From Treponema sp. (GTDB lineage Bacteria > Spirochaetota > Spirochaetia > Treponematales > Breznakiellaceae), in assembly GCA_031254315.1 (NCBI GenBank), contig JAIRUQ010000029.1:1-44491 (forward strand): 44,491 nucleotides of DNA, read 5' to 3'. The notes under the pieces were generated by a model. The model did not search any database. It was not told the origin of the DNA and saw only the letters and a program-made list of their open reading frames with translations. Numbering within the stretch: position 1 is the first letter of the stretch; each line of letters begins with the position of its first letter. The translations under genes and the position numbers were made by a program. This document shows, one piece after another, positions 1-44,491 of the stretch.

Positions 1-51
1 AGCTGATAACGCTACCAGCAGAACGATTGCTACTGCAATTAATTTTTTCAT
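1..51 (-). CDS. Secreted protein, N-terminal fragment (cut by window edge)
   Basis: The window starts inside this gene. Read on the minus strand, an ATG at 51 opens a 17-codon stretch that begins MKKLIAVAIVLLVALSA, a typical signal peptide: two lysines followed by a hydrophobic core. A good Shine-Dalgarno sequence (AAGGAGAA) lies about 6 bases upstream, at roughly 57-65. The mature part is off the window, so no function can be given. It is transcribed divergently from the aldo/keto reductase at 210. Confidence 0.75.
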   Translation of the reverse strand, partial: MKKLIAVAIVLLVALSA

Positions 52-137
52 AGCTTATTCTCCTTCGAAAAAAATATATGTTTATATAATATAGATTAAA
101 TGAAAAAATGTCAAATGAAATTTATAAATTTAATTGA

Positions 138-166
138 TTGTTTGCGCGGTTAACAAATTGTATAAT
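138..166 (+). promoter_or_regulatory. Likely promoter of the Fe-S aldo/keto reductase gene
   Basis: A perfect TATAAT at 161-166 is preceded, with a 17-base spacer, by TTGTTT at 138-143, a weak -35 box. Transcription would start near 173. This rules out the longer reading frame beginning at 138 and supports the ATG at 210. Confidence 0.5.
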
Positions 167-209
167 TATGTTGATAATTAATATTTTAAAATTTAAATGG
201 AGCCAAAAA

Positions 210-1352
210 ATGGAATATCGTCATATCGGAAAAACGGGAATGTCCGCAAGCGTGATTGGGTTAGGTGCCGAACATCTGGACAATAAACCTTACGAAACGG
301 CAGAAATAGTGATTAATTCCGCTTTGGAGCAAGGTATTAATATTATGGACCTTTTTATGCCGGGGCAGGCTGTGCGGGAAAATATCGGAAAAGTTTTAAT
401 TGGAAAGCGTGAAAAGATGCTTATTCAGGGACATATCGGTTCCACCGATATTAACGAACAGTACGATCGTAGCCGCGATCTTCCAACAGTAAAAAAATAT
501 TTTGAAGATTTACTGCGCTTTCTTAAAACAGATTACATCGATTTTGGAATGCTTTTTTTTATTGATACTGAAAAAGATTTTTCCGATGTTTTTGAAACTG
601 AAATCTTCCGTTATGCGCAAGATTTGAAACAACAGGGACGTATTCGCGCTATCGGGGCAAGTTCGCACAATCCGGTCATTGCTAAAAAGATAGTGGAGAC
701 CGGAATTGTTGAACTTCTCATGTTTAGCGTTAATCCCGCCTTTGACATGGCAGGGGCAGAAACCTATGTTCTTGATTATCTGGACAAAGACAAGGCAATG
801 GACTTTGAGAAAAAACTTGACCGAGACAGAGCGGCTCTGTACCAGCTCTGCGAACAAAAGAGCGTTGCAATTACCACAATGAAAACGCTGGGTGCGGGGA
901 AACTTCTCTCGCCGGAGCATACTCCCTTCGCACAGCCAATGACTGTGGCTCAATGTATTCACTATGCGTTAACGCGCCCTGCGGTTGTAAGCGCGCTCAT
1001 TGGCTGTGCGACAAAAGCGCAGGTGCTGGAAGCTGTCTCTTACCTTGATAAGAGCGAAGCAGAGTGCGATTACAGCGAAGTGATCAGCGGCTTTCAGGGC
1101 GATTTTAAGGGGCGATGTGTTTATTGTAACCACTGCCTTCCCTGCCCTGCGGAAATAAATATCGCAAGCGTACACAAGTATTTGGACATCGCCTTGTTAG
1201 ACGAAACTAACATTCCGCCCGGAATTGCGGCTCATTACAGGGCTTTGGATCGCCATGCTGATGACTGTACAGCCTGCGGCAGATGTGAAGAGCGGTGTCC
1301 TTTTTCAGTGCCAATCGCGCAGAATATGAAAAAAGCCGCTACTTTGTTCTAG
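210..1352 (+). CDS. Aldo/keto reductase-fold ferredoxin protein lacking the catalytic tetrad
   Basis: The 380-residue protein has an aldo/keto reductase barrel (about 1-290) and a C-terminal double [4Fe-4S] domain. The clusters are marked by C303-x2-C306-x2-C309-x2-C312 and C353-x2-C356-x2-C359-x3-C363. The opening YRHIGKTGMSASVIGLG is classic for the family. Compared position by position with the second paralogue in this window (22218-23237), it keeps D47, but the catalytic Tyr is G52, the Lys is H75 and the His is F116. It is therefore unlikely to be an ordinary carbonyl reductase. It may be an electron-transfer or non-reductase member, which is inference. The ATG at 210 is preferred over the upstream frame because a TATAAT lies at 161-166 and a GGAG lies 5-10 bases before the start. 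The gene stands alone and is followed by an AT-rich gap. Confidence 0.85.
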   Translation: MEYRHIGKTGMSASVIGLGAEHLDNKPYETAEIVINSALEQGINIMDLFMPGQAVRENIGKVLIGKREKMLIQGHIGSTDINEQYDRSRDLPTVKKYFEDLLRFLKTDYIDFGMLFFIDTEKDFSDVFETEIFRYAQDLKQQGRIRAIGASSHNPVIAKKIVETGIVELLMFSVNPAFDMAGAETYVLDYLDKDKAMDFEKKLDRDRAALYQLCEQKSVAITTMKTLGAGKLLSPEHTPFAQPMTVAQCIHYALTRPAVVSALIGCATKAQVLEAVSYLDKSEAECDYSEVISGFQGDFKGRCVYCNHCLPCPAEINIASVHKYLDIALLDETNIPPGIAAHYRALDRHADDCTACGRCEERCPFSVPIAQNMKKAATLF

Positions 1353-1414
1353 TTAGAGCTAAGTGCCATTGTGTCAAAAAATTCGCAAAATTGTGAAAAA
1401 TGGCTCACCGCTAT

Positions 1415-1443
1415 TTGACAAAGAATACAAGGTAATATAGAAT
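1415..1443 (+). promoter_or_regulatory. Strong promoter abutting the start codon at 1450
   Basis: A perfect TTGACA (1415-1420), a 17-base spacer and TAGAAT (1438-1443) form a near-consensus promoter. The -10 box ends only 6 bases before the ATG at 1450, so the transcript would begin at or next to the start codon. No ribosome-binding site fits in between, which suggests a leaderless mRNA. Confidence 0.6.
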
Positions 1444-1449
1444 AAAAAT

Positions 1450-1995
1450 ATGAAAAGAAGCATTTTATTTATAATACTTTTACATTTATTTTCAATGGGT
1501 TTATTCGCAACAACTGTCTCGCCGGATTATAAAGCCGAGGGGCTAGGCATAATTAGTTCATTATCGTATGACAATATATTTAATAGCGATTATAAATGTT
1601 TTACACTTGACATTCTGGGAATATCTATTTTTCCGTCCTCACCAATCTTTACCGGACGCATTAATTATTTAGCAATACAATTTTCACCGGATATAAATAT
1701 ATTTGATTTATTCTATGGGGTAGGATTTACAATATATCCATTTAAGAAAATATTTAGTTTAAGCGGAAATTTTAATTGGGGATTGTCATTATTTCTTTTT
1801 AATCATTTTTCCTATATAGCGGATATAAAAGCAAATCTAGATATACCCATTTATGAAGGACATAATATATCATTGGGGGCTGGGTTGCGTCATAGAAATT
1901 CATTAAAGATGATTAATTGGCTGAATTTAGATGATAGTTATTATGAAATATATAATAGTTATTTTTTTGAAATTGGCTATAGATTAATATTTTAA
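1450..1995 (+). CDS. Small outer-membrane-type hypothetical protein
   Basis: This 181-residue protein starts with a signal peptide (MKRSILFIILLHLFSMGLFA). The rest consists of alternating hydrophobic and aromatic segments such as LDILGISIFP, FYGVGFTIYPF and LSLGAGLRHR, and it ends in an aromatic strand (FFEIGYRLIF) that resembles the last strand of a beta-barrel. I do not recognise the family. The gene is much more AT-rich than its left neighbour, has its own near-consensus promoter, and is followed by repeat-like DNA including a half-copy of the large palindrome found at 44321. These features fit an accessory or recently acquired gene. Export to the envelope is well supported; barrel formation is inference. 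Confidence 0.7.
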   Translation: MKRSILFIILLHLFSMGLFATTVSPDYKAEGLGIISSLSYDNIFNSDYKCFTLDILGISIFPSSPIFTGRINYLAIQFSPDINIFDLFYGVGFTIYPFKKIFSLSGNFNWGLSLFLFNHFSYIADIKANLDIPIYEGHNISLGAGLRHRNSLKMINWLNLDDSYYEIYNSYFFEIGYRLIF

Positions 1996-2028
1996 TAATA
2001 AAGTTGTTCGGTACAACGCCCTATTTCC

Positions 2029-2059
2029 TGCCTAAGCGTAATATACAACCGGAACGTTA
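2029..2059 (-). repeat. Half-copy of the attC-like palindrome seen at the right end
   Basis: Bases 2041-2059 are an exact reverse complement of 44336-44354 (TAACGTTCCGGTTGTATAT). The match continues less perfectly to 2029, giving 28 identities over 31 positions by eye. No partner arm is visible within 60 bases, so this is a solitary half-site. It lies directly after the AT-rich gene at 1450-1995, which is compatible with a decayed cassette boundary. Repeat identity is directly visible; the recombination-site meaning is inference. Confidence 0.6.
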
Positions 2060-2099
2060 AAATAAAAATAACTAAATTAAAACATTTTATACTAATAGT

Positions 2100-2129
2100 A
2101 ACCTCTAAAAACTTCAGTTTTTAGAAGTT
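2100..2129. repeat. Hairpin repeat 1 (AACCTCTAAAAAC type)
   Basis: AACCTCTAAAAAC at 2100-2112 pairs with GTTTTTAGAAGTT at 2117-2129 around a 4-base loop, with a single mismatch. The same AACCTCTAAAAA core begins the third hairpin at 2200. It could act as a bidirectional terminator, but the stem is AT-rich. Confidence 0.6.
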
Positions 2130-2142
2130 TTCTTACCCTTTT

Positions 2143-2196
2143 GAGAAAACCGCATTAGAATAATTCTTTATGTAATGAAGAGTTTGCGGTTTTCTC
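2143..2196. repeat. Hairpin repeat 2
   Basis: GAGAAAACCGCA at 2143-2154 is perfectly complementary to TGCGGTTTTCTC at 2185-2196 across a 30-base AT-rich loop. It lies between the two AACCTCTAAAAA hairpins, so the three form one compact cluster. Confidence 0.6.
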
Positions 2197-2199
2197 CAA

Positions 2200-2238
2200 G
2201 GAACCTCTAAAAATCCAACCGGGGTTTTTAGAGGTTCC
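2200..2238 (-). terminator. Long perfect hairpin at the end of the DUF167 gene
   Basis: GGAACCTCTAAAAA (2200-2213) and TTTTTAGAGGTTCC (2225-2238) form a perfect 14-bp stem with an 11-base loop. The right arm covers the last codons and stop of the minus-strand DUF167 gene, so the stem would form in its transcript right at the stop. There is no clear U-tract after it, so termination is plausible but not certain. It is also the third member of the hairpin cluster. Confidence 0.5.
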
Positions 2239-2512
2239 ATAATTCAAGTTTTTCTTTGGCAGAAAGGGGCAGTTGTATTGTCTTTAATTTTGATTTTTCT
2301 CCCGATTGTATGATAACGTCCCTTTTGGGCAAATCCAGCAATTTTGCGAGAAATGAGCGAAGTTCTTCGTTAGCTTTGCCGTCTTCCGGGGCAGCGGCTA
2401 TTCGTACTTTTAGCCTGTTATCTGTAATTTTTCCCAATTCTGTTTTTGAAGCGCCGGGAACAGCTTTGATGTCCAAGAATAAAAAGTTTTCAGACAAACG
2501 AATACAATTCAT
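2228..2512 (-). CDS. DUF167 (YggU-type) family protein
   Basis: This 94-residue protein matches the small DUF167/YggU family in length and motifs: an early VKVxPGASK-like stretch (DIKAVPGASKTELG) and the central PEDGKANEEL loop, followed by VIIQSGEKSKLKTI. The family's biochemical role is unknown. Its ATG at 2512 directly follows the TAA of the hybrid kinase gene (stop at 2513-2515), so the two are translationally coupled in one operon. The end of the gene overlaps the right arm of a perfect hairpin. Confidence 0.9.
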   Translation of the reverse strand: MNCIRLSENFLFLDIKAVPGASKTELGKITDNRLKVRIAAAPEDGKANEELRSFLAKLLDLPKRDVIIQSGEKSKLKTIQLPLSAKEKLELWNL

Positions 2513-5302
2513 TTATTTTTTGTAGCTGTCAATAAGCGTTGCCGCTTCGTCGAATTCGCTGTGTAATAAATGTTCGGCAATGGAATTTATAAGCTCGCTG
2601 GTTTCACGCGACCATGCTTTGCTTCTTAAATCGCTCAATGTTGTTTTTGCGGTTTTTTTATCCATTTCTGCGCACGCTTTTTTGACGATCTGTAGTTTTT
2701 CATCTAAGAAAACAAGAGCATCTTGGCTGTCTTCAGTTCGTTCGGCATGTTCATCTTCTTCTATTTTATCAATTCTTTTTATAACGTTTTCCAGATTATC
2801 CAGAAATCCACTTGTTTCTATCGATATTACATTAATGTTTTTTTCTCTGCCGGCTTGTTCAAGCCTTAAAGCGATGGAGGAAAGCTCTTTCTCTCCTATA
2901 TTTAAAAGTGCGCTTTTCATTGCATGAACATTGATGATATACAGCTGAACGTTACTTTCATCGCTAAGGTTGTTTTGCATACAAGATTTAATAACTCCAA
3001 CCGCTTTTTTAGCGTCTCGTGCAAATATTTTCGCCAACTGTAAATCAACCTGTTGAATTCCCTGCCCCGATTCAATTTTTTTGTCGAACTCGGCTTTTTC
3101 TTTTTGCGCGGCTTCTAATACTTCGGGAGGTTGTTTATCACGGATTAATTTGTTAAGGGTAACATTTAACTGACGAATATCTATCGGCTTAGAAACAAAA
3201 TCATCAAAACCGTTGCTCAGGAACATTTCTGCATGACCCGCGAGAGCGTTAGCTGTCAATGCAACTACCGGGTTTGTGTAGCCTATTTTGCGTAATTGTT
3301 TTGTCGCTTCTATGCCGTCCATTTTCGGCATCATGTGATCCATGAATATAACGTCGTAAATTGCGCCTTCTTTTACTTTATCGAGAGCTTCAAATCCGCT
3401 TTCGGCAAGATCAATTTTAAGTCCATAAGGAGCCATAAGTCCTTTTGCGACATATAAATTTGTTTCAACATCATCTACAATAAGAACGCGTCCGTAAGGC
3501 ATGTATTCCTGAATTACTTGATTTTTCTTTAGCTGTATGGCATTTCCAAGTTTGTATTGACGCAGACTTTCAACAGTATCTTTGCCAATTACGCCGCTGA
3601 TACCGATGCCGTCCGTTTTTTGCGGCAGACGGATAGTAACATGTGTGCCTTCGCCAACCGCGCTCTTTACGTTTATTTTTCCGTACATTAAGTTTACTAG
3701 ATTTCGCGTAATGGTCATGCCAAGACCTGCGCCTTCGGTTGTGCGATTTGCCTCCATATTGAAGCGTGTGTACTCATCGAACAGCTTGCTTATCTGTTCG
3801 GCAGTCATGCCCTGTCCCGTGTCCTTTACCTCGAAAACCAAAGTAACAATGACCGCGCTTCCGCGTCCCACACATTCGGCGTAAACTTTCAACGCTACTT
3901 CTCCGCGATCTGTATACTTAAAAGCGTTAGAAAGAATATTATTTAATATTTGTTTGATACGAAGTTCGTCGCCAATCAGCGATGACGGAATATTTTCATC
4001 TATGTCAAGCGTGAATTTAATTGGCTTGCTTTCGTAACGGATATAATTTATTTGTATAATATCGTTGATTAAATTTGCGGTTTTGTATTTTACGGGAACA
4101 AGCTCCAGTTTGCCGACTTCAATTTTTGACAGATCAAGAATATCATTAATTATGTTTAACAGCAAATTACCGGAATTGTTTATTTTTATAAACGCTTCAC
4201 TTAAGGACGGATTAAGAACGGCAGTTTGCATTTGAATTTCTGTTATACCAAGAATCGCGTTTAACGGCGTGCGAATTTCATGGCTCATTGTAGCAAGGAA
4301 GTTGCTCTTTTGCTGGGTTCTCATATCAGACTTCATTTTTGCCTGCGTGATATAATAAAACATGGTACAAAGTATCCATGATAATAATGAACCAAGAACA
4401 ATAAGGAACATCGCCATGTTATTTAAGTTTTTGTAATATTCATTTACAGGTATTACAATGCCTAAAAACCAGCCGTACTTTATTTTAACAAAATATACGA
4501 TAGTATCTTCGTACATATAATTTTTTACTCTGCGCTCTGATATGTTCATGCCCATTTCCAACTCACTTGAAAGAAATGCCAACCCGCTGTTTATTTTATT
4601 TAATCTTTTTCCAATTATATATTGTTCCGGGTGTGTTAATATCTCCAAATCACTGTTTAACAATATGCCGTAGCTGTTTTCTGTCAGATTAATGGAAACA
4701 ACTCGCCTGTAAATTCTATTAAGATCAAGGGCAAGGCATATCACGGCTAATGGATTGCCGTCGTTATCTGTAATATAACGCGAAAATGTAAGAGTACTGT
4801 TTCCTGTTGTTGAATTTTTGTCGACGTCAGAGACAACTATTTTTCCCTGAGCTTCAACTGCTTTTATAAACCAATCGGACTCCTCAACATTATCATGAGA
4901 CGGCGGAGACCAGTTTTTCCCGGACAGGTGTTTTCCGCCCCATTTAAAGAAATAGCCGTGGGTATCATTTAGCCATGTCGAGCGATCTCCGTCTGTAAGC
5001 ATAAAATTAGTTATGGTTGACATATATTCGGCTATAGTCGCTTCATTTTCATTACTTATGAGCATATTACGGATTGTTTCGGAATAACCGTTAAGAAATA
5101 TTTCCGGCTCAAGGAGGGTGGACACTATTTCCATTTCTGTGAAAGTAAGGGCGTTTTCCGCGTCTTTTATAAGGTGCTTGTGTTCGATTCTGCTGACGAA
5201 GAGGAAGCTTGAGATGCCCATTATTACGAAGGCAATAACGATGATGAACATTTGAGCGTAGATAGAATATAATGCCCTGCTTTTCTCAATGTTTGACCGC
5301 AT
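2513..5302 (-). CDS. Membrane-bound hybrid sensor histidine kinase with receiver and HPt domains
   Basis: The 929-residue protein runs in the order: transmembrane helix (about 16-36), extracellular Cache-type sensor (about 40-290), transmembrane helix (about 296-318), HisKA domain with phospho-acceptor H341 in MSHEIRTPLNAILG, HATPase with an N-box near 455-460 and G-boxes DTGQG (494-498) and GAGLG (524-528), receiver domain with D655 in VIFMDHMMP, and a C-terminal HPt domain with H793 in VHAMKSAL. All phosphorelay residues are present, so it should pass phosphate His-Asp-His within one chain, with a separate regulator as the final target. The nearby receiver protein (5363-5716) is a natural candidate. 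A GGAGGG lies just before the ATG. It is coupled to the DUF167 gene downstream. The ligand is unknown. Confidence 0.93.
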   Translation of the reverse strand: MRSNIEKSRALYSIYAQMFIIVIAFVIMGISSFLFVSRIEHKHLIKDAENALTFTEMEIVSTLLEPEIFLNGYSETIRNMLISNENEATIAEYMSTITNFMLTDGDRSTWLNDTHGYFFKWGGKHLSGKNWSPPSHDNVEESDWFIKAVEAQGKIVVSDVDKNSTTGNSTLTFSRYITDNDGNPLAVICLALDLNRIYRRVVSINLTENSYGILLNSDLEILTHPEQYIIGKRLNKINSGLAFLSSELEMGMNISERRVKNYMYEDTIVYFVKIKYGWFLGIVIPVNEYYKNLNNMAMFLIVLGSLLSWILCTMFYYITQAKMKSDMRTQQKSNFLATMSHEIRTPLNAILGITEIQMQTAVLNPSLSEAFIKINNSGNLLLNIINDILDLSKIEVGKLELVPVKYKTANLINDIIQINYIRYESKPIKFTLDIDENIPSSLIGDELRIKQILNNILSNAFKYTDRGEVALKVYAECVGRGSAVIVTLVFEVKDTGQGMTAEQISKLFDEYTRFNMEANRTTEGAGLGMTITRNLVNLMYGKINVKSAVGEGTHVTIRLPQKTDGIGISGVIGKDTVESLRQYKLGNAIQLKKNQVIQEYMPYGRVLIVDDVETNLYVAKGLMAPYGLKIDLAESGFEALDKVKEGAIYDVIFMDHMMPKMDGIEATKQLRKIGYTNPVVALTANALAGHAEMFLSNGFDDFVSKPIDIRQLNVTLNKLIRDKQPPEVLEAAQKEKAEFDKKIESGQGIQQVDLQLAKIFARDAKKAVGVIKSCMQNNLSDESNVQLYIINVHAMKSALLNIGEKELSSIALRLEQAGREKNINVISIETSGFLDNLENVIKRIDKIEEDEHAERTEDSQDALVFLDEKLQIVKKACAEMDKKTAKTTLSDLRSKAWSRETSELINSIAEHLLHSEFDEAATLIDSYKK

Positions 5303-5362
5303 AATGACCCTCCAAGCTCACCCCCATAGTTAAAGTATAAACTATAATCGTAAGAAAATGTA

Positions 5363-5716
5363 TTAAATATGCGAATTTACGCACTCAAGTAAGGCTGTTG
5401 GGGAAAATGGCTTGGTTATAATGTCTACCGCTCCCAGTTTTGAACTTCGTTCTTTTATGGAAGCGTCTATGGTTCCGGTAAGAAAAACAACGGGGATAGC
5501 CTTCCAATTGCCTGTTTTTAGCCTTTCCAGCGCCTCAAACCCGTTCATTTCCGGCATTTCTATGTCCAATAGTATTAAATTCGGAGTTATTTTTTCTAAA
5601 AGGTCAAACATTTTCGCCGCGGACGGAAGAGTCATAACATTGAAAGCCTCTTCCAAAGCCTCTTCCGCTTTGGCAAGGTTTGTGTCGCTATCGTCAACAA
5701 TAAAGATCGTTTTCAA
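5363..5716 (-). CDS. Stand-alone receiver-domain response regulator
   Basis: The protein is a single 117-residue CheY-like receiver. It carries the acidic pair D8/D9 (IVDDSD), the phospho-acceptor D51 in LLDIEMPEMNG, the Thr switch in VVFLTGT and the conserved Lys in DIITKPF. It has no output domain, so it acts by protein contact or as a phosphate shuttle. It starts with TTG at 5716, placed 6 bases after GAGGG. It lies 60 bases upstream of the hybrid kinase on the same strand, making a phosphorelay pairing likely by context. Confidence 0.9.
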   Translation of the reverse strand: MKTIFIVDDSDTNLAKAEEALEEAFNVMTLPSAAKMFDLLEKITPNLILLDIEMPEMNGFEALERLKTGNWKAIPVVFLTGTIDASIKERSSKLGAVDIITKPFSPTALLECVNSHI

Positions 5717-5829
5717 AACACCCTCTTATCCCGGCTACTATTTTAGGTTATTTATATGCCCGGATTTTGTCAAGAGAGAATATTAGTAATTTGACTTGTA
5801 AAAATGATTTTGAGTACGCAATGGATTTG

Positions 5830-6507
5830 TCAATTCTGTAGATGGTCAAAATGTATAAGCCCGGACACAAGCGCGAAAACAACAATCTGTATGCAGTTTT
5901 TCAATTTTGTTTTACGTTTTATTGCCGTTAAGAAATTCCTTATAGACCCCGCGCTGTAATTTAAGTGTTCCGCTATCTGACTATATGATAAACCATTTGC
6001 AAGGTCTATAACGATATTACGCTCTACCTGAGTAAAAGCTGTAAGGTCATGTTCTGAAAATTGTCCTTGAAAATGGTTCTTAAAAAAAGACGCATTAAAG
6101 ATGCCTGTAATTATTGATACGCTTATATAACACCCTCCCGAAAGAATAACTCTTACGATAAGCGCCAGCTTATCAACATCCTCTTTTTTGAGTAAAAATC
6201 CTGAAACACCGGCTTTAAGAGCGTAATACGCGAGATTGGGTTCATCTTTTTCGGAGAGAATGATAATAGCCGTAGACGGTGATTTTCTGCGTATAATCCG
6301 CGCTAAATCCGGTAAATCTATCATAGGTAATTGAAAGTCAAGGATAAGAATGTTAGGTTTTAATCGTTCCGATTTAATAATCACGCTACTTTCGTCTTTT
6401 TCTACACCGGCTATAAAAAAATCTTTATGTTCTGACAAAATCGCCGAAATATATTTTTGATCTTTGTCATGCCGTGAAGCAATGAGTATGCTGACTGGAT
6501 GATTCAT
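5830..6507 (-). CDS. NarL/LuxR-type response regulator with atypical receiver
   Basis: The 225-residue protein has a receiver (about 1-120) and a LuxR-type HTH (about 155-215; FTQVERNIVIDLANGLSYSQ then IAEHLNYSAGSIRNFL). Phospho-acceptor D57 (ILILDFQLP) and the Lys (GFLLKKED) are kept. The Mg2+-binding acidic pair normally found after strand 1 is replaced: the sequence there is ILIASRHDKD, with Ser-Arg where Asp-Asp is expected. Phosphorylation may therefore be weak or absent, making it a pseudo-receiver candidate. It has its own promoter (6551-6580). No partner kinase is adjacent, though the hybrid kinase lies downstream. Confidence 0.88.
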   Translation of the reverse strand: MNHPVSILIASRHDKDQKYISAILSEHKDFFIAGVEKDESSVIIKSERLKPNILILDFQLPMIDLPDLARIIRRKSPSTAIIILSEKDEPNLAYYALKAGVSGFLLKKEDVDKLALIVRVILSGGCYISVSIITGIFNASFFKNHFQGQFSEHDLTAFTQVERNIVIDLANGLSYSQIAEHLNYSAGSIRNFLTAIKRKTKLKNCIQIVVFALVSGLIHFDHLQN

Positions 6508-6550
6508 TGGTTAGCAAACAATCCTTATGTATAATATAAACATTTTTTGT

Positions 6551-6580
6551 ATTTTAATATTATTTTTTATTAGCTGTCAA
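6551..6580 (-). promoter_or_regulatory. Promoter of the LuxR-type regulator
   Basis: On the minus strand TTGACA (6575-6580) is followed after 18 bases by TAAAAT (6551-6556). The start codon is at 6507, so a leader of about 35-40 bases is expected, with AAGGA within it. The rest of 6508-6670 is AT-rich and shows no other feature. Confidence 0.5.
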
Positions 6581-6670
6581 GAAAAAATCATAAAATAGTG
6601 TCAAAAAATGAAATATAATGCAATTATTAAGAATATCTGTCGTTTACAGGTTCTTCAGTACATATTATTT

Positions 6671-7558
6671 TTAGAAGGACGCAATGGTTTGCGCCCATTT
6701 TTGCATTGTAATTCCAAACGCCGTCGATACGTTAAGCGAAGCCTTTACCCCGTAACAAGGAATTGAAACTCTGCCCAAAGAAGCGTCCGCCGCCGCGAGC
6801 GCACGCGGACTTACGCCAAGCTCTTCGGAACCGGCAATCAGTAAGCCGCGGCGCGGAAATGAAAACTCCTCTAAAGGCGTGCCTCCGGTTTCCAGAGCAA
6901 AAACCGGGCATGGTAACTGCGGAGCGTCCGGCGCGGCGAAAAAATCCTGCCTCTCCCAAGGGATAATATCAATACAACCCATTGCTGTTCTTTCCGCGCG
7001 CCTGTGACGCGGATCGGCGCAGAGCGGAGACAGAAATATTTTTTCAACGCCGAAACTTTCTGCTGTGCGGAACATTGCGCCAACATTGAACGGAGAGCGT
7101 ATGTCTTCCATGTAAACCCACATTCCTTCGAAAATTTGACGCTTTTTTGGGTCGAGCCGCCCGTCACTGCCTGTAAAATCCCAGTCAGCCTGATCACGTC
7201 CGGTTTCTGTCAATAAAATGTGCTTAATGTTGTTTAATAGGCGGCGAAGCAAAAGTACATTTTCGGCAGGCGTGGTCTCTTTTGAGCTGTGAGTTGTAGA
7301 TACCGCTTGAAAAATGCCAACCGCAGAAACAAAAACTTTTTGCTTGTCCGCAGAGAAGGAAGTGTCCACCGCGAGCAATTTTGCCGCATCCGTAAAAAAA
7401 GCCAATTCGGCTTCGTTAAAGAGTTCTGCGTAATTGTAGTTTTTTGCCCCTCTTTCCGTAACTGCGGCAAGACGGTTTTCTGCCATAGAAATAACTTTCG
7501 CTATTTTTCTTAGCTTTTGAATTCGCGGTAGTTTTTCAAGTTTATAAAATGGTATCAA
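6671..7558 (-). CDS. SpoU/TrmH-family RNA 2'-O-methyltransferase
   Basis: The 295-residue protein has an N-terminal helical region (about 1-140) and a C-terminal SPOUT fold. The three SpoU motifs are visible: motif 1 DIRSPFNVGAMFRTAESFG (152-170, with N158 and R164), motif 2 IAGSEELGV (241-249, with GSE rather than the usual GNE), and motif 3 IPCYGVKASLNVSTAFGI (266-283). It should bind SAM in a trefoil knot and methylate a ribose in tRNA or rRNA; the target cannot be told. The start is TTG at 7558. The nearby ATG at 7563 reads ATG-CCT-TGA and stops at once. The gene follows the XRE regulator by 9 bases, so they are likely co-transcribed. Confidence 0.9.
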   Translation of the reverse strand: MIPFYKLEKLPRIQKLRKIAKVISMAENRLAAVTERGAKNYNYAELFNEAELAFFTDAAKLLAVDTSFSADKQKVFVSAVGIFQAVSTTHSSKETTPAENVLLLRRLLNNIKHILLTETGRDQADWDFTGSDGRLDPKKRQIFEGMWVYMEDIRSPFNVGAMFRTAESFGVEKIFLSPLCADPRHRRAERTAMGCIDIIPWERQDFFAAPDAPQLPCPVFALETGGTPLEEFSFPRRGLLIAGSEELGVSPRALAAADASLGRVSIPCYGVKASLNVSTAFGITMQKWAQTIASF

Positions 7559-7567
7559 GGCATACTC

Positions 7568-7912
7568 TCACATTTCAGCCGCTTTCAACAACTGTTCAAT
7601 CTGCAACATTACATAATCTTGAAATTTTGGCGATAATTCGTGAAACAGTTGTACCATACGCTGTAATTTTTCACCGGGAGTTGTAAAAAACATATCGCCT
7701 TCGCCTGTTTTCAGCCATTTTTCATTAACGCCGAAGGTTAGAGAAATCAGGTGAATAATGCGATCATTCACTTTTCGATGTTCACATTCAAGTTCAGCTA
7801 CATATCCGTTGCTTATGAATATCGCCTTTGCAAATTCAACTTGCGACATATTGAGTTTATGCCGTATGTCCCTAATGCGTTTGCTTATTGACATACACAT
7901 ATCATACGACAT
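7568..7912 (-). CDS. XRE-family transcriptional regulator
   Basis: This 114-residue protein has an N-terminal helix-turn-helix (about 8-65: KRIRDIRHKLNMSQVEFAKA, then FISNGYVAELECEHRKVND). A GVNEKWLKTGEGDMF segment typical of prophage-like XRE repressors follows. Its C-terminal helix (LSPKFQDYVMLQIEQLL) resembles a helix in the divergent 54-residue protein at 8060. The start may be the ATG at 7912 or the Met codons a few residues in (MCMSISKR); no ribosome-binding site decides it. Position and divergence suggest that it represses itself and the small gene from the 7913-8059 spacer. Confidence 0.85.
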   Translation of the reverse strand: MSYDMCMSISKRIRDIRHKLNMSQVEFAKAIFISNGYVAELECEHRKVNDRIIHLISLTFGVNEKWLKTGEGDMFFTTPGEKLQRMVQLFHELSPKFQDYVMLQIEQLLKAAEM

Positions 7913-8059
7913 AAAGTCTTACTATGCAATGTTAGATTTTTTTATTTGCATACGCTAAATATCGTAAAATTAGATGTTTCGTTTTGTCTCTTTTTTGCTT
8001 TACAATCCTCACAGAATAGTATAATATTCTCACTTATAGAGTGTTTTTTTGGAGGCAGG

Positions 8060-8224
8060 GTGATTCAGGAAGAAAAGCTCAAGAAGGTTTGCGATGACTT
8101 CACATTACTAAATGATGAACAGCAAGACTATATTCTTGGCATTCTCCAAGCGCTGGTTTTTGCCAAATCTTCCAGCCGCCATGAATCAGAAACGCCGCCT
8201 CAGCTTGAGGAATCAAAACATTAG
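8060..8224 (+). CDS. 54-residue partner of the XRE regulator
   Basis: A GTG at 8060 is preceded by GGAGG at 8051-8055, which decides this start over the longer open frame that begins at 7946. The protein is short, mostly helical and charged, and it ends in a polar tail (SSSRHESETPPQLEESKH). Its core LLNDEQQDYILGILQALV looks like the C-terminal helix of the divergent XRE protein (LSPKFQDYVMLQIEQLL): both have an L-x4-QDY pattern followed by aliphatic residues and Q-x-L. It has no DNA-binding segment. It may modulate the repressor through that shared helix, which is inference. I do not know a named family. Confidence 0.65.
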   Translation: MIQEEKLKKVCDDFTLLNDEQQDYILGILQALVFAKSSSRHESETPPQLEESKH

Positions 8225-8271
8225 CGCGAAAAGGGGTTCATTTTTTTTCATAAATAAATTACAATTTGCCT

Positions 8272-10989
8272 ATGGAAAACAACAATAACAACGAAAACGA
8301 AAATACCACCGCTGAAAAGCCGGAAAAGCCCAAAAAACCAAAAAAGTTTTTTAAGCGTTTATTCAGGCTGATCATCATCCTCGCTATTATTACTCTTGCT
8401 TGGGCGGCTTTTTGTATAATTGGGCGGGTTAACGCCGCGTCTGTAATTCCCGATTCGGCGTCGCTCCGCATCAGCGTTTCCAGCCCTATGCGCCTGCTTG
8501 AGGGGATTTTAGATCATGAGTCTTTAGACGATATTTTTGCAGTGCCGTCTCTGGCTAAAGTTGTGCCAAATATTACCGTGTTGAAGGATCAAAAAATCCT
8601 TAAAAACGGACTTTTGCGTCTTGCCACCAGCGGAAACATGGAGTTTGCCCTTCTGCCTCCCGGTCCCGAAACCGAAGGATTTATAGCTGTTTGGGATTTT
8701 GGCTTTTTCTCACCGCTTTTACGAATCCTTCCTGTTGCTTCCAACTTTATCAATGTTGATAATATGTTCTATGTGCAAAACGGGAAAAACTCCCGGTTTG
8801 AATACCGCATGGATAATATGACGCTGTACATTGGTCCGTATCGCAATCTGCTCTTTGTTACCAATAATCCGCAGGTTTTTGAAAACCGCTCGGCGGCGTA
8901 CGCAGGTCATAGCAAAGCGTACAGTAACATTAAACCTTCGGATTATGACGCCGCCCTTATGCTTTCCAATGAATTTATCGCTGGTCTTTTGGGCGATCAG
9001 GACCCCAGTATCGCGGCGCTTTTGAGTAACATTCAATTTGACTCCAAAGTTGAAGCCGGTTTTTCGGTATTCCAAAGAAAAATCGAATTCCGTCTCGCCG
9101 CGCCATTGTCATCCGGTAAGGAAAGTCTAAACCGTCTCCTTACACAGCGCTCACAGGTTCCGGGCATGGCGGAGCGTATTCCTGCGGACACGCAATACGC
9201 GACAATCCTTTCAGCCGGTACTTTAGAGGAACTTTATCAAACCGCTCTTGTATTTACCCCCGATATGGATGGCGCTTTAAAGACAGCGGATGCCGCATCA
9301 CGCTTCATTTTGGGGCTTTCCCTTAATGACTTTCTTTTCTCATGGACGGGAAATGAATTAGCGGCTTTTGGGATGGACGGTCGTCCTCATCCGGTTTATG
9401 CGGTTAAAGTTTCGGATGAAAGAAAGCGACAGGAAGTTTTTGACAAGGCGTTCAAATCCGTTGTTCTTAGCGAGAATGTCAGATTAAATCTGGACGGTGT
9501 TCGTATTCCGCAGATAGTTATCCCTGAATTCCTTCAAGCGCTTTTGCGCCGCTGGAATATTTTTATGCCGGCTCCCTATTACTATATTTACAGGGACTAT
9601 TTCTTCGTGAGCGAATCCGCAGACACACTTCTTGCGGCGATACGCGCTATGCAAAGAAACGACGTTTTGCCGAGGACTGCGGCATGGAAGAATATTGCCG
9701 GAGGAAAAACCACCGCGAGCGCTTTTAGCTTGTACTATTCACTTGATGTTTCTGTGCCTTTCTTCCTTCGAAAAAATACTGTTCTTAGCGACTTCTTGTC
9801 TCTTTACCGGCAAGGGCTTGCCCGCATGAGTTTTGACAGAGGTGTTATTGATATTTCCCTATCTCTTATTCCGGGTTCGGGCAATGGCGTAACTCTTGTA
9901 AATGGTTATCCTCGTGAAGTTGGCGGAAGACCGATAAACCGTATTTACAGTGCGGGCAGGGGAGAAGAAAGAAGGATTTTCTTTAGCTCCAGCGGCAATG
10001 CTTATTCGTTAAAAGTTTCAGATAACACTATAAATGAACTTACCGGTCAGGGGACGCATTGGATTGTTCCTGCCGACGGTGTGGGTGGAAGAGATGCTAT
10101 AAACGCATGGGTGGTTACAGATCGAGGGCGTGTAACGCTTGTAGACGGCGACATGGAAATAGTTAAGGGCTTCCCATTGCTTACGGGGCTTAGGATTTCT
10201 TCTCATCCGCAAGCTTATGAAGGCAAGCTCTATCTTTGCGATGAAGACGGAAAAGTGCATATTATTGACGAAAAAGGCGAGCAGAGTGTTTGGCAAACTT
10301 CATTTACTGCGGCTCTTCGCTCTCCGCCGTCTTTCCTGACTCTTTCAAACAGGAGAAACAACAGTGTTTATGCCGCTGTTTATCCAAAAAGTTTCTTTGG
10401 AGAAATTTGGCTTCTTGATGCGGACGGGAAACCTTTCCCGAACTGGCCCGCACCAATAGCGGTCAGTACTGATGAAGAAGAGGATGCAGGTTTTGGCGTT
10501 GGTTTTGGATCGCCGCTTTTATTTATACATAACGGAAGTGTCCTTGTCGCCTTTATAAATCAATCGGGACAGCTTTTAATTTATGATGAAAACGCCGCTT
10601 TAGTTCCGCCGTTCCCTGTTACCCTTGACGGCATTTTCTTCCTACAACCTGTCTTTGACGGTGATTATCTCTGGCTTGCTTCGTCTGATGGAACGTTCTT
10701 CCGTGTAAGTCTTGACGGTGAAGTATTGTATCAGAAGATTCATGGTTTTTCCGTAAAGGAAGAAGGATATATAACTACATTTGACAGCGATGGTGACAAA
10801 GCCCCCGAAGTCTACATCACAGGAGAGGGTAATGCACTTTATGCTTATACTCGCAATTTCCGTTCTTTGGAAGGGTTCCCTCTGCCGGCGTGGGGCAGAC
10901 CGGTCTTTAATCCGGCGCAGGGTAGCAGGAAAGCGGATATTTTTGGAATGGGAATGAACAACCGGCTTTATCGCTGGCAATTCAAATAA
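8272..10989 (+). CDS. Membrane-anchored protein with C-terminal beta-propeller-like repeats
   Basis: The 905-residue protein begins with a low-complexity Asn/Glu then Lys/Pro cytoplasmic tail (1-28), followed by one transmembrane helix (about 30-51) that leaves the bulk outside the inner membrane. Residues about 60-560 are of unknown fold. From about 570 to the end there are repeated PQQ/FG-GAP-like blades, for example LVDGDMEIVKGFPLL, LLDADGKPFPNWPAP, LIYDENAALVPPFPV and FDSDGDKAPEVYI. I cannot name a function; surface or periplasmic protein binding is a reasonable guess. The ATG at 8272 lacks a Shine-Dalgarno sequence, and TACAAT at 8260-8265 sits only 6 bases upstream, so the mRNA may be leaderless. 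The gene is followed directly by the SLH-like lipoprotein. Confidence 0.8.
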   Translation: MENNNNNENENTTAEKPEKPKKPKKFFKRLFRLIIILAIITLAWAAFCIIGRVNAASVIPDSASLRISVSSPMRLLEGILDHESLDDIFAVPSLAKVVPNITVLKDQKILKNGLLRLATSGNMEFALLPPGPETEGFIAVWDFGFFSPLLRILPVASNFINVDNMFYVQNGKNSRFEYRMDNMTLYIGPYRNLLFVTNNPQVFENRSAAYAGHSKAYSNIKPSDYDAALMLSNEFIAGLLGDQDPSIAALLSNIQFDSKVEAGFSVFQRKIEFRLAAPLSSGKESLNRLLTQRSQVPGMAERIPADTQYATILSAGTLEELYQTALVFTPDMDGALKTADAASRFILGLSLNDFLFSWTGNELAAFGMDGRPHPVYAVKVSDERKRQEVFDKAFKSVVLSENVRLNLDGVRIPQIVIPEFLQALLRRWNIFMPAPYYYIYRDYFFVSESADTLLAAIRAMQRNDVLPRTAAWKNIAGGKTTASAFSLYYSLDVSVPFFLRKNTVLSDFLSLYRQGLARMSFDRGVIDISLSLIPGSGNGVTLVNGYPREVGGRPINRIYSAGRGEERRIFFSSSGNAYSLKVSDNTINELTGQGTHWIVPADGVGGRDAINAWVVTDRGRVTLVDGDMEIVKGFPLLTGLRISSHPQAYEGKLYLCDEDGKVHIIDEKGEQSVWQTSFTAALRSPPSFLTLSNRRNNSVYAAVYPKSFFGEIWLLDADGKPFPNWPAPIAVSTDEEEDAGFGVGFGSPLLFIHNGSVLVAFINQSGQLLIYDENAALVPPFPVTLDGIFFLQPVFDGDYLWLASSDGTFFRVSLDGEVLYQKIHGFSVKEEGYITTFDSDGDKAPEVYITGEGNALYAYTRNFRSLEGFPLPAWGRPVFNPAQGSRKADIFGMGMNNRLYRWQFK

Positions 10990-10990
10990 T

Positions 10991-11031
10991 TTAGTATGAA
11001 AAGTTTTAGGGGATTAGTATGAAAAGTTTTA
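10991..11031 (+). promoter_or_regulatory. 18-bp direct repeat creating an 8-codon leader ORF
   Basis: TTAGTATGAAAAGTTTTA occurs at 10991-11008 and again at 11014-11031, the second copy holding the real start codon (11019). The first copy's ATG (10996) opens a frame of 8 codons whose TGA (11020-11022) overlaps the true ATG as ATGA. The ribosome-binding site AGGGGA (11008-11013) lies between the copies. It may be a simple slipped duplication or a coupling leader. Confidence 0.5.
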
Positions 11032-12152
11032 AGTTAACAGTTTTTATTATAACAATTGTAGCATTATTTTCTTCTTGTATTACTACAGGGGGGGATATTT
11101 CGATTGCCGGTCACGGCAGTAGTCAGTCGGAAGCAAATCTTGCGAGAGTGGAAACGGCAATAGTTCCACTTGAAGCCGCAGGAAACGACGCACGAGGACG
11201 GCAGAGTGAGATTACAGCGGCGCGGCGAATGATTACCGAATTGGAAGCGACTGCGGTTGCCGATGCCGATTATTCGGGTAAACTTGTCGCATGGTCGGGA
11301 AGGCTCGCCATTCTTGAAGGTAAATACAGCGATGCCCAGCGTCTGTACCGTCAGTCCAATTCTACTTCGCCCGGAAATATACCAGCCGTTATTTTGTCTA
11401 TACGTCTTGAAGGAGACCCGGCAAAAAGAATGGAAATGATTGAAAGGGAATTGGCTATTGTAGGGCAGAGGTCTTCAGGCGTTGGAGAATTAAACATTGA
11501 AAGGGGACGCGCCCTCATGGATTTGGCGCGTTTTTCCGAAGCCGCCGGTTCTTTTGATGTCGCGTTTACTGCAGGACTGAACAATATTTACGCGGAACAT
11601 TACAGAGCAACCAGAGACCGCGCATGGGATTTGCGAAATACAACCGGCGTTAGCGCGGGAACGCTTACCATGCTTGGACGCGAGAGCATTACATGGAATG
11701 ACTGTATAGCTCTTGCAAAAAATGAAACTCAATTATTGCGTTTTATCAGCGGAGGCAGAAACCTCTCCGATGCGGATTTATTTACTCGTCTTATTGACCG
11801 CGGCTTTATTCCGTTTACTCAGGACATCACTTTAACTGAATGGCCATTAGCCAGACCAAGAGCGGACGAGACTGTCACGCGCGCAGGAGCGGCATTGTTC
11901 ATCTGGCGTTTGTACGCCGAAGCCCGCGGGGATAGGAGTTTACTTTCCCGTTATTCGGCGCGTTATGCGACAGGAGCGAATCCGCGCAGTCCCATAGCTG
12001 ACATTCCGCCTCTCTCTCCGTTCTTTGATTCAATTCTTGGCTGTGTAGAGACAGAAATGCTGTCCCTCCCTGACGGACGCAATTTCCGCCCCGATCAGCC
12101 AATACGCGGAACTGAATTACTGACAATTTTAAGAAGGATTGATAATAATTAG
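11019..12152 (+). CDS. Lipoprotein with TPR-like and SLH-like segments
   Basis: The 377-residue protein has a lipoprotein signal ending in LFSSC20. The middle (about 75-215) is helical with TPR-like pairs (GKLVAWSGRLAILEGKYSDA, ERGRALMDLARFSEAAGSFD). The C-terminal third contains two segments resembling S-layer homology units. The clearest is the last: FFDSILGCVETEMLSLPDG, then NFRPDQPIRGTELLTILRRI, with the usual G-x-PDG-xFxPDxxxxRxE spacing. SLH units bind cell-wall polymers in Gram-positives; in a spirochaete lipoprotein they might bind peptidoglycan or a glycan, which is inference. AGGGGA lies 5 bases before the ATG. The gene follows the propeller protein by 29 bases, so the two probably form one operon. 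Confidence 0.75.
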   Translation: MKSFKLTVFIITIVALFSSCITTGGDISIAGHGSSQSEANLARVETAIVPLEAAGNDARGRQSEITAARRMITELEATAVADADYSGKLVAWSGRLAILEGKYSDAQRLYRQSNSTSPGNIPAVILSIRLEGDPAKRMEMIERELAIVGQRSSGVGELNIERGRALMDLARFSEAAGSFDVAFTAGLNNIYAEHYRATRDRAWDLRNTTGVSAGTLTMLGRESITWNDCIALAKNETQLLRFISGGRNLSDADLFTRLIDRGFIPFTQDITLTEWPLARPRADETVTRAGAALFIWRLYAEARGDRSLLSRYSARYATGANPRSPIADIPPLSPFFDSILGCVETEMLSLPDGRNFRPDQPIRGTELLTILRRIDNN

Positions 12153-12184
12153 GGTTGCTTTAGGACTGAAGTTTTAGAGCGACC

Positions 12185-12946
12185 TTATTCACCAATATAA
12201 TATTTATGTTGATTATTATCCCATAAAAAAGTAGCATCAGCTACATTTCTTCCTGATGAATTATCCATAGCATAGTGAAATGAAATACTTCCATTATTAT
12301 TAAATATAACATATGTTTCAAAATAAGAATATAAATATTCTGAAATATTATCATTTTCTTTGTTACTGCCCCATATTTGTATCCGCGTACTCCCATGAGG
12401 TCCATAAGAAGGTATTATAATGTCATCATTACCATCATGATTTACATCACCAATAAATACTAAATCATTTCCAATTCTATAGAAAGATGAAATACCTTCT
12501 AATAAAGCTATCATTGGATTTGTATAAAGCTCATAAGCCGATGTAAGATGTTCAAATATGATGATTTCATTATTTTTTAATCCAAAAAAATAATAAGTTG
12601 AATTACCATAACCGGAATCAATGACGATATAACAATCCATATCCCGGATTCCTATATTTATTTTTCTTATTTCTTTCAGTTCAATAGAGGTTGTCCTATA
12701 GTCTTTATAATAGTTTATTAAATAATTTATTATTATTTGTTCTATTGTTTCATCATCAACTATGCTTGGAATATTTCTTACATCCAAATTCTCCAATGAA
12801 TTTTCATTTACCGTTTTATCAACAGAGATGTATTCTGTTACATTTGTTTCTGATCCAATATTTTCTTCTTTAATGACTGTCGTGTTCTTTTCCTTATTAC
12901 AAGAAAGCAAGACAAATAGCAGTAATACGGCAATTTTTCCTTTCAT
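12185..12946 (-). CDS. FG-GAP-like hypothetical lipoprotein
   Basis: The 253-residue protein has a lipobox ending FVLLSC16 and a Thr/Glu/Asn-rich linker. A C-terminal module contains DVNHDGNDDIII, a Ca2+-binding FG-GAP/VCBS-type loop, soon followed by RIQIWG. The lipoprotein at 42841-43602 has the same size and order (DFNGDGIDEIFV then EIKIWG), so the two are paralogues. Function is unknown. The gene is AT-rich, has its own promoter at 12964-12991 and a good AGGGGG site. It converges on the SLH-like lipoprotein with about 30 bases between. Codon and base use suggest an accessory gene. Confidence 0.75.
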   Translation of the reverse strand: MKGKIAVLLLFVLLSCNKEKNTTVIKEENIGSETNVTEYISVDKTVNENSLENLDVRNIPSIVDDETIEQIIINYLINYYKDYRTTSIELKEIRKINIGIRDMDCYIVIDSGYGNSTYYFFGLKNNEIIIFEHLTSAYELYTNPMIALLEGISSFYRIGNDLVFIGDVNHDGNDDIIIPSYGPHGSTRIQIWGSNKENDNISEYLYSYFETYVIFNNNGSISFHYAMDNSSGRNVADATFLWDNNQHKYYIGE

Positions 12947-12963
12947 TTATAACCCCCTAAAAT

Positions 12964-12991
12964 ATTATATACTACATGGCTGTTATTGCAA
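12964..12991 (-). promoter_or_regulatory. Promoter of the FG-GAP-like lipoprotein gene
   Basis: On the minus strand TTGCAA (12986-12991) and a perfect TATAAT (12964-12969) are separated by 16 bases. The start codon at 12946 follows after an AGGGGG ribosome-binding site. The promoter overlaps the 3' end of the broken membrane-protein frame. Confidence 0.5.
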
Positions 12992-13364
12992 GCCATAAAT
13001 ATGGAGCAAATAATAACATTATAATGTTTAATGGAATATTAATAAAAAACAAGATATTATCTAAAAGCTCTTTTTCATTTTGTTTTTCTTTATATGGGTC
13101 TAGTTTTTTTAATATCCAACTGATAAAAATTCCGATAAAAATGAATAATTTTATTACTGTATATCCTGGCTGAGCTCAAAGAATTAAGTATACGTTATAA
13201 ATCTCCAAAATACGGAGATGCATTAGTATTATTACAGTAAGAAAAAACAACATAACTGAATTATCAAAAATTAAAATCAATCTTTTAAAAGAATATATCT
13301 TATGAGAATATTTAAAATAAAAAAAACAAAAAAGAATTAAAATTGTTAAAATAATAAATACCAA
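12972..13364 (-). pseudogene. Small membrane protein interrupted by an in-frame TGA
   Basis: A start at TTG 13364 is supported by AAGGAG 7 bases upstream. From there the frame reads 62 residues with two hydrophobic segments (VFIILTILILFCFFYF, SVMLFFLTVIILMHLRIL), then hits TGA at 13176-13178. The same frame continues for another 67 sense codons to a TAG at 12972-12974. That stretch again looks like real membrane protein: VIKLFIFIGIFISWILKKLD, a charged KEKQNEKELLD linker, and NIIMLLFAPYLWLAI. The downstream part has no start codon of its own. The simplest reading is a nonsense mutation in a four-helix protein of about 130 residues. Readthrough or selenocysteine is possible but no SECIS-like hairpin is obvious. 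This gene accounts for most of the 12947-13432 interval. Confidence 0.6.
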
Positions 13365-13432
13365 AGAATGGCTCCTTTCAAAAAGTATAGAAAACAATCT
13401 ATTTATTTTCTATATATTAGCTACAGGTTAAC

Positions 13433-15793
13433 TTACTCCCCCGATGTTTCCACTCGCACACGGATTCCTGAAGAACGTCCCAGGCTGTCTACCACCGAGA
13501 CATCCCAAATGCCCGGCTCGGGTGTCCAGACAAAACGTTCTCTTGGTTTTGCTCTGCCTAAAAAACGGGCGTTGGCAAACCAGAAGAGTTCACCTGCGTC
13601 CTGATCTGCGGCGGCAAGAAGCACTATCTGATTGAAGCGGCTGTCTGCTGAAAGTCCCGGTCGGATAATGTAGACAGTGTTGGTAAGGGGAGAAATTATT
13701 GAAGGAGGAAAACTGCCGCTTGCGGATGCGTTCGCCAATGTTGTGTTGGGCGGATAGGGTGGCGGTGAAAAACGGGGAAGCCCTGCATCTTCAAAAATTT
13801 CCATAATGTCTGATGGCCAGAATTCGCGGACTTCACTGCGGATAAAGGTTCCTTCGGTTTCATCTGTCCGGTAACCGGTTCGGGTATCAATGTAAACTTT
13901 GCGGTGAATACGACAGCGGTTAATCGGGGAAACGCCGGGAATAAAAAGCGTCTCTGTTAATTGAGGGCAATCATCAGCGGGAATGTCGCCCGATACGGCG
14001 CACACTTCCACAACCTTAACTTCCGGCGGCAGAGGTCGCTGTACAAAAAGTTTGTCCTGAGGGATTTCTGCCAGTATCGCGTCTATAATGCTAAAGCCAA
14101 GCGGCGTTGCGCTGAGCCTACCGATAAACCCGCTGTTTCCTTCCCCGGAAAAATTTCCCAGCCATACGCATAGCACATAACGGTCAAAAATCGCTATAGA
14201 CCATGCGTCCTTAAAACCAATAGAAGTTCCGGTCTTGAATGCTATTGGGATTGGGCGTTTGACGGTTTCCCTCAAGTCGTCCGGCGCGGGATTTCGTTCA
14301 AGCATCTTTACGGTAATCGCCGCAGACGCCGGAGTAAGAATACGTTGCCCCTGTTGAAAATTGTTTACCCCTGATAAAAAACACAAATCTTTTTTTAAAC
14401 CGTTGTTGGAAAGGGCGGCGTAAAGAGAAGCCAATTCCAGCATGGTCAAATCGGCGCTACCCAGAACTATAGAAAGACCGTAATGATCTTTCTCCTTCAA
14501 GCCGGAAATTCCCGCAAGTTTAAGAAAATCGTAAAGGTCGGGATTTCGTATTTCGCGGGAAAGCTGTATCGCGGGAATGTTCCGGCTGTCCACAAGAGCG
14601 TACCATGCATTCACCGGTCCCTTAAACTCGCCGCGAAAATTATCCGGTGTGTATTCGCTAAAACTAGCGGGTGTGTCCTTGAGCATTTTTTCAGGATGAA
14701 TCAAGCCCTGCTCCAGCGCCAACGCATAAATAAAAGGCTTGAGCGTTGAACCGGGCGAGCGTTTTGAAGCAAAGCCGTTCACCTGCCCTTGAATGTCATC
14801 ATCAAAATAATCCGCCGAACCTACCGCCGCCATCACTTCCATATTGGTATGATCAACAAGAAGAATACTGCCGTTTGTAATTCCCCAGCTACGGTTTCGC
14901 ACGAGGAAAGATTCCAGTTCCCGTTCGCACATATTTTGCAGTGTTAGGTCGATACTGGTTTTGTAACGGTTTTCCTGCGGCAGAGATCGAGTATTGAGGT
15001 ACTCGGTGAAGTGTAGCGCACGGCGGGGAAAACGGTTTACAAGAAAGAGAGACATATCCATTTCCGGTTCTAGCATGGAGTCTTTTGGATGCTGGTCAAG
15101 CCATGCTTCGTAAAGTATTTTTCGCGCTTCAATAAGTTCGTAGGGAGTACGCCTGTTTTCCGGTGCGCGTTTTGACGGGTTCTGGGGAATTACCGCAAGG
15201 CTGAGGATTTCGGACAGCGAAAGTTCTTTCATATCTTTTTCAAAGTAATACCAAGATGCCGCGGGAAAACCTTCGATGTTACCGCCGCAGGGGACAAGAT
15301 TCAAATAGGCTTCCAAGATTTCCTGTTTTGAAAGACACAGTTCAAAAAAAAGCGCGGAAAAACTTTGAGCGATTTTTCCCGGCAGGTTCTTTGTATACAA
15401 GTTGTATCGAAGTCGCGCAAGTTGCATGGTTATTGTCGAAGCGCCCACGCGGCGGTTTTTCTTTATGTATGTTTCCCAGCCTGCCCTGAACATAGACATT
15501 GGATTAAGACCGATATGTCCGTAGAAGTAACGATCCTCTTGAAGTAAAACCGCTTCAATAAACTCCGGGGGAAACTCTGCAAGGTTCGCTCTAAGCCGAT
15601 ACTTGTCATCGCCGGTGAGAAAAATATTGAGCAAGTTGCCATTGCGATCAAAGTAGGTTCGTGAAAATGAAACGCCTTTGAGAACGTCAAAAAAAGCAAT
15701 GTTGCAAATGAGAATGATCGCAAAGATGAGAAGGAAGCCGCACGGGATTATCCATCGAAGTTTTTGAGTGCGCTCTTTTTTTTCTTCTCTCAT
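13433..15793 (-). CDS. pbpC: Penicillin-binding protein 1C (transglycosylase/transpeptidase)
   Basis: The 786-residue bifunctional class A PBP has a cytoplasmic tail, one transmembrane helix (about 14-34), and a GT51 glycosyltransferase with catalytic E86 in LLQEDRYFY and the motifs GASTITMQLARL (118-129) and KQEILEAYLNLVPCGGNIEG (156-175). The transpeptidase has S349-x2-K352 (GSTLKPF), SRN (403-405) and KTG (520-522). The C-terminal module (about 690-786) resembles the PBP1C-specific BiPBP_C domain. It polymerises and cross-links peptidoglycan at the outer face of the inner membrane. It lies 6 bases after the alpha-2-macroglobulin gene, the usual bacterial pairing, thought to guard against proteases when the wall is damaged. 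AGGG precedes the ATG. Confidence 0.95.
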   Translation of the reverse strand: MREEKKERTQKLRWIIPCGFLLIFAIILICNIAFFDVLKGVSFSRTYFDRNGNLLNIFLTGDDKYRLRANLAEFPPEFIEAVLLQEDRYFYGHIGLNPMSMFRAGWETYIKKNRRVGASTITMQLARLRYNLYTKNLPGKIAQSFSALFFELCLSKQEILEAYLNLVPCGGNIEGFPAASWYYFEKDMKELSLSEILSLAVIPQNPSKRAPENRRTPYELIEARKILYEAWLDQHPKDSMLEPEMDMSLFLVNRFPRRALHFTEYLNTRSLPQENRYKTSIDLTLQNMCERELESFLVRNRSWGITNGSILLVDHTNMEVMAAVGSADYFDDDIQGQVNGFASKRSPGSTLKPFIYALALEQGLIHPEKMLKDTPASFSEYTPDNFRGEFKGPVNAWYALVDSRNIPAIQLSREIRNPDLYDFLKLAGISGLKEKDHYGLSIVLGSADLTMLELASLYAALSNNGLKKDLCFLSGVNNFQQGQRILTPASAAITVKMLERNPAPDDLRETVKRPIPIAFKTGTSIGFKDAWSIAIFDRYVLCVWLGNFSGEGNSGFIGRLSATPLGFSIIDAILAEIPQDKLFVQRPLPPEVKVVEVCAVSGDIPADDCPQLTETLFIPGVSPINRCRIHRKVYIDTRTGYRTDETEGTFIRSEVREFWPSDIMEIFEDAGLPRFSPPPYPPNTTLANASASGSFPPSIISPLTNTVYIIRPGLSADSRFNQIVLLAAADQDAGELFWFANARFLGRAKPRERFVWTPEPGIWDVSVVDSLGRSSGIRVRVETSGE

Positions 15794-15799
15794 TTTACC

Positions 15800-18700
15800 C
15801 TATCTGGTAATCCTAATCGGAGCATGCGGGCGCATTGCCCAGACCGACTTATCGTAAAGAGCCTCGGCAAAAGTGGGAGGAGTTGTAAAACTGCCGGCAT
15901 TAATCGCCCGCGCACGGTAAGAAAAACTTGAAGCGCGGTTGTTTATCGTTCCGTAAATTACAATCCTGTCCTCTCGTATATCAACATAGTCGGCTACTGA
16001 TGTTGTACGCTCCGCCTGCCGCACCGAATCAATTTCCGTTTCCAGTCCGGCAGGGCATAAATCGACAATGGCAACATCACGGTATTCACGGCTGGAAAGA
16101 CTGCGGAAGCTTAATCTTACCGTTACCACATCGCCCACTTTAATCGAAGTTACCGGTCTGCCCGCTTCATCAAGGAATTCTCTGTTCACTTCGATTCCGT
16201 TTTTTATTTCTGTTGTGGGAACTACACGGTCAAAACCTGCGGCGGTAATCTGATAGAACAAGTTGAGGTTGTCCCTATTTTCAAGGCGTATCTTTGCCGC
16301 ATCTGCGGAGAATGGGGCGTTAAACAGAGTGGTTCCGGCAGGACTTAACTCACGGCGTTGGTTGTCTCTTAAAATCTCATTTACGGAGTATCTTCCGGTC
16401 TCTGCTGTTGGAACTACTTTTAGGTAACTGTTAATTGCCATCAGCGCGTGGTTTGCGGAAATAGTAGTGTATGACTGTTTTTCCATTTGCTCCGCCATGT
16501 CAACCAGTAAAGACTCCGATATGTCCCGCAGACGCTGTGGGAAATGCTTGGAAATAATGTTGAGGTACAGCGAATGATACATAAGATCATCTATATAACG
16601 TATACTGTCGTCCCTTGCCATTGCCCGTCTGACTCTTCCCAAAAGGGTGTTAGCATCGGAAGTTTTTTGCAACATTGCGTAACTTCCCGCAAGATAAAGC
16701 CCGGTAAGACCCGTTTCCGCTTCAACATTCCGTCCCATGTCTCTTTTGAGCGATTCAATCAGCGGAGTGGTAACAATTTCGTTCAGGGTAAGAATGTAGA
16801 TTGCATAAGAGCGGGTATACATACTGTAGTAATTGGTTCCCGACCCGGAGGCAATGTTTCGGCAAGCCTGTAAAATTTTCTCCGTCATTGCGGACGGTAC
16901 ATAATAACCTGCGTTGCGCGCCTCGGTAAGGAAATGGGCGGAATAGACGGTAATCATTGGGTCATCATAGGAGCGGGAAGTCCACATACCAACATTACCG
17001 TTATCTTTCATACGGGCTTGGAGTATGCCGATTACACGATTAATTCCTTCATCAGCCTGCGCTCTGGTATAACCCAATTCCCTGAAAAGCTGAGGATAAA
17101 GGAATGGGAAGACCGCGCTGGTAATTTGTTCCGAACAGCCGTAGGGGAAGTTGTTAAGGAAGAACGAAAGCCCCTTTGCCATTCCCATTGGAAGATAAGA
17201 AAGCGAAACTTCTCTGGTGTTAAATTCTTCGTAAAGATTGCGGTCAATTCCTACTTCGGCGTTTCTGTTTTTTATCACCCCCGAATAAAGCGACACACGG
17301 TACGGTACTGCAGGACGGATGCTCATGTAGGCGGAGAGTTCCGAGCTTTCGCCGCCGTTGGACGCGACAAAGCGTATCTGCGCGGCTCCTAGCGGACCTT
17401 CGGCTTTGACCGGTAAAATCAAAGTTTGATCTCTTCCTTCGGGAATTTGCAGATCAAATTCGCTGTTCCCCACAATGGAAAGATGCTCAGACGGAATTGC
17501 CCTCAGGCGGACTCTGCCGTTTCCCCCCGCTCCTTTTTGATTATTGGTTACGGTTAGCGAAAGTTCAAACTCGTCCCCCGGAGCCGCCATCATCGGCGCA
17601 TTTGGCGAAATGACAAATGTACTGCGTACCAAAGAACGGTCTTCACCCGCGCCTATTGCGCTGTCACTCACCGAGACAGCCATTACCCGTAGGGTTCCAT
17701 TGAAGTAATCCGGCACTCGATAGCGAAGTTCCCGCACGTCAGGTCCTGAATCAATGACCCCCGACCAATAGGCGACAGGAGCATTTTGTTTCCGTTTAAA
17801 GGGATTAAGATTCCGCGCGAGTTCATCAGAGCCTGCGCCACCGCCCATTGCCGCAAGACTTTGAACAATTGAATAGCGGGGCAGAACCATGTTGAGTATC
17901 TGGGCAGTCCTCACCTCAAGTGCGCGTTTTCTAAAGAAGAAAGCGAGAGGATCGGGCGTTTGATAAGATGCCAACTGTAGTATGCCTTCGTCTACAGCGT
18001 ACACAATAATTTTTCCACGCCGTGCGGTGGAATATTTTATCACAAAGTCTTCGCCCGGCTTTGCTTCATTTGGAATGTCAAGAGAGACACGGTTGGTACG
18101 GTTCTCCCGGCTGATGGAAAATGGGACAACCCCATAACTTAGAGGTGACATAAATATTTCAGGCGAATCCTGCGATCGTAGATAGTGGACATTCACATAG
18201 GCGTTCCCTTCCAAATCTGCCGGAACGTTGATGGTCTGCATGGAAGTTTCTCCATTAGAGTTGAACCAGCGGTACGCATAAATTTTGTCCCGCTCAATGG
18301 TGATAAGCCCTGAACCGGCATACGGGGCTTTTATCATCAGTTGAATTGCTTCGCCGTTTCTAAAATCGCTTTTGTTCATGGTAATTTCAAGCTCTGCGGT
18401 ACGGTTTAGACTCCGTTGAATGTTTGTCGCTCCCGCAATGCTGAAGTTCAGCGAGTTAAATTCCATTTCACCCGCGCCTGTGATCGAAAGCTTGTATTCG
18501 CCCGGATTGCCGGTGGGAAGACGGTATTCAAATCCGCCGGCAGGAATTGTAATTTGTTGGGAGTCAATCGGGTACTCTTTTTTAATCGACTGATACTTGT
18601 ATACACCGTTGGGCTGGCGGACAAGAGCGGAAACATAGCGCAGTTCAATTACTGTAAGGGTAAGATTACTGACGCTTGTCCGTTCCGCCTGCGGATTAAT

Positions 18701-21700
18701 CGCAATGAGGGACAAAGCCCTCACCGTATTACGCTCAATATAATTCAAACTACCATCCGCCTTGTACCCGATGAGGTAGGGCAGTGGACTTACATAGACC
18801 GAAGCTTCAGCAGAAACATTCCGTCCGCTTCCTTTCTCAAACGCTTCGGAAAAAAAGGAGAGACGGTATGTCGCTCTTTCAAATTTTGACAAGTTCAAAT
18901 CAAACTCGGCAATCCCTTCCGCCCCGGTAGTTTTGGTTCCCAAAAATTCCTGATAACTGTTTTTTGCAAGATATGGGTCTCTAAACTGATAGTCGCGGTG
19001 TTGGCGGAAGTACTGATGTCCCGGCGACAAACTGATCTGCGCCTTTACTTCGTTGCCCACTGCGACTGTTCCAAAAAGGTTGCGAACCGTTACCCGTGCT
19101 TTCAGCTCTCCGGGAGAAATCCAGCCGTTATGCGGGACAGGATCAAAAACCGCAGAAACATTCAAAGTGTCGGGAAGGAACTCCTCGACTTTTACCGTCT
19201 GGGAACCGAGGAATTCATGGCTCTCTCTCGTTCCGTCGCCTTGGCGGTATTCCCGAATTACATAAACCGAAGCCGTATAGGTTCCCGTTGGCGACCAGTC
19301 ATGGGTACTGAAAAGGATATCTTCAACTCCTTCCCGGGACAACCTAATCCGCTGATTAAAAATTTCCGCGCCACGGGGGTCTGTTACTCGACATTCAAGA
19401 GGAGTGTCGCCCAAATTTGTTGTCCAGTTGCCGCTCTTGATCACTAAGCCAATTCTTACCTCATCTCCCGGGCGGTAAATCCCACGGTCAGAAAAAAGAA
19501 AAGCCTGCAACGCTCTAGGATCAGTTGCTCCCCGAATGCCGCCCACATCAAAAGAAGAGTAATCCAGATTGCGCCCATTGGAATTGTAAGCCATGAAGGA
19601 CATATCTTCTCCGGAGCGGACAGTATAAACTGTCGGCGTACGTTCATTGCGGTATTCAGAACCAAAGACGGGAATCTGCGCGCGACCTCCCGAATCGGTA
19701 CTGGTGGAAAAGATCGGGTTACCGTTAAGCCCCAGCACGGTAACAGTTGCTCTTGGAACAGGATTCCCCGAAGCGATTGACTGAACAAAAACGTCACGGC
19801 TGGAATCGACATTGGTTTTTACAAAGAAACCAAGATCCGTTACCATGATAAGCCGTCTGTCTTCATAAGACCTATTCGAAGAAGATGAACCACGATAATA
19901 GTAATCATCATAATCATCTTCATAAGACACATTTTCAGAGGGGTTATCCCTTGAACGGACAGAGAAAATGAAAAGACCATGCCGTAAATTTCTGTCGGGA
20001 ATATTTTCTAAATATCGAGAAAAATCGAAAGAGAAATACCCAATATCCCGATCGTTGTTGACAGGAACATTGGTTGCACTGCTGTACTGCTCTGTGATGT
20101 TGTACTGGTTGAAATTGTAATTTCTAAAACTGATATTACTGACATCTCCCGATGTTTGAGATACCAGATGGTTAATGTCATCGGGTCTAATTCGCCCAAC
20201 ATTAAATTCTACTTCGCGTATTCCCCGGCTCAACATAGAAAGCCGCTTGTCCCCGCTGAAAGAAAGAATGTTCCCTTCAGAAAGTATCTCAAGCTCTTTG
20301 GGGAGATCTCTTAACCGGAAAATTCTTTCATACGGCTCATCAATGACATAGCCGCCATAGAACCGTGTTCCGCTGTTTAGCTTAACATACATATACCGTC
20401 CCGGTTCGGCTGTAAATTTCCAGCTATTGGTTGCGCTGTGCCGCAGTTCATTGGGAAGCGCTTCAAGACTGATCTTTTCTGATAATGCCAGAACTTCAGG
20501 AACTATCTCGCTTATATTGTCCCACCGGTGATCTTTTTGTTCTCTGGTTCCCGGCAATTCAGGACGATCCACCGGCAGAAGCCATGCGGTAATATTTTTT
20601 GCCAATTCATCGGGCTCAATGGTTCCCAGAGAATTCATTATTAAAACCTGATCGTAAATCTGCCGGTCATTTTTCACCAGATCGTGCTGCATGTCATTTA
20701 TTCGGGCATAACTGGTCATGCCGGGAATTGATACCGATGTAGTTTCCGTTTGTGACTCCCTTCCTTCTCCGACTGCGGCTTTTACTCCCCCGTTTATACG
20801 CAATTGCATTTGTATATTTCTTGCCGGCATTCCCAATGGTTCAGACACAATATAAATGATGGTATGATCTTCGTTATAAGTTAATGAAAACTTGTAGGGC
20901 TGTTTTTTAAGAGAGCCTGAGTCGGCATTTATTTGCGGCTCAATAAAGACTCTTCTTTCCAGAGCCTCGGTGTCAACAGGATAATTTGTCCGTACTGTAA
21001 ACAGTACCCGTTTAATCGCAGGGTCTTCGGGGTCTATGTAAAATTCCCTTTCGGTAATTCTTAGAGAAAAATCTTCTATATCAAAATTAAAACTGTTATC
21101 CACTTTTATATGTGAAGGAAAAAAATCTTTGACGAAAGTAACCGTATAACGTCTTCCTATCTGCCATGTCTGCTCCGTGGAAAAATTTAATATATCATCC
21201 CCGGTCCATTTCCAGACTCCTTCAATGTGCGGATTAATGGATATCATTCCTGCCGGCACTTCTGCGTCTTTCATTTCCAAAGTTGCCGCAGAACCATAAA
21301 AACGCACAGAAAGAGGCGCGCGGGATTCAGGGTTTCCGGTAGTGCCGGGAGACTGTACGGTGAAACGGACATAAATGGGCTGAGGTTTTTGGGACTGATA
21401 AAAATTGAAAAGACTACAACCTACGGTAACTAAACACACAATAGCGATGATCACAAAAAAACCGATGCGGTGGGCTCGCCAATTATGGGTAACAAACGTG
21501 CCTGTCTTTTTTGCTATTCGGGGAATAGGTCCCCGTATAAAAGCATTTGCGATAATGCCAAAATACTCAGGCGGTTGATAGGAGCCAAGGAAAAATCGCG
21601 CAATCTCTTTCGGGCTTTTTTTATATTTCCATGTATACCCCAAAAGTAAAACACTGATAATATCCAGAGCAAAAATAAATTGAAATACTGTATTGATGAC

Positions 21701-22111
21701 CGCTTTTCTGCGGCTTAGCTTTTCTTCTTTGTACAATAATTTTATATAAGTAAAACTAAAGACCGATGTTCCCAGTAACAATAAATATAATAATGACAGG
21801 ACAATAATTGTCTCAATGCCCCAAAGATTCATTTTTGGAATTATAATAGCCGCTGAAATCCAAAACGGAATAGCGCCTATTTTTACAAGGCGGGCAGATT
21901 TTTTCAGATTCTCTTCATCTTGCTGTTTAAATAATTTTGATGAGCGAAAAATACTGATGACGGATATAACTTCAAATGCCAGTATAGAAAGTAGCATTAT
22001 TCCTGAAATAATTTCGATGGCTCCGTTGTATATATGACGAAGTTCCGTTATACGTGCCGCAATGAAAAGCACGGTAATCGCATTAAATAAAATCACTTGG
22101 ACTTTTGCCAT
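15800..22111 (-). CDS. Bacterial alpha-2-macroglobulin with polytopic N-terminal membrane domain
   Basis: The 2103-residue protein has the macroglobulin layout: repeated MG-type beta domains (about 250-1250), a bait/alpha-2-macroglobulin region, and a thioester-containing helical domain with C1659-S-E-Q1662 in FPYGCSEQITS, then a C-terminal domain. The thioester motif is complete, so it should trap proteases covalently. The N-terminus is odd. Instead of a plain lipoprotein signal there are about 210 residues with some five hydrophobic helices, then a last helix reading IIAIVCLVTVGCSLF, whose C232 looks like a buried lipobox. The frame is continuous and GGAGG precedes the ATG at 22111, so this start is sound. 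pbpC follows 6 bases downstream. It presumably acts in the periplasm, tethered to the inner membrane. Confidence 0.92.
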   Translation of the reverse strand: MAKVQVILFNAITVLFIAARITELRHIYNGAIEIISGIMLLSILAFEVISVISIFRSSKLFKQQDEENLKKSARLVKIGAIPFWISAAIIIPKMNLWGIETIIVLSLLYLLLLGTSVFSFTYIKLLYKEEKLSRRKAVINTVFQFIFALDIISVLLLGYTWKYKKSPKEIARFFLGSYQPPEYFGIIANAFIRGPIPRIAKKTGTFVTHNWRAHRIGFFVIIAIVCLVTVGCSLFNFYQSQKPQPIYVRFTVQSPGTTGNPESRAPLSVRFYGSAATLEMKDAEVPAGMISINPHIEGVWKWTGDDILNFSTEQTWQIGRRYTVTFVKDFFPSHIKVDNSFNFDIEDFSLRITEREFYIDPEDPAIKRVLFTVRTNYPVDTEALERRVFIEPQINADSGSLKKQPYKFSLTYNEDHTIIYIVSEPLGMPARNIQMQLRINGGVKAAVGEGRESQTETTSVSIPGMTSYARINDMQHDLVKNDRQIYDQVLIMNSLGTIEPDELAKNITAWLLPVDRPELPGTREQKDHRWDNISEIVPEVLALSEKISLEALPNELRHSATNSWKFTAEPGRYMYVKLNSGTRFYGGYVIDEPYERIFRLRDLPKELEILSEGNILSFSGDKRLSMLSRGIREVEFNVGRIRPDDINHLVSQTSGDVSNISFRNYNFNQYNITEQYSSATNVPVNNDRDIGYFSFDFSRYLENIPDRNLRHGLFIFSVRSRDNPSENVSYEDDYDDYYYRGSSSSNRSYEDRRLIMVTDLGFFVKTNVDSSRDVFVQSIASGNPVPRATVTVLGLNGNPIFSTSTDSGGRAQIPVFGSEYRNERTPTVYTVRSGEDMSFMAYNSNGRNLDYSSFDVGGIRGATDPRALQAFLFSDRGIYRPGDEVRIGLVIKSGNWTTNLGDTPLECRVTDPRGAEIFNQRIRLSREGVEDILFSTHDWSPTGTYTASVYVIREYRQGDGTRESHEFLGSQTVKVEEFLPDTLNVSAVFDPVPHNGWISPGELKARVTVRNLFGTVAVGNEVKAQISLSPGHQYFRQHRDYQFRDPYLAKNSYQEFLGTKTTGAEGIAEFDLNLSKFERATYRLSFFSEAFEKGSGRNVSAEASVYVSPLPYLIGYKADGSLNYIERNTVRALSLIAINPQAERTSVSNLTLTVIELRYVSALVRQPNGVYKYQSIKKEYPIDSQQITIPAGGFEYRLPTGNPGEYKLSITGAGEMEFNSLNFSIAGATNIQRSLNRTAELEITMNKSDFRNGEAIQLMIKAPYAGSGLITIERDKIYAYRWFNSNGETSMQTINVPADLEGNAYVNVHYLRSQDSPEIFMSPLSYGVVPFSISRENRTNRVSLDIPNEAKPGEDFVIKYSTARRGKIIVYAVDEGILQLASYQTPDPLAFFFRKRALEVRTAQILNMVLPRYSIVQSLAAMGGGAGSDELARNLNPFKRKQNAPVAYWSGVIDSGPDVRELRYRVPDYFNGTLRVMAVSVSDSAIGAGEDRSLVRSTFVISPNAPMMAAPGDEFELSLTVTNNQKGAGGNGRVRLRAIPSEHLSIVGNSEFDLQIPEGRDQTLILPVKAEGPLGAAQIRFVASNGGESSELSAYMSIRPAVPYRVSLYSGVIKNRNAEVGIDRNLYEEFNTREVSLSYLPMGMAKGLSFFLNNFPYGCSEQITSAVFPFLYPQLFRELGYTRAQADEGINRVIGILQARMKDNGNVGMWTSRSYDDPMITVYSAHFLTEARNAGYYVPSAMTEKILQACRNIASGSGTNYYSMYTRSYAIYILTLNEIVTTPLIESLKRDMGRNVEAETGLTGLYLAGSYAMLQKTSDANTLLGRVRRAMARDDSIRYIDDLMYHSLYLNIISKHFPQRLRDISESLLVDMAEQMEKQSYTTISANHALMAINSYLKVVPTAETGRYSVNEILRDNQRRELSPAGTTLFNAPFSADAAKIRLENRDNLNLFYQITAAGFDRVVPTTEIKNGIEVNREFLDEAGRPVTSIKVGDVVTVRLSFRSLSSREYRDVAIVDLCPAGLETEIDSVRQAERTTSVADYVDIREDRIVIYGTINNRASSFSYRARAINAGSFTTPPTFAEALYDKSVWAMRPHAPIRITR

Positions 22112-22217
22112 TTTCTGCCTCCAAATTTAAACCTTATTGGTTTACATTGATATATTTTAGCCTTGTTTTAACTATAAATGTACCTTATAATGTTCTCTGT
22201 TGTCAATGGGAGGCATT

Positions 22218-23237
22218 ATGCAACAGACAATTTTCGGCAGGACAGGTTTGACAGTAAGCCGTACCGGTTTTGGCTGTATCCCCATTCAGCGCATTCCTTA
22301 CGAGGAAAGCACGGCTCTGTTACAGCACGCTTTTGACAACGGCGTTACGTTATACGATACAGCCAACGCATATACAACCAGCGAAGAACGGATAGGCACT
22401 GCTCTTCACCATGTCCGCGATAAAATTGTAATATGCACAAAGTCAGGCGCTTTATCGCCGGATAAAGTCATGGAAAACATTGAAAACAGCCTGCGTCTGC
22501 TCCAAACAGATTATATTGACGTACTTCAGTTTCACAATCCGCCCTTCGTGCCGCACCCCGGCGGAGAAGACGGTTTGTATGACTGCGCTTTAAAAGCAAA
22601 AACTCAGGGGAAAATCCGCCACATTGGAATTACTTCCCACAGCAAAGATCGCGCCCGTTCTGCGGTGTTATCCGGTCTGTATGACACCTTACAATATCCG
22701 CTCTCTTATTTATCCACCGATGAAGAACTTGCGCTTGCCGGTCTTTGCCGTGAGCATAACATCGGACTGCTTGCCATGAAAGGTTTGTGCGGCGGACTGT
22801 TAACCAACGCCAAAACCGCCTTCGCTTTTTTGCGGCAGTATGACAATATAATCCCCATTTGGGGAATGCAAAAAATGTCCGAGCTGGACGAATTTCTGTC
22901 TTATGAGAAAGAACCGCCTTTACTTGATAGCGTTATGCGAAATGTTATCGAAGCCGATAAGGCTGAACTTTCCGGCAACTTCTGCCGTTGTTGCGGCTAT
23001 TGTCTGCCATGTCCTGCCGGAATTCCAATCAACAATGCGGCGCGCATTACTTTTTTGGCTCGCAGAGCGGTAAAAGAATACTGGCTGTCTCAGGAATGGC
23101 AGAACAATATGCGCCTTATTGATAATTGCACCAACTGCGGTCATTGTAAAGAACACTGCCCATACGGGCTTGACACCCCCACACTTTTGAAACGCCAACA
23201 AAAAGAATATTTTGAAATATTAGCCGCCGAGGCGTAA
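22218..23237 (+). CDS. Fe-S aldo/keto reductase with intact catalytic residues
   Basis: The 339-residue protein has an aldo/keto reductase barrel with the full tetrad D47, Y52 (YDTANAYTTSEE), K75 (ICTKSG) and H106 (DVLQFHNPP). A C-terminal double [4Fe-4S] domain follows (CRCCGYCLPCPAGIP, then CTNCGHCKEHCPYG). It probably reduces a carbonyl using NAD(P)H, or couples the barrel to the clusters; the substrate is unknown. The start at 22218 is set by GGGAGG 5-10 bases upstream, dropping six residues from the longest frame. It is divergent from the alpha-2-macroglobulin gene. Its stop overlaps the ATG of the next small membrane gene (taATGa), so they are coupled. It is a paralogue of the protein at 210-1352. 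Confidence 0.9.
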   Translation: MQQTIFGRTGLTVSRTGFGCIPIQRIPYEESTALLQHAFDNGVTLYDTANAYTTSEERIGTALHHVRDKIVICTKSGALSPDKVMENIENSLRLLQTDYIDVLQFHNPPFVPHPGGEDGLYDCALKAKTQGKIRHIGITSHSKDRARSAVLSGLYDTLQYPLSYLSTDEELALAGLCREHNIGLLAMKGLCGGLLTNAKTAFAFLRQYDNIIPIWGMQKMSELDEFLSYEKEPPLLDSVMRNVIEADKAELSGNFCRCCGYCLPCPAGIPINNAARITFLARRAVKEYWLSQEWQNNMRLIDNCTNCGHCKEHCPYGLDTPTLLKRQQKEYFEILAAEA

Positions 23238-23488
23238 TGAAAGTTATCAAAATTATCTGTATAATTGCGCTTATTGTACTTATAGCTACTTGTATAGCAT
23301 TAATATCAGAATTCAATTTTATAAAAGATTTATCTTATAATGAAAACGACAGTTTCTTTGATGAAAATAGAGGTGTCGTTTATCATTTACAAACGGTATA
23401 CGTTGTTCGTTTTTTGTTGTTAATAAATATTTTTTTTATAATCGTTTTAACCGTTATTTTAATTCCTAAAAAAAGAAGAAAGATATAA
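23237..23488 (+). CDS. Small two-helix membrane protein
   Basis: The 83-residue protein has an N-terminal hydrophobic helix (IICIIALIVLIATCIALI), a soluble acidic middle (about 27-55), a second helix (FLLLINIFFIIVLTVILI) and a basic end (PKKRRKI). No family is recognised. Its ATG overlaps the stop of the aldo/keto reductase, so it is translated from the same message. It is followed after one base by the next secreted-protein gene. The block is distinctly AT-rich compared with the reductase. Confidence 0.7.
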   Translation: MKVIKIICIIALIVLIATCIALISEFNFIKDLSYNENDSFFDENRGVVYHLQTVYVVRFLLLINIFFIIVLTVILIPKKRRKI

Positions 23489-23489
23489 A

Positions 23490-23939
23490 ATGAAAATTAA
23501 AACACTAAATTTGCTTATTATTTTCATGTTAATCTGTAATTGTATATATTCAGATGGATGCATAAATATTTTTCAACAGAGTGCAATGGATTGTGAACCA
23601 GATTATTTTTTTATATATGATGACTTCACAATTCTAGGAAATATTGAAATTAATAGAAAAAATGTTATTTTGGCAAATAATGTCCATTATTGGGGAGCAT
23701 CTACAAGCAGGGCAACATCAAGATTTTTATTATTTTTAGATAACGGAACTTTTCTTGGAATGTACAGCGGGATTGTCTTTAATCCTACAAGAATAGAAAT
23801 TATAGGGCAAAGAATAATAATTCCGGTAGATGATCCTGAAATCGGCAATGTAATTGATTTTTCAGCAGGAATACCCAATGAAGTATGGATAGATGGCCAT
23901 ATTTTTTCGTATACAGAAATAAATAGCATTGGACATTGA
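23490..23939 (+). CDS. Secreted hypothetical protein
   Basis: The 149-residue protein has a signal peptide (MKIKTLNLLIIFMLICNC, possibly a lipobox at LICNC) and a mature part rich in beta-prone segments (RFLLFLDNGTFLGMYSG, RIIIPVDDPEIGN). I do not recognise it. It starts one base after the stop of the preceding membrane gene, so it belongs to the same operon. It is AT-rich like its neighbours. Confidence 0.7.
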   Translation: MKIKTLNLLIIFMLICNCIYSDGCINIFQQSAMDCEPDYFFIYDDFTILGNIEINRKNVILANNVHYWGASTSRATSRFLLFLDNGTFLGMYSGIVFNPTRIEIIGQRIIIPVDDPEIGNVIDFSAGIPNEVWIDGHIFSYTEINSIGH

Positions 23940-23969
23940 CAATATTTAAAAATTATTTTAAGATACAGT

Positions 23970-24125
23970 ATGAATAAGTTTATCTATATAATAATATTAT
24001 CTGTTTTATTTATTCCTGCTTGTAAACCCAATAAAAATGTAAATACTAACGAATTACAAGCAATTGCAGAAAATAATATCTTAGTAAGAAGGAATGGAAT
24101 GAGATTTGATCTGATTTACAATTAA
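23970..24125 (+). CDS. 51-residue lipoprotein
   Basis: An ATG at 23970 opens a 51-codon frame ending TAA at 24123-24125. The protein begins MNKFIYIIILSVLFIPACKP, a clear lipobox (IPAC18). About 33 polar residues follow (NKNVNTNELQAIAENNILVR and so on). There is no strong ribosome-binding site (AAGATACAGT upstream). It could be a complete micro-lipoprotein or the surviving front of a longer gene. After it, at 24142, an ATG preceded by GGAG reads only 7 codons, which may be further debris. Confidence 0.55.
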   Translation: MNKFIYIIILSVLFIPACKPNKNVNTNELQAIAENNILVRRNGMRFDLIYN

Positions 24126-24183
24126 AGAACCTTGGAGATTTTATGCTTAAAAAAAGAAGTTGGTAGTCTGAAAGGAAAAACAA

Positions 24184-24540
24184 ATGAGTAGTGAATATAA
24201 GGTTTATTATGTGATTTTGCTTTTTGTAATCTTAATTGGAGCAATTGTAACGGGTTTAGCAAGATTGTGGCTAAAATTGGACTTTCCCGAAGACAAATTA
24301 AGACTCATGCAAAAAAAATATAAAAAAGGGATGATAATATTTTTTATAACAATGCTATTGTCTCTCACAACAATAATTCCACTACATATTTTTTCTCCAA
24401 AAGACATTTTGATGATCCAGTTTATTATTTTATTTTTTACAATAATTTTCATCTTCCTTTTTTTAGGGTATGCCCAAACTTATTGGTTAATACATGAAAA
24501 ATTACAATGTGAAGAAACTGAGCCGGAGTATTATATATAG
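24184..24540 (+). CDS. Small membrane protein, three to four helices
   Basis: The 118-residue protein has hydrophobic segments at about 8-28 (VILLFVILIGAIVTGLARLW), 50-67 (MIIFFITMLLSLTTIIPL) and 75-100 (LMIQFIILFFTIIFIFLFLG), with a basic loop (KLRLMQKKYKKG) and an acidic tail. No family is recognised. AAAGGA lies before the ATG. It is the last of the AT-rich run that begins at 23237 and it converges on clpB. Confidence 0.65.
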   Translation: MSSEYKVYYVILLFVILIGAIVTGLARLWLKLDFPEDKLRLMQKKYKKGMIIFFITMLLSLTTIIPLHIFSPKDILMIQFIILFFTIIFIFLFLGYAQTYWLIHEKLQCEETEPEYYI

Positions 24541-24568
24541 TATATAGTTGATTGAAGGCAACCGCTTC

Positions 24569-27187
24569 TTATTCCTTCTTCACGCTCTTATTTGATGAAG
24601 TTGAAAACGCAATATCTTCGTTCTTTTTGTCTGCGGTAACGGTGTCTCCCTCTTTGATTGCGCCGGAAATGACGTGCTTTGCAAGCGGATTTTCAAGGTC
24701 GTTTTGAATTGTCCGCTTTAGAGGACGCGCTCCGAACAACGGATCATATCCGCGCTCCGCAATCAAAGACTTAGCCGCGTCCGTAACATTGAGCGTAATC
24801 TTTCGCTCCGCCAAACGCGCAGAAAGTCGTGTTAGCTGAATATCAACAATTTTGCCGATTTCGTCTTTGCCAAGCCTGTTGAAAATTACCGTCTCGTCTA
24901 TGCGGTTGATAAACTCCGGTCTGAAACTTTGTTTGACCAGTTCCATCAGCGAATCACGCAAAGTTTCGGGATTTTTTGTCTCAAGAATTAGCTCCGAACC
25001 GAGGTTGCTTGTCATTATGATGATGACATTTTTAAAATCGACAACCCGCCCCTGTCCGTCCGTAAGGCGACCATCATCGAGTATTTGTAAAAAAACATTA
25101 AAAACCTCGTGATGCGCTTTTTCAATTTCATCAAAAAGGATTACGCTGTAAGGTCGCCGCCTGACCGCTTCGGTGAGCTGTCCGCCCTGCTCATAGCCGA
25201 CATATCCGGGAGGTGCGCCAATTAAGCGACTTACCGAGTGCTTTTCTCCGTACTCGCTCATGTCGATTCGGGTAAGGGCTTTTTCGTCATTGAACAAAAA
25301 GTCCGCCAGAGTTTTAGCAAGTTCAGTTTTGCCGACTCCTGTCGGTCCAAGGAAAAGGAAGGAACCTAACGGGCGCGCAGAATCGGAAAGCCCGGCTTTA
25401 TTTCGCCTGATCGCGTTGGCGACTGCGGAAAGCGCTTTGCCCTGACCGACAACACGTTTTTCAAGAACTTTTTCCAAGTCAAGATATTTTTGCAGTTCGC
25501 CGGAGAGCATTTTAGAGACGGGAATGCCCGTCCATGTTGATACTACACCTGCAATGTCTTCTTCACTAACCTCTTCGCGTAACAACGTGGAAGTGCCGCC
25601 GCCGGAAGCATTTTCTCTTTTTTTCTCCATTTGATCCGTAAGGGAGGCAAGCTGTTTTTGCGCTTCCGGGATTTTTCCGTGCTTCACCTCGGCGGCTCTT
25701 GAAAGGTCTCCGTCCCGCTCATAATGTGTTTCTTCAATTTTTAGCTCTTCAATAATTTGCTTAAGCTTTCGGATTTTCTGAATATCAGCTTTTTCGCTCT
25801 CCCAGCGGACTTTCATCGCGTCACGCTCAGTTGTAAGATCGGCGATTTCTTTTTGCAGTTTTCCAAGACGGTCTTTGGAAGCTGTATCTTCTTCACGCGA
25901 AAGAGCCTGCCTTTCTATCGAAAGCTGTAAAAGTTTCCGCTCCAATTTGTCCAGTTCCGTGGGGCGGCTGTCCAGCTCCATTTTCAGGCGGCTTGCCGCT
26001 TCATCTACAAGGTCAATCGCCTTGTCAGGTAAAAATCTGCTGGTGATGTAACGGCTGGACAGAGTAGCCGCCGCGACAAGAGCCTCATCTTTAATGCGCA
26101 CGCCATGATGGACTTCATAGCGTTCTTTAAGTCCGCGCAGAATAGCAATCGTATCTTCCACCGAAGGCTCCGCCGTGTAAACTTGTTGAAAGCGCCGTTC
26201 AAGAGCCGCGTCCTTTTCAATATGTTTTCTGTATTCGTCTAACGTTGTCGCACCGATACAGCGCAACTCTCCGCGCGCAAGCGCAGGCTTGAGTAGGTTG
26301 GAAGCGTCGGTCGCTCCTTCGGCGGCTCCGGCTCCTACCAGCGTGTGCAATTCGTCAATAAAGAGGATAATCTTTCCGTCCTGCCCCTGCACCTCATGAA
26401 TAACCGCCTTGAGGCGTTCCTCAAACTCTCCGCGATATTTCGCCCCGGCTACCAGCGAACCTAAATCCAGCGCGAGAAGTTTTTTTCCTTTTAAGCCCTC
26501 AGGCACATCACCTGCGACAATGCGGCGGGCAAGCCCCTCGACAATCGCTGTCTTTCCAACTCCCGGCTCCCCTATAAGCACGGGGTTGTTTTTTGTCCTG
26601 CGGGAAAGCACCTGCATACAACGGCGAATTTCTTCATCACGCCCTATTACAGGATCGAGTTTTTCCTGACGGGCAAGTGCGGTAAGGTCTCTGCAATATC
26701 GATCAAGAACCTGATATTTTTCTTCGGGATTTTGATCGGTAACACGGGCATTTCCCCTAACTTGTTTGAGTGCGCCAAGAATCGCGTTCTTGTTTGCGCC
26801 GGATTTTTTCAGAATGTCCGCCGTTATGCCCTCTCCTGCCGCCATTGCGATAAGGATATGCTCTGTGGACACATAATCGTCTTTTAAAGCATCAGCCTCA
26901 ACTTCGGCTTTTGCCAAAACTTTTGACAGCGCCGCAGAGTAAAAAACCTGCGCCGCCTCGCCAAAGACTTTCGGCTTTCCTTTGACCAGCGCCTCTACAT
27001 CACGGGAAAGCCCTGCGGCATCTCCCCCTATCCGCTCAATGATTGGCGCGACAACTCCGTTTTCCTGCAGAAGGAGAGCAAGCAAAAGGTGTTCCGTCTC
27101 AATCTGAGAATGATCGTTTTTTTGCGCGATTGCAGAGGCTTCGCTCAAAGCCTCCTGCGCTTTTATTGTAAATTTATCAATATTCAT
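24569..27187 (-). CDS. clpB: ClpB disaggregase
   Basis: The 872-residue Hsp100 chaperone has two N-terminal Clp repeats (about 1-145), a first AAA+ module with Walker A GEPGVGKT (206-213) and Walker B LFIDE (275-279), the long coiled-coil middle domain (about 405-530), and a second AAA+ module with Walker A GPTGVGKT (614-621) and the GYVGYEQGG pore loop. With DnaK it extracts and refolds aggregated proteins in the cytoplasm. The middle domain distinguishes it from ClpA and ClpC. The N-terminus starts [14 protein letters not shown], as usual. No CIRCE element is seen upstream, so heat control is not evident from sequence. The ribosome-binding site is weak (GGAAT). Confidence 0.96.
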
Positions 27188-27282
27188 AATTTATTCCAAA
27201 TTAATTCTAGCAGGAGCCTTGATAGAAAGCAAGTTTTTTGTTTTTTTCGAGACAACTGGTCTTTCTGCAGGGTTCAATGTTA

Positions 27283-27311
27283 TTGACAACAGAGAAAATA
27301 ACCGATAATAT
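27283..27311 (+). promoter_or_regulatory. Promoter of the two-micro-ORF unit
   Basis: A perfect TTGACA (27283-27288), a 17-base spacer and TAATAT (27306-27311) lie 6 bases before the ATG at 27318. This spacing predicts transcription starting at the ATG itself. Together with the two micro-ORFs it explains the 27188-27549 interval between clpB and the gene at 27550. Bases 27188-27282 show nothing else. Confidence 0.55.
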
Positions 27312-27317
27312 GATATT

Positions 27318-27431
27318 ATGAGCCGGAGAATTCGTGGGAAAGATTATGTAGGCTGTATCATCCAGATACTCCAAGTAATTACAGGCATTACCGCTATAAT
27401 TCTATTTCTCCGACAATGTACGGGAGGGTGA
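27318..27431 (+). CDS. 37-residue putative membrane micro-protein
   Basis: ATG at 27318 to TGA at 27429 encodes a basic head (MSRRIRGKDY), a hydrophobic middle (VGCIIQILQVITGITAIILF) and a short LRQCTGG tail, the layout of a one-helix membrane peptide. It has no ribosome-binding site but sits 6 bases after a -10 box, so it would be read from a leaderless mRNA. It overlaps the strong ribosome-binding site of the next micro-ORF. It may instead be untranslated leader; no family is recognised. Confidence 0.4.
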   Translation: MSRRIRGKDYVGCIIQILQVITGITAIILFLRQCTGG

Positions 27432-27435
27432 AAAT

Positions 27436-27540
27436 ATGATGTTATTAATTGCAGGAATTGTTTTGGTTGTCTCTGGTGTTGTCGGGTTTATTTTACAAAT
27501 TCAAAATATCAGGGAAAGAGCAGAAACACCCACAAAGTAA
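27436..27540 (+). CDS. 34-residue membrane micro-protein
   Basis: ATG at 27436 is preceded by GGGAGGG at about 27422-27428, the best ribosome-binding site in this stretch. The peptide is one hydrophobic helix (MMLLIAGIVLVVSGVVGFIL) followed by a polar tail (QIQNIRERAETPTK). A strong promoter upstream and a small gap to the first micro-ORF suggest a two-peptide operon. The role is unknown. Small hydrophobic peptides of this size include stress-response membrane proteins and type I toxins; nothing here decides between them. Confidence 0.6.
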   Translation: MMLLIAGIVLVVSGVVGFILQIQNIRERAETPTK

Positions 27541-27549
27541 AAGCCGCCC

Positions 27550-28125
27550 TTATCCATCAAGATGAAAAACAAATGAAAGCCGGTGAACGTAGTAAACCTT
27601 GTCTCTGCCTTCAAAAGGCAGATGAAAACTGTATTCTAAACCGTAGGTTTTATAGGCAAAAAGAACGCCATAGGTTGAAACCGGTAACCACATATCGCTA
27701 AGAAAATATGTAGATACTCCGATAAATGGCTGTATATGAAATGAGCCAAAACTAAATCTATTAAAAAGACGAATACCTAACCATAATCCGCCAACAGGAT
27801 TCTCTTCATAATCGTCTTCAGTATTACCATTAAGCAGTACTGCGACGAAGCTTAAATATCCCATGCCAAATTCGCCGTAAATACCGGGCGAAAGTAAATG
27901 CGGAATTATATCCAGATGGTATCCAATGCCCATCGAAAAGGACACAGATAAAGAAGCTATGGATAATGATGCGGCAGGAGAGAGATCCTCATCGTTAAAA
28001 TCTGCGATATTTAAACTTGCCGGAGAGAGGTCAAAAGTCCAATTATTTTCTTTTTCTGCTTCTGCGCCAAATAGCCAACAGCAAAACAGAGAAAATAACA
28101 GTAAAAAGAGGATTAGCCGTTTCAC
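27550..28125 (-). CDS. Envelope protein, probable outer-membrane barrel
   Basis: The 191-residue protein has a signal peptide (MKRLILFLLLFSLFCCWLFG, cleavage near AEAEKE) and beta-rich alternation (LSIASLSVSFSMGIGYHLDI, FGMGYLSFVAVLL, FSFGSFHIQPFIGVSTYF). It ends in an aromatic strand (YVHRLSFVFHLDG). It resembles, in style only, the protein at 1450-1995. No named family. It starts with GTG at 28125. AGG directly abuts the start and a TATATT box lies 9 bases upstream, so the leader is at most a few bases. It converges on the micro-ORF pair. Confidence 0.7.
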   Translation of the reverse strand: MKRLILFLLLFSLFCCWLFGAEAEKENNWTFDLSPASLNIADFNDEDLSPAASLSIASLSVSFSMGIGYHLDIIPHLLSPGIYGEFGMGYLSFVAVLLNGNTEDDYEENPVGGLWLGIRLFNRFSFGSFHIQPFIGVSTYFLSDMWLPVSTYGVLFAYKTYGLEYSFHLPFEGRDKVYYVHRLSFVFHLDG

Positions 28126-28134
28126 CCTATATAT

Positions 28135-28163
28135 AATATAACCATTTTTTGAGAGATTGTCTA
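28135..28163 (-). promoter_or_regulatory. Promoter of the envelope protein gene
   Basis: On the minus strand TAGACA (28158-28163) and TATATT (28135-28140) are 17 bases apart. The GTG start at 28125 lies 9 bases beyond the -10 box, leaving practically no leader. Confidence 0.45.
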
Positions 28164-28193
28164 ATTTTTAGAAAAAAGTAAATTTAGCGAAAA

Positions 28194-29333
28194 TTACCGC
28201 GATGTTTTGGCTACATCACAAATTCTACGCGCCATATTATCAAGGGAAACTTGTTCCATAACATGACCTAATTCGTAGGCGACACGCGGCATTCCGTAAA
28301 CGATCGCGCTCTGTTCATCCTGACCAAGAGTCATGCCGCCTTCTTTGTAAATTGTTCCAAGTTGCTGAGCCCCGTCTCTGCCCATGCCCGTCATGATTAC
28401 TCCTAGCGCACGGTTGGAGTATGACATAGCTATCGAAGCAAAAAGCACATCCGCCGAAGGACGGTGTCCCGAAACCAGAGGAGCGGTGGAAAGACGTGCA
28501 ACTGCGCCGTTCGCTCCTTTTTCCACTTCAAGGTGTTTATTGCCCTGAGCGATAAGAATTCTGCCGCTCTGTATCTTGTCGCCGTCTTCCGCTTCTTTGA
28601 CATCTAACGGACAAATACGATCAAGGCTCTTTGCAAATTCATTTGTAAAGCCTGCCGGCATGTGCTGTACAACTACAATCGGAATCTTTAAGTCGGCATC
28701 CAGTTTGGAGAATACTACACGTAACGCATCGGGACCGCCTGTACTGATACCGATGGCGATAATTTCCGTGTTGGCAGGAGGACGCATTCTGGCAGGAGCC
28801 TGAGCGGCTACTGCAGGAGTGGCGACGGCTAATTTGAAATGAACCGCAATATCTGAAGATTTGTCGCCGGGCGTCTTTGTCTTATATTCCGAAGGAGTAA
28901 GAAGTTTTTTCCCTTTTGCTTTACGATACGCGCCGCCGTAACCAAAGAGCTTTGCTACAAGCGTGTCCTTGACGATATGAATATCTTCAGATTCTGAACC
29001 GGAAGGTTTTTGAACAAAGTCACTCGCGCCAAGTGAAAGGGCTTCCATCGTAATTTCCGCGCCTTTGGCGGCGATAGACGAAAGAATAACTACAGGAATA
29101 TCAATTCCTTTTTTTTGCCGTTCTTTTAAGAATTCAATGCCGTTCATTTCCGGCATTTCAAGATCAAGACAGATAACATCGGGGTTTACGCGCGGAATCT
29201 TTTGCAGGGCAAAAAGACCGTTCATCGCTTTTTCGGCTATAGATAGCCCCGGAGTCTCATCGATCATGTGACCAATAAGATTACGCATCAACGCAGAGTC
29301 ATCAACGATTAACACTGATATTTCATCAGCCAT
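28194..29333 (-). CDS. cheB: Chemotaxis response regulator / receptor methylesterase CheB
   Basis: The 379-residue protein has an N-terminal receiver with D11/D12 (VDDSALMRN) and phospho-acceptor D57 (CLDLEMPEMNG). A linker of about 60 residues rich in Lys and Ala follows. The C-terminal methylesterase has the triad S197 (GISTGGPDA), H224 (VVQHMPAGFT) and D320 (GMGRDGA). It removes methyl groups (or deamidates) from chemoreceptors to reset signalling after CheA phosphorylation. It follows cheR by 8 bases and the two form an operon for receptor adaptation. No other che genes are in the window. Confidence 0.96.
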   Translation of the reverse strand: MADEISVLIVDDSALMRNLIGHMIDETPGLSIAEKAMNGLFALQKIPRVNPDVICLDLEMPEMNGIEFLKERQKKGIDIPVVILSSIAAKGAEITMEALSLGASDFVQKPSGSESEDIHIVKDTLVAKLFGYGGAYRKAKGKKLLTPSEYKTKTPGDKSSDIAVHFKLAVATPAVAAQAPARMRPPANTEIIAIGISTGGPDALRVVFSKLDADLKIPIVVVQHMPAGFTNEFAKSLDRICPLDVKEAEDGDKIQSGRILIAQGNKHLEVEKGANGAVARLSTAPLVSGHRPSADVLFASIAMSYSNRALGVIMTGMGRDGAQQLGTIYKEGGMTLGQDEQSAIVYGMPRVAYELGHVMEQVSLDNMARRICDVAKTSR

Positions 29334-29341
29334 AAATTCTC

Positions 29342-30157
29342 CTAAATTTTCTTACAGTATAGAGTTGCCCATTCGGTTTTTAAGAATTCAAATTTTGTGT
29401 CCATCCCGAACAATGATTCTGAGTGACCAATGAACAGGAACGACTTTGAAGCCATTGAATCCCAAAAACGGTTGATAACCGCAGTCTGAGCGACATCATC
29501 AAAGTATATAATTACATTGCGACAAAAGACAATATCAAAGTTTCTTTGACCGGAATCATTTTTTAGGTTGTGATAGTCAAACTTTATTTTTGCATGAATG
29601 TCGGGGTGGATTTTATATCCGCCTTCTACTTTTTCAAAGTATTTTTTAAGATAATCCTCAGGAATTCCTTCGACTCGGCTTTGTGCGTAAAAACCTTCTT
29701 TGGCAGTCATTAAACATTTAAGAGAAATGTCGCTGGCAAGAATATCAAAATTCCATGTTTTTGGAAGAATTTCGGTTAATAGCATTGCGAGAGTATAGGG
29801 TTCTTCACCTGTAGAACATCCTGCGCTCCATATTCTGATAGTGCCCGGAACTTTCTTTATGTTCATTATTTCGGGAATTACATATTTTTCCAGAGCGTCA
29901 AAATGCGCCTGATTTCTGAAGAACCGTGTTAAGTTCGTTGTAATAGAATCCAAAAAACCTTTTAATTCTTCTTTGTCGGTTTTGATTGTATTAAGATAAT
30001 CAGTTACAGAATTGATGCTTTTTTCCCGGAATCTTTCCTTTAAGCGGCTTTCCAAAATTGAGCGGTTTGTGGGTGTGAACGTTATTCCGCTTTCAGCATA
30101 AATGAGATCGCGATAAAGCGCAAAATTAGCATCGTTAAGAAACTGAGTTTCTGCCAT
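29342..30157 (-). CDS. cheR: Chemoreceptor methyltransferase CheR
   Basis: The 271-residue protein has the CheR N-terminal helical domain (about 1-85) ending in TNLTRFFRN, the family's receptor-contact motif. The SAM-binding domain follows with IRIWSAGCSTGEEPYTLAML (107-126) and FDIVFCRNVIIYF. It methylates glutamates on chemoreceptors. It lacks TPR or pentapeptide-binding additions visible in some relatives. It is the first gene of the cheR-cheB pair. Confidence 0.96.
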   Translation of the reverse strand: MAETQFLNDANFALYRDLIYAESGITFTPTNRSILESRLKERFREKSINSVTDYLNTIKTDKEELKGFLDSITTNLTRFFRNQAHFDALEKYVIPEIMNIKKVPGTIRIWSAGCSTGEEPYTLAMLLTEILPKTWNFDILASDISLKCLMTAKEGFYAQSRVEGIPEDYLKKYFEKVEGGYKIHPDIHAKIKFDYHNLKNDSGQRNFDIVFCRNVIIYFDDVAQTAVINRFWDSMASKSFLFIGHSESLFGMDTKFEFLKTEWATLYCKKI

Positions 30158-30254
30158 ATAACTATATATTATGAGACAATTGAAAGACTGTCAATGTATC
30201 TTTTTACTTTATTAATACTTTATTTATTTTATTTAAAAATGTTAGTATAATTTT

Positions 30255-30710
30255 ATGGAAAATACGCCTTTAACGCGCCTTGATCTCCGCAAGCCGATTA
30301 TTTACACCCAAGCCGCAATCTTACCCTCTCCAATCCCCAAAAACGGCGAATTTTTGCTCTGTTACGAGTTAAACCCAGCCCAAAGCCGTAATATCGAGCC
30401 GGAAACAGGGCAATTTCTTGGAAGTTTGGCGTTTATTGGCTCTAAAACTGATGAAAGTGCCCCCGAACAAGCCATTGATCCGGCGAAAAAGTGCGAAAAT
30501 GAGGTTAGCCTGCCCGTTGGGGTCTATTTATTTACGCAAAGCCGCAGTTCTTCCGCACTTGAGCAGGAAAAATGGCTTGATTTAGCGATAGAACAGCAAA
30601 AAGATGGTCTTTGGGAGCGAAATAAGCTAGGAAACTTGCTCTATGTGAGGTATTTATACGAAGATAGTGGATTTGTTACCCAGCTTTTTAGACCGCTTGT
30701 TGAAAACTAA
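30255..30710 (+). CDS. Hypothetical protein, soluble
   Basis: The 151-residue protein has no signal peptide or membrane segment. It has Pro-rich strands near the start (PIIYTQAAILPSPIPKNGEF) and a helical, charged end (EKWLDLAIEQQKDGLWERNK). I do not recognise it, but its codon use resembles the conserved neighbours, so it looks like a real gene. The ATG lacks a ribosome-binding site. TATAAT at 30246-30251 lies just 3 bases upstream, so the start or the promoter may be misread. Its TAA overlaps the TAG of the convergent DUF2259 gene by two bases. Confidence 0.7.
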   Translation: MENTPLTRLDLRKPIIYTQAAILPSPIPKNGEFLLCYELNPAQSRNIEPETGQFLGSLAFIGSKTDESAPEQAIDPAKKCENEVSLPVGVYLFTQSRSSSALEQEKWLDLAIEQQKDGLWERNKLGNLLYVRYLYEDSGFVTQLFRPLVEN

Positions 30711-31411
30711 AGCCTTAAAGCCTCAACCATGTAGCGGATATCGTAGCCGTTTGAGGCGACACGCTTCATTTCAATTACAAAAATGAGAGAATTGCCGCCT
30801 GAGTCTATAAGCACCCTTTTAATGTTGTAAGAGGCGATCCCCTGCCTGGCAAAACCCGGAGTGCCGACAGTGTAGCTTCTTGACTGACCGCCGTTTAACG
30901 GTCTGGCTTCAAGATTGATATAAAATCGCGAACTGACATTCTGACCGTTTCCGGTAATTGTAGGGACTAACTGCGCTACATAGCTTTTTCCGTTTTCAAA
31001 GTCACGAAAGTCGATGGTTTCCCCATTTTCCGGGGGAGTTGTGTTTCTGGAAATATAGAGAGGCTGTCCCTGATTTTGGAAATTTATGTTATGGCGGCTT
31101 GTAAGGCTCGAATTATTAGAAACTAGGCGGTGTAAAACCCCTGAACCGTCCTGTCCAAGCCTTATAGGAGTGTTTTCCGTAATGGTAACCCTTCCGTTTT
31201 GAACAAAAGCGTTTCTGGTTACATCTACAACGTATAAATCAGCCCACGGTCTCAGAGACGGCGACTGCACACCATACTGCCCGAACGTATAAGTTCTGCC
31301 GTCCGGGGAGAAGCCCAAATCGACAAATACGGCGGTATCTCCCGCCCAAAGGGCGGAAACACATGTTAATAGAGTAATCAACACTATCAAAACTGTTTTC
31401 TTAAAAAACAT
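30707..31411 (-). CDS. DUF2259 predicted secreted protein
   Basis: The start at 31411 is fixed by AAGGGG a few bases upstream and gives 234 residues beginning with a signal peptide (MFFKKTVLIVLITLLTCVSA, cleavage near LWAGD). The mature start DTAVFVDLGFSPDGRTYTFG then QYGVQ is characteristic of DUF2259, a family of predicted secreted proteins common in spirochaetes with unknown role. The middle is Asn/Gly-rich beta sequence. It converges with the gene at 30255; the stop codons overlap. It is divergent from the membrane protein at 31489. Confidence 0.8.
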   Translation of the reverse strand: MFFKKTVLIVLITLLTCVSALWAGDTAVFVDLGFSPDGRTYTFGQYGVQSPSLRPWADLYVVDVTRNAFVQNGRVTITENTPIRLGQDGSGVLHRLVSNNSSLTSRHNINFQNQGQPLYISRNTTPPENGETIDFRDFENGKSYVAQLVPTITGNGQNVSSRFYINLEARPLNGGQSRSYTVGTPGFARQGIASYNIKRVLIDSGGNSLIFVIEMKRVASNGYDIRYMVEALRL

Positions 31412-31488
31412 AGAGTTCCCCTTAATTCTCATTATCGGTAATCCATTTTTTGTCTTGAGTCAATTTCTATGATGATATACACTAAAAT

Positions 31489-32319
31489 ATGACACTTTTG
31501 GAAAGAAACGCCTTTTTTAAGATAATGATTGGCTTTTGCGCCGTCTGCACCCTGTTAATTCTTGCCGTTTCCTTCTTATTAGTACCGTTATACCCTGAAA
31601 TGGAAGAAAGCGTGCGCCGACCGGCGAGCATTTTTCAAGGAATAAGCGGACTTTTTCTAAAAAGTAATTATTTAGCCGTTCACGCTGCCCTTGCCGTTTC
31701 GGTTTTGTTTTCTTTTTTAGGGATAATGTTGATACATTCCTCTTTTGAACGGACAGCCGCCCCGGAAATACTGTACATCGCTATTTTTGCAATTTCTTTC
31801 GCGTTTGAGGCAATCCGTCTTATTCTGCCCCTCCACTTAATTTATAACTTTCCCTCGTTTTATGTACGGCTTGCGGTTCGGCTCCTGCTCTTTGCCAGAT
31901 TTTTCGGTATTTTTTCTCTGTTTGCCGCCGGCATTTGCGCCGCCGGACTGGAAGTGCAAAAAACGCGAAACGTCATTTTTATAACGATAATAGCCACCCT
32001 AATTATCACAATGGGCGTCCCGATTGACGTGCTAAATTGGGACACCGGGCTAAATATGGTAAACGGCTATTCTTCGATGTTCAGAATGATAGAGATGGTC
32101 ATCTTTCTTACAACCGTTATCAGCTTTTACATAGCGGCAAAAATCCGGGGCACAAAGGAATATACTTATGCGGCTGTTGGAGTTCTTCTTGCGTGGGCAG
32201 GCAGAAGCATCCTTCTTGGCGCGGACAACTGGGCATGCCCCGCCACCGGGATTTTATTGCTGTCGATAGGGACTGGTTTTCTTTGCTCCAAACTTCACAA
32301 AATACATTTGTGGCTGTAA
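31489..32319 (+). CDS. Multi-spanning hypothetical membrane protein
   Basis: The 276-residue protein has about seven hydrophobic helices: near 12-35, 60-82, 92-112, 125-152, 163-180, 200-217 and 228-268. Pro and Arg positions in the loops (ESVRRPAS, AVRLLLFARFF) are typical of integral membrane proteins. No transporter signature is recognised. The ATG has no ribosome-binding site; TATACA lies 7 bases upstream, so it may be another leaderless start. It precedes the pyrophosphatase gene by about 130 bases, but a separate promoter for the latter is likely. Confidence 0.7.
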   Translation: MTLLERNAFFKIMIGFCAVCTLLILAVSFLLVPLYPEMEESVRRPASIFQGISGLFLKSNYLAVHAALAVSVLFSFLGIMLIHSSFERTAAPEILYIAIFAISFAFEAIRLILPLHLIYNFPSFYVRLAVRLLLFARFFGIFSLFAAGICAAGLEVQKTRNVIFITIIATLIITMGVPIDVLNWDTGLNMVNGYSSMFRMIEMVIFLTTVISFYIAAKIRGTKEYTYAAVGVLLAWAGRSILLGADNWACPATGILLLSIGTGFLCSKLHKIHLWL

Positions 32320-32453
32320 GACCTTTTTTCATTATCAATTTGCGAGTTCATTAAACAGCTTTGTTAAAGAGTTTTCACCAATTTCTTCATTAATATTGAA
32401 CAACCCGGTCATTATATGCTAATCTGTCTCATCTAAATTTATTGGAGGATCTC

Positions 32454-34625
32454 ATGGCTGAACAGTTGTTTTTTTTCGCTCCTATTGGGGCGACGATTGC
32501 AATCCTATTCGCGCTGTTTCAGGCGCAAAAGATTTATAAGTTTTCGGAAGGCAATGATTTAATGAAGCGTATCGCGCAGTCGGTGCGTACAGGCGCGAAT
32601 GCCTACTTAAAACGGCAGTATACCGGCGTGGCGCTGTTCTTTGCCGTCATGGTTGTCATATTGGCAGTAATGGCATTTTTTGGAAAACTGACTCCGTTTG
32701 TGCCTTTCGCTTTTTTGACGGGCGGCTTTTTTTCGGGGCTTGCCGGTTTTATCGGTATGAAGGTAGCCACAGCCTCAAATGCGCGTACTGCTCAGGCGTC
32801 ATCGGAAAGTCTTAATAAGGGACTGCGTGTCGCCTTTTCATCCGGTTCGGTCATGGGCTTCGTAGTCGTAGGTCTTGGTTTAATCGATATATCGATATGG
32901 TTCTTTCTATTAAAGTATATTTTCTATAGCTTGGATTCAACCTATGTTGTTAATTATGCAAGAGAGGCGGGGATGATTGCATCTGATGCGCAGATTCAGT
33001 TGATTTCTTCCGCGATGCTTACCTTCGGTATGGGCGCGTCCTGTATGGCGCTCTTTGCCCGTGTCGGCGGCGGTATTTTTACCAAAGCGGCTGATGTGGG
33101 AGCCGACCTTGTAGGCAAAGTTGAAGCGGGCATCCCCGAAGACGATCCGCGTAACCCGGCGGTAATTGCAGATAACGTCGGTGACAATGTCGGCGATGTT
33201 GCGGGTATGGGCGCGGATCTGTACGAGTCTTATGTTGTAGCGATTGTTGCAACCATGGCGCTTGCCGTTTCGGCAGGTTACGGCTTTGGCGGGGCGGCGG
33301 TTCCCATGACAATGGCGTCCGTTGGTATTTTAGCGTCAATTATCGCGACATTCTTTGTGCGGACAAAGGAAGATGCCAGCCAGAAAAGTCTGCTTGCCGC
33401 GCTCCGCAAAGGAACCTTTATTGCGTCGGGGCTTATTATTGTCGCTTCAATTCCCGTTGTTTATTACAGCCTTGATTGCGCTACCTATCCTGAACGCTTC
33501 GGTGTTTATTGGGCGATTATTTCAGGCTTGGCGGCAGGTATGCTGATTGGATTTTTTACAGAGTATTTTACATCGGATAATTATAGACCAACAAGAAATC
33601 TTGCCGGGACCAGTCTTACGGGACCTGCTACCATTATTATTGGCGGACTTTCGCTGGGAATGCTTTCAACGGCTGTTCCCGTTATCATCGTGGCAATTTC
33701 TGTTATGGTGAGTTTTCTTGCATCCGGCGGACTTGAATTTTTTCAGTCCGGCGCACAGGGAAGCTATCAGACCGGTTTATACGGCGTGGCTATTTCCGCT
33801 GTTGGAATGCTCTCCACTCTCGGCATAACCCTCGCCACTGACGCTTACGGTCCTGTTGCAGATAACGCAGGCGGTATCGCAGAGATGAGCCACCTTCCCT
33901 CCGAAGTACGCAAACGCACCGACGCTCTTGATTCACTTGGCAACACGACAGCGGCGACGGGAAAAGGCTATGCCATCGGTTCTGCCGCTCTTTCCGCACT
34001 CGCGCTTATTGTCGCCTACCTTGATGAAATTAAAATCAAAAAACCAGACTTTGAATTTAAGTTGGAGATAAGCGATCCGCGAGTGCTTATCGGTCTTATG
34101 ATTGGCGTTATGTTGCCGTTTCTGTTCTCCTCGCTCACCATGAGCGCTGTTGGACGCGCCGCGCAAAATATCGTTATGGAGGTGCGCCGCCAATTCAGAG
34201 AGATTGCCGGTCTTATGGAAGGCAACGCCGATCCCGACTACGCTAAGTGCGTAGACCTTTGTACAAGGGGTGCGCAGAAAGAAATGATAATGCCCGCGCT
34301 GTTGGGTATTTTAAGCCCGATTATTGTCGGTCTTATGCTTGGTCCAAACGGAGTTACGGGAATGTTGGCAGGTGCGCTCGGTTCAGGTTTTGTACTCGCG
34401 ATTATGATGGCGAATGCCGGCGGCGCTTGGGACAACGCGAAGAAGCACATCGAAGGCGGCGCTCATGGTGGAAAAGGCTCAGACCCGCACAAAGCCGCAG
34501 TTGTCGGCGATACGGTTGGCGATCCCTTCAAAGACACTTCCGGTCCCGCCATCAATAACTTCATCAAATTGCTTTCGATGGTCTCGATTGTTTTCGCGGG
34601 GCTTATTCTTTCTGTCTGGGGCTAG
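32454..34625 (+). CDS. hppA: Membrane-bound ion-pumping pyrophosphatase, K+-dependent type
   Basis: The start at 32454 follows GGAGG by 6 bases and gives 723 residues with about 16 helices. The pyrophosphate site is plain: [20 protein letters not shown] then [20 protein letters not shown]. The later acidic loops [16 protein letters not shown] and [16 protein letters not shown] are also present. The enzyme hydrolyses PPi and pumps H+ or Na+ out of the cytoplasm. The [10 protein letters not shown] segment has Ala (residue 500) where K+-independent enzymes carry Lys, which predicts K+ dependence. Whether H+ or Na+ is pumped cannot be read with certainty here. A strong terminator follows at 34658. 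The 32320-32453 spacer holds only this start region and possible -10 sequences. Confidence 0.95.
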
Positions 34626-34657
34626 AGAGACTAAAGACTTCATTTGCAGTTAAATTA

Positions 34658-34685
34658 AACCTCGCGGTTGCCGCGAGGTTTTTTT
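34658..34685 (+). terminator. Rho-independent terminator of the pyrophosphatase gene
   Basis: AACCTCGCGG (34658-34667) pairs perfectly with CCGCGAGGTT (34671-34680) around a 3-base loop. A run of T follows (the last two T of the arm plus 34681-34685). GC-rich stem plus U-tract is the textbook pattern, and it lies 33 bases after the stop codon. Confidence 0.9.
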
Positions 34686-34709
34686 GTGGTTTGGTATTGG
34701 GAAAAGTTA

Positions 34710-34738
34710 TTGACAATATGGTAAAATATACATAGATA
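34710..34738 (+). promoter_or_regulatory. Likely promoter of the YhfC-type gene
   Basis: A perfect TTGACA (34710-34715) is followed after 17 bases by TAGATA (34733-34738), a weak -10 box in an AT-rich context. A strong AAGGAGG ribosome-binding site and the ATG at 34757 follow. Confidence 0.45.
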
Positions 34739-34756
34739 TAAAAGGAAGGAGGTAAT

Positions 34757-35566
34757 ATGCAAATTTCAGTACTTTCAATTATTTTTATGGCAGTGTCTGC
34801 CGTTATTTCAATTGGATTGCCAATAGCTTTATTTATCTTTTTGTACAAAAAACATGGCGCGAAATTTTTGCCTATGATTATAGGAGCGGCGGCATTTATA
34901 ATTTTTGCGTTGATATTAGAGTCCGCTATACATTTTTTTGTTTTAAAAACATTTTCGTTAAAAGAAAAACCGCTCATATATATTTTGTACGGAATATTTA
35001 TGGCAGGTATTTTTGAAGAAACAGCCAGATTTATTTCATTTAAAATTCTTCAAAAGAAAAATTATACAGGTATAAGTACAGGTTTGTCCTATGGAGTTGG
35101 TCATGGCGGAATTGAAGCGGTTTTACTTGCCGGAGTTTCTATGGTGTCCGCTATTGTTCTTTCTATAATAATAAATACGGGCAGTATAGAAATAATAACA
35201 AACAAATTAGAAGGAACCGCTCTTGAACAAATGAATGTTCAGATAGATTTACTTGTAACAACAAAATCGTATATGTTTTTATTGAGCGGTATAGAGCGTA
35301 CATTTGCAATAATAATCCAAATATCGTTATCGGTAATTGTGTTTTATTCGGTTTTTTGTAAAAACAAAATGTGGCTGTTTCCACTGGCAATACTATTGCA
35401 CGCAATTATTGATCTTCCTGCGGCGGCGTATCAGGTTGGAGTAATAAAAAATGTATTATTGGTGGAAGGTACTGTGTGTCTTAGCGCCGCCGGGATAGTG
35501 GTATTGGTAATAAATGTGCATAAAAAATTGAAGCGGGAATTGGAAAAAGCCGGGACGACCGCCTAA
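34757..35566 (+). CDS. YhfC-family intramembrane protein (putative glutamic/metalloprotease fold)
   Basis: The 269-residue protein has seven to eight hydrophobic helices. It carries motifs of the YhfC family, related to the CAAX-protease/PrsW superfamily of intramembrane proteases: E87-E88-x2-R91 (GIFEETARFISF), GHGGIEA (115-121) and H215-x3-D219 (LHAIIDLPAA). The conserved Glu, His and Asp point to an active site inside the membrane, but activity and substrate are unknown. AAGGAGG is well spaced before the ATG. The gene is AT-rich, is bounded by the pyrophosphatase terminator, and converges on the WecG-like gene, so it is a single-gene unit. Confidence 0.8.
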   Translation: MQISVLSIIFMAVSAVISIGLPIALFIFLYKKHGAKFLPMIIGAAAFIIFALILESAIHFFVLKTFSLKEKPLIYILYGIFMAGIFEETARFISFKILQKKNYTGISTGLSYGVGHGGIEAVLLAGVSMVSAIVLSIIINTGSIEIITNKLEGTALEQMNVQIDLLVTTKSYMFLLSGIERTFAIIIQISLSVIVFYSVFCKNKMWLFPLAILLHAIIDLPAAAYQVGVIKNVLLVEGTVCLSAAGIVVLVINVHKKLKRELEKAGTTA

Positions 35567-35595
35567 CGCAATGCTCCAAGTTCCGGTTATCAAAA

Positions 35596-36354
35596 TTATT
35601 GCTTCACAAATAACTTATAAAACAACAACAAAAACTTGTAGCCAATAAACGGGAATATCCTGAAAAATTTAAAGGGGTTTTGAAAGCAGTAGCCTATCCA
35701 TTCAAGTCCGTTTCTAAAAGCAAACCGCGAGGGGTGTTTTTTCCTTTCGGCGAAAACATCAAAGATATCACTGCACCAGAGCCTTAAACCATTTCCCAGA
35801 GTGAGATTGTTTTTTGATAACCAGCGTTCCTTGCCACGGATGCCCTTGCCTGCCAATAACAGTGAGGGCGATGATTTTTTTATTGCTTGAATAATCGTGC
35901 CTTCTTCGCGCTGTTTGAAGTAACCGGGGAAACGCCCGACTATGCGTAACTTTGGGAAAGTTTGCCGTATGTTTTGTTCTGTTTTCATAAGAACTCTTAT
36001 TTTTCCGCCAAGCAGATAACAGGTAAATTCCCGATTCTCCAGAATTGTAAGCATACTCACAATAAAATCGAACGGCATATATCGATGTGCTTTTTCTCCT
36101 GTAAGAAATTTTATCCCGCTGATTAAACTTTTAGAAATTGGAATAACTAAAGACGCTCTTGTTACATAGTAGCGGTATTCGCCGTTCCTTCTTGCCTTCA
36201 GAAGGTCCCATAGAGAAAGAAGAACGATGTTGTGTTCTTTCTTGTCTTTTAAGAGATCGTAGACGACATCGCTAAGTTGATCAGGTGCGACAATATCAAT
36301 CGGGATTTTAAGAAAGTTTATTCGCCGTTTGGGTTCGCTTGTTTCAGTTTCCAA
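35596..36354 (-). CDS. WecG/TagA/CpsF-like glycosyltransferase, divergent
   Basis: The 252-residue protein matches the WecG/TagA/CpsF fold in order: CYLLGGKIRVLMKTEQNIRQ with FPKLRIVGRFPGYF (110-146), LLLAGKGIRGKERWLSKN (165-182) where relatives have a GVGxPKQExWI motif, and the C-terminal SDIFDVFAERKKHPSRFAFR then LEWIGYCFQNPFKFFRIF. The family transfers N-acetylmannosamine(uronate)-type sugars to lipid-linked glycans. Where relatives carry a PDG motif with the proposed catalytic Asp, this one reads VIPISKSLISG (70-80), so activity is doubtful. The TTG at 36354 overlaps rsmE by 37 bases. It is the last gene of the ctp-rsmE-wecG-like run. Confidence 0.78.
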   Translation of the reverse strand: METETSEPKRRINFLKIPIDIVAPDQLSDVVYDLLKDKKEHNIVLLSLWDLLKARRNGEYRYYVTRASLVIPISKSLISGIKFLTGEKAHRYMPFDFIVSMLTILENREFTCYLLGGKIRVLMKTEQNIRQTFPKLRIVGRFPGYFKQREEGTIIQAIKKSSPSLLLAGKGIRGKERWLSKNNLTLGNGLRLWCSDIFDVFAERKKHPSRFAFRNGLEWIGYCFQNPFKFFRIFPFIGYKFLLLFYKLFVKQ

Positions 36355-37106
36355 GAATTCTTCTCCATTAATAAAATTCTAACCGCCGCAGAACAATAAA
36401 GAGCGGCTGTTTCTGTCCGCAAAATCGTGTCCCCAATGGTCAATGGCTTAAAACCATTTTCCATGAAAAGGGAAACCTCCTTAGCGGAAAATCCGCCTTC
36501 CGGTCCGATAGCCAATGCTACAGAATCAGGGCTATTATTAAGATAACTGTGAAGGCAATCCTGTTCAAGTACCTGATGATGAAATAAAAGCCCAAGCGCC
36601 CCCTCTTCCCTAAGTTTCTGCCAGTAGTCAAAAAGTTCGCTCAGCGTTAACGGTTTGTGAAGGGCGGTCGCTACCCTTGAGCCGCTCTGCTGTCTCGCTT
36701 CTTTTATAATTCGTTCCCAGCGTGAAAATTTCTGCCCCCCAATGCCGGTTTTCCCAACTGAAAATTCCGTCAAAAAGGGGACAATCTCTGTTATTCCACC
36801 CTCCGCCGCCTGCCGCACAATCAAGTCCATCTTGTCGCCCTTTGGAAGGGCTTGTAAAAGAATTACCGGCGGTAGGGACGCAGGAACATTGCCTTCTGCG
36901 CCTTCATTATTTTGATTGCATTTTCCGGTTAATACTCCGTGATTTATCGAAACAATCTGAATGAGGGTTTCTTTGCCATTCGGGAGAAGGGCAGGGAAAA
37001 ATTCCCCAACTGCCAGACGGCGGACATTGACAAGATAATGGTAATCGTTGCCCTCAAGCCGGACAGTGTCTTTGTCCGGCTCACTGTTAAGGATAAATTG
37101 TTTCAC
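36318..37106 (-). CDS. rsmE: 16S rRNA m3U1498 methyltransferase RsmE
   Basis: The 262-residue protein has the PUA-like N-terminal domain (VRLEGNDYHYLVNVRRLAVG, 15-34) and a SPOUT methyltransferase domain. The latter has LPKGDKMDLIVRQAAEGG (87-104), ALAIGPEGGFSAKEV (197-211) and LRTETAAL (229-236), the RsmE signatures. It methylates N3 of U1498 in the small-subunit rRNA. It starts with GTG at 37106, 9 bases after the ctp stop, and its end overlaps the glycosyltransferase-like gene. Confidence 0.93.
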   Translation of the reverse strand: MKQFILNSEPDKDTVRLEGNDYHYLVNVRRLAVGEFFPALLPNGKETLIQIVSINHGVLTGKCNQNNEGAEGNVPASLPPVILLQALPKGDKMDLIVRQAAEGGITEIVPFLTEFSVGKTGIGGQKFSRWERIIKEARQQSGSRVATALHKPLTLSELFDYWQKLREEGALGLLFHHQVLEQDCLHSYLNNSPDSVALAIGPEGGFSAKEVSLFMENGFKPLTIGDTILRTETAALYCSAAVRILLMEKNSWKLKQANPNGE

Positions 37107-37115
37107 GCGCCTGCT

Positions 37116-38621
37116 CTACGAAGCTAACGGCATATCTTCTTCCGCTTCTTCCTGTAACGCCCTGAGCGTTCTTGTAGTCTGCATCAGTGTGTTGAAAGTT
37201 CCGGTTCGAATAATATTAATCGCTTCCTGCAATTGTATATCGTATTCTAAATCGAAAACCGGAGCGAAAGATGTACGGTTCAATTCATTTCTTATTAAAC
37301 GTCTGAGCAGGGGCAGATCGAGGTTGTATTCCTGCCTGAGTCTTTGCGCGAATACATCAATCTGCGCCGGTGTTGCCTGCGGGTTTTGCTCGGCAAACTC
37401 GGGGATTTTGTTCGCGTTGATAAGCTCGTTCATTTTTTCCGCATCCGCTTCTGTGTATTCGGGGAACCTCACTTCGCGATCCGGCGGAATACCGATTTTG
37501 TCGATGTTCGCATCACTTGGCGTATAGTAGCGTGCTGTAGTTATTTTAAAGCCGACATTGCTGAACCTTCGGACTTGCTGTACAGAGCCTTTGCCATAAG
37601 TGTTTTCTCCTACCAAATACGCCCTGCTGTGATCTTTTAGTGCGCCCGCGACAATTTCAGAAGCTGAGGCGGAGCTTCTGTTTATCAGCACGATGATAGG
37701 GATGTCCGTGGGGACAAGCGTTGAGCGCCTTGCATTGAAGTCCCGGCTTTCGGAGGGAAGTCTCGATCTTGTACGCACAATAAGCCCCCCATCAAGAAAG
37801 AAGTTCGCGATATCTACCGCAGAGTCCAAAAGTCCGCCGTAATTATTTCGCAAATCAATAATTAAACTTTTGTAATTATTTGCCTGAAAATCGCTTATCG
37901 CTTCCCTTGCTCTGGCGGCGGTCATTGGGGTAAATGTAATCAATTTTAAGTAGCCGGTATCTCCAATCATGGCGTGTTTTACTGTCGGCACTTCAATAAT
38001 TGCTCTCGTTATCGTAACCGGAAATTCCATTCTCTCTCCGCGCCTTATTACCAGCCTTACACTCTCCCCCGGCGTTCCCCTTAATATTCCAAGCACGTCA
38101 TCCATTGAAATTGTCTCGGTAGGTATGCCGTCAATTTCTGTAATAAAATCGCCGGGATTGATTCCGGCACGCCAGCCGGGCGTATCTTCAATAGGAGAAA
38201 CAACTTCAACCCACATCGGTTTTCCGTCCGGTCTTGGAGTTGTCGCTTTTGTGATGTTAAGCCCGACTCCGCCGAAACTTCCCTGAGTGGTGTTGTTCAA
38301 ATCGCTCATATCAGATTCTGTCAAAAAAGAAGAATATGGGTCATCTAAAGCATTAAACATTCCGCTCATCGCACCTTCAAAAATGATCCGCGGGTCTACT
38401 TCATCAACATAAGTACGAAGGATAAGATTGTACACATTTTGCATGATATTGGTATAATTCCGCACCTGAGCCTGCGTATTTTCCGGTTGCTCCGGCAAGG
38501 ACGAATTCATGCTTCCCTGCGCCGCCGCCCGTGGGATAAACACTAAGGCGAACAATGAGCAGAAAATGACTGTCGCTGTTACCCAAATCCATGTGACAGA
38601 TTGATTTTTCTTTATATCCAT
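37116..38621 (-). CDS. ctp: Carboxy-terminal processing protease (S41)
   Basis: The 501-residue protein has an N-terminal signal anchor (about 9-34, ending RAAAQG), an S41 N-terminal helical part (DPRIIFEGAMSGMFNALDDP then YSSFLT), a PDZ domain (about 112-205; GGVGLNI) and the S41 catalytic core. The Ser-Lys-Gln triad is intact: S319 in SSASASEIV, K344 and Q348 in YGKGSVQQ, with the spacing of CtpB. It cleaves C-termini of periplasmic proteins and often controls cell-wall hydrolases. A C-terminal extension of about 130 residues has no clear domain. AGGAGA precedes the ATG. rsmE follows 9 bases downstream. It is divergent from the cyclase gene. Confidence 0.93.
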   Translation of the reverse strand: MDIKKNQSVTWIWVTATVIFCSLFALVFIPRAAAQGSMNSSLPEQPENTQAQVRNYTNIMQNVYNLILRTYVDEVDPRIIFEGAMSGMFNALDDPYSSFLTESDMSDLNNTTQGSFGGVGLNITKATTPRPDGKPMWVEVVSPIEDTPGWRAGINPGDFITEIDGIPTETISMDDVLGILRGTPGESVRLVIRRGERMEFPVTITRAIIEVPTVKHAMIGDTGYLKLITFTPMTAARAREAISDFQANNYKSLIIDLRNNYGGLLDSAVDIANFFLDGGLIVRTRSRLPSESRDFNARRSTLVPTDIPIIVLINRSSASASEIVAGALKDHSRAYLVGENTYGKGSVQQVRRFSNVGFKITTARYYTPSDANIDKIGIPPDREVRFPEYTEADAEKMNELINANKIPEFAEQNPQATPAQIDVFAQRLRQEYNLDLPLLRRLIRNELNRTSFAPVFDLEYDIQLQEAINIIRTGTFNTLMQTTRTLRALQEEAEEDMPLAS

Positions 38622-38675
38622 TTTATTTATCTCCTGCTATAATTATGATATATTTCTAAAAAAAAAGGTAGTAAT

Positions 38676-41144
38676 ATGGGAAAGAAGATAAAAATCGGAA
38701 AAAAACTCACCGCGCTGATAATTACGGTTTTGGTGTTTTTTGTGATTTCCTGTCTGCATTTACTTGGTGTTTTCCATTTTCTGGAATACAAGTCTTATGA
38801 CATGCGGGTCAGATTTTGGTCGGAAACTTCTTTTAGCCGCCCTTCAGACGAGATTGTTGTAATCCTGCTTGACCAAGACAGCCTTGACTGGGCGCAGAAG
38901 GAAAAAGGTTGGGGCTGGCCCTGGCCTAGGCAGGCTTATGCTGAAATTGTCGATTACATGAATTTGAGCGGAGCCAAGTCGATTGCTTTCGACGTAATTT
39001 TTTCTGAGCCTTCTGTGTACAGGAACGCAAAGCAGGATGAAATAATAGACAATGCGGTTAATGCTCTGGAAGAAGCCGCGCTGGAAAACGCAGAAAGGCA
39101 GGCTACATCTCCCTCAGGCGGAAGACAGTCTGCGGGCGGAAGACAACCGCAGGCGGAAACCGGCGGTGAAGCTCCAAGACCGAGAACGGGTTTTAGAATT
39201 GCCATTGATGCCCTGCGAAGTTTGAGCGCGAGGGAAGACGACGCATCATTTGCTGACGCTTCCAAAAACTTTGGTCATGTTGTGCAGACGATCATGTTCA
39301 GCAGTCAAACAGGAAGTGCATTCTCCTGGCCTGTCGGTTTAAATCCGCCTCTGTTTCAGCCTGAAAATTTCGGTACAATGCTGGAGCGTTTTAGTGTCGG
39401 CGCGAGCGAAAGAGGACAATTCCCAATTCCTGAACTTCGTGAATCCGCCGGCGCTTTGGGGAGTGTTACGGGAATACCCGACTCTGACGGAATTGTCCGC
39501 AGACTAAGACCCTTTACAATGTTCGACGGTAAAGCAGTGCCGGGCTTGTCTTCTGCATCGCTTTTGGTTTCCGGAAAAGGACAACAAATATTTTACAACA
39601 GCAAAACAGAAGCGCTTGATTGGGACGGCATTTCCATTCCTGTTGACAAAAACGGCAACGCTCTTTTGCGTTACCACGGGATAATTGAGAGGTACATTCC
39701 GTACAGAGTCATGGATATTCTTTTAAGCGCAGAAGCGGTTAAGAATGATGATAAAACTTATATTGAATCGGGAAACTTTTTAAGCCCTGAAAATTTTCAG
39801 GGTACTTATGTGTTTTTTGGTTTTTATGCGCAGGGGCTTTTTGATATTTTCAATACGCCGATTTCTTCCGTTTATCCCGGAATGGGATGTCACATAACAA
39901 TGCTGGACAATATGTTACAGGGTAATTTTATCCGTGAAAATTCTGAATGGCTGAACCTGCTCATTTTGCTGGCGGTTGTAGTTTTACTGGTATTTCTTAC
40001 AATGTTTTCAAGCAGAATTACTATGTCTGTTTCGGGAATGGCTGTTATTGTCGTGATAATTATTACCGGAGCTTTTGCCGCCTATCAGTTTGGCGGTCTT
40101 TGGGTTCCAATGGTAACATACCTTGCGGGAACTCTCTCTGCTTTTGTTACGGTAACTCTTTACAATTACGCGACAGAGGGCAGTCAAAAACGTTTTATCA
40201 AATCCGCTTTTTCGCAGTACCTCTCACCCAAAGTTATCGAACAGATCATTCACGATCCTTCCCAATTAAAACTTGGCGGTGAAAAGAGAGAGATGACCGC
40301 AATCTTTACCGATGTCCGCAGTTTTTCAACAATTTCGGAAGCGTTGGGAGACCCGGCTAAACTTGTAGAACTGCTCAACTTCTATCTAACCAGAATGAGT
40401 AACCTCGTCCTTGACAATCAGGGAACAATCGACAAGTACGAAGGAGATGCGATCATCGCGTTCTTTGGAGCGCCAATTCACATGGAGAACCACGCTTCGC
40501 TTGCCTGCCGCGCCGCTGTTCACATGAAAAAAGCCGAAGTAGAAATTAACCGCGATGCATTAGAGCAGGGACTTGTTACCCCGAAAGTGATGGAGGCTCT
40601 TGCCGGAAAGAAAATAATTAAAAGTATTGATGATCCTTGTCCTTTGTTTACGCGGCTCGGCATTAATACCGGTGATATGGTTGTCGGCAACATGGGTACT
40701 CCAAACAAGATGGACTATACAATCATGGGGAACGCGGTAAATTTAGCGGCGCGGCTTGAGGGGGTAAACAAACAATATGACACAGGCGGTATTCTAATTA
40801 GCGAATACACAAGGACGCACATCGGCGACGAATTTGTTTTGCGTCCTCTGAGCAGGGTAAGGGTTGTTGGTATCAACACGCCACTGCGTCTCTACGAACT
40901 GCTTGACATTGCAGATGAGGCTACGCCTGATCTGCTCAACATGGTAAAACAATGGGAGCAGGCTTTCAGCCTCTATGAAAAGAGGGATTTCCTTGCCGCC
41001 CAGAAGATTCTGCAAGATATTTACGGCAAAAACAGCGGAGATTTAGCGGCGAAAAAGTACCTTGACAGGTGCGTTAAATTTCAGTCTTCACCACCGGACG
41101 AAAAAACATGGGATAATGGGGTGGATAATTTGACAGAAAAGTAA
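38676..41144 (+). CDS. CHASE2-domain class III adenylate cyclase
   Basis: The 822-residue protein has one N-terminal helix (about 11-33), an extracellular CHASE2 sensor (about 37-410; starting FLEYKSYDMRVRFW, then IVVILLDQDSLDWAQ), three helices (about 427-495) and a class III cyclase domain. Metal-binding D546 (FTDVRSFS) and D591 (KYEGDAIIAFFGAP) are present, as are Lys587 and the MDYTIMGNAVNLAARLEG motif, whose Lys and Asp favour ATP over GTP. It should make cAMP in response to an external signal. CHASE2 carries a Gly/Ser/Arg-rich insert (about 145-175), and the protein ends in a short TPR-like tail. AAGGTAG precedes the ATG. The SH3b and M48 genes follow. Confidence 0.92.
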   Translation: MGKKIKIGKKLTALIITVLVFFVISCLHLLGVFHFLEYKSYDMRVRFWSETSFSRPSDEIVVILLDQDSLDWAQKEKGWGWPWPRQAYAEIVDYMNLSGAKSIAFDVIFSEPSVYRNAKQDEIIDNAVNALEEAALENAERQATSPSGGRQSAGGRQPQAETGGEAPRPRTGFRIAIDALRSLSAREDDASFADASKNFGHVVQTIMFSSQTGSAFSWPVGLNPPLFQPENFGTMLERFSVGASERGQFPIPELRESAGALGSVTGIPDSDGIVRRLRPFTMFDGKAVPGLSSASLLVSGKGQQIFYNSKTEALDWDGISIPVDKNGNALLRYHGIIERYIPYRVMDILLSAEAVKNDDKTYIESGNFLSPENFQGTYVFFGFYAQGLFDIFNTPISSVYPGMGCHITMLDNMLQGNFIRENSEWLNLLILLAVVVLLVFLTMFSSRITMSVSGMAVIVVIIITGAFAAYQFGGLWVPMVTYLAGTLSAFVTVTLYNYATEGSQKRFIKSAFSQYLSPKVIEQIIHDPSQLKLGGEKREMTAIFTDVRSFSTISEALGDPAKLVELLNFYLTRMSNLVLDNQGTIDKYEGDAIIAFFGAPIHMENHASLACRAAVHMKKAEVEINRDALEQGLVTPKVMEALAGKKIIKSIDDPCPLFTRLGINTGDMVVGNMGTPNKMDYTIMGNAVNLAARLEGVNKQYDTGGILISEYTRTHIGDEFVLRPLSRVRVVGINTPLRLYELLDIADEATPDLLNMVKQWEQAFSLYEKRDFLAAQKILQDIYGKNSGDLAAKKYLDRCVKFQSSPPDEKTWDNGVDNLTEK

Positions 41145-41202
41145 CTTTTTGGCTAGTTGATTATTTTATAATTGATTGTAGAATATAATTGTGAGGTACA
41201 AA

Positions 41203-41676
41203 ATGAAGAAATGTTTTATCGTTTTATGTTTGTTCTTGTTAATAACAGGTTTTGCGGCAGCGCAGGTTTCCGCCGGAGGCACTTTGTATGTGTCGGTTCG
41301 GCAGGTGGCATTAAAATCTTCTACAGGATTTTTTGCAAGCACTAGAGGAACTCTGAACTACGGAGACCGCGTTACGGTAGTCCGGGTCAACGGCAGGTTT
41401 GTAGAAGTCAGAAGCGCGACAAATTCATCCGTAACCGGATGGACTGCTTCGGCTAATCTGTCCGCAAGACAGGTAGTAGCGGGAAACACAAGTACGGCGA
41501 CAGCAAGGGAAGTTGCTCTTGCGGGAAAAGGTTTTAATCAGGAAGTTGAACAATCGTACAGAAACCAAAACCGCAGTCTGAACTATGCTGATGTTGACAG
41601 GATCGAAGCTATTGCGGTCAGCGAAGCGGATCTAAGACGGTTTTTAGAAGATGGTCGTCTTAGGATGGGAGAATAA
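41203..41676 (+). CDS. Secreted SH3b-type protein
   Basis: The ATG at 41203 follows GAGG by 6 bases, giving 157 residues that start with a signal peptide (MKKCFIVLCLFLLITGFAAA). A bacterial SH3-like domain follows (about 24-95: TLYVSVRQVALKSSTGFFAS, then LNYGDRVTVVRVNGRFVEVR, GWTASANL). The C-terminal 60 residues are helical and polar. SH3b domains bind peptidoglycan or mature protein ligands in the periplasm. Its TAA shares a base with the ATG of the M48 gene, so the two are coupled and probably act together. TATAAT at 41184-41189 may give it its own promoter. Confidence 0.82.
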   Translation: MKKCFIVLCLFLLITGFAAAQVSAGGTLYVSVRQVALKSSTGFFASTRGTLNYGDRVTVVRVNGRFVEVRSATNSSVTGWTASANLSARQVVAGNTSTATAREVALAGKGFNQEVEQSYRNQNRSLNYADVDRIEAIAVSEADLRRFLEDGRLRMGE

Positions 41677-42590
41677 TGATGAAGACAAAAATAGAAATTA
41701 TTTTTATAATTATCGTTCTTATTGTTGGAGTAGTTATCTCCTGTGATACTCTTATGAAAGTCGCTGATGTTGGTGCACAGGTAGCCGGAGCGACTGGAGC
41801 TATTGACTCGAATACCGCAACTGCGATTAGCCAATCCGCAAGAGCCATAGGCTCCGCCGCGGAAGAAATAACTCCCGAACAGGAATACTACATTGGCAGG
41901 GCGGTTGCCGCGAACATTCTTGGCGCATACCGGCTCTGGACAGGTAATCAGGCTTTGACTGCCTACTTAAATAATATTTGCGCCGCCATAACAATTAATT
42001 CTCCGCGACCTGATGTTTACAATGGTTATCATGTCTCAATTCTTGACAGCAATGAAATTAACGCTTTTGCGACTTCCGGCGGACACATCCTTGTTACCCG
42101 CGGACTCATTAACGCGGCAAGATCAGAAGATGCCCTCGCCGGCGTAATCGCGCATGAAGTCGCGCACATTCAGTTACAGCACAGCATCAAAGCGATCAGA
42201 TCCAGCCGCATTACACAGGCTATTTTGGTAACAGGCACTTCGGCGGCAGGAGCGGCGGCAGAAATGAATGTCAGCCAACTGACAGATGTTTTAAATGAAT
42301 CTGTCGGGGAAATTGTTCAAACCCTTGTCAACAGCGGTTATTCGCAAACTCAGGAATTTGAAGCTGACAATACAGCAATGGCTCTAATGGCTGGCGCAGG
42401 ATACAATCCTTCGGGATTAATTGATATGCTCAGGGCATTAACCAGCGTACAGACTGCTTCCTCAGGTCTTGGCAAGACACATCCAACCCCTGCCCAGCGC
42501 ATAACCAACGCTGAACGCTCAGTGAGAAACTACAGCGTAACGGATAACAGCGCTCGCAGACAGGCGCGTTTTACTACGGCAACACGTTAG
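41676..42590 (+). CDS. M48-family metalloprotease lipoprotein
   Basis: The 304-residue protein has a lipoprotein signal ending VVISC23 and a compact M48 peptidase domain. The zinc site is H160-E161-x2-H164 (VIAHEVAHIQLQHS) with third ligand E227 (TQEFEADNTAM). It is close to the periplasmic BepA/LoiP type but without a TPR domain. It probably handles misfolded envelope proteins from a membrane-tethered position. The start is ATG at 41676 or 41679; the first overlaps the SH3b gene stop. A hairpin follows at 42598. Confidence 0.88.
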   Translation: MMKTKIEIIFIIIVLIVGVVISCDTLMKVADVGAQVAGATGAIDSNTATAISQSARAIGSAAEEITPEQEYYIGRAVAANILGAYRLWTGNQALTAYLNNICAAITINSPRPDVYNGYHVSILDSNEINAFATSGGHILVTRGLINAARSEDALAGVIAHEVAHIQLQHSIKAIRSSRITQAILVTGTSAAGAAAEMNVSQLTDVLNESVGEIVQTLVNSGYSQTQEFEADNTAMALMAGAGYNPSGLIDMLRALTSVQTASSGLGKTHPTPAQRITNAERSVRNYSVTDNSARRQARFTTATR

Positions 42591-42597
42591 GTGATAT

Positions 42598-42634
42598 ACA
42601 GGCTGGACGGACTGCAAAATGTCTGCCAGCCTGT
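42598..42634. terminator. Hairpin after the M48 gene
   Basis: ACAGGCTGG (42598-42606) and CCAGCCTGT (42626-42634) form a perfect 9-bp stem 8 bases after the stop codon. It is followed by A rather than T, so it is not a canonical terminator. It may protect the 3' end or mark the edge of the AT-rich block. The rest of 42635-42794 is AT-rich and includes a second weak inverted repeat, AAAAGTTTT / AAAACTTTT (42685-42716), followed by T. Confidence 0.45.
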
Positions 42635-42794
42635 AAAAACCCGTGGGTTGCTCATTCAAACCATAAAACAAATTTATATAAATTAAAAGTTTTTATACTA
42701 AATAGTTAAAACTTTTTTATATAATTTTATTGGTTTCCATGCGAAAATATCACCACCAAGTAACAGTCAAATACCGGCAATGCACAATATATCG

Positions 42795-42822
42795 TTGACA
42801 AAAAATTACTGTAATATATAAT
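42795..42822 (+). promoter_or_regulatory. Consensus promoter of the FG-GAP-like lipoprotein gene
   Basis: TTGACA (42795-42800) and TATAAT (42817-42822) are both perfect and 16 bases apart. The ATG at 42841 follows with GGGAAG as ribosome-binding site. This is one of the strongest promoters in the window and serves a single accessory gene. Confidence 0.75.
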
Positions 42823-42840
42823 ATTTGTTAGGGAAGAAAT

Positions 42841-43602
42841 ATGCGGTTTAAGAGAAATTTTTTAATTTGCACTGTGCTAATATTATTTCTGTCTTGTTTT
42901 GGCAACAAAAAGGATGTTCCGGTAGAAGAAACGGTAGGCGTGAAAATAGCGCAAAGTGCCTCAAACATACCTCTTTCAATAGAAGAAGTAAAGGAATTGA
43001 TATATAAGAAGGATGACTATTTAAAAGAAAATAGTTATCTTGAAATTACTTTTCTTGAAAAGGCAAATTTCGGAATACCGGGGGGAGATAATTGGATTGT
43101 TCGATTGAGTGACAGGATGATACTAATTTATGCAATTGATAGTAACAAAATAGTGAAAAGATATGATTTTACAAGTTTTAACCCTGAGCGATACAGCACT
43201 TTTGATATAATGCGCGATATACCCGGCAAACATATAGAAAGTTCAAGCAGTTCTTTTGGAGATTTCAATGGCGATGGCATAGATGAAATATTCGTATATG
43301 GGTTTTATGGTCGTGCTTTTGAAATAAAAATTTGGGGTTATGATTTGGCAAATGATGACTTTTTATCACATCCATATTGTAGCATACCTTTCTGGCTCAT
43401 TGATTCAGATAACGGACCCGCCCCGGTAGAGTTTATGACTTACCGTGGTATGTATGGGTTTAAGGTGTTTTTTTATCAATTAGATGTGGCAGGAGGCCCC
43501 GGCTATGTTTACGAGCCAAACCCTAGAAATGGGAAATGGTTTTTCTACACATGGGACGGGGAGCAAAGGGAGTATGTGGAAGTCGGGGAAGTAATTGAAT
43601 AA
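42841..43602 (+). CDS. FG-GAP-like hypothetical lipoprotein, paralogue of 12185-12946
   Basis: The 253-residue protein has a lipobox near LFLSC19. A charged N-terminal part (about 40-120) is followed by DFNGDGIDEIFVYG, a Ca2+-loop FG-GAP/VCBS-type motif, and EIKIWG. Length and motif order match the lipoprotein at 12185-12946. The function is unknown; a surface-exposed binding module is plausible. It has a private consensus promoter and is directly followed by an attC-like repeat (43615 onward), the arrangement of a promoter-bearing gene cassette. No ribosomal or metabolic genes are linked to it. Confidence 0.75.
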   Translation: MRFKRNFLICTVLILFLSCFGNKKDVPVEETVGVKIAQSASNIPLSIEEVKELIYKKDDYLKENSYLEITFLEKANFGIPGGDNWIVRLSDRMILIYAIDSNKIVKRYDFTSFNPERYSTFDIMRDIPGKHIESSSSSFGDFNGDGIDEIFVYGFYGRAFEIKIWGYDLANDDFLSHPYCSIPFWLIDSDNGPAPVEFMTYRGMYGFKVFFYQLDVAGGPGYVYEPNPRNGKWFFYTWDGEQREYVEVGEVIE

Positions 43603-43614
43603 GACGGTGATGAA

Positions 43615-43729
43615 GCATGGCATGGGAGCGAATGGTCTAGCCATGTGTACCACTGATCGCTCTTGCTCTTTTAATTGCCGCGTAAGCGGCTTCCCCGCGT
43701 TTACAATCCTGTTATGTGCAATACGCCCC
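43615..43729 (+). repeat. Degenerate attC-like repeat, right end preserved
   Basis: This GC-rich patch shares three parts with the repeat at 44321-44491: GCATGGC followed by a variant of GTGGGAGCGA (43615 on), CTAGCCATG (43637-43645), and the mini-hairpin GCCGC-GTAA-GCGGC (43677-43690). It ends in GTTATGTGCAATACGCCCC (43711-43729), whose last 14 bases are the exact inverse of 44321-44334. GTTATGT resembles an integron simple site (GTTRRRY). The matching left arm is not visible, so this copy seems decayed. Confidence 0.55.
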
Positions 43730-43742
43730 TTTTATATAATAC

Positions 43743-44264
43743 CTATTTTGGTATTTTTATAAAATATATTGCACAATTAGCCAACGCTGGGATTGCATTA
43801 CTTTTTTGATCCCATATTTCAATAAAAAATGTTATATTATTATCTATATTCATTATTTTTTCATTTTTAGGATATTGTAAACCAGTAAATGGAATTACAA
43901 TCATTCCCAAAATATTATCAATAAATATATCCTCTTTAATATGTTTAATTATATTATCAAATCTTATTTTTTCTTCTAAGCCTATTAATTCGTCCATTGA
44001 ATAAAATATTATCATAGTATTTTCTATAATAATTTTGTTATAATAATCTACATCTTTTATATCAAATTTTGAAATTATTGGGTTAAAATCATTTGACAAT
44101 GAATGATTTGCAAAATATTTATAAACACTTGCATTATTTCTATATAAAATATTAGAATTATATTGAAATGTCTCTTTATAATATGATCTACTATTTGAAC
44201 ATGATGAATATCCAGAAAATAATAAAATCACCAAAAATCCATAAAAAATGTTCCTAAAAATCAT
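43743..44264 (-). CDS. Hypothetical lipoprotein inside a repeat-bounded unit
   Basis: The 173-residue protein has a lipoprotein signal (MIFRNIFYGFLVILLFSGYS then SC22). An AT-rich coding region follows, with many Asn, Ile and Lys and no recognised domain. AAGGAG precedes the ATG, and TTGACA/TATTAT lies upstream (44284-44312). The gene is flanked by 14-bp perfect inverted repeats (43716-43729 and 44321-44334) and by two related GC-rich palindromic elements. It therefore looks like the cargo of a cassette, transcribed against the direction of its neighbour. Confidence 0.7.
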   Translation of the reverse strand: MIFRNIFYGFLVILLFSGYSSCSNSRSYYKETFQYNSNILYRNNASVYKYFANHSLSNDFNPIISKFDIKDVDYYNKIIIENTMIIFYSMDELIGLEEKIRFDNIIKHIKEDIFIDNILGMIVIPFTGLQYPKNEKIMNIDNNITFFIEIWDQKSNAIPALANCAIYFIKIPK

Positions 44265-44283
44265 ATTTTGATCTCCTTAAATT

Positions 44284-44312
44284 ATAATATCATTTTTATT
44301 ATTATTTGTCAA
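44284..44312 (-). promoter_or_regulatory. Promoter of the lipoprotein gene at 43743-44264
   Basis: On the minus strand TTGACA (44307-44312), a 17-base spacer and TATTAT (44284-44289) precede AAGGAG and the ATG at 44264. It begins 8 bases inside the right 14-bp inverted repeat, so the unit carries its own promoter. Confidence 0.6.
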
Positions 44313-44320
44313 TAGCATTT

Positions 44321-44491
44321 GGGGCGTATTGCACCTAACGTTCCGGTTGTATATGACGGTTTGGCAACCCGAATAAGGGCTTGCGTAGCAAGACCATGGT
44401 TGCCAAACTGTGGGTGGAGCATGGCGTGGGAGCGAGCGTAGCGCGACCGACCTAGCCATGCGGAACCCTAGCCGCGAAGCGGCGTACATAT
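44321..44491 (+). repeat. Large attC-like palindromic element, cut by window end
   Basis: The element opens with GGGGCGTATTGCAC then CTAACGTTCCGG. It holds nested stems: GTTTGGCAACC/GGTTGCCAAAC (44359-44369 and 44398-44408, perfect), GCATGGC/GCCATGC (44419-44425 and 44455-44461), and GCCGC-GAA-GCGGC (44471-44483). The last bases (GGCGTACATAT) begin to mirror the left arm GTATATGACGG but with one extra A, like the extrahelical base of integron attC sites. ACCTAAC (44333-44339) fits the RYYYAAC box. It is much more GC-rich than its surroundings. The right arm should lie just beyond the window. Confidence 0.6.

Follow-up and report, generated by a model that had tools for sequence, protein, structure and literature searches.

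A gene cassette at a contig end of a Treponema genome and the probable integron-like system behind it, with a tyrosine recombinase lacking I2

Integron gene cassettes are best known for the spread of antibiotic resistance. The end of a contig from a Treponema sp., where a lipoprotein-like gene lies between two structured elements, raised the question whether a system of this kind is at work here and which recombinase would serve it. The window, i.e. the whole stretch of DNA analyzed, is one complete contig (G000:C46, 44,491 bp) from a genome assembly of 3.10 Mb and 127 contigs (completeness 100, contamination 5.85). An earlier note had described two related GC-rich elements around the gene in AT-rich DNA, and these are present: they share direct repeats (43611-43631/44415-44435, 90%; 43628-43654/44443-44469, 70%) and an inverted repeat of 19 nt (43711-43729/44321-44339, 95% complementary), and the DNA between them has a GC content of about 20%. 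The arms of the inverted repeat, thought to differ by one extra base, actually differ by one mismatch located in the R box. The predicted folding of the right element surpassed that of 200 out of 200 shuffled sequences (z -4.2). Judged from sequence, we consider it probable that the structure in the window is the end of a cassette array belonging to an integron-like system run by a tyrosine recombinase without I2 (a 'patchless integron'), and possibly to one that predates I2.

The cassette unit (43711..44339, minus strand) extends from the core GTTAGGT on the right to the inverse core ACATAAC on the left. Read along the minus strand, the core site R' at the cassette start (GTTAGGT, 44339-44333) is followed by GCAATACGCCCC, a promoter (TTGACA-N17-TATTAT, 44284..44312, matching the consensus at 11 of 12 positions), an ORF of 173 codons (43743..44264) whose product has by eye a lipoprotein-like N-terminus, GGGGCGTATTGC, the inverse core R'' (ACATAAC, 43717-43711) and half of an attC-like site. 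By convention, the cut is expected between G and TT of the core GTTAGGT. The start arm of the terminal inverted repeat (44321..44339) reaches 12 nt past the R box, and the end arm occupies 43711..43729. Gene direction and spacer asymmetry place the cassette on the minus strand, so that the left element is the lipoprotein cassette's own attC-like site (43603..43717, minus strand). According to the alignment with copies on contigs C27, C100, C56, C119 and C30, its L'/R' half is missing: homology breaks off at about 43603, next to the stop codon of an oppositely directed gene of 253 codons (42841..43602, plus strand; weak FG-GAP match below the Pfam cut-off), which abuts the broken site at the array end. 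With half of its attC gone, the cassette is probably stuck. The right element (44333..44491, minus strand; 93% identity to C27:15888-16061 and 91% to C100:23211-23373), whose R'' side is lost at the contig end, is by its sequence the putative attC of the next cassette.

Within its cassette, the lipoprotein-like gene, called reversed in the earlier note, has the usual direction. The private promoter that had been proposed is found in this cassette, but not as a rule: the 34 cassettes of a relative with a closed genome (G009) scored 8.74 compared to 8.56 for resampled sequence. For the 173-aa ORF, no Pfam or NCBIfam family was matched and no counterpart was present in the other genomes among 195 of the family; its own genome has a 28% match on C109. 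A scan for cassettes with matched ends, which uses end complementarity only and ignores position 4 past the R box (see below), gave a single match in the whole window, the cassette 43711-44339, and the window holds this one cassette only. A core-like GTTAGGTGATAT where the M48 peptidase gene ends (42586) was dismissed as chance, with seven such motifs in the window and 7.45 in shuffled sequences. At 2040-2059, the 3′ end of an attC (AATATACAACCGGAACGTTA, differing from the family by one mismatch) occurs on its own, the remainder of the site being absent.

Copies of the elements were counted genome-wide, as the earlier note had suggested, and related ones do exist elsewhere: a 932-bp query gave 16 matches including itself, on many contigs and in part as fragments. 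Several lie at contig ends, as expected of repeats that break assemblies. The attC 3′ end occurs 12 times with at most three mismatches, the reversed control once. Intact copies have the closed form RYYTAAC-AGGA-TTGTATATG...CATATACAA-CCGGAAC-GTTRRRY, or nearly so, with internal hairpins. Beyond the point matching position 44491 they continue on the plus reading as CATATACAATCCTGTTRRRY; the continuation that the earlier note had expected, ACAACCGGAACGTT, is the other arm on the other strand. On C30, three further attCs of a different sequence type are arranged in tandem.

The absence of an integrase gene from the window was confirmed in that the contig carries no recombinase, and it is not joined to C30 or C52, the contigs that encode the two tyrosine recombinases of this genome (frame of 444 aa and 395 aa, respectively; 74% identical). 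Both adjoin cassettes and attC-like sites, toward which they are transcribed, as is the integrase in known Treponema integrons described in the available parts of PMC3607928. Because of the contamination of 5.85, one of the two may come from another strain. A search for intI, also suggested earlier, gave no match in the genome above the cut-off of the integron integrase model; the two enzymes reached about 193 and 194 bits with TIGR02249 (cut-off 265). The match of the integron model to both is split in two, and the IntI-specific region in between stays unmatched. In comparison to the integron integrase of Vibrio cholerae (PDB 2A3V), 18 residues stand in place of the 60 of the region holding I2. 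In an alignment of 68 proteins (36 patchless enzymes, 30 canonical treponemal IntI and two Xer-like proteins), the IntI-specific insert is absent from all 36 patchless enzymes, both genes of this genome included, and present in all 30 canonical ones. Scores also stayed below the cut-offs of the curated XerC and XerD models (179-187 and 167-170 bits, cut-offs 335 and 330) and, narrowly, of the archaeal XerA-type model NF040815 (204 and 209.7 bits, cut-off 220). Two further Xer-like genes are located on C18. In contrast to Xer recombinases (archaeal XerA, PDB 5HXY and 4A8E; XerC/XerD), the patchless gene stands at the head of an array of cassettes, together with attI-like and attC-like sites. 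The predicted structure was of moderate quality (pLDDT 73.8, pTM 0.49), with 2A3V and archaeal XerA as best structural matches, and the absence of a helix in it was not used as evidence. At the N-terminus, the enzyme at L036 756-1943 and its relatives are extended by about 120 aa that include an invariant W within a GxWD/GxxWD-like motif, and no Pfam match was obtained there in the patchless enzymes; a similar extension was seen by eye in canonical treponemal IntI.

Arrays headed by the recombinase were found in relatives, 80 of 557 of which were taken into the contig scan. Downstream of the recombinase gene (L071 844-2073), the closed genome G009 has an attI-like core at 2226 and then a run of sites, 34 within 37 kb according to a structural rule. 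The 3′ end of the main attC type has 33 matches genome-wide, of which 31 lie in one orientation within 38 kb downstream of the recombinase; the 20 kb upstream contain no sites by the strict rule. One cassette is present twice with different neighbours (88% identity over the full length). A second closed genome, G141, likewise has recombinase, attI-like core and attCs. In a third one (G139, 3,855,671 bp; L072), the recombinase match is only partial and no attC-like array was present in 20 kb, which likely represents a decayed system. In 18 of 34 loci, an attI-like core follows the recombinase gene within 900 bp (0.9 expected), compared to two loci with one upstream; the motif used gave none in the other 16, some of which have little or no downstream DNA. 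Contig C52 of the present genome also has such a core. A compact case is Saccharibacillus kuerlensis, with recombinase, attI-like core and three attCs between small ORFs. A scan for repeat clusters, which missed this array although it is visible as direct repeats, yielded clusters in 4 of 90 loci and none in shuffled sequences. Many first cassettes in L041-L087 share a CTAAA or CCCAA motif about 15 nt past the core.

The sites of the patchless systems contain the parts by which an integron attC is recognized, i.e. R and L stems with RYYYAAC and GTTRRRY. They were compared with canonical sites by detectors for straight or singly bulged 8-bp L stems; since the first version found no sites in canonical arrays, the search was rerun allowing bulges on either arm. 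Of six canonical regions examined in the order, five then yielded 36 sites, all with one extra base inside the L stem and none straight, and the sixth yielded no site; L219, a canonical region of the window's family, gave no attC in any detector mode. The 17 strict sites of G009, in contrast, all have straight L stems and none has a bulge inside L, while 13 of them also allow a one-base bulge at the L/spacer edge, where it would sit on the other arm than in canonical sites. Other patchless loci and those of the present genome, 435 kb together, gave 22 unbulged sites compared to 0.3 in shuffled sequences (bulged: 12 versus 6.7 and 17 versus 8), and in 96 loci beside patchless recombinases elsewhere 23 compared to 0 (bulged: 21 versus 16 and 16 versus 8). 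In known integrons, I2 contacts the extrahelical base (PMC4792948, PMC7790495, available parts). Judged by the sequences, this contact is absent from the patchless systems on both the protein and the DNA side. The earlier proposal of an integron-type cassette is thus borne out by attC-like sites, matched ends, an attI-like core and a tyrosine recombinase heading the relatives' arrays, but the assignment to the type of T. denticola is not, as there is no IntI above the curated cut-off, the recombinases lack the IntI-specific region and the attCs lack the extrahelical base.

A second difference concerns the cassette ends. In G009, the two ends of a cassette are complementary past the R box at 8.9 of 12 positions, those of different cassettes at 4.8; in four canonical arrays, the match of own ends was 2.5-4.0 versus about 2.9. 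Position 4 past the R box is mismatched in 32 of 33 G009 cassettes, with A at the start and C at the end, so that the top strand is left with an A-C mismatch where the bottom strand forms a G-T wobble. The matched-end scan recovered 52 cassettes in the loci of the window's family, 51 with the position-4 mismatch, and nine in the present genome, eight with it, the exception being the window cassette; in shuffled versions of all these loci, those of the relatives and of the present genome combined, there were 0.67 matches per set. In 90 loci around wider relatives, there were 17 matches, 13 with the mismatch (2.0 expected by chance), or 12 of 16 if L119, whose contig is also in the relatives' set (L065/L082), is not counted separately. 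The 13 include Bacillota, Bacteroidota, Patescibacteria and Spirochaetota. No matched-end cassettes were obtained in 36 canonical loci or in the control loci. Among 25 rows from 15 hand-chosen sources, 24 had the position-4 mismatch and one G/A, some Fusibacter rows reusing one start. In calculated folding energies, the bottom strand was the more stable one in every one of the 33 circles simulated for G009 (mean -7.0 kcal/mol) and in 28 of 34 canonical ones.

These features suggest how a patchless cassette might be exchanged. On the bottom strand, once folded, the enzyme would bind to both arms, the extended R and the straight L, and exchange strands at G/TT of GTTRRRY. The choice of strand would not depend on an I2 helix reading an extrahelical base, but on the extended R stem, with its bottom-strand G-T wobble and top-strand A-C mismatch, and on unequal spacers (3-4 versus 6-7 nt). 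Exchange may also take place as ordinary double-stranded DNA. As its cargo, the window cassette has a private lipoprotein-like gene under its own promoter.

The absence of I2 could be ancestral or derived. Two trees, with 103 and 63 recombinases, placed the IntI that have the insert in a single clade (support 100; 100/100) that excludes the patchless enzymes, and the patchless recombinases of the window's family in a separate one (97; 100/96). Array-bearing enzymes of Bacillota, Bacteroidota and Patescibacteria fell outside the IntI clade when the tree was rooted on the two Xer-like proteins of the present genome. The trees contained 16 of the 36 patchless and 12 of the 30 canonical alignment rows and omitted wide loci lacking a clear motif pair, plus another five by name; for the more careful tree of 63, 40 of the 103 rows were dropped by hand. 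With several weak backbone branches and a root resting on two long branches, this topology speaks for lack of I2 being the older condition. Such a system could also have arisen if an IntI had secondarily lost I2 and the extrahelical base had decayed along with it. The uncertain root leaves room for this, and canonical treponemal IntI and patchless enzymes have in common an N-terminal extension with a GxxWD-like motif (by eye) and a gene direction toward the array. Against it stand the exclusion of the patchless enzymes from the IntI clade and the occurrence of the same site signature beside patchless enzymes of several phyla, and we regard a derived state as unlikely. It is conceivable, though we would put it slightly below an even chance, that patchless integrons form a widespread class in Spirochaetota, Bacillota, Bacteroidota and Patescibacteria, with hairpin cassette sites, no I2 and no extrahelical bases, in which the strand is picked by a G-T wobble conserved in the extended R stem (the other strand having A-C), and which descends from a stage before I2.

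A different possibility is an orphan attC cluster (CALIN), whose cassettes were moved in trans by a canonical IntI that is now lost, the nearby recombinase being unrelated. CALINs are common (PMC9668308, available parts), and canonical IntI do exist in the order: the IntI model at E ≤ 1e-45, run as positive control, matched 75 of 291 genomes, 67 of them above the curated cut-off. This stringency and the cut-off were used since TIGR02249 is unspecific at low stringency, where it matched all 14 control genomes. However, none of 48 genomes carrying a patchless gene had a canonical IntI at E ≤ 1e-45 (the controls were also silent), L stem, spacers and end complementarity set the sites apart from canonical ones, and the recombinase stands at the head of the array, which makes the orphan cluster quite improbable. 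The patchless family itself is present in 70 of 195 genomes of the window's family (E ≤ 1e-40), and more distant relatives in 87 of 392 genomes of the phylum. Least of all do we expect a dispersed repeat (MITE, terminator or structured RNA gene) with chance neighbours: the copies in this genome are scattered over many contigs and partly fragmentary, but the sole Rfam match (E 0.84) is unrelated and below the cut-off, ends match within and not between cassettes, a whole cassette has been duplicated, and the single-orientation array of the closed genome G009 largely refutes this reading.

The patchless integron, as the preferred reading, resembles the chromosomal integrons of T. denticola and T. 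succinifaciens (PMC3607928, available parts) in a recombinase directed toward the array, RYYYAAC...GTTRRRY sites, small strain-specific cassette genes and attC lengths that can exceed 100 bp. It differs in lacking both the specific region of their IntI and the protruding G of their attC, and in the extended R-box complementarity with its fixed mismatch. Its hosts include relatives of termite-gut treponemes, for which the available parts of PMC3607928 report no integron. The integration of CTXphi by XerCD (PMC4792948, in part) likewise involves a hairpin site without extrahelical bases and an enzyme without I2, but CTXphi brings neither a recombinase nor a cassette array. Integrons as such have been reported in Firmicutes, Bacteroidota and Spirochaetota (PMC8618304, available parts). 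In a literature search outside subscription journals and preprints, we found no description of patchless integrons. The literature presents I2 as defining, as required for an integron to be active and as the novelty that opened the way to recombination of single strands; its origin has been described as a chicken-egg paradox (PMC4792948), for which PMC7790495 notes a lack of intermediates. If natural arrays have at their head recombinases devoid of I2, and attCs without the base that I2 reads, this origin would become directly testable, and descent from a pre-I2 stage, if true, would provide the missing intermediate. Tools that require an IntI-specific profile (PMC9668308, as far as available) would miss such systems or file them as orphan attC clusters.

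One member of the order (G227) carries both a canonical IntI and a patchless relative in the same genome (C33, C11; L099, L206), and L206 161-1092 is a matched-end cassette with the position-4 mismatch. On C94 of the window's genome (L031, about 590-843), a short element with inverted ends (GAGACTGTCGGAAAAGT...) comes after the right half of an attC-like site, which ends in CCTGTT, and before CGTTAGGTG; this looks like a small transposon inserted at a core site.
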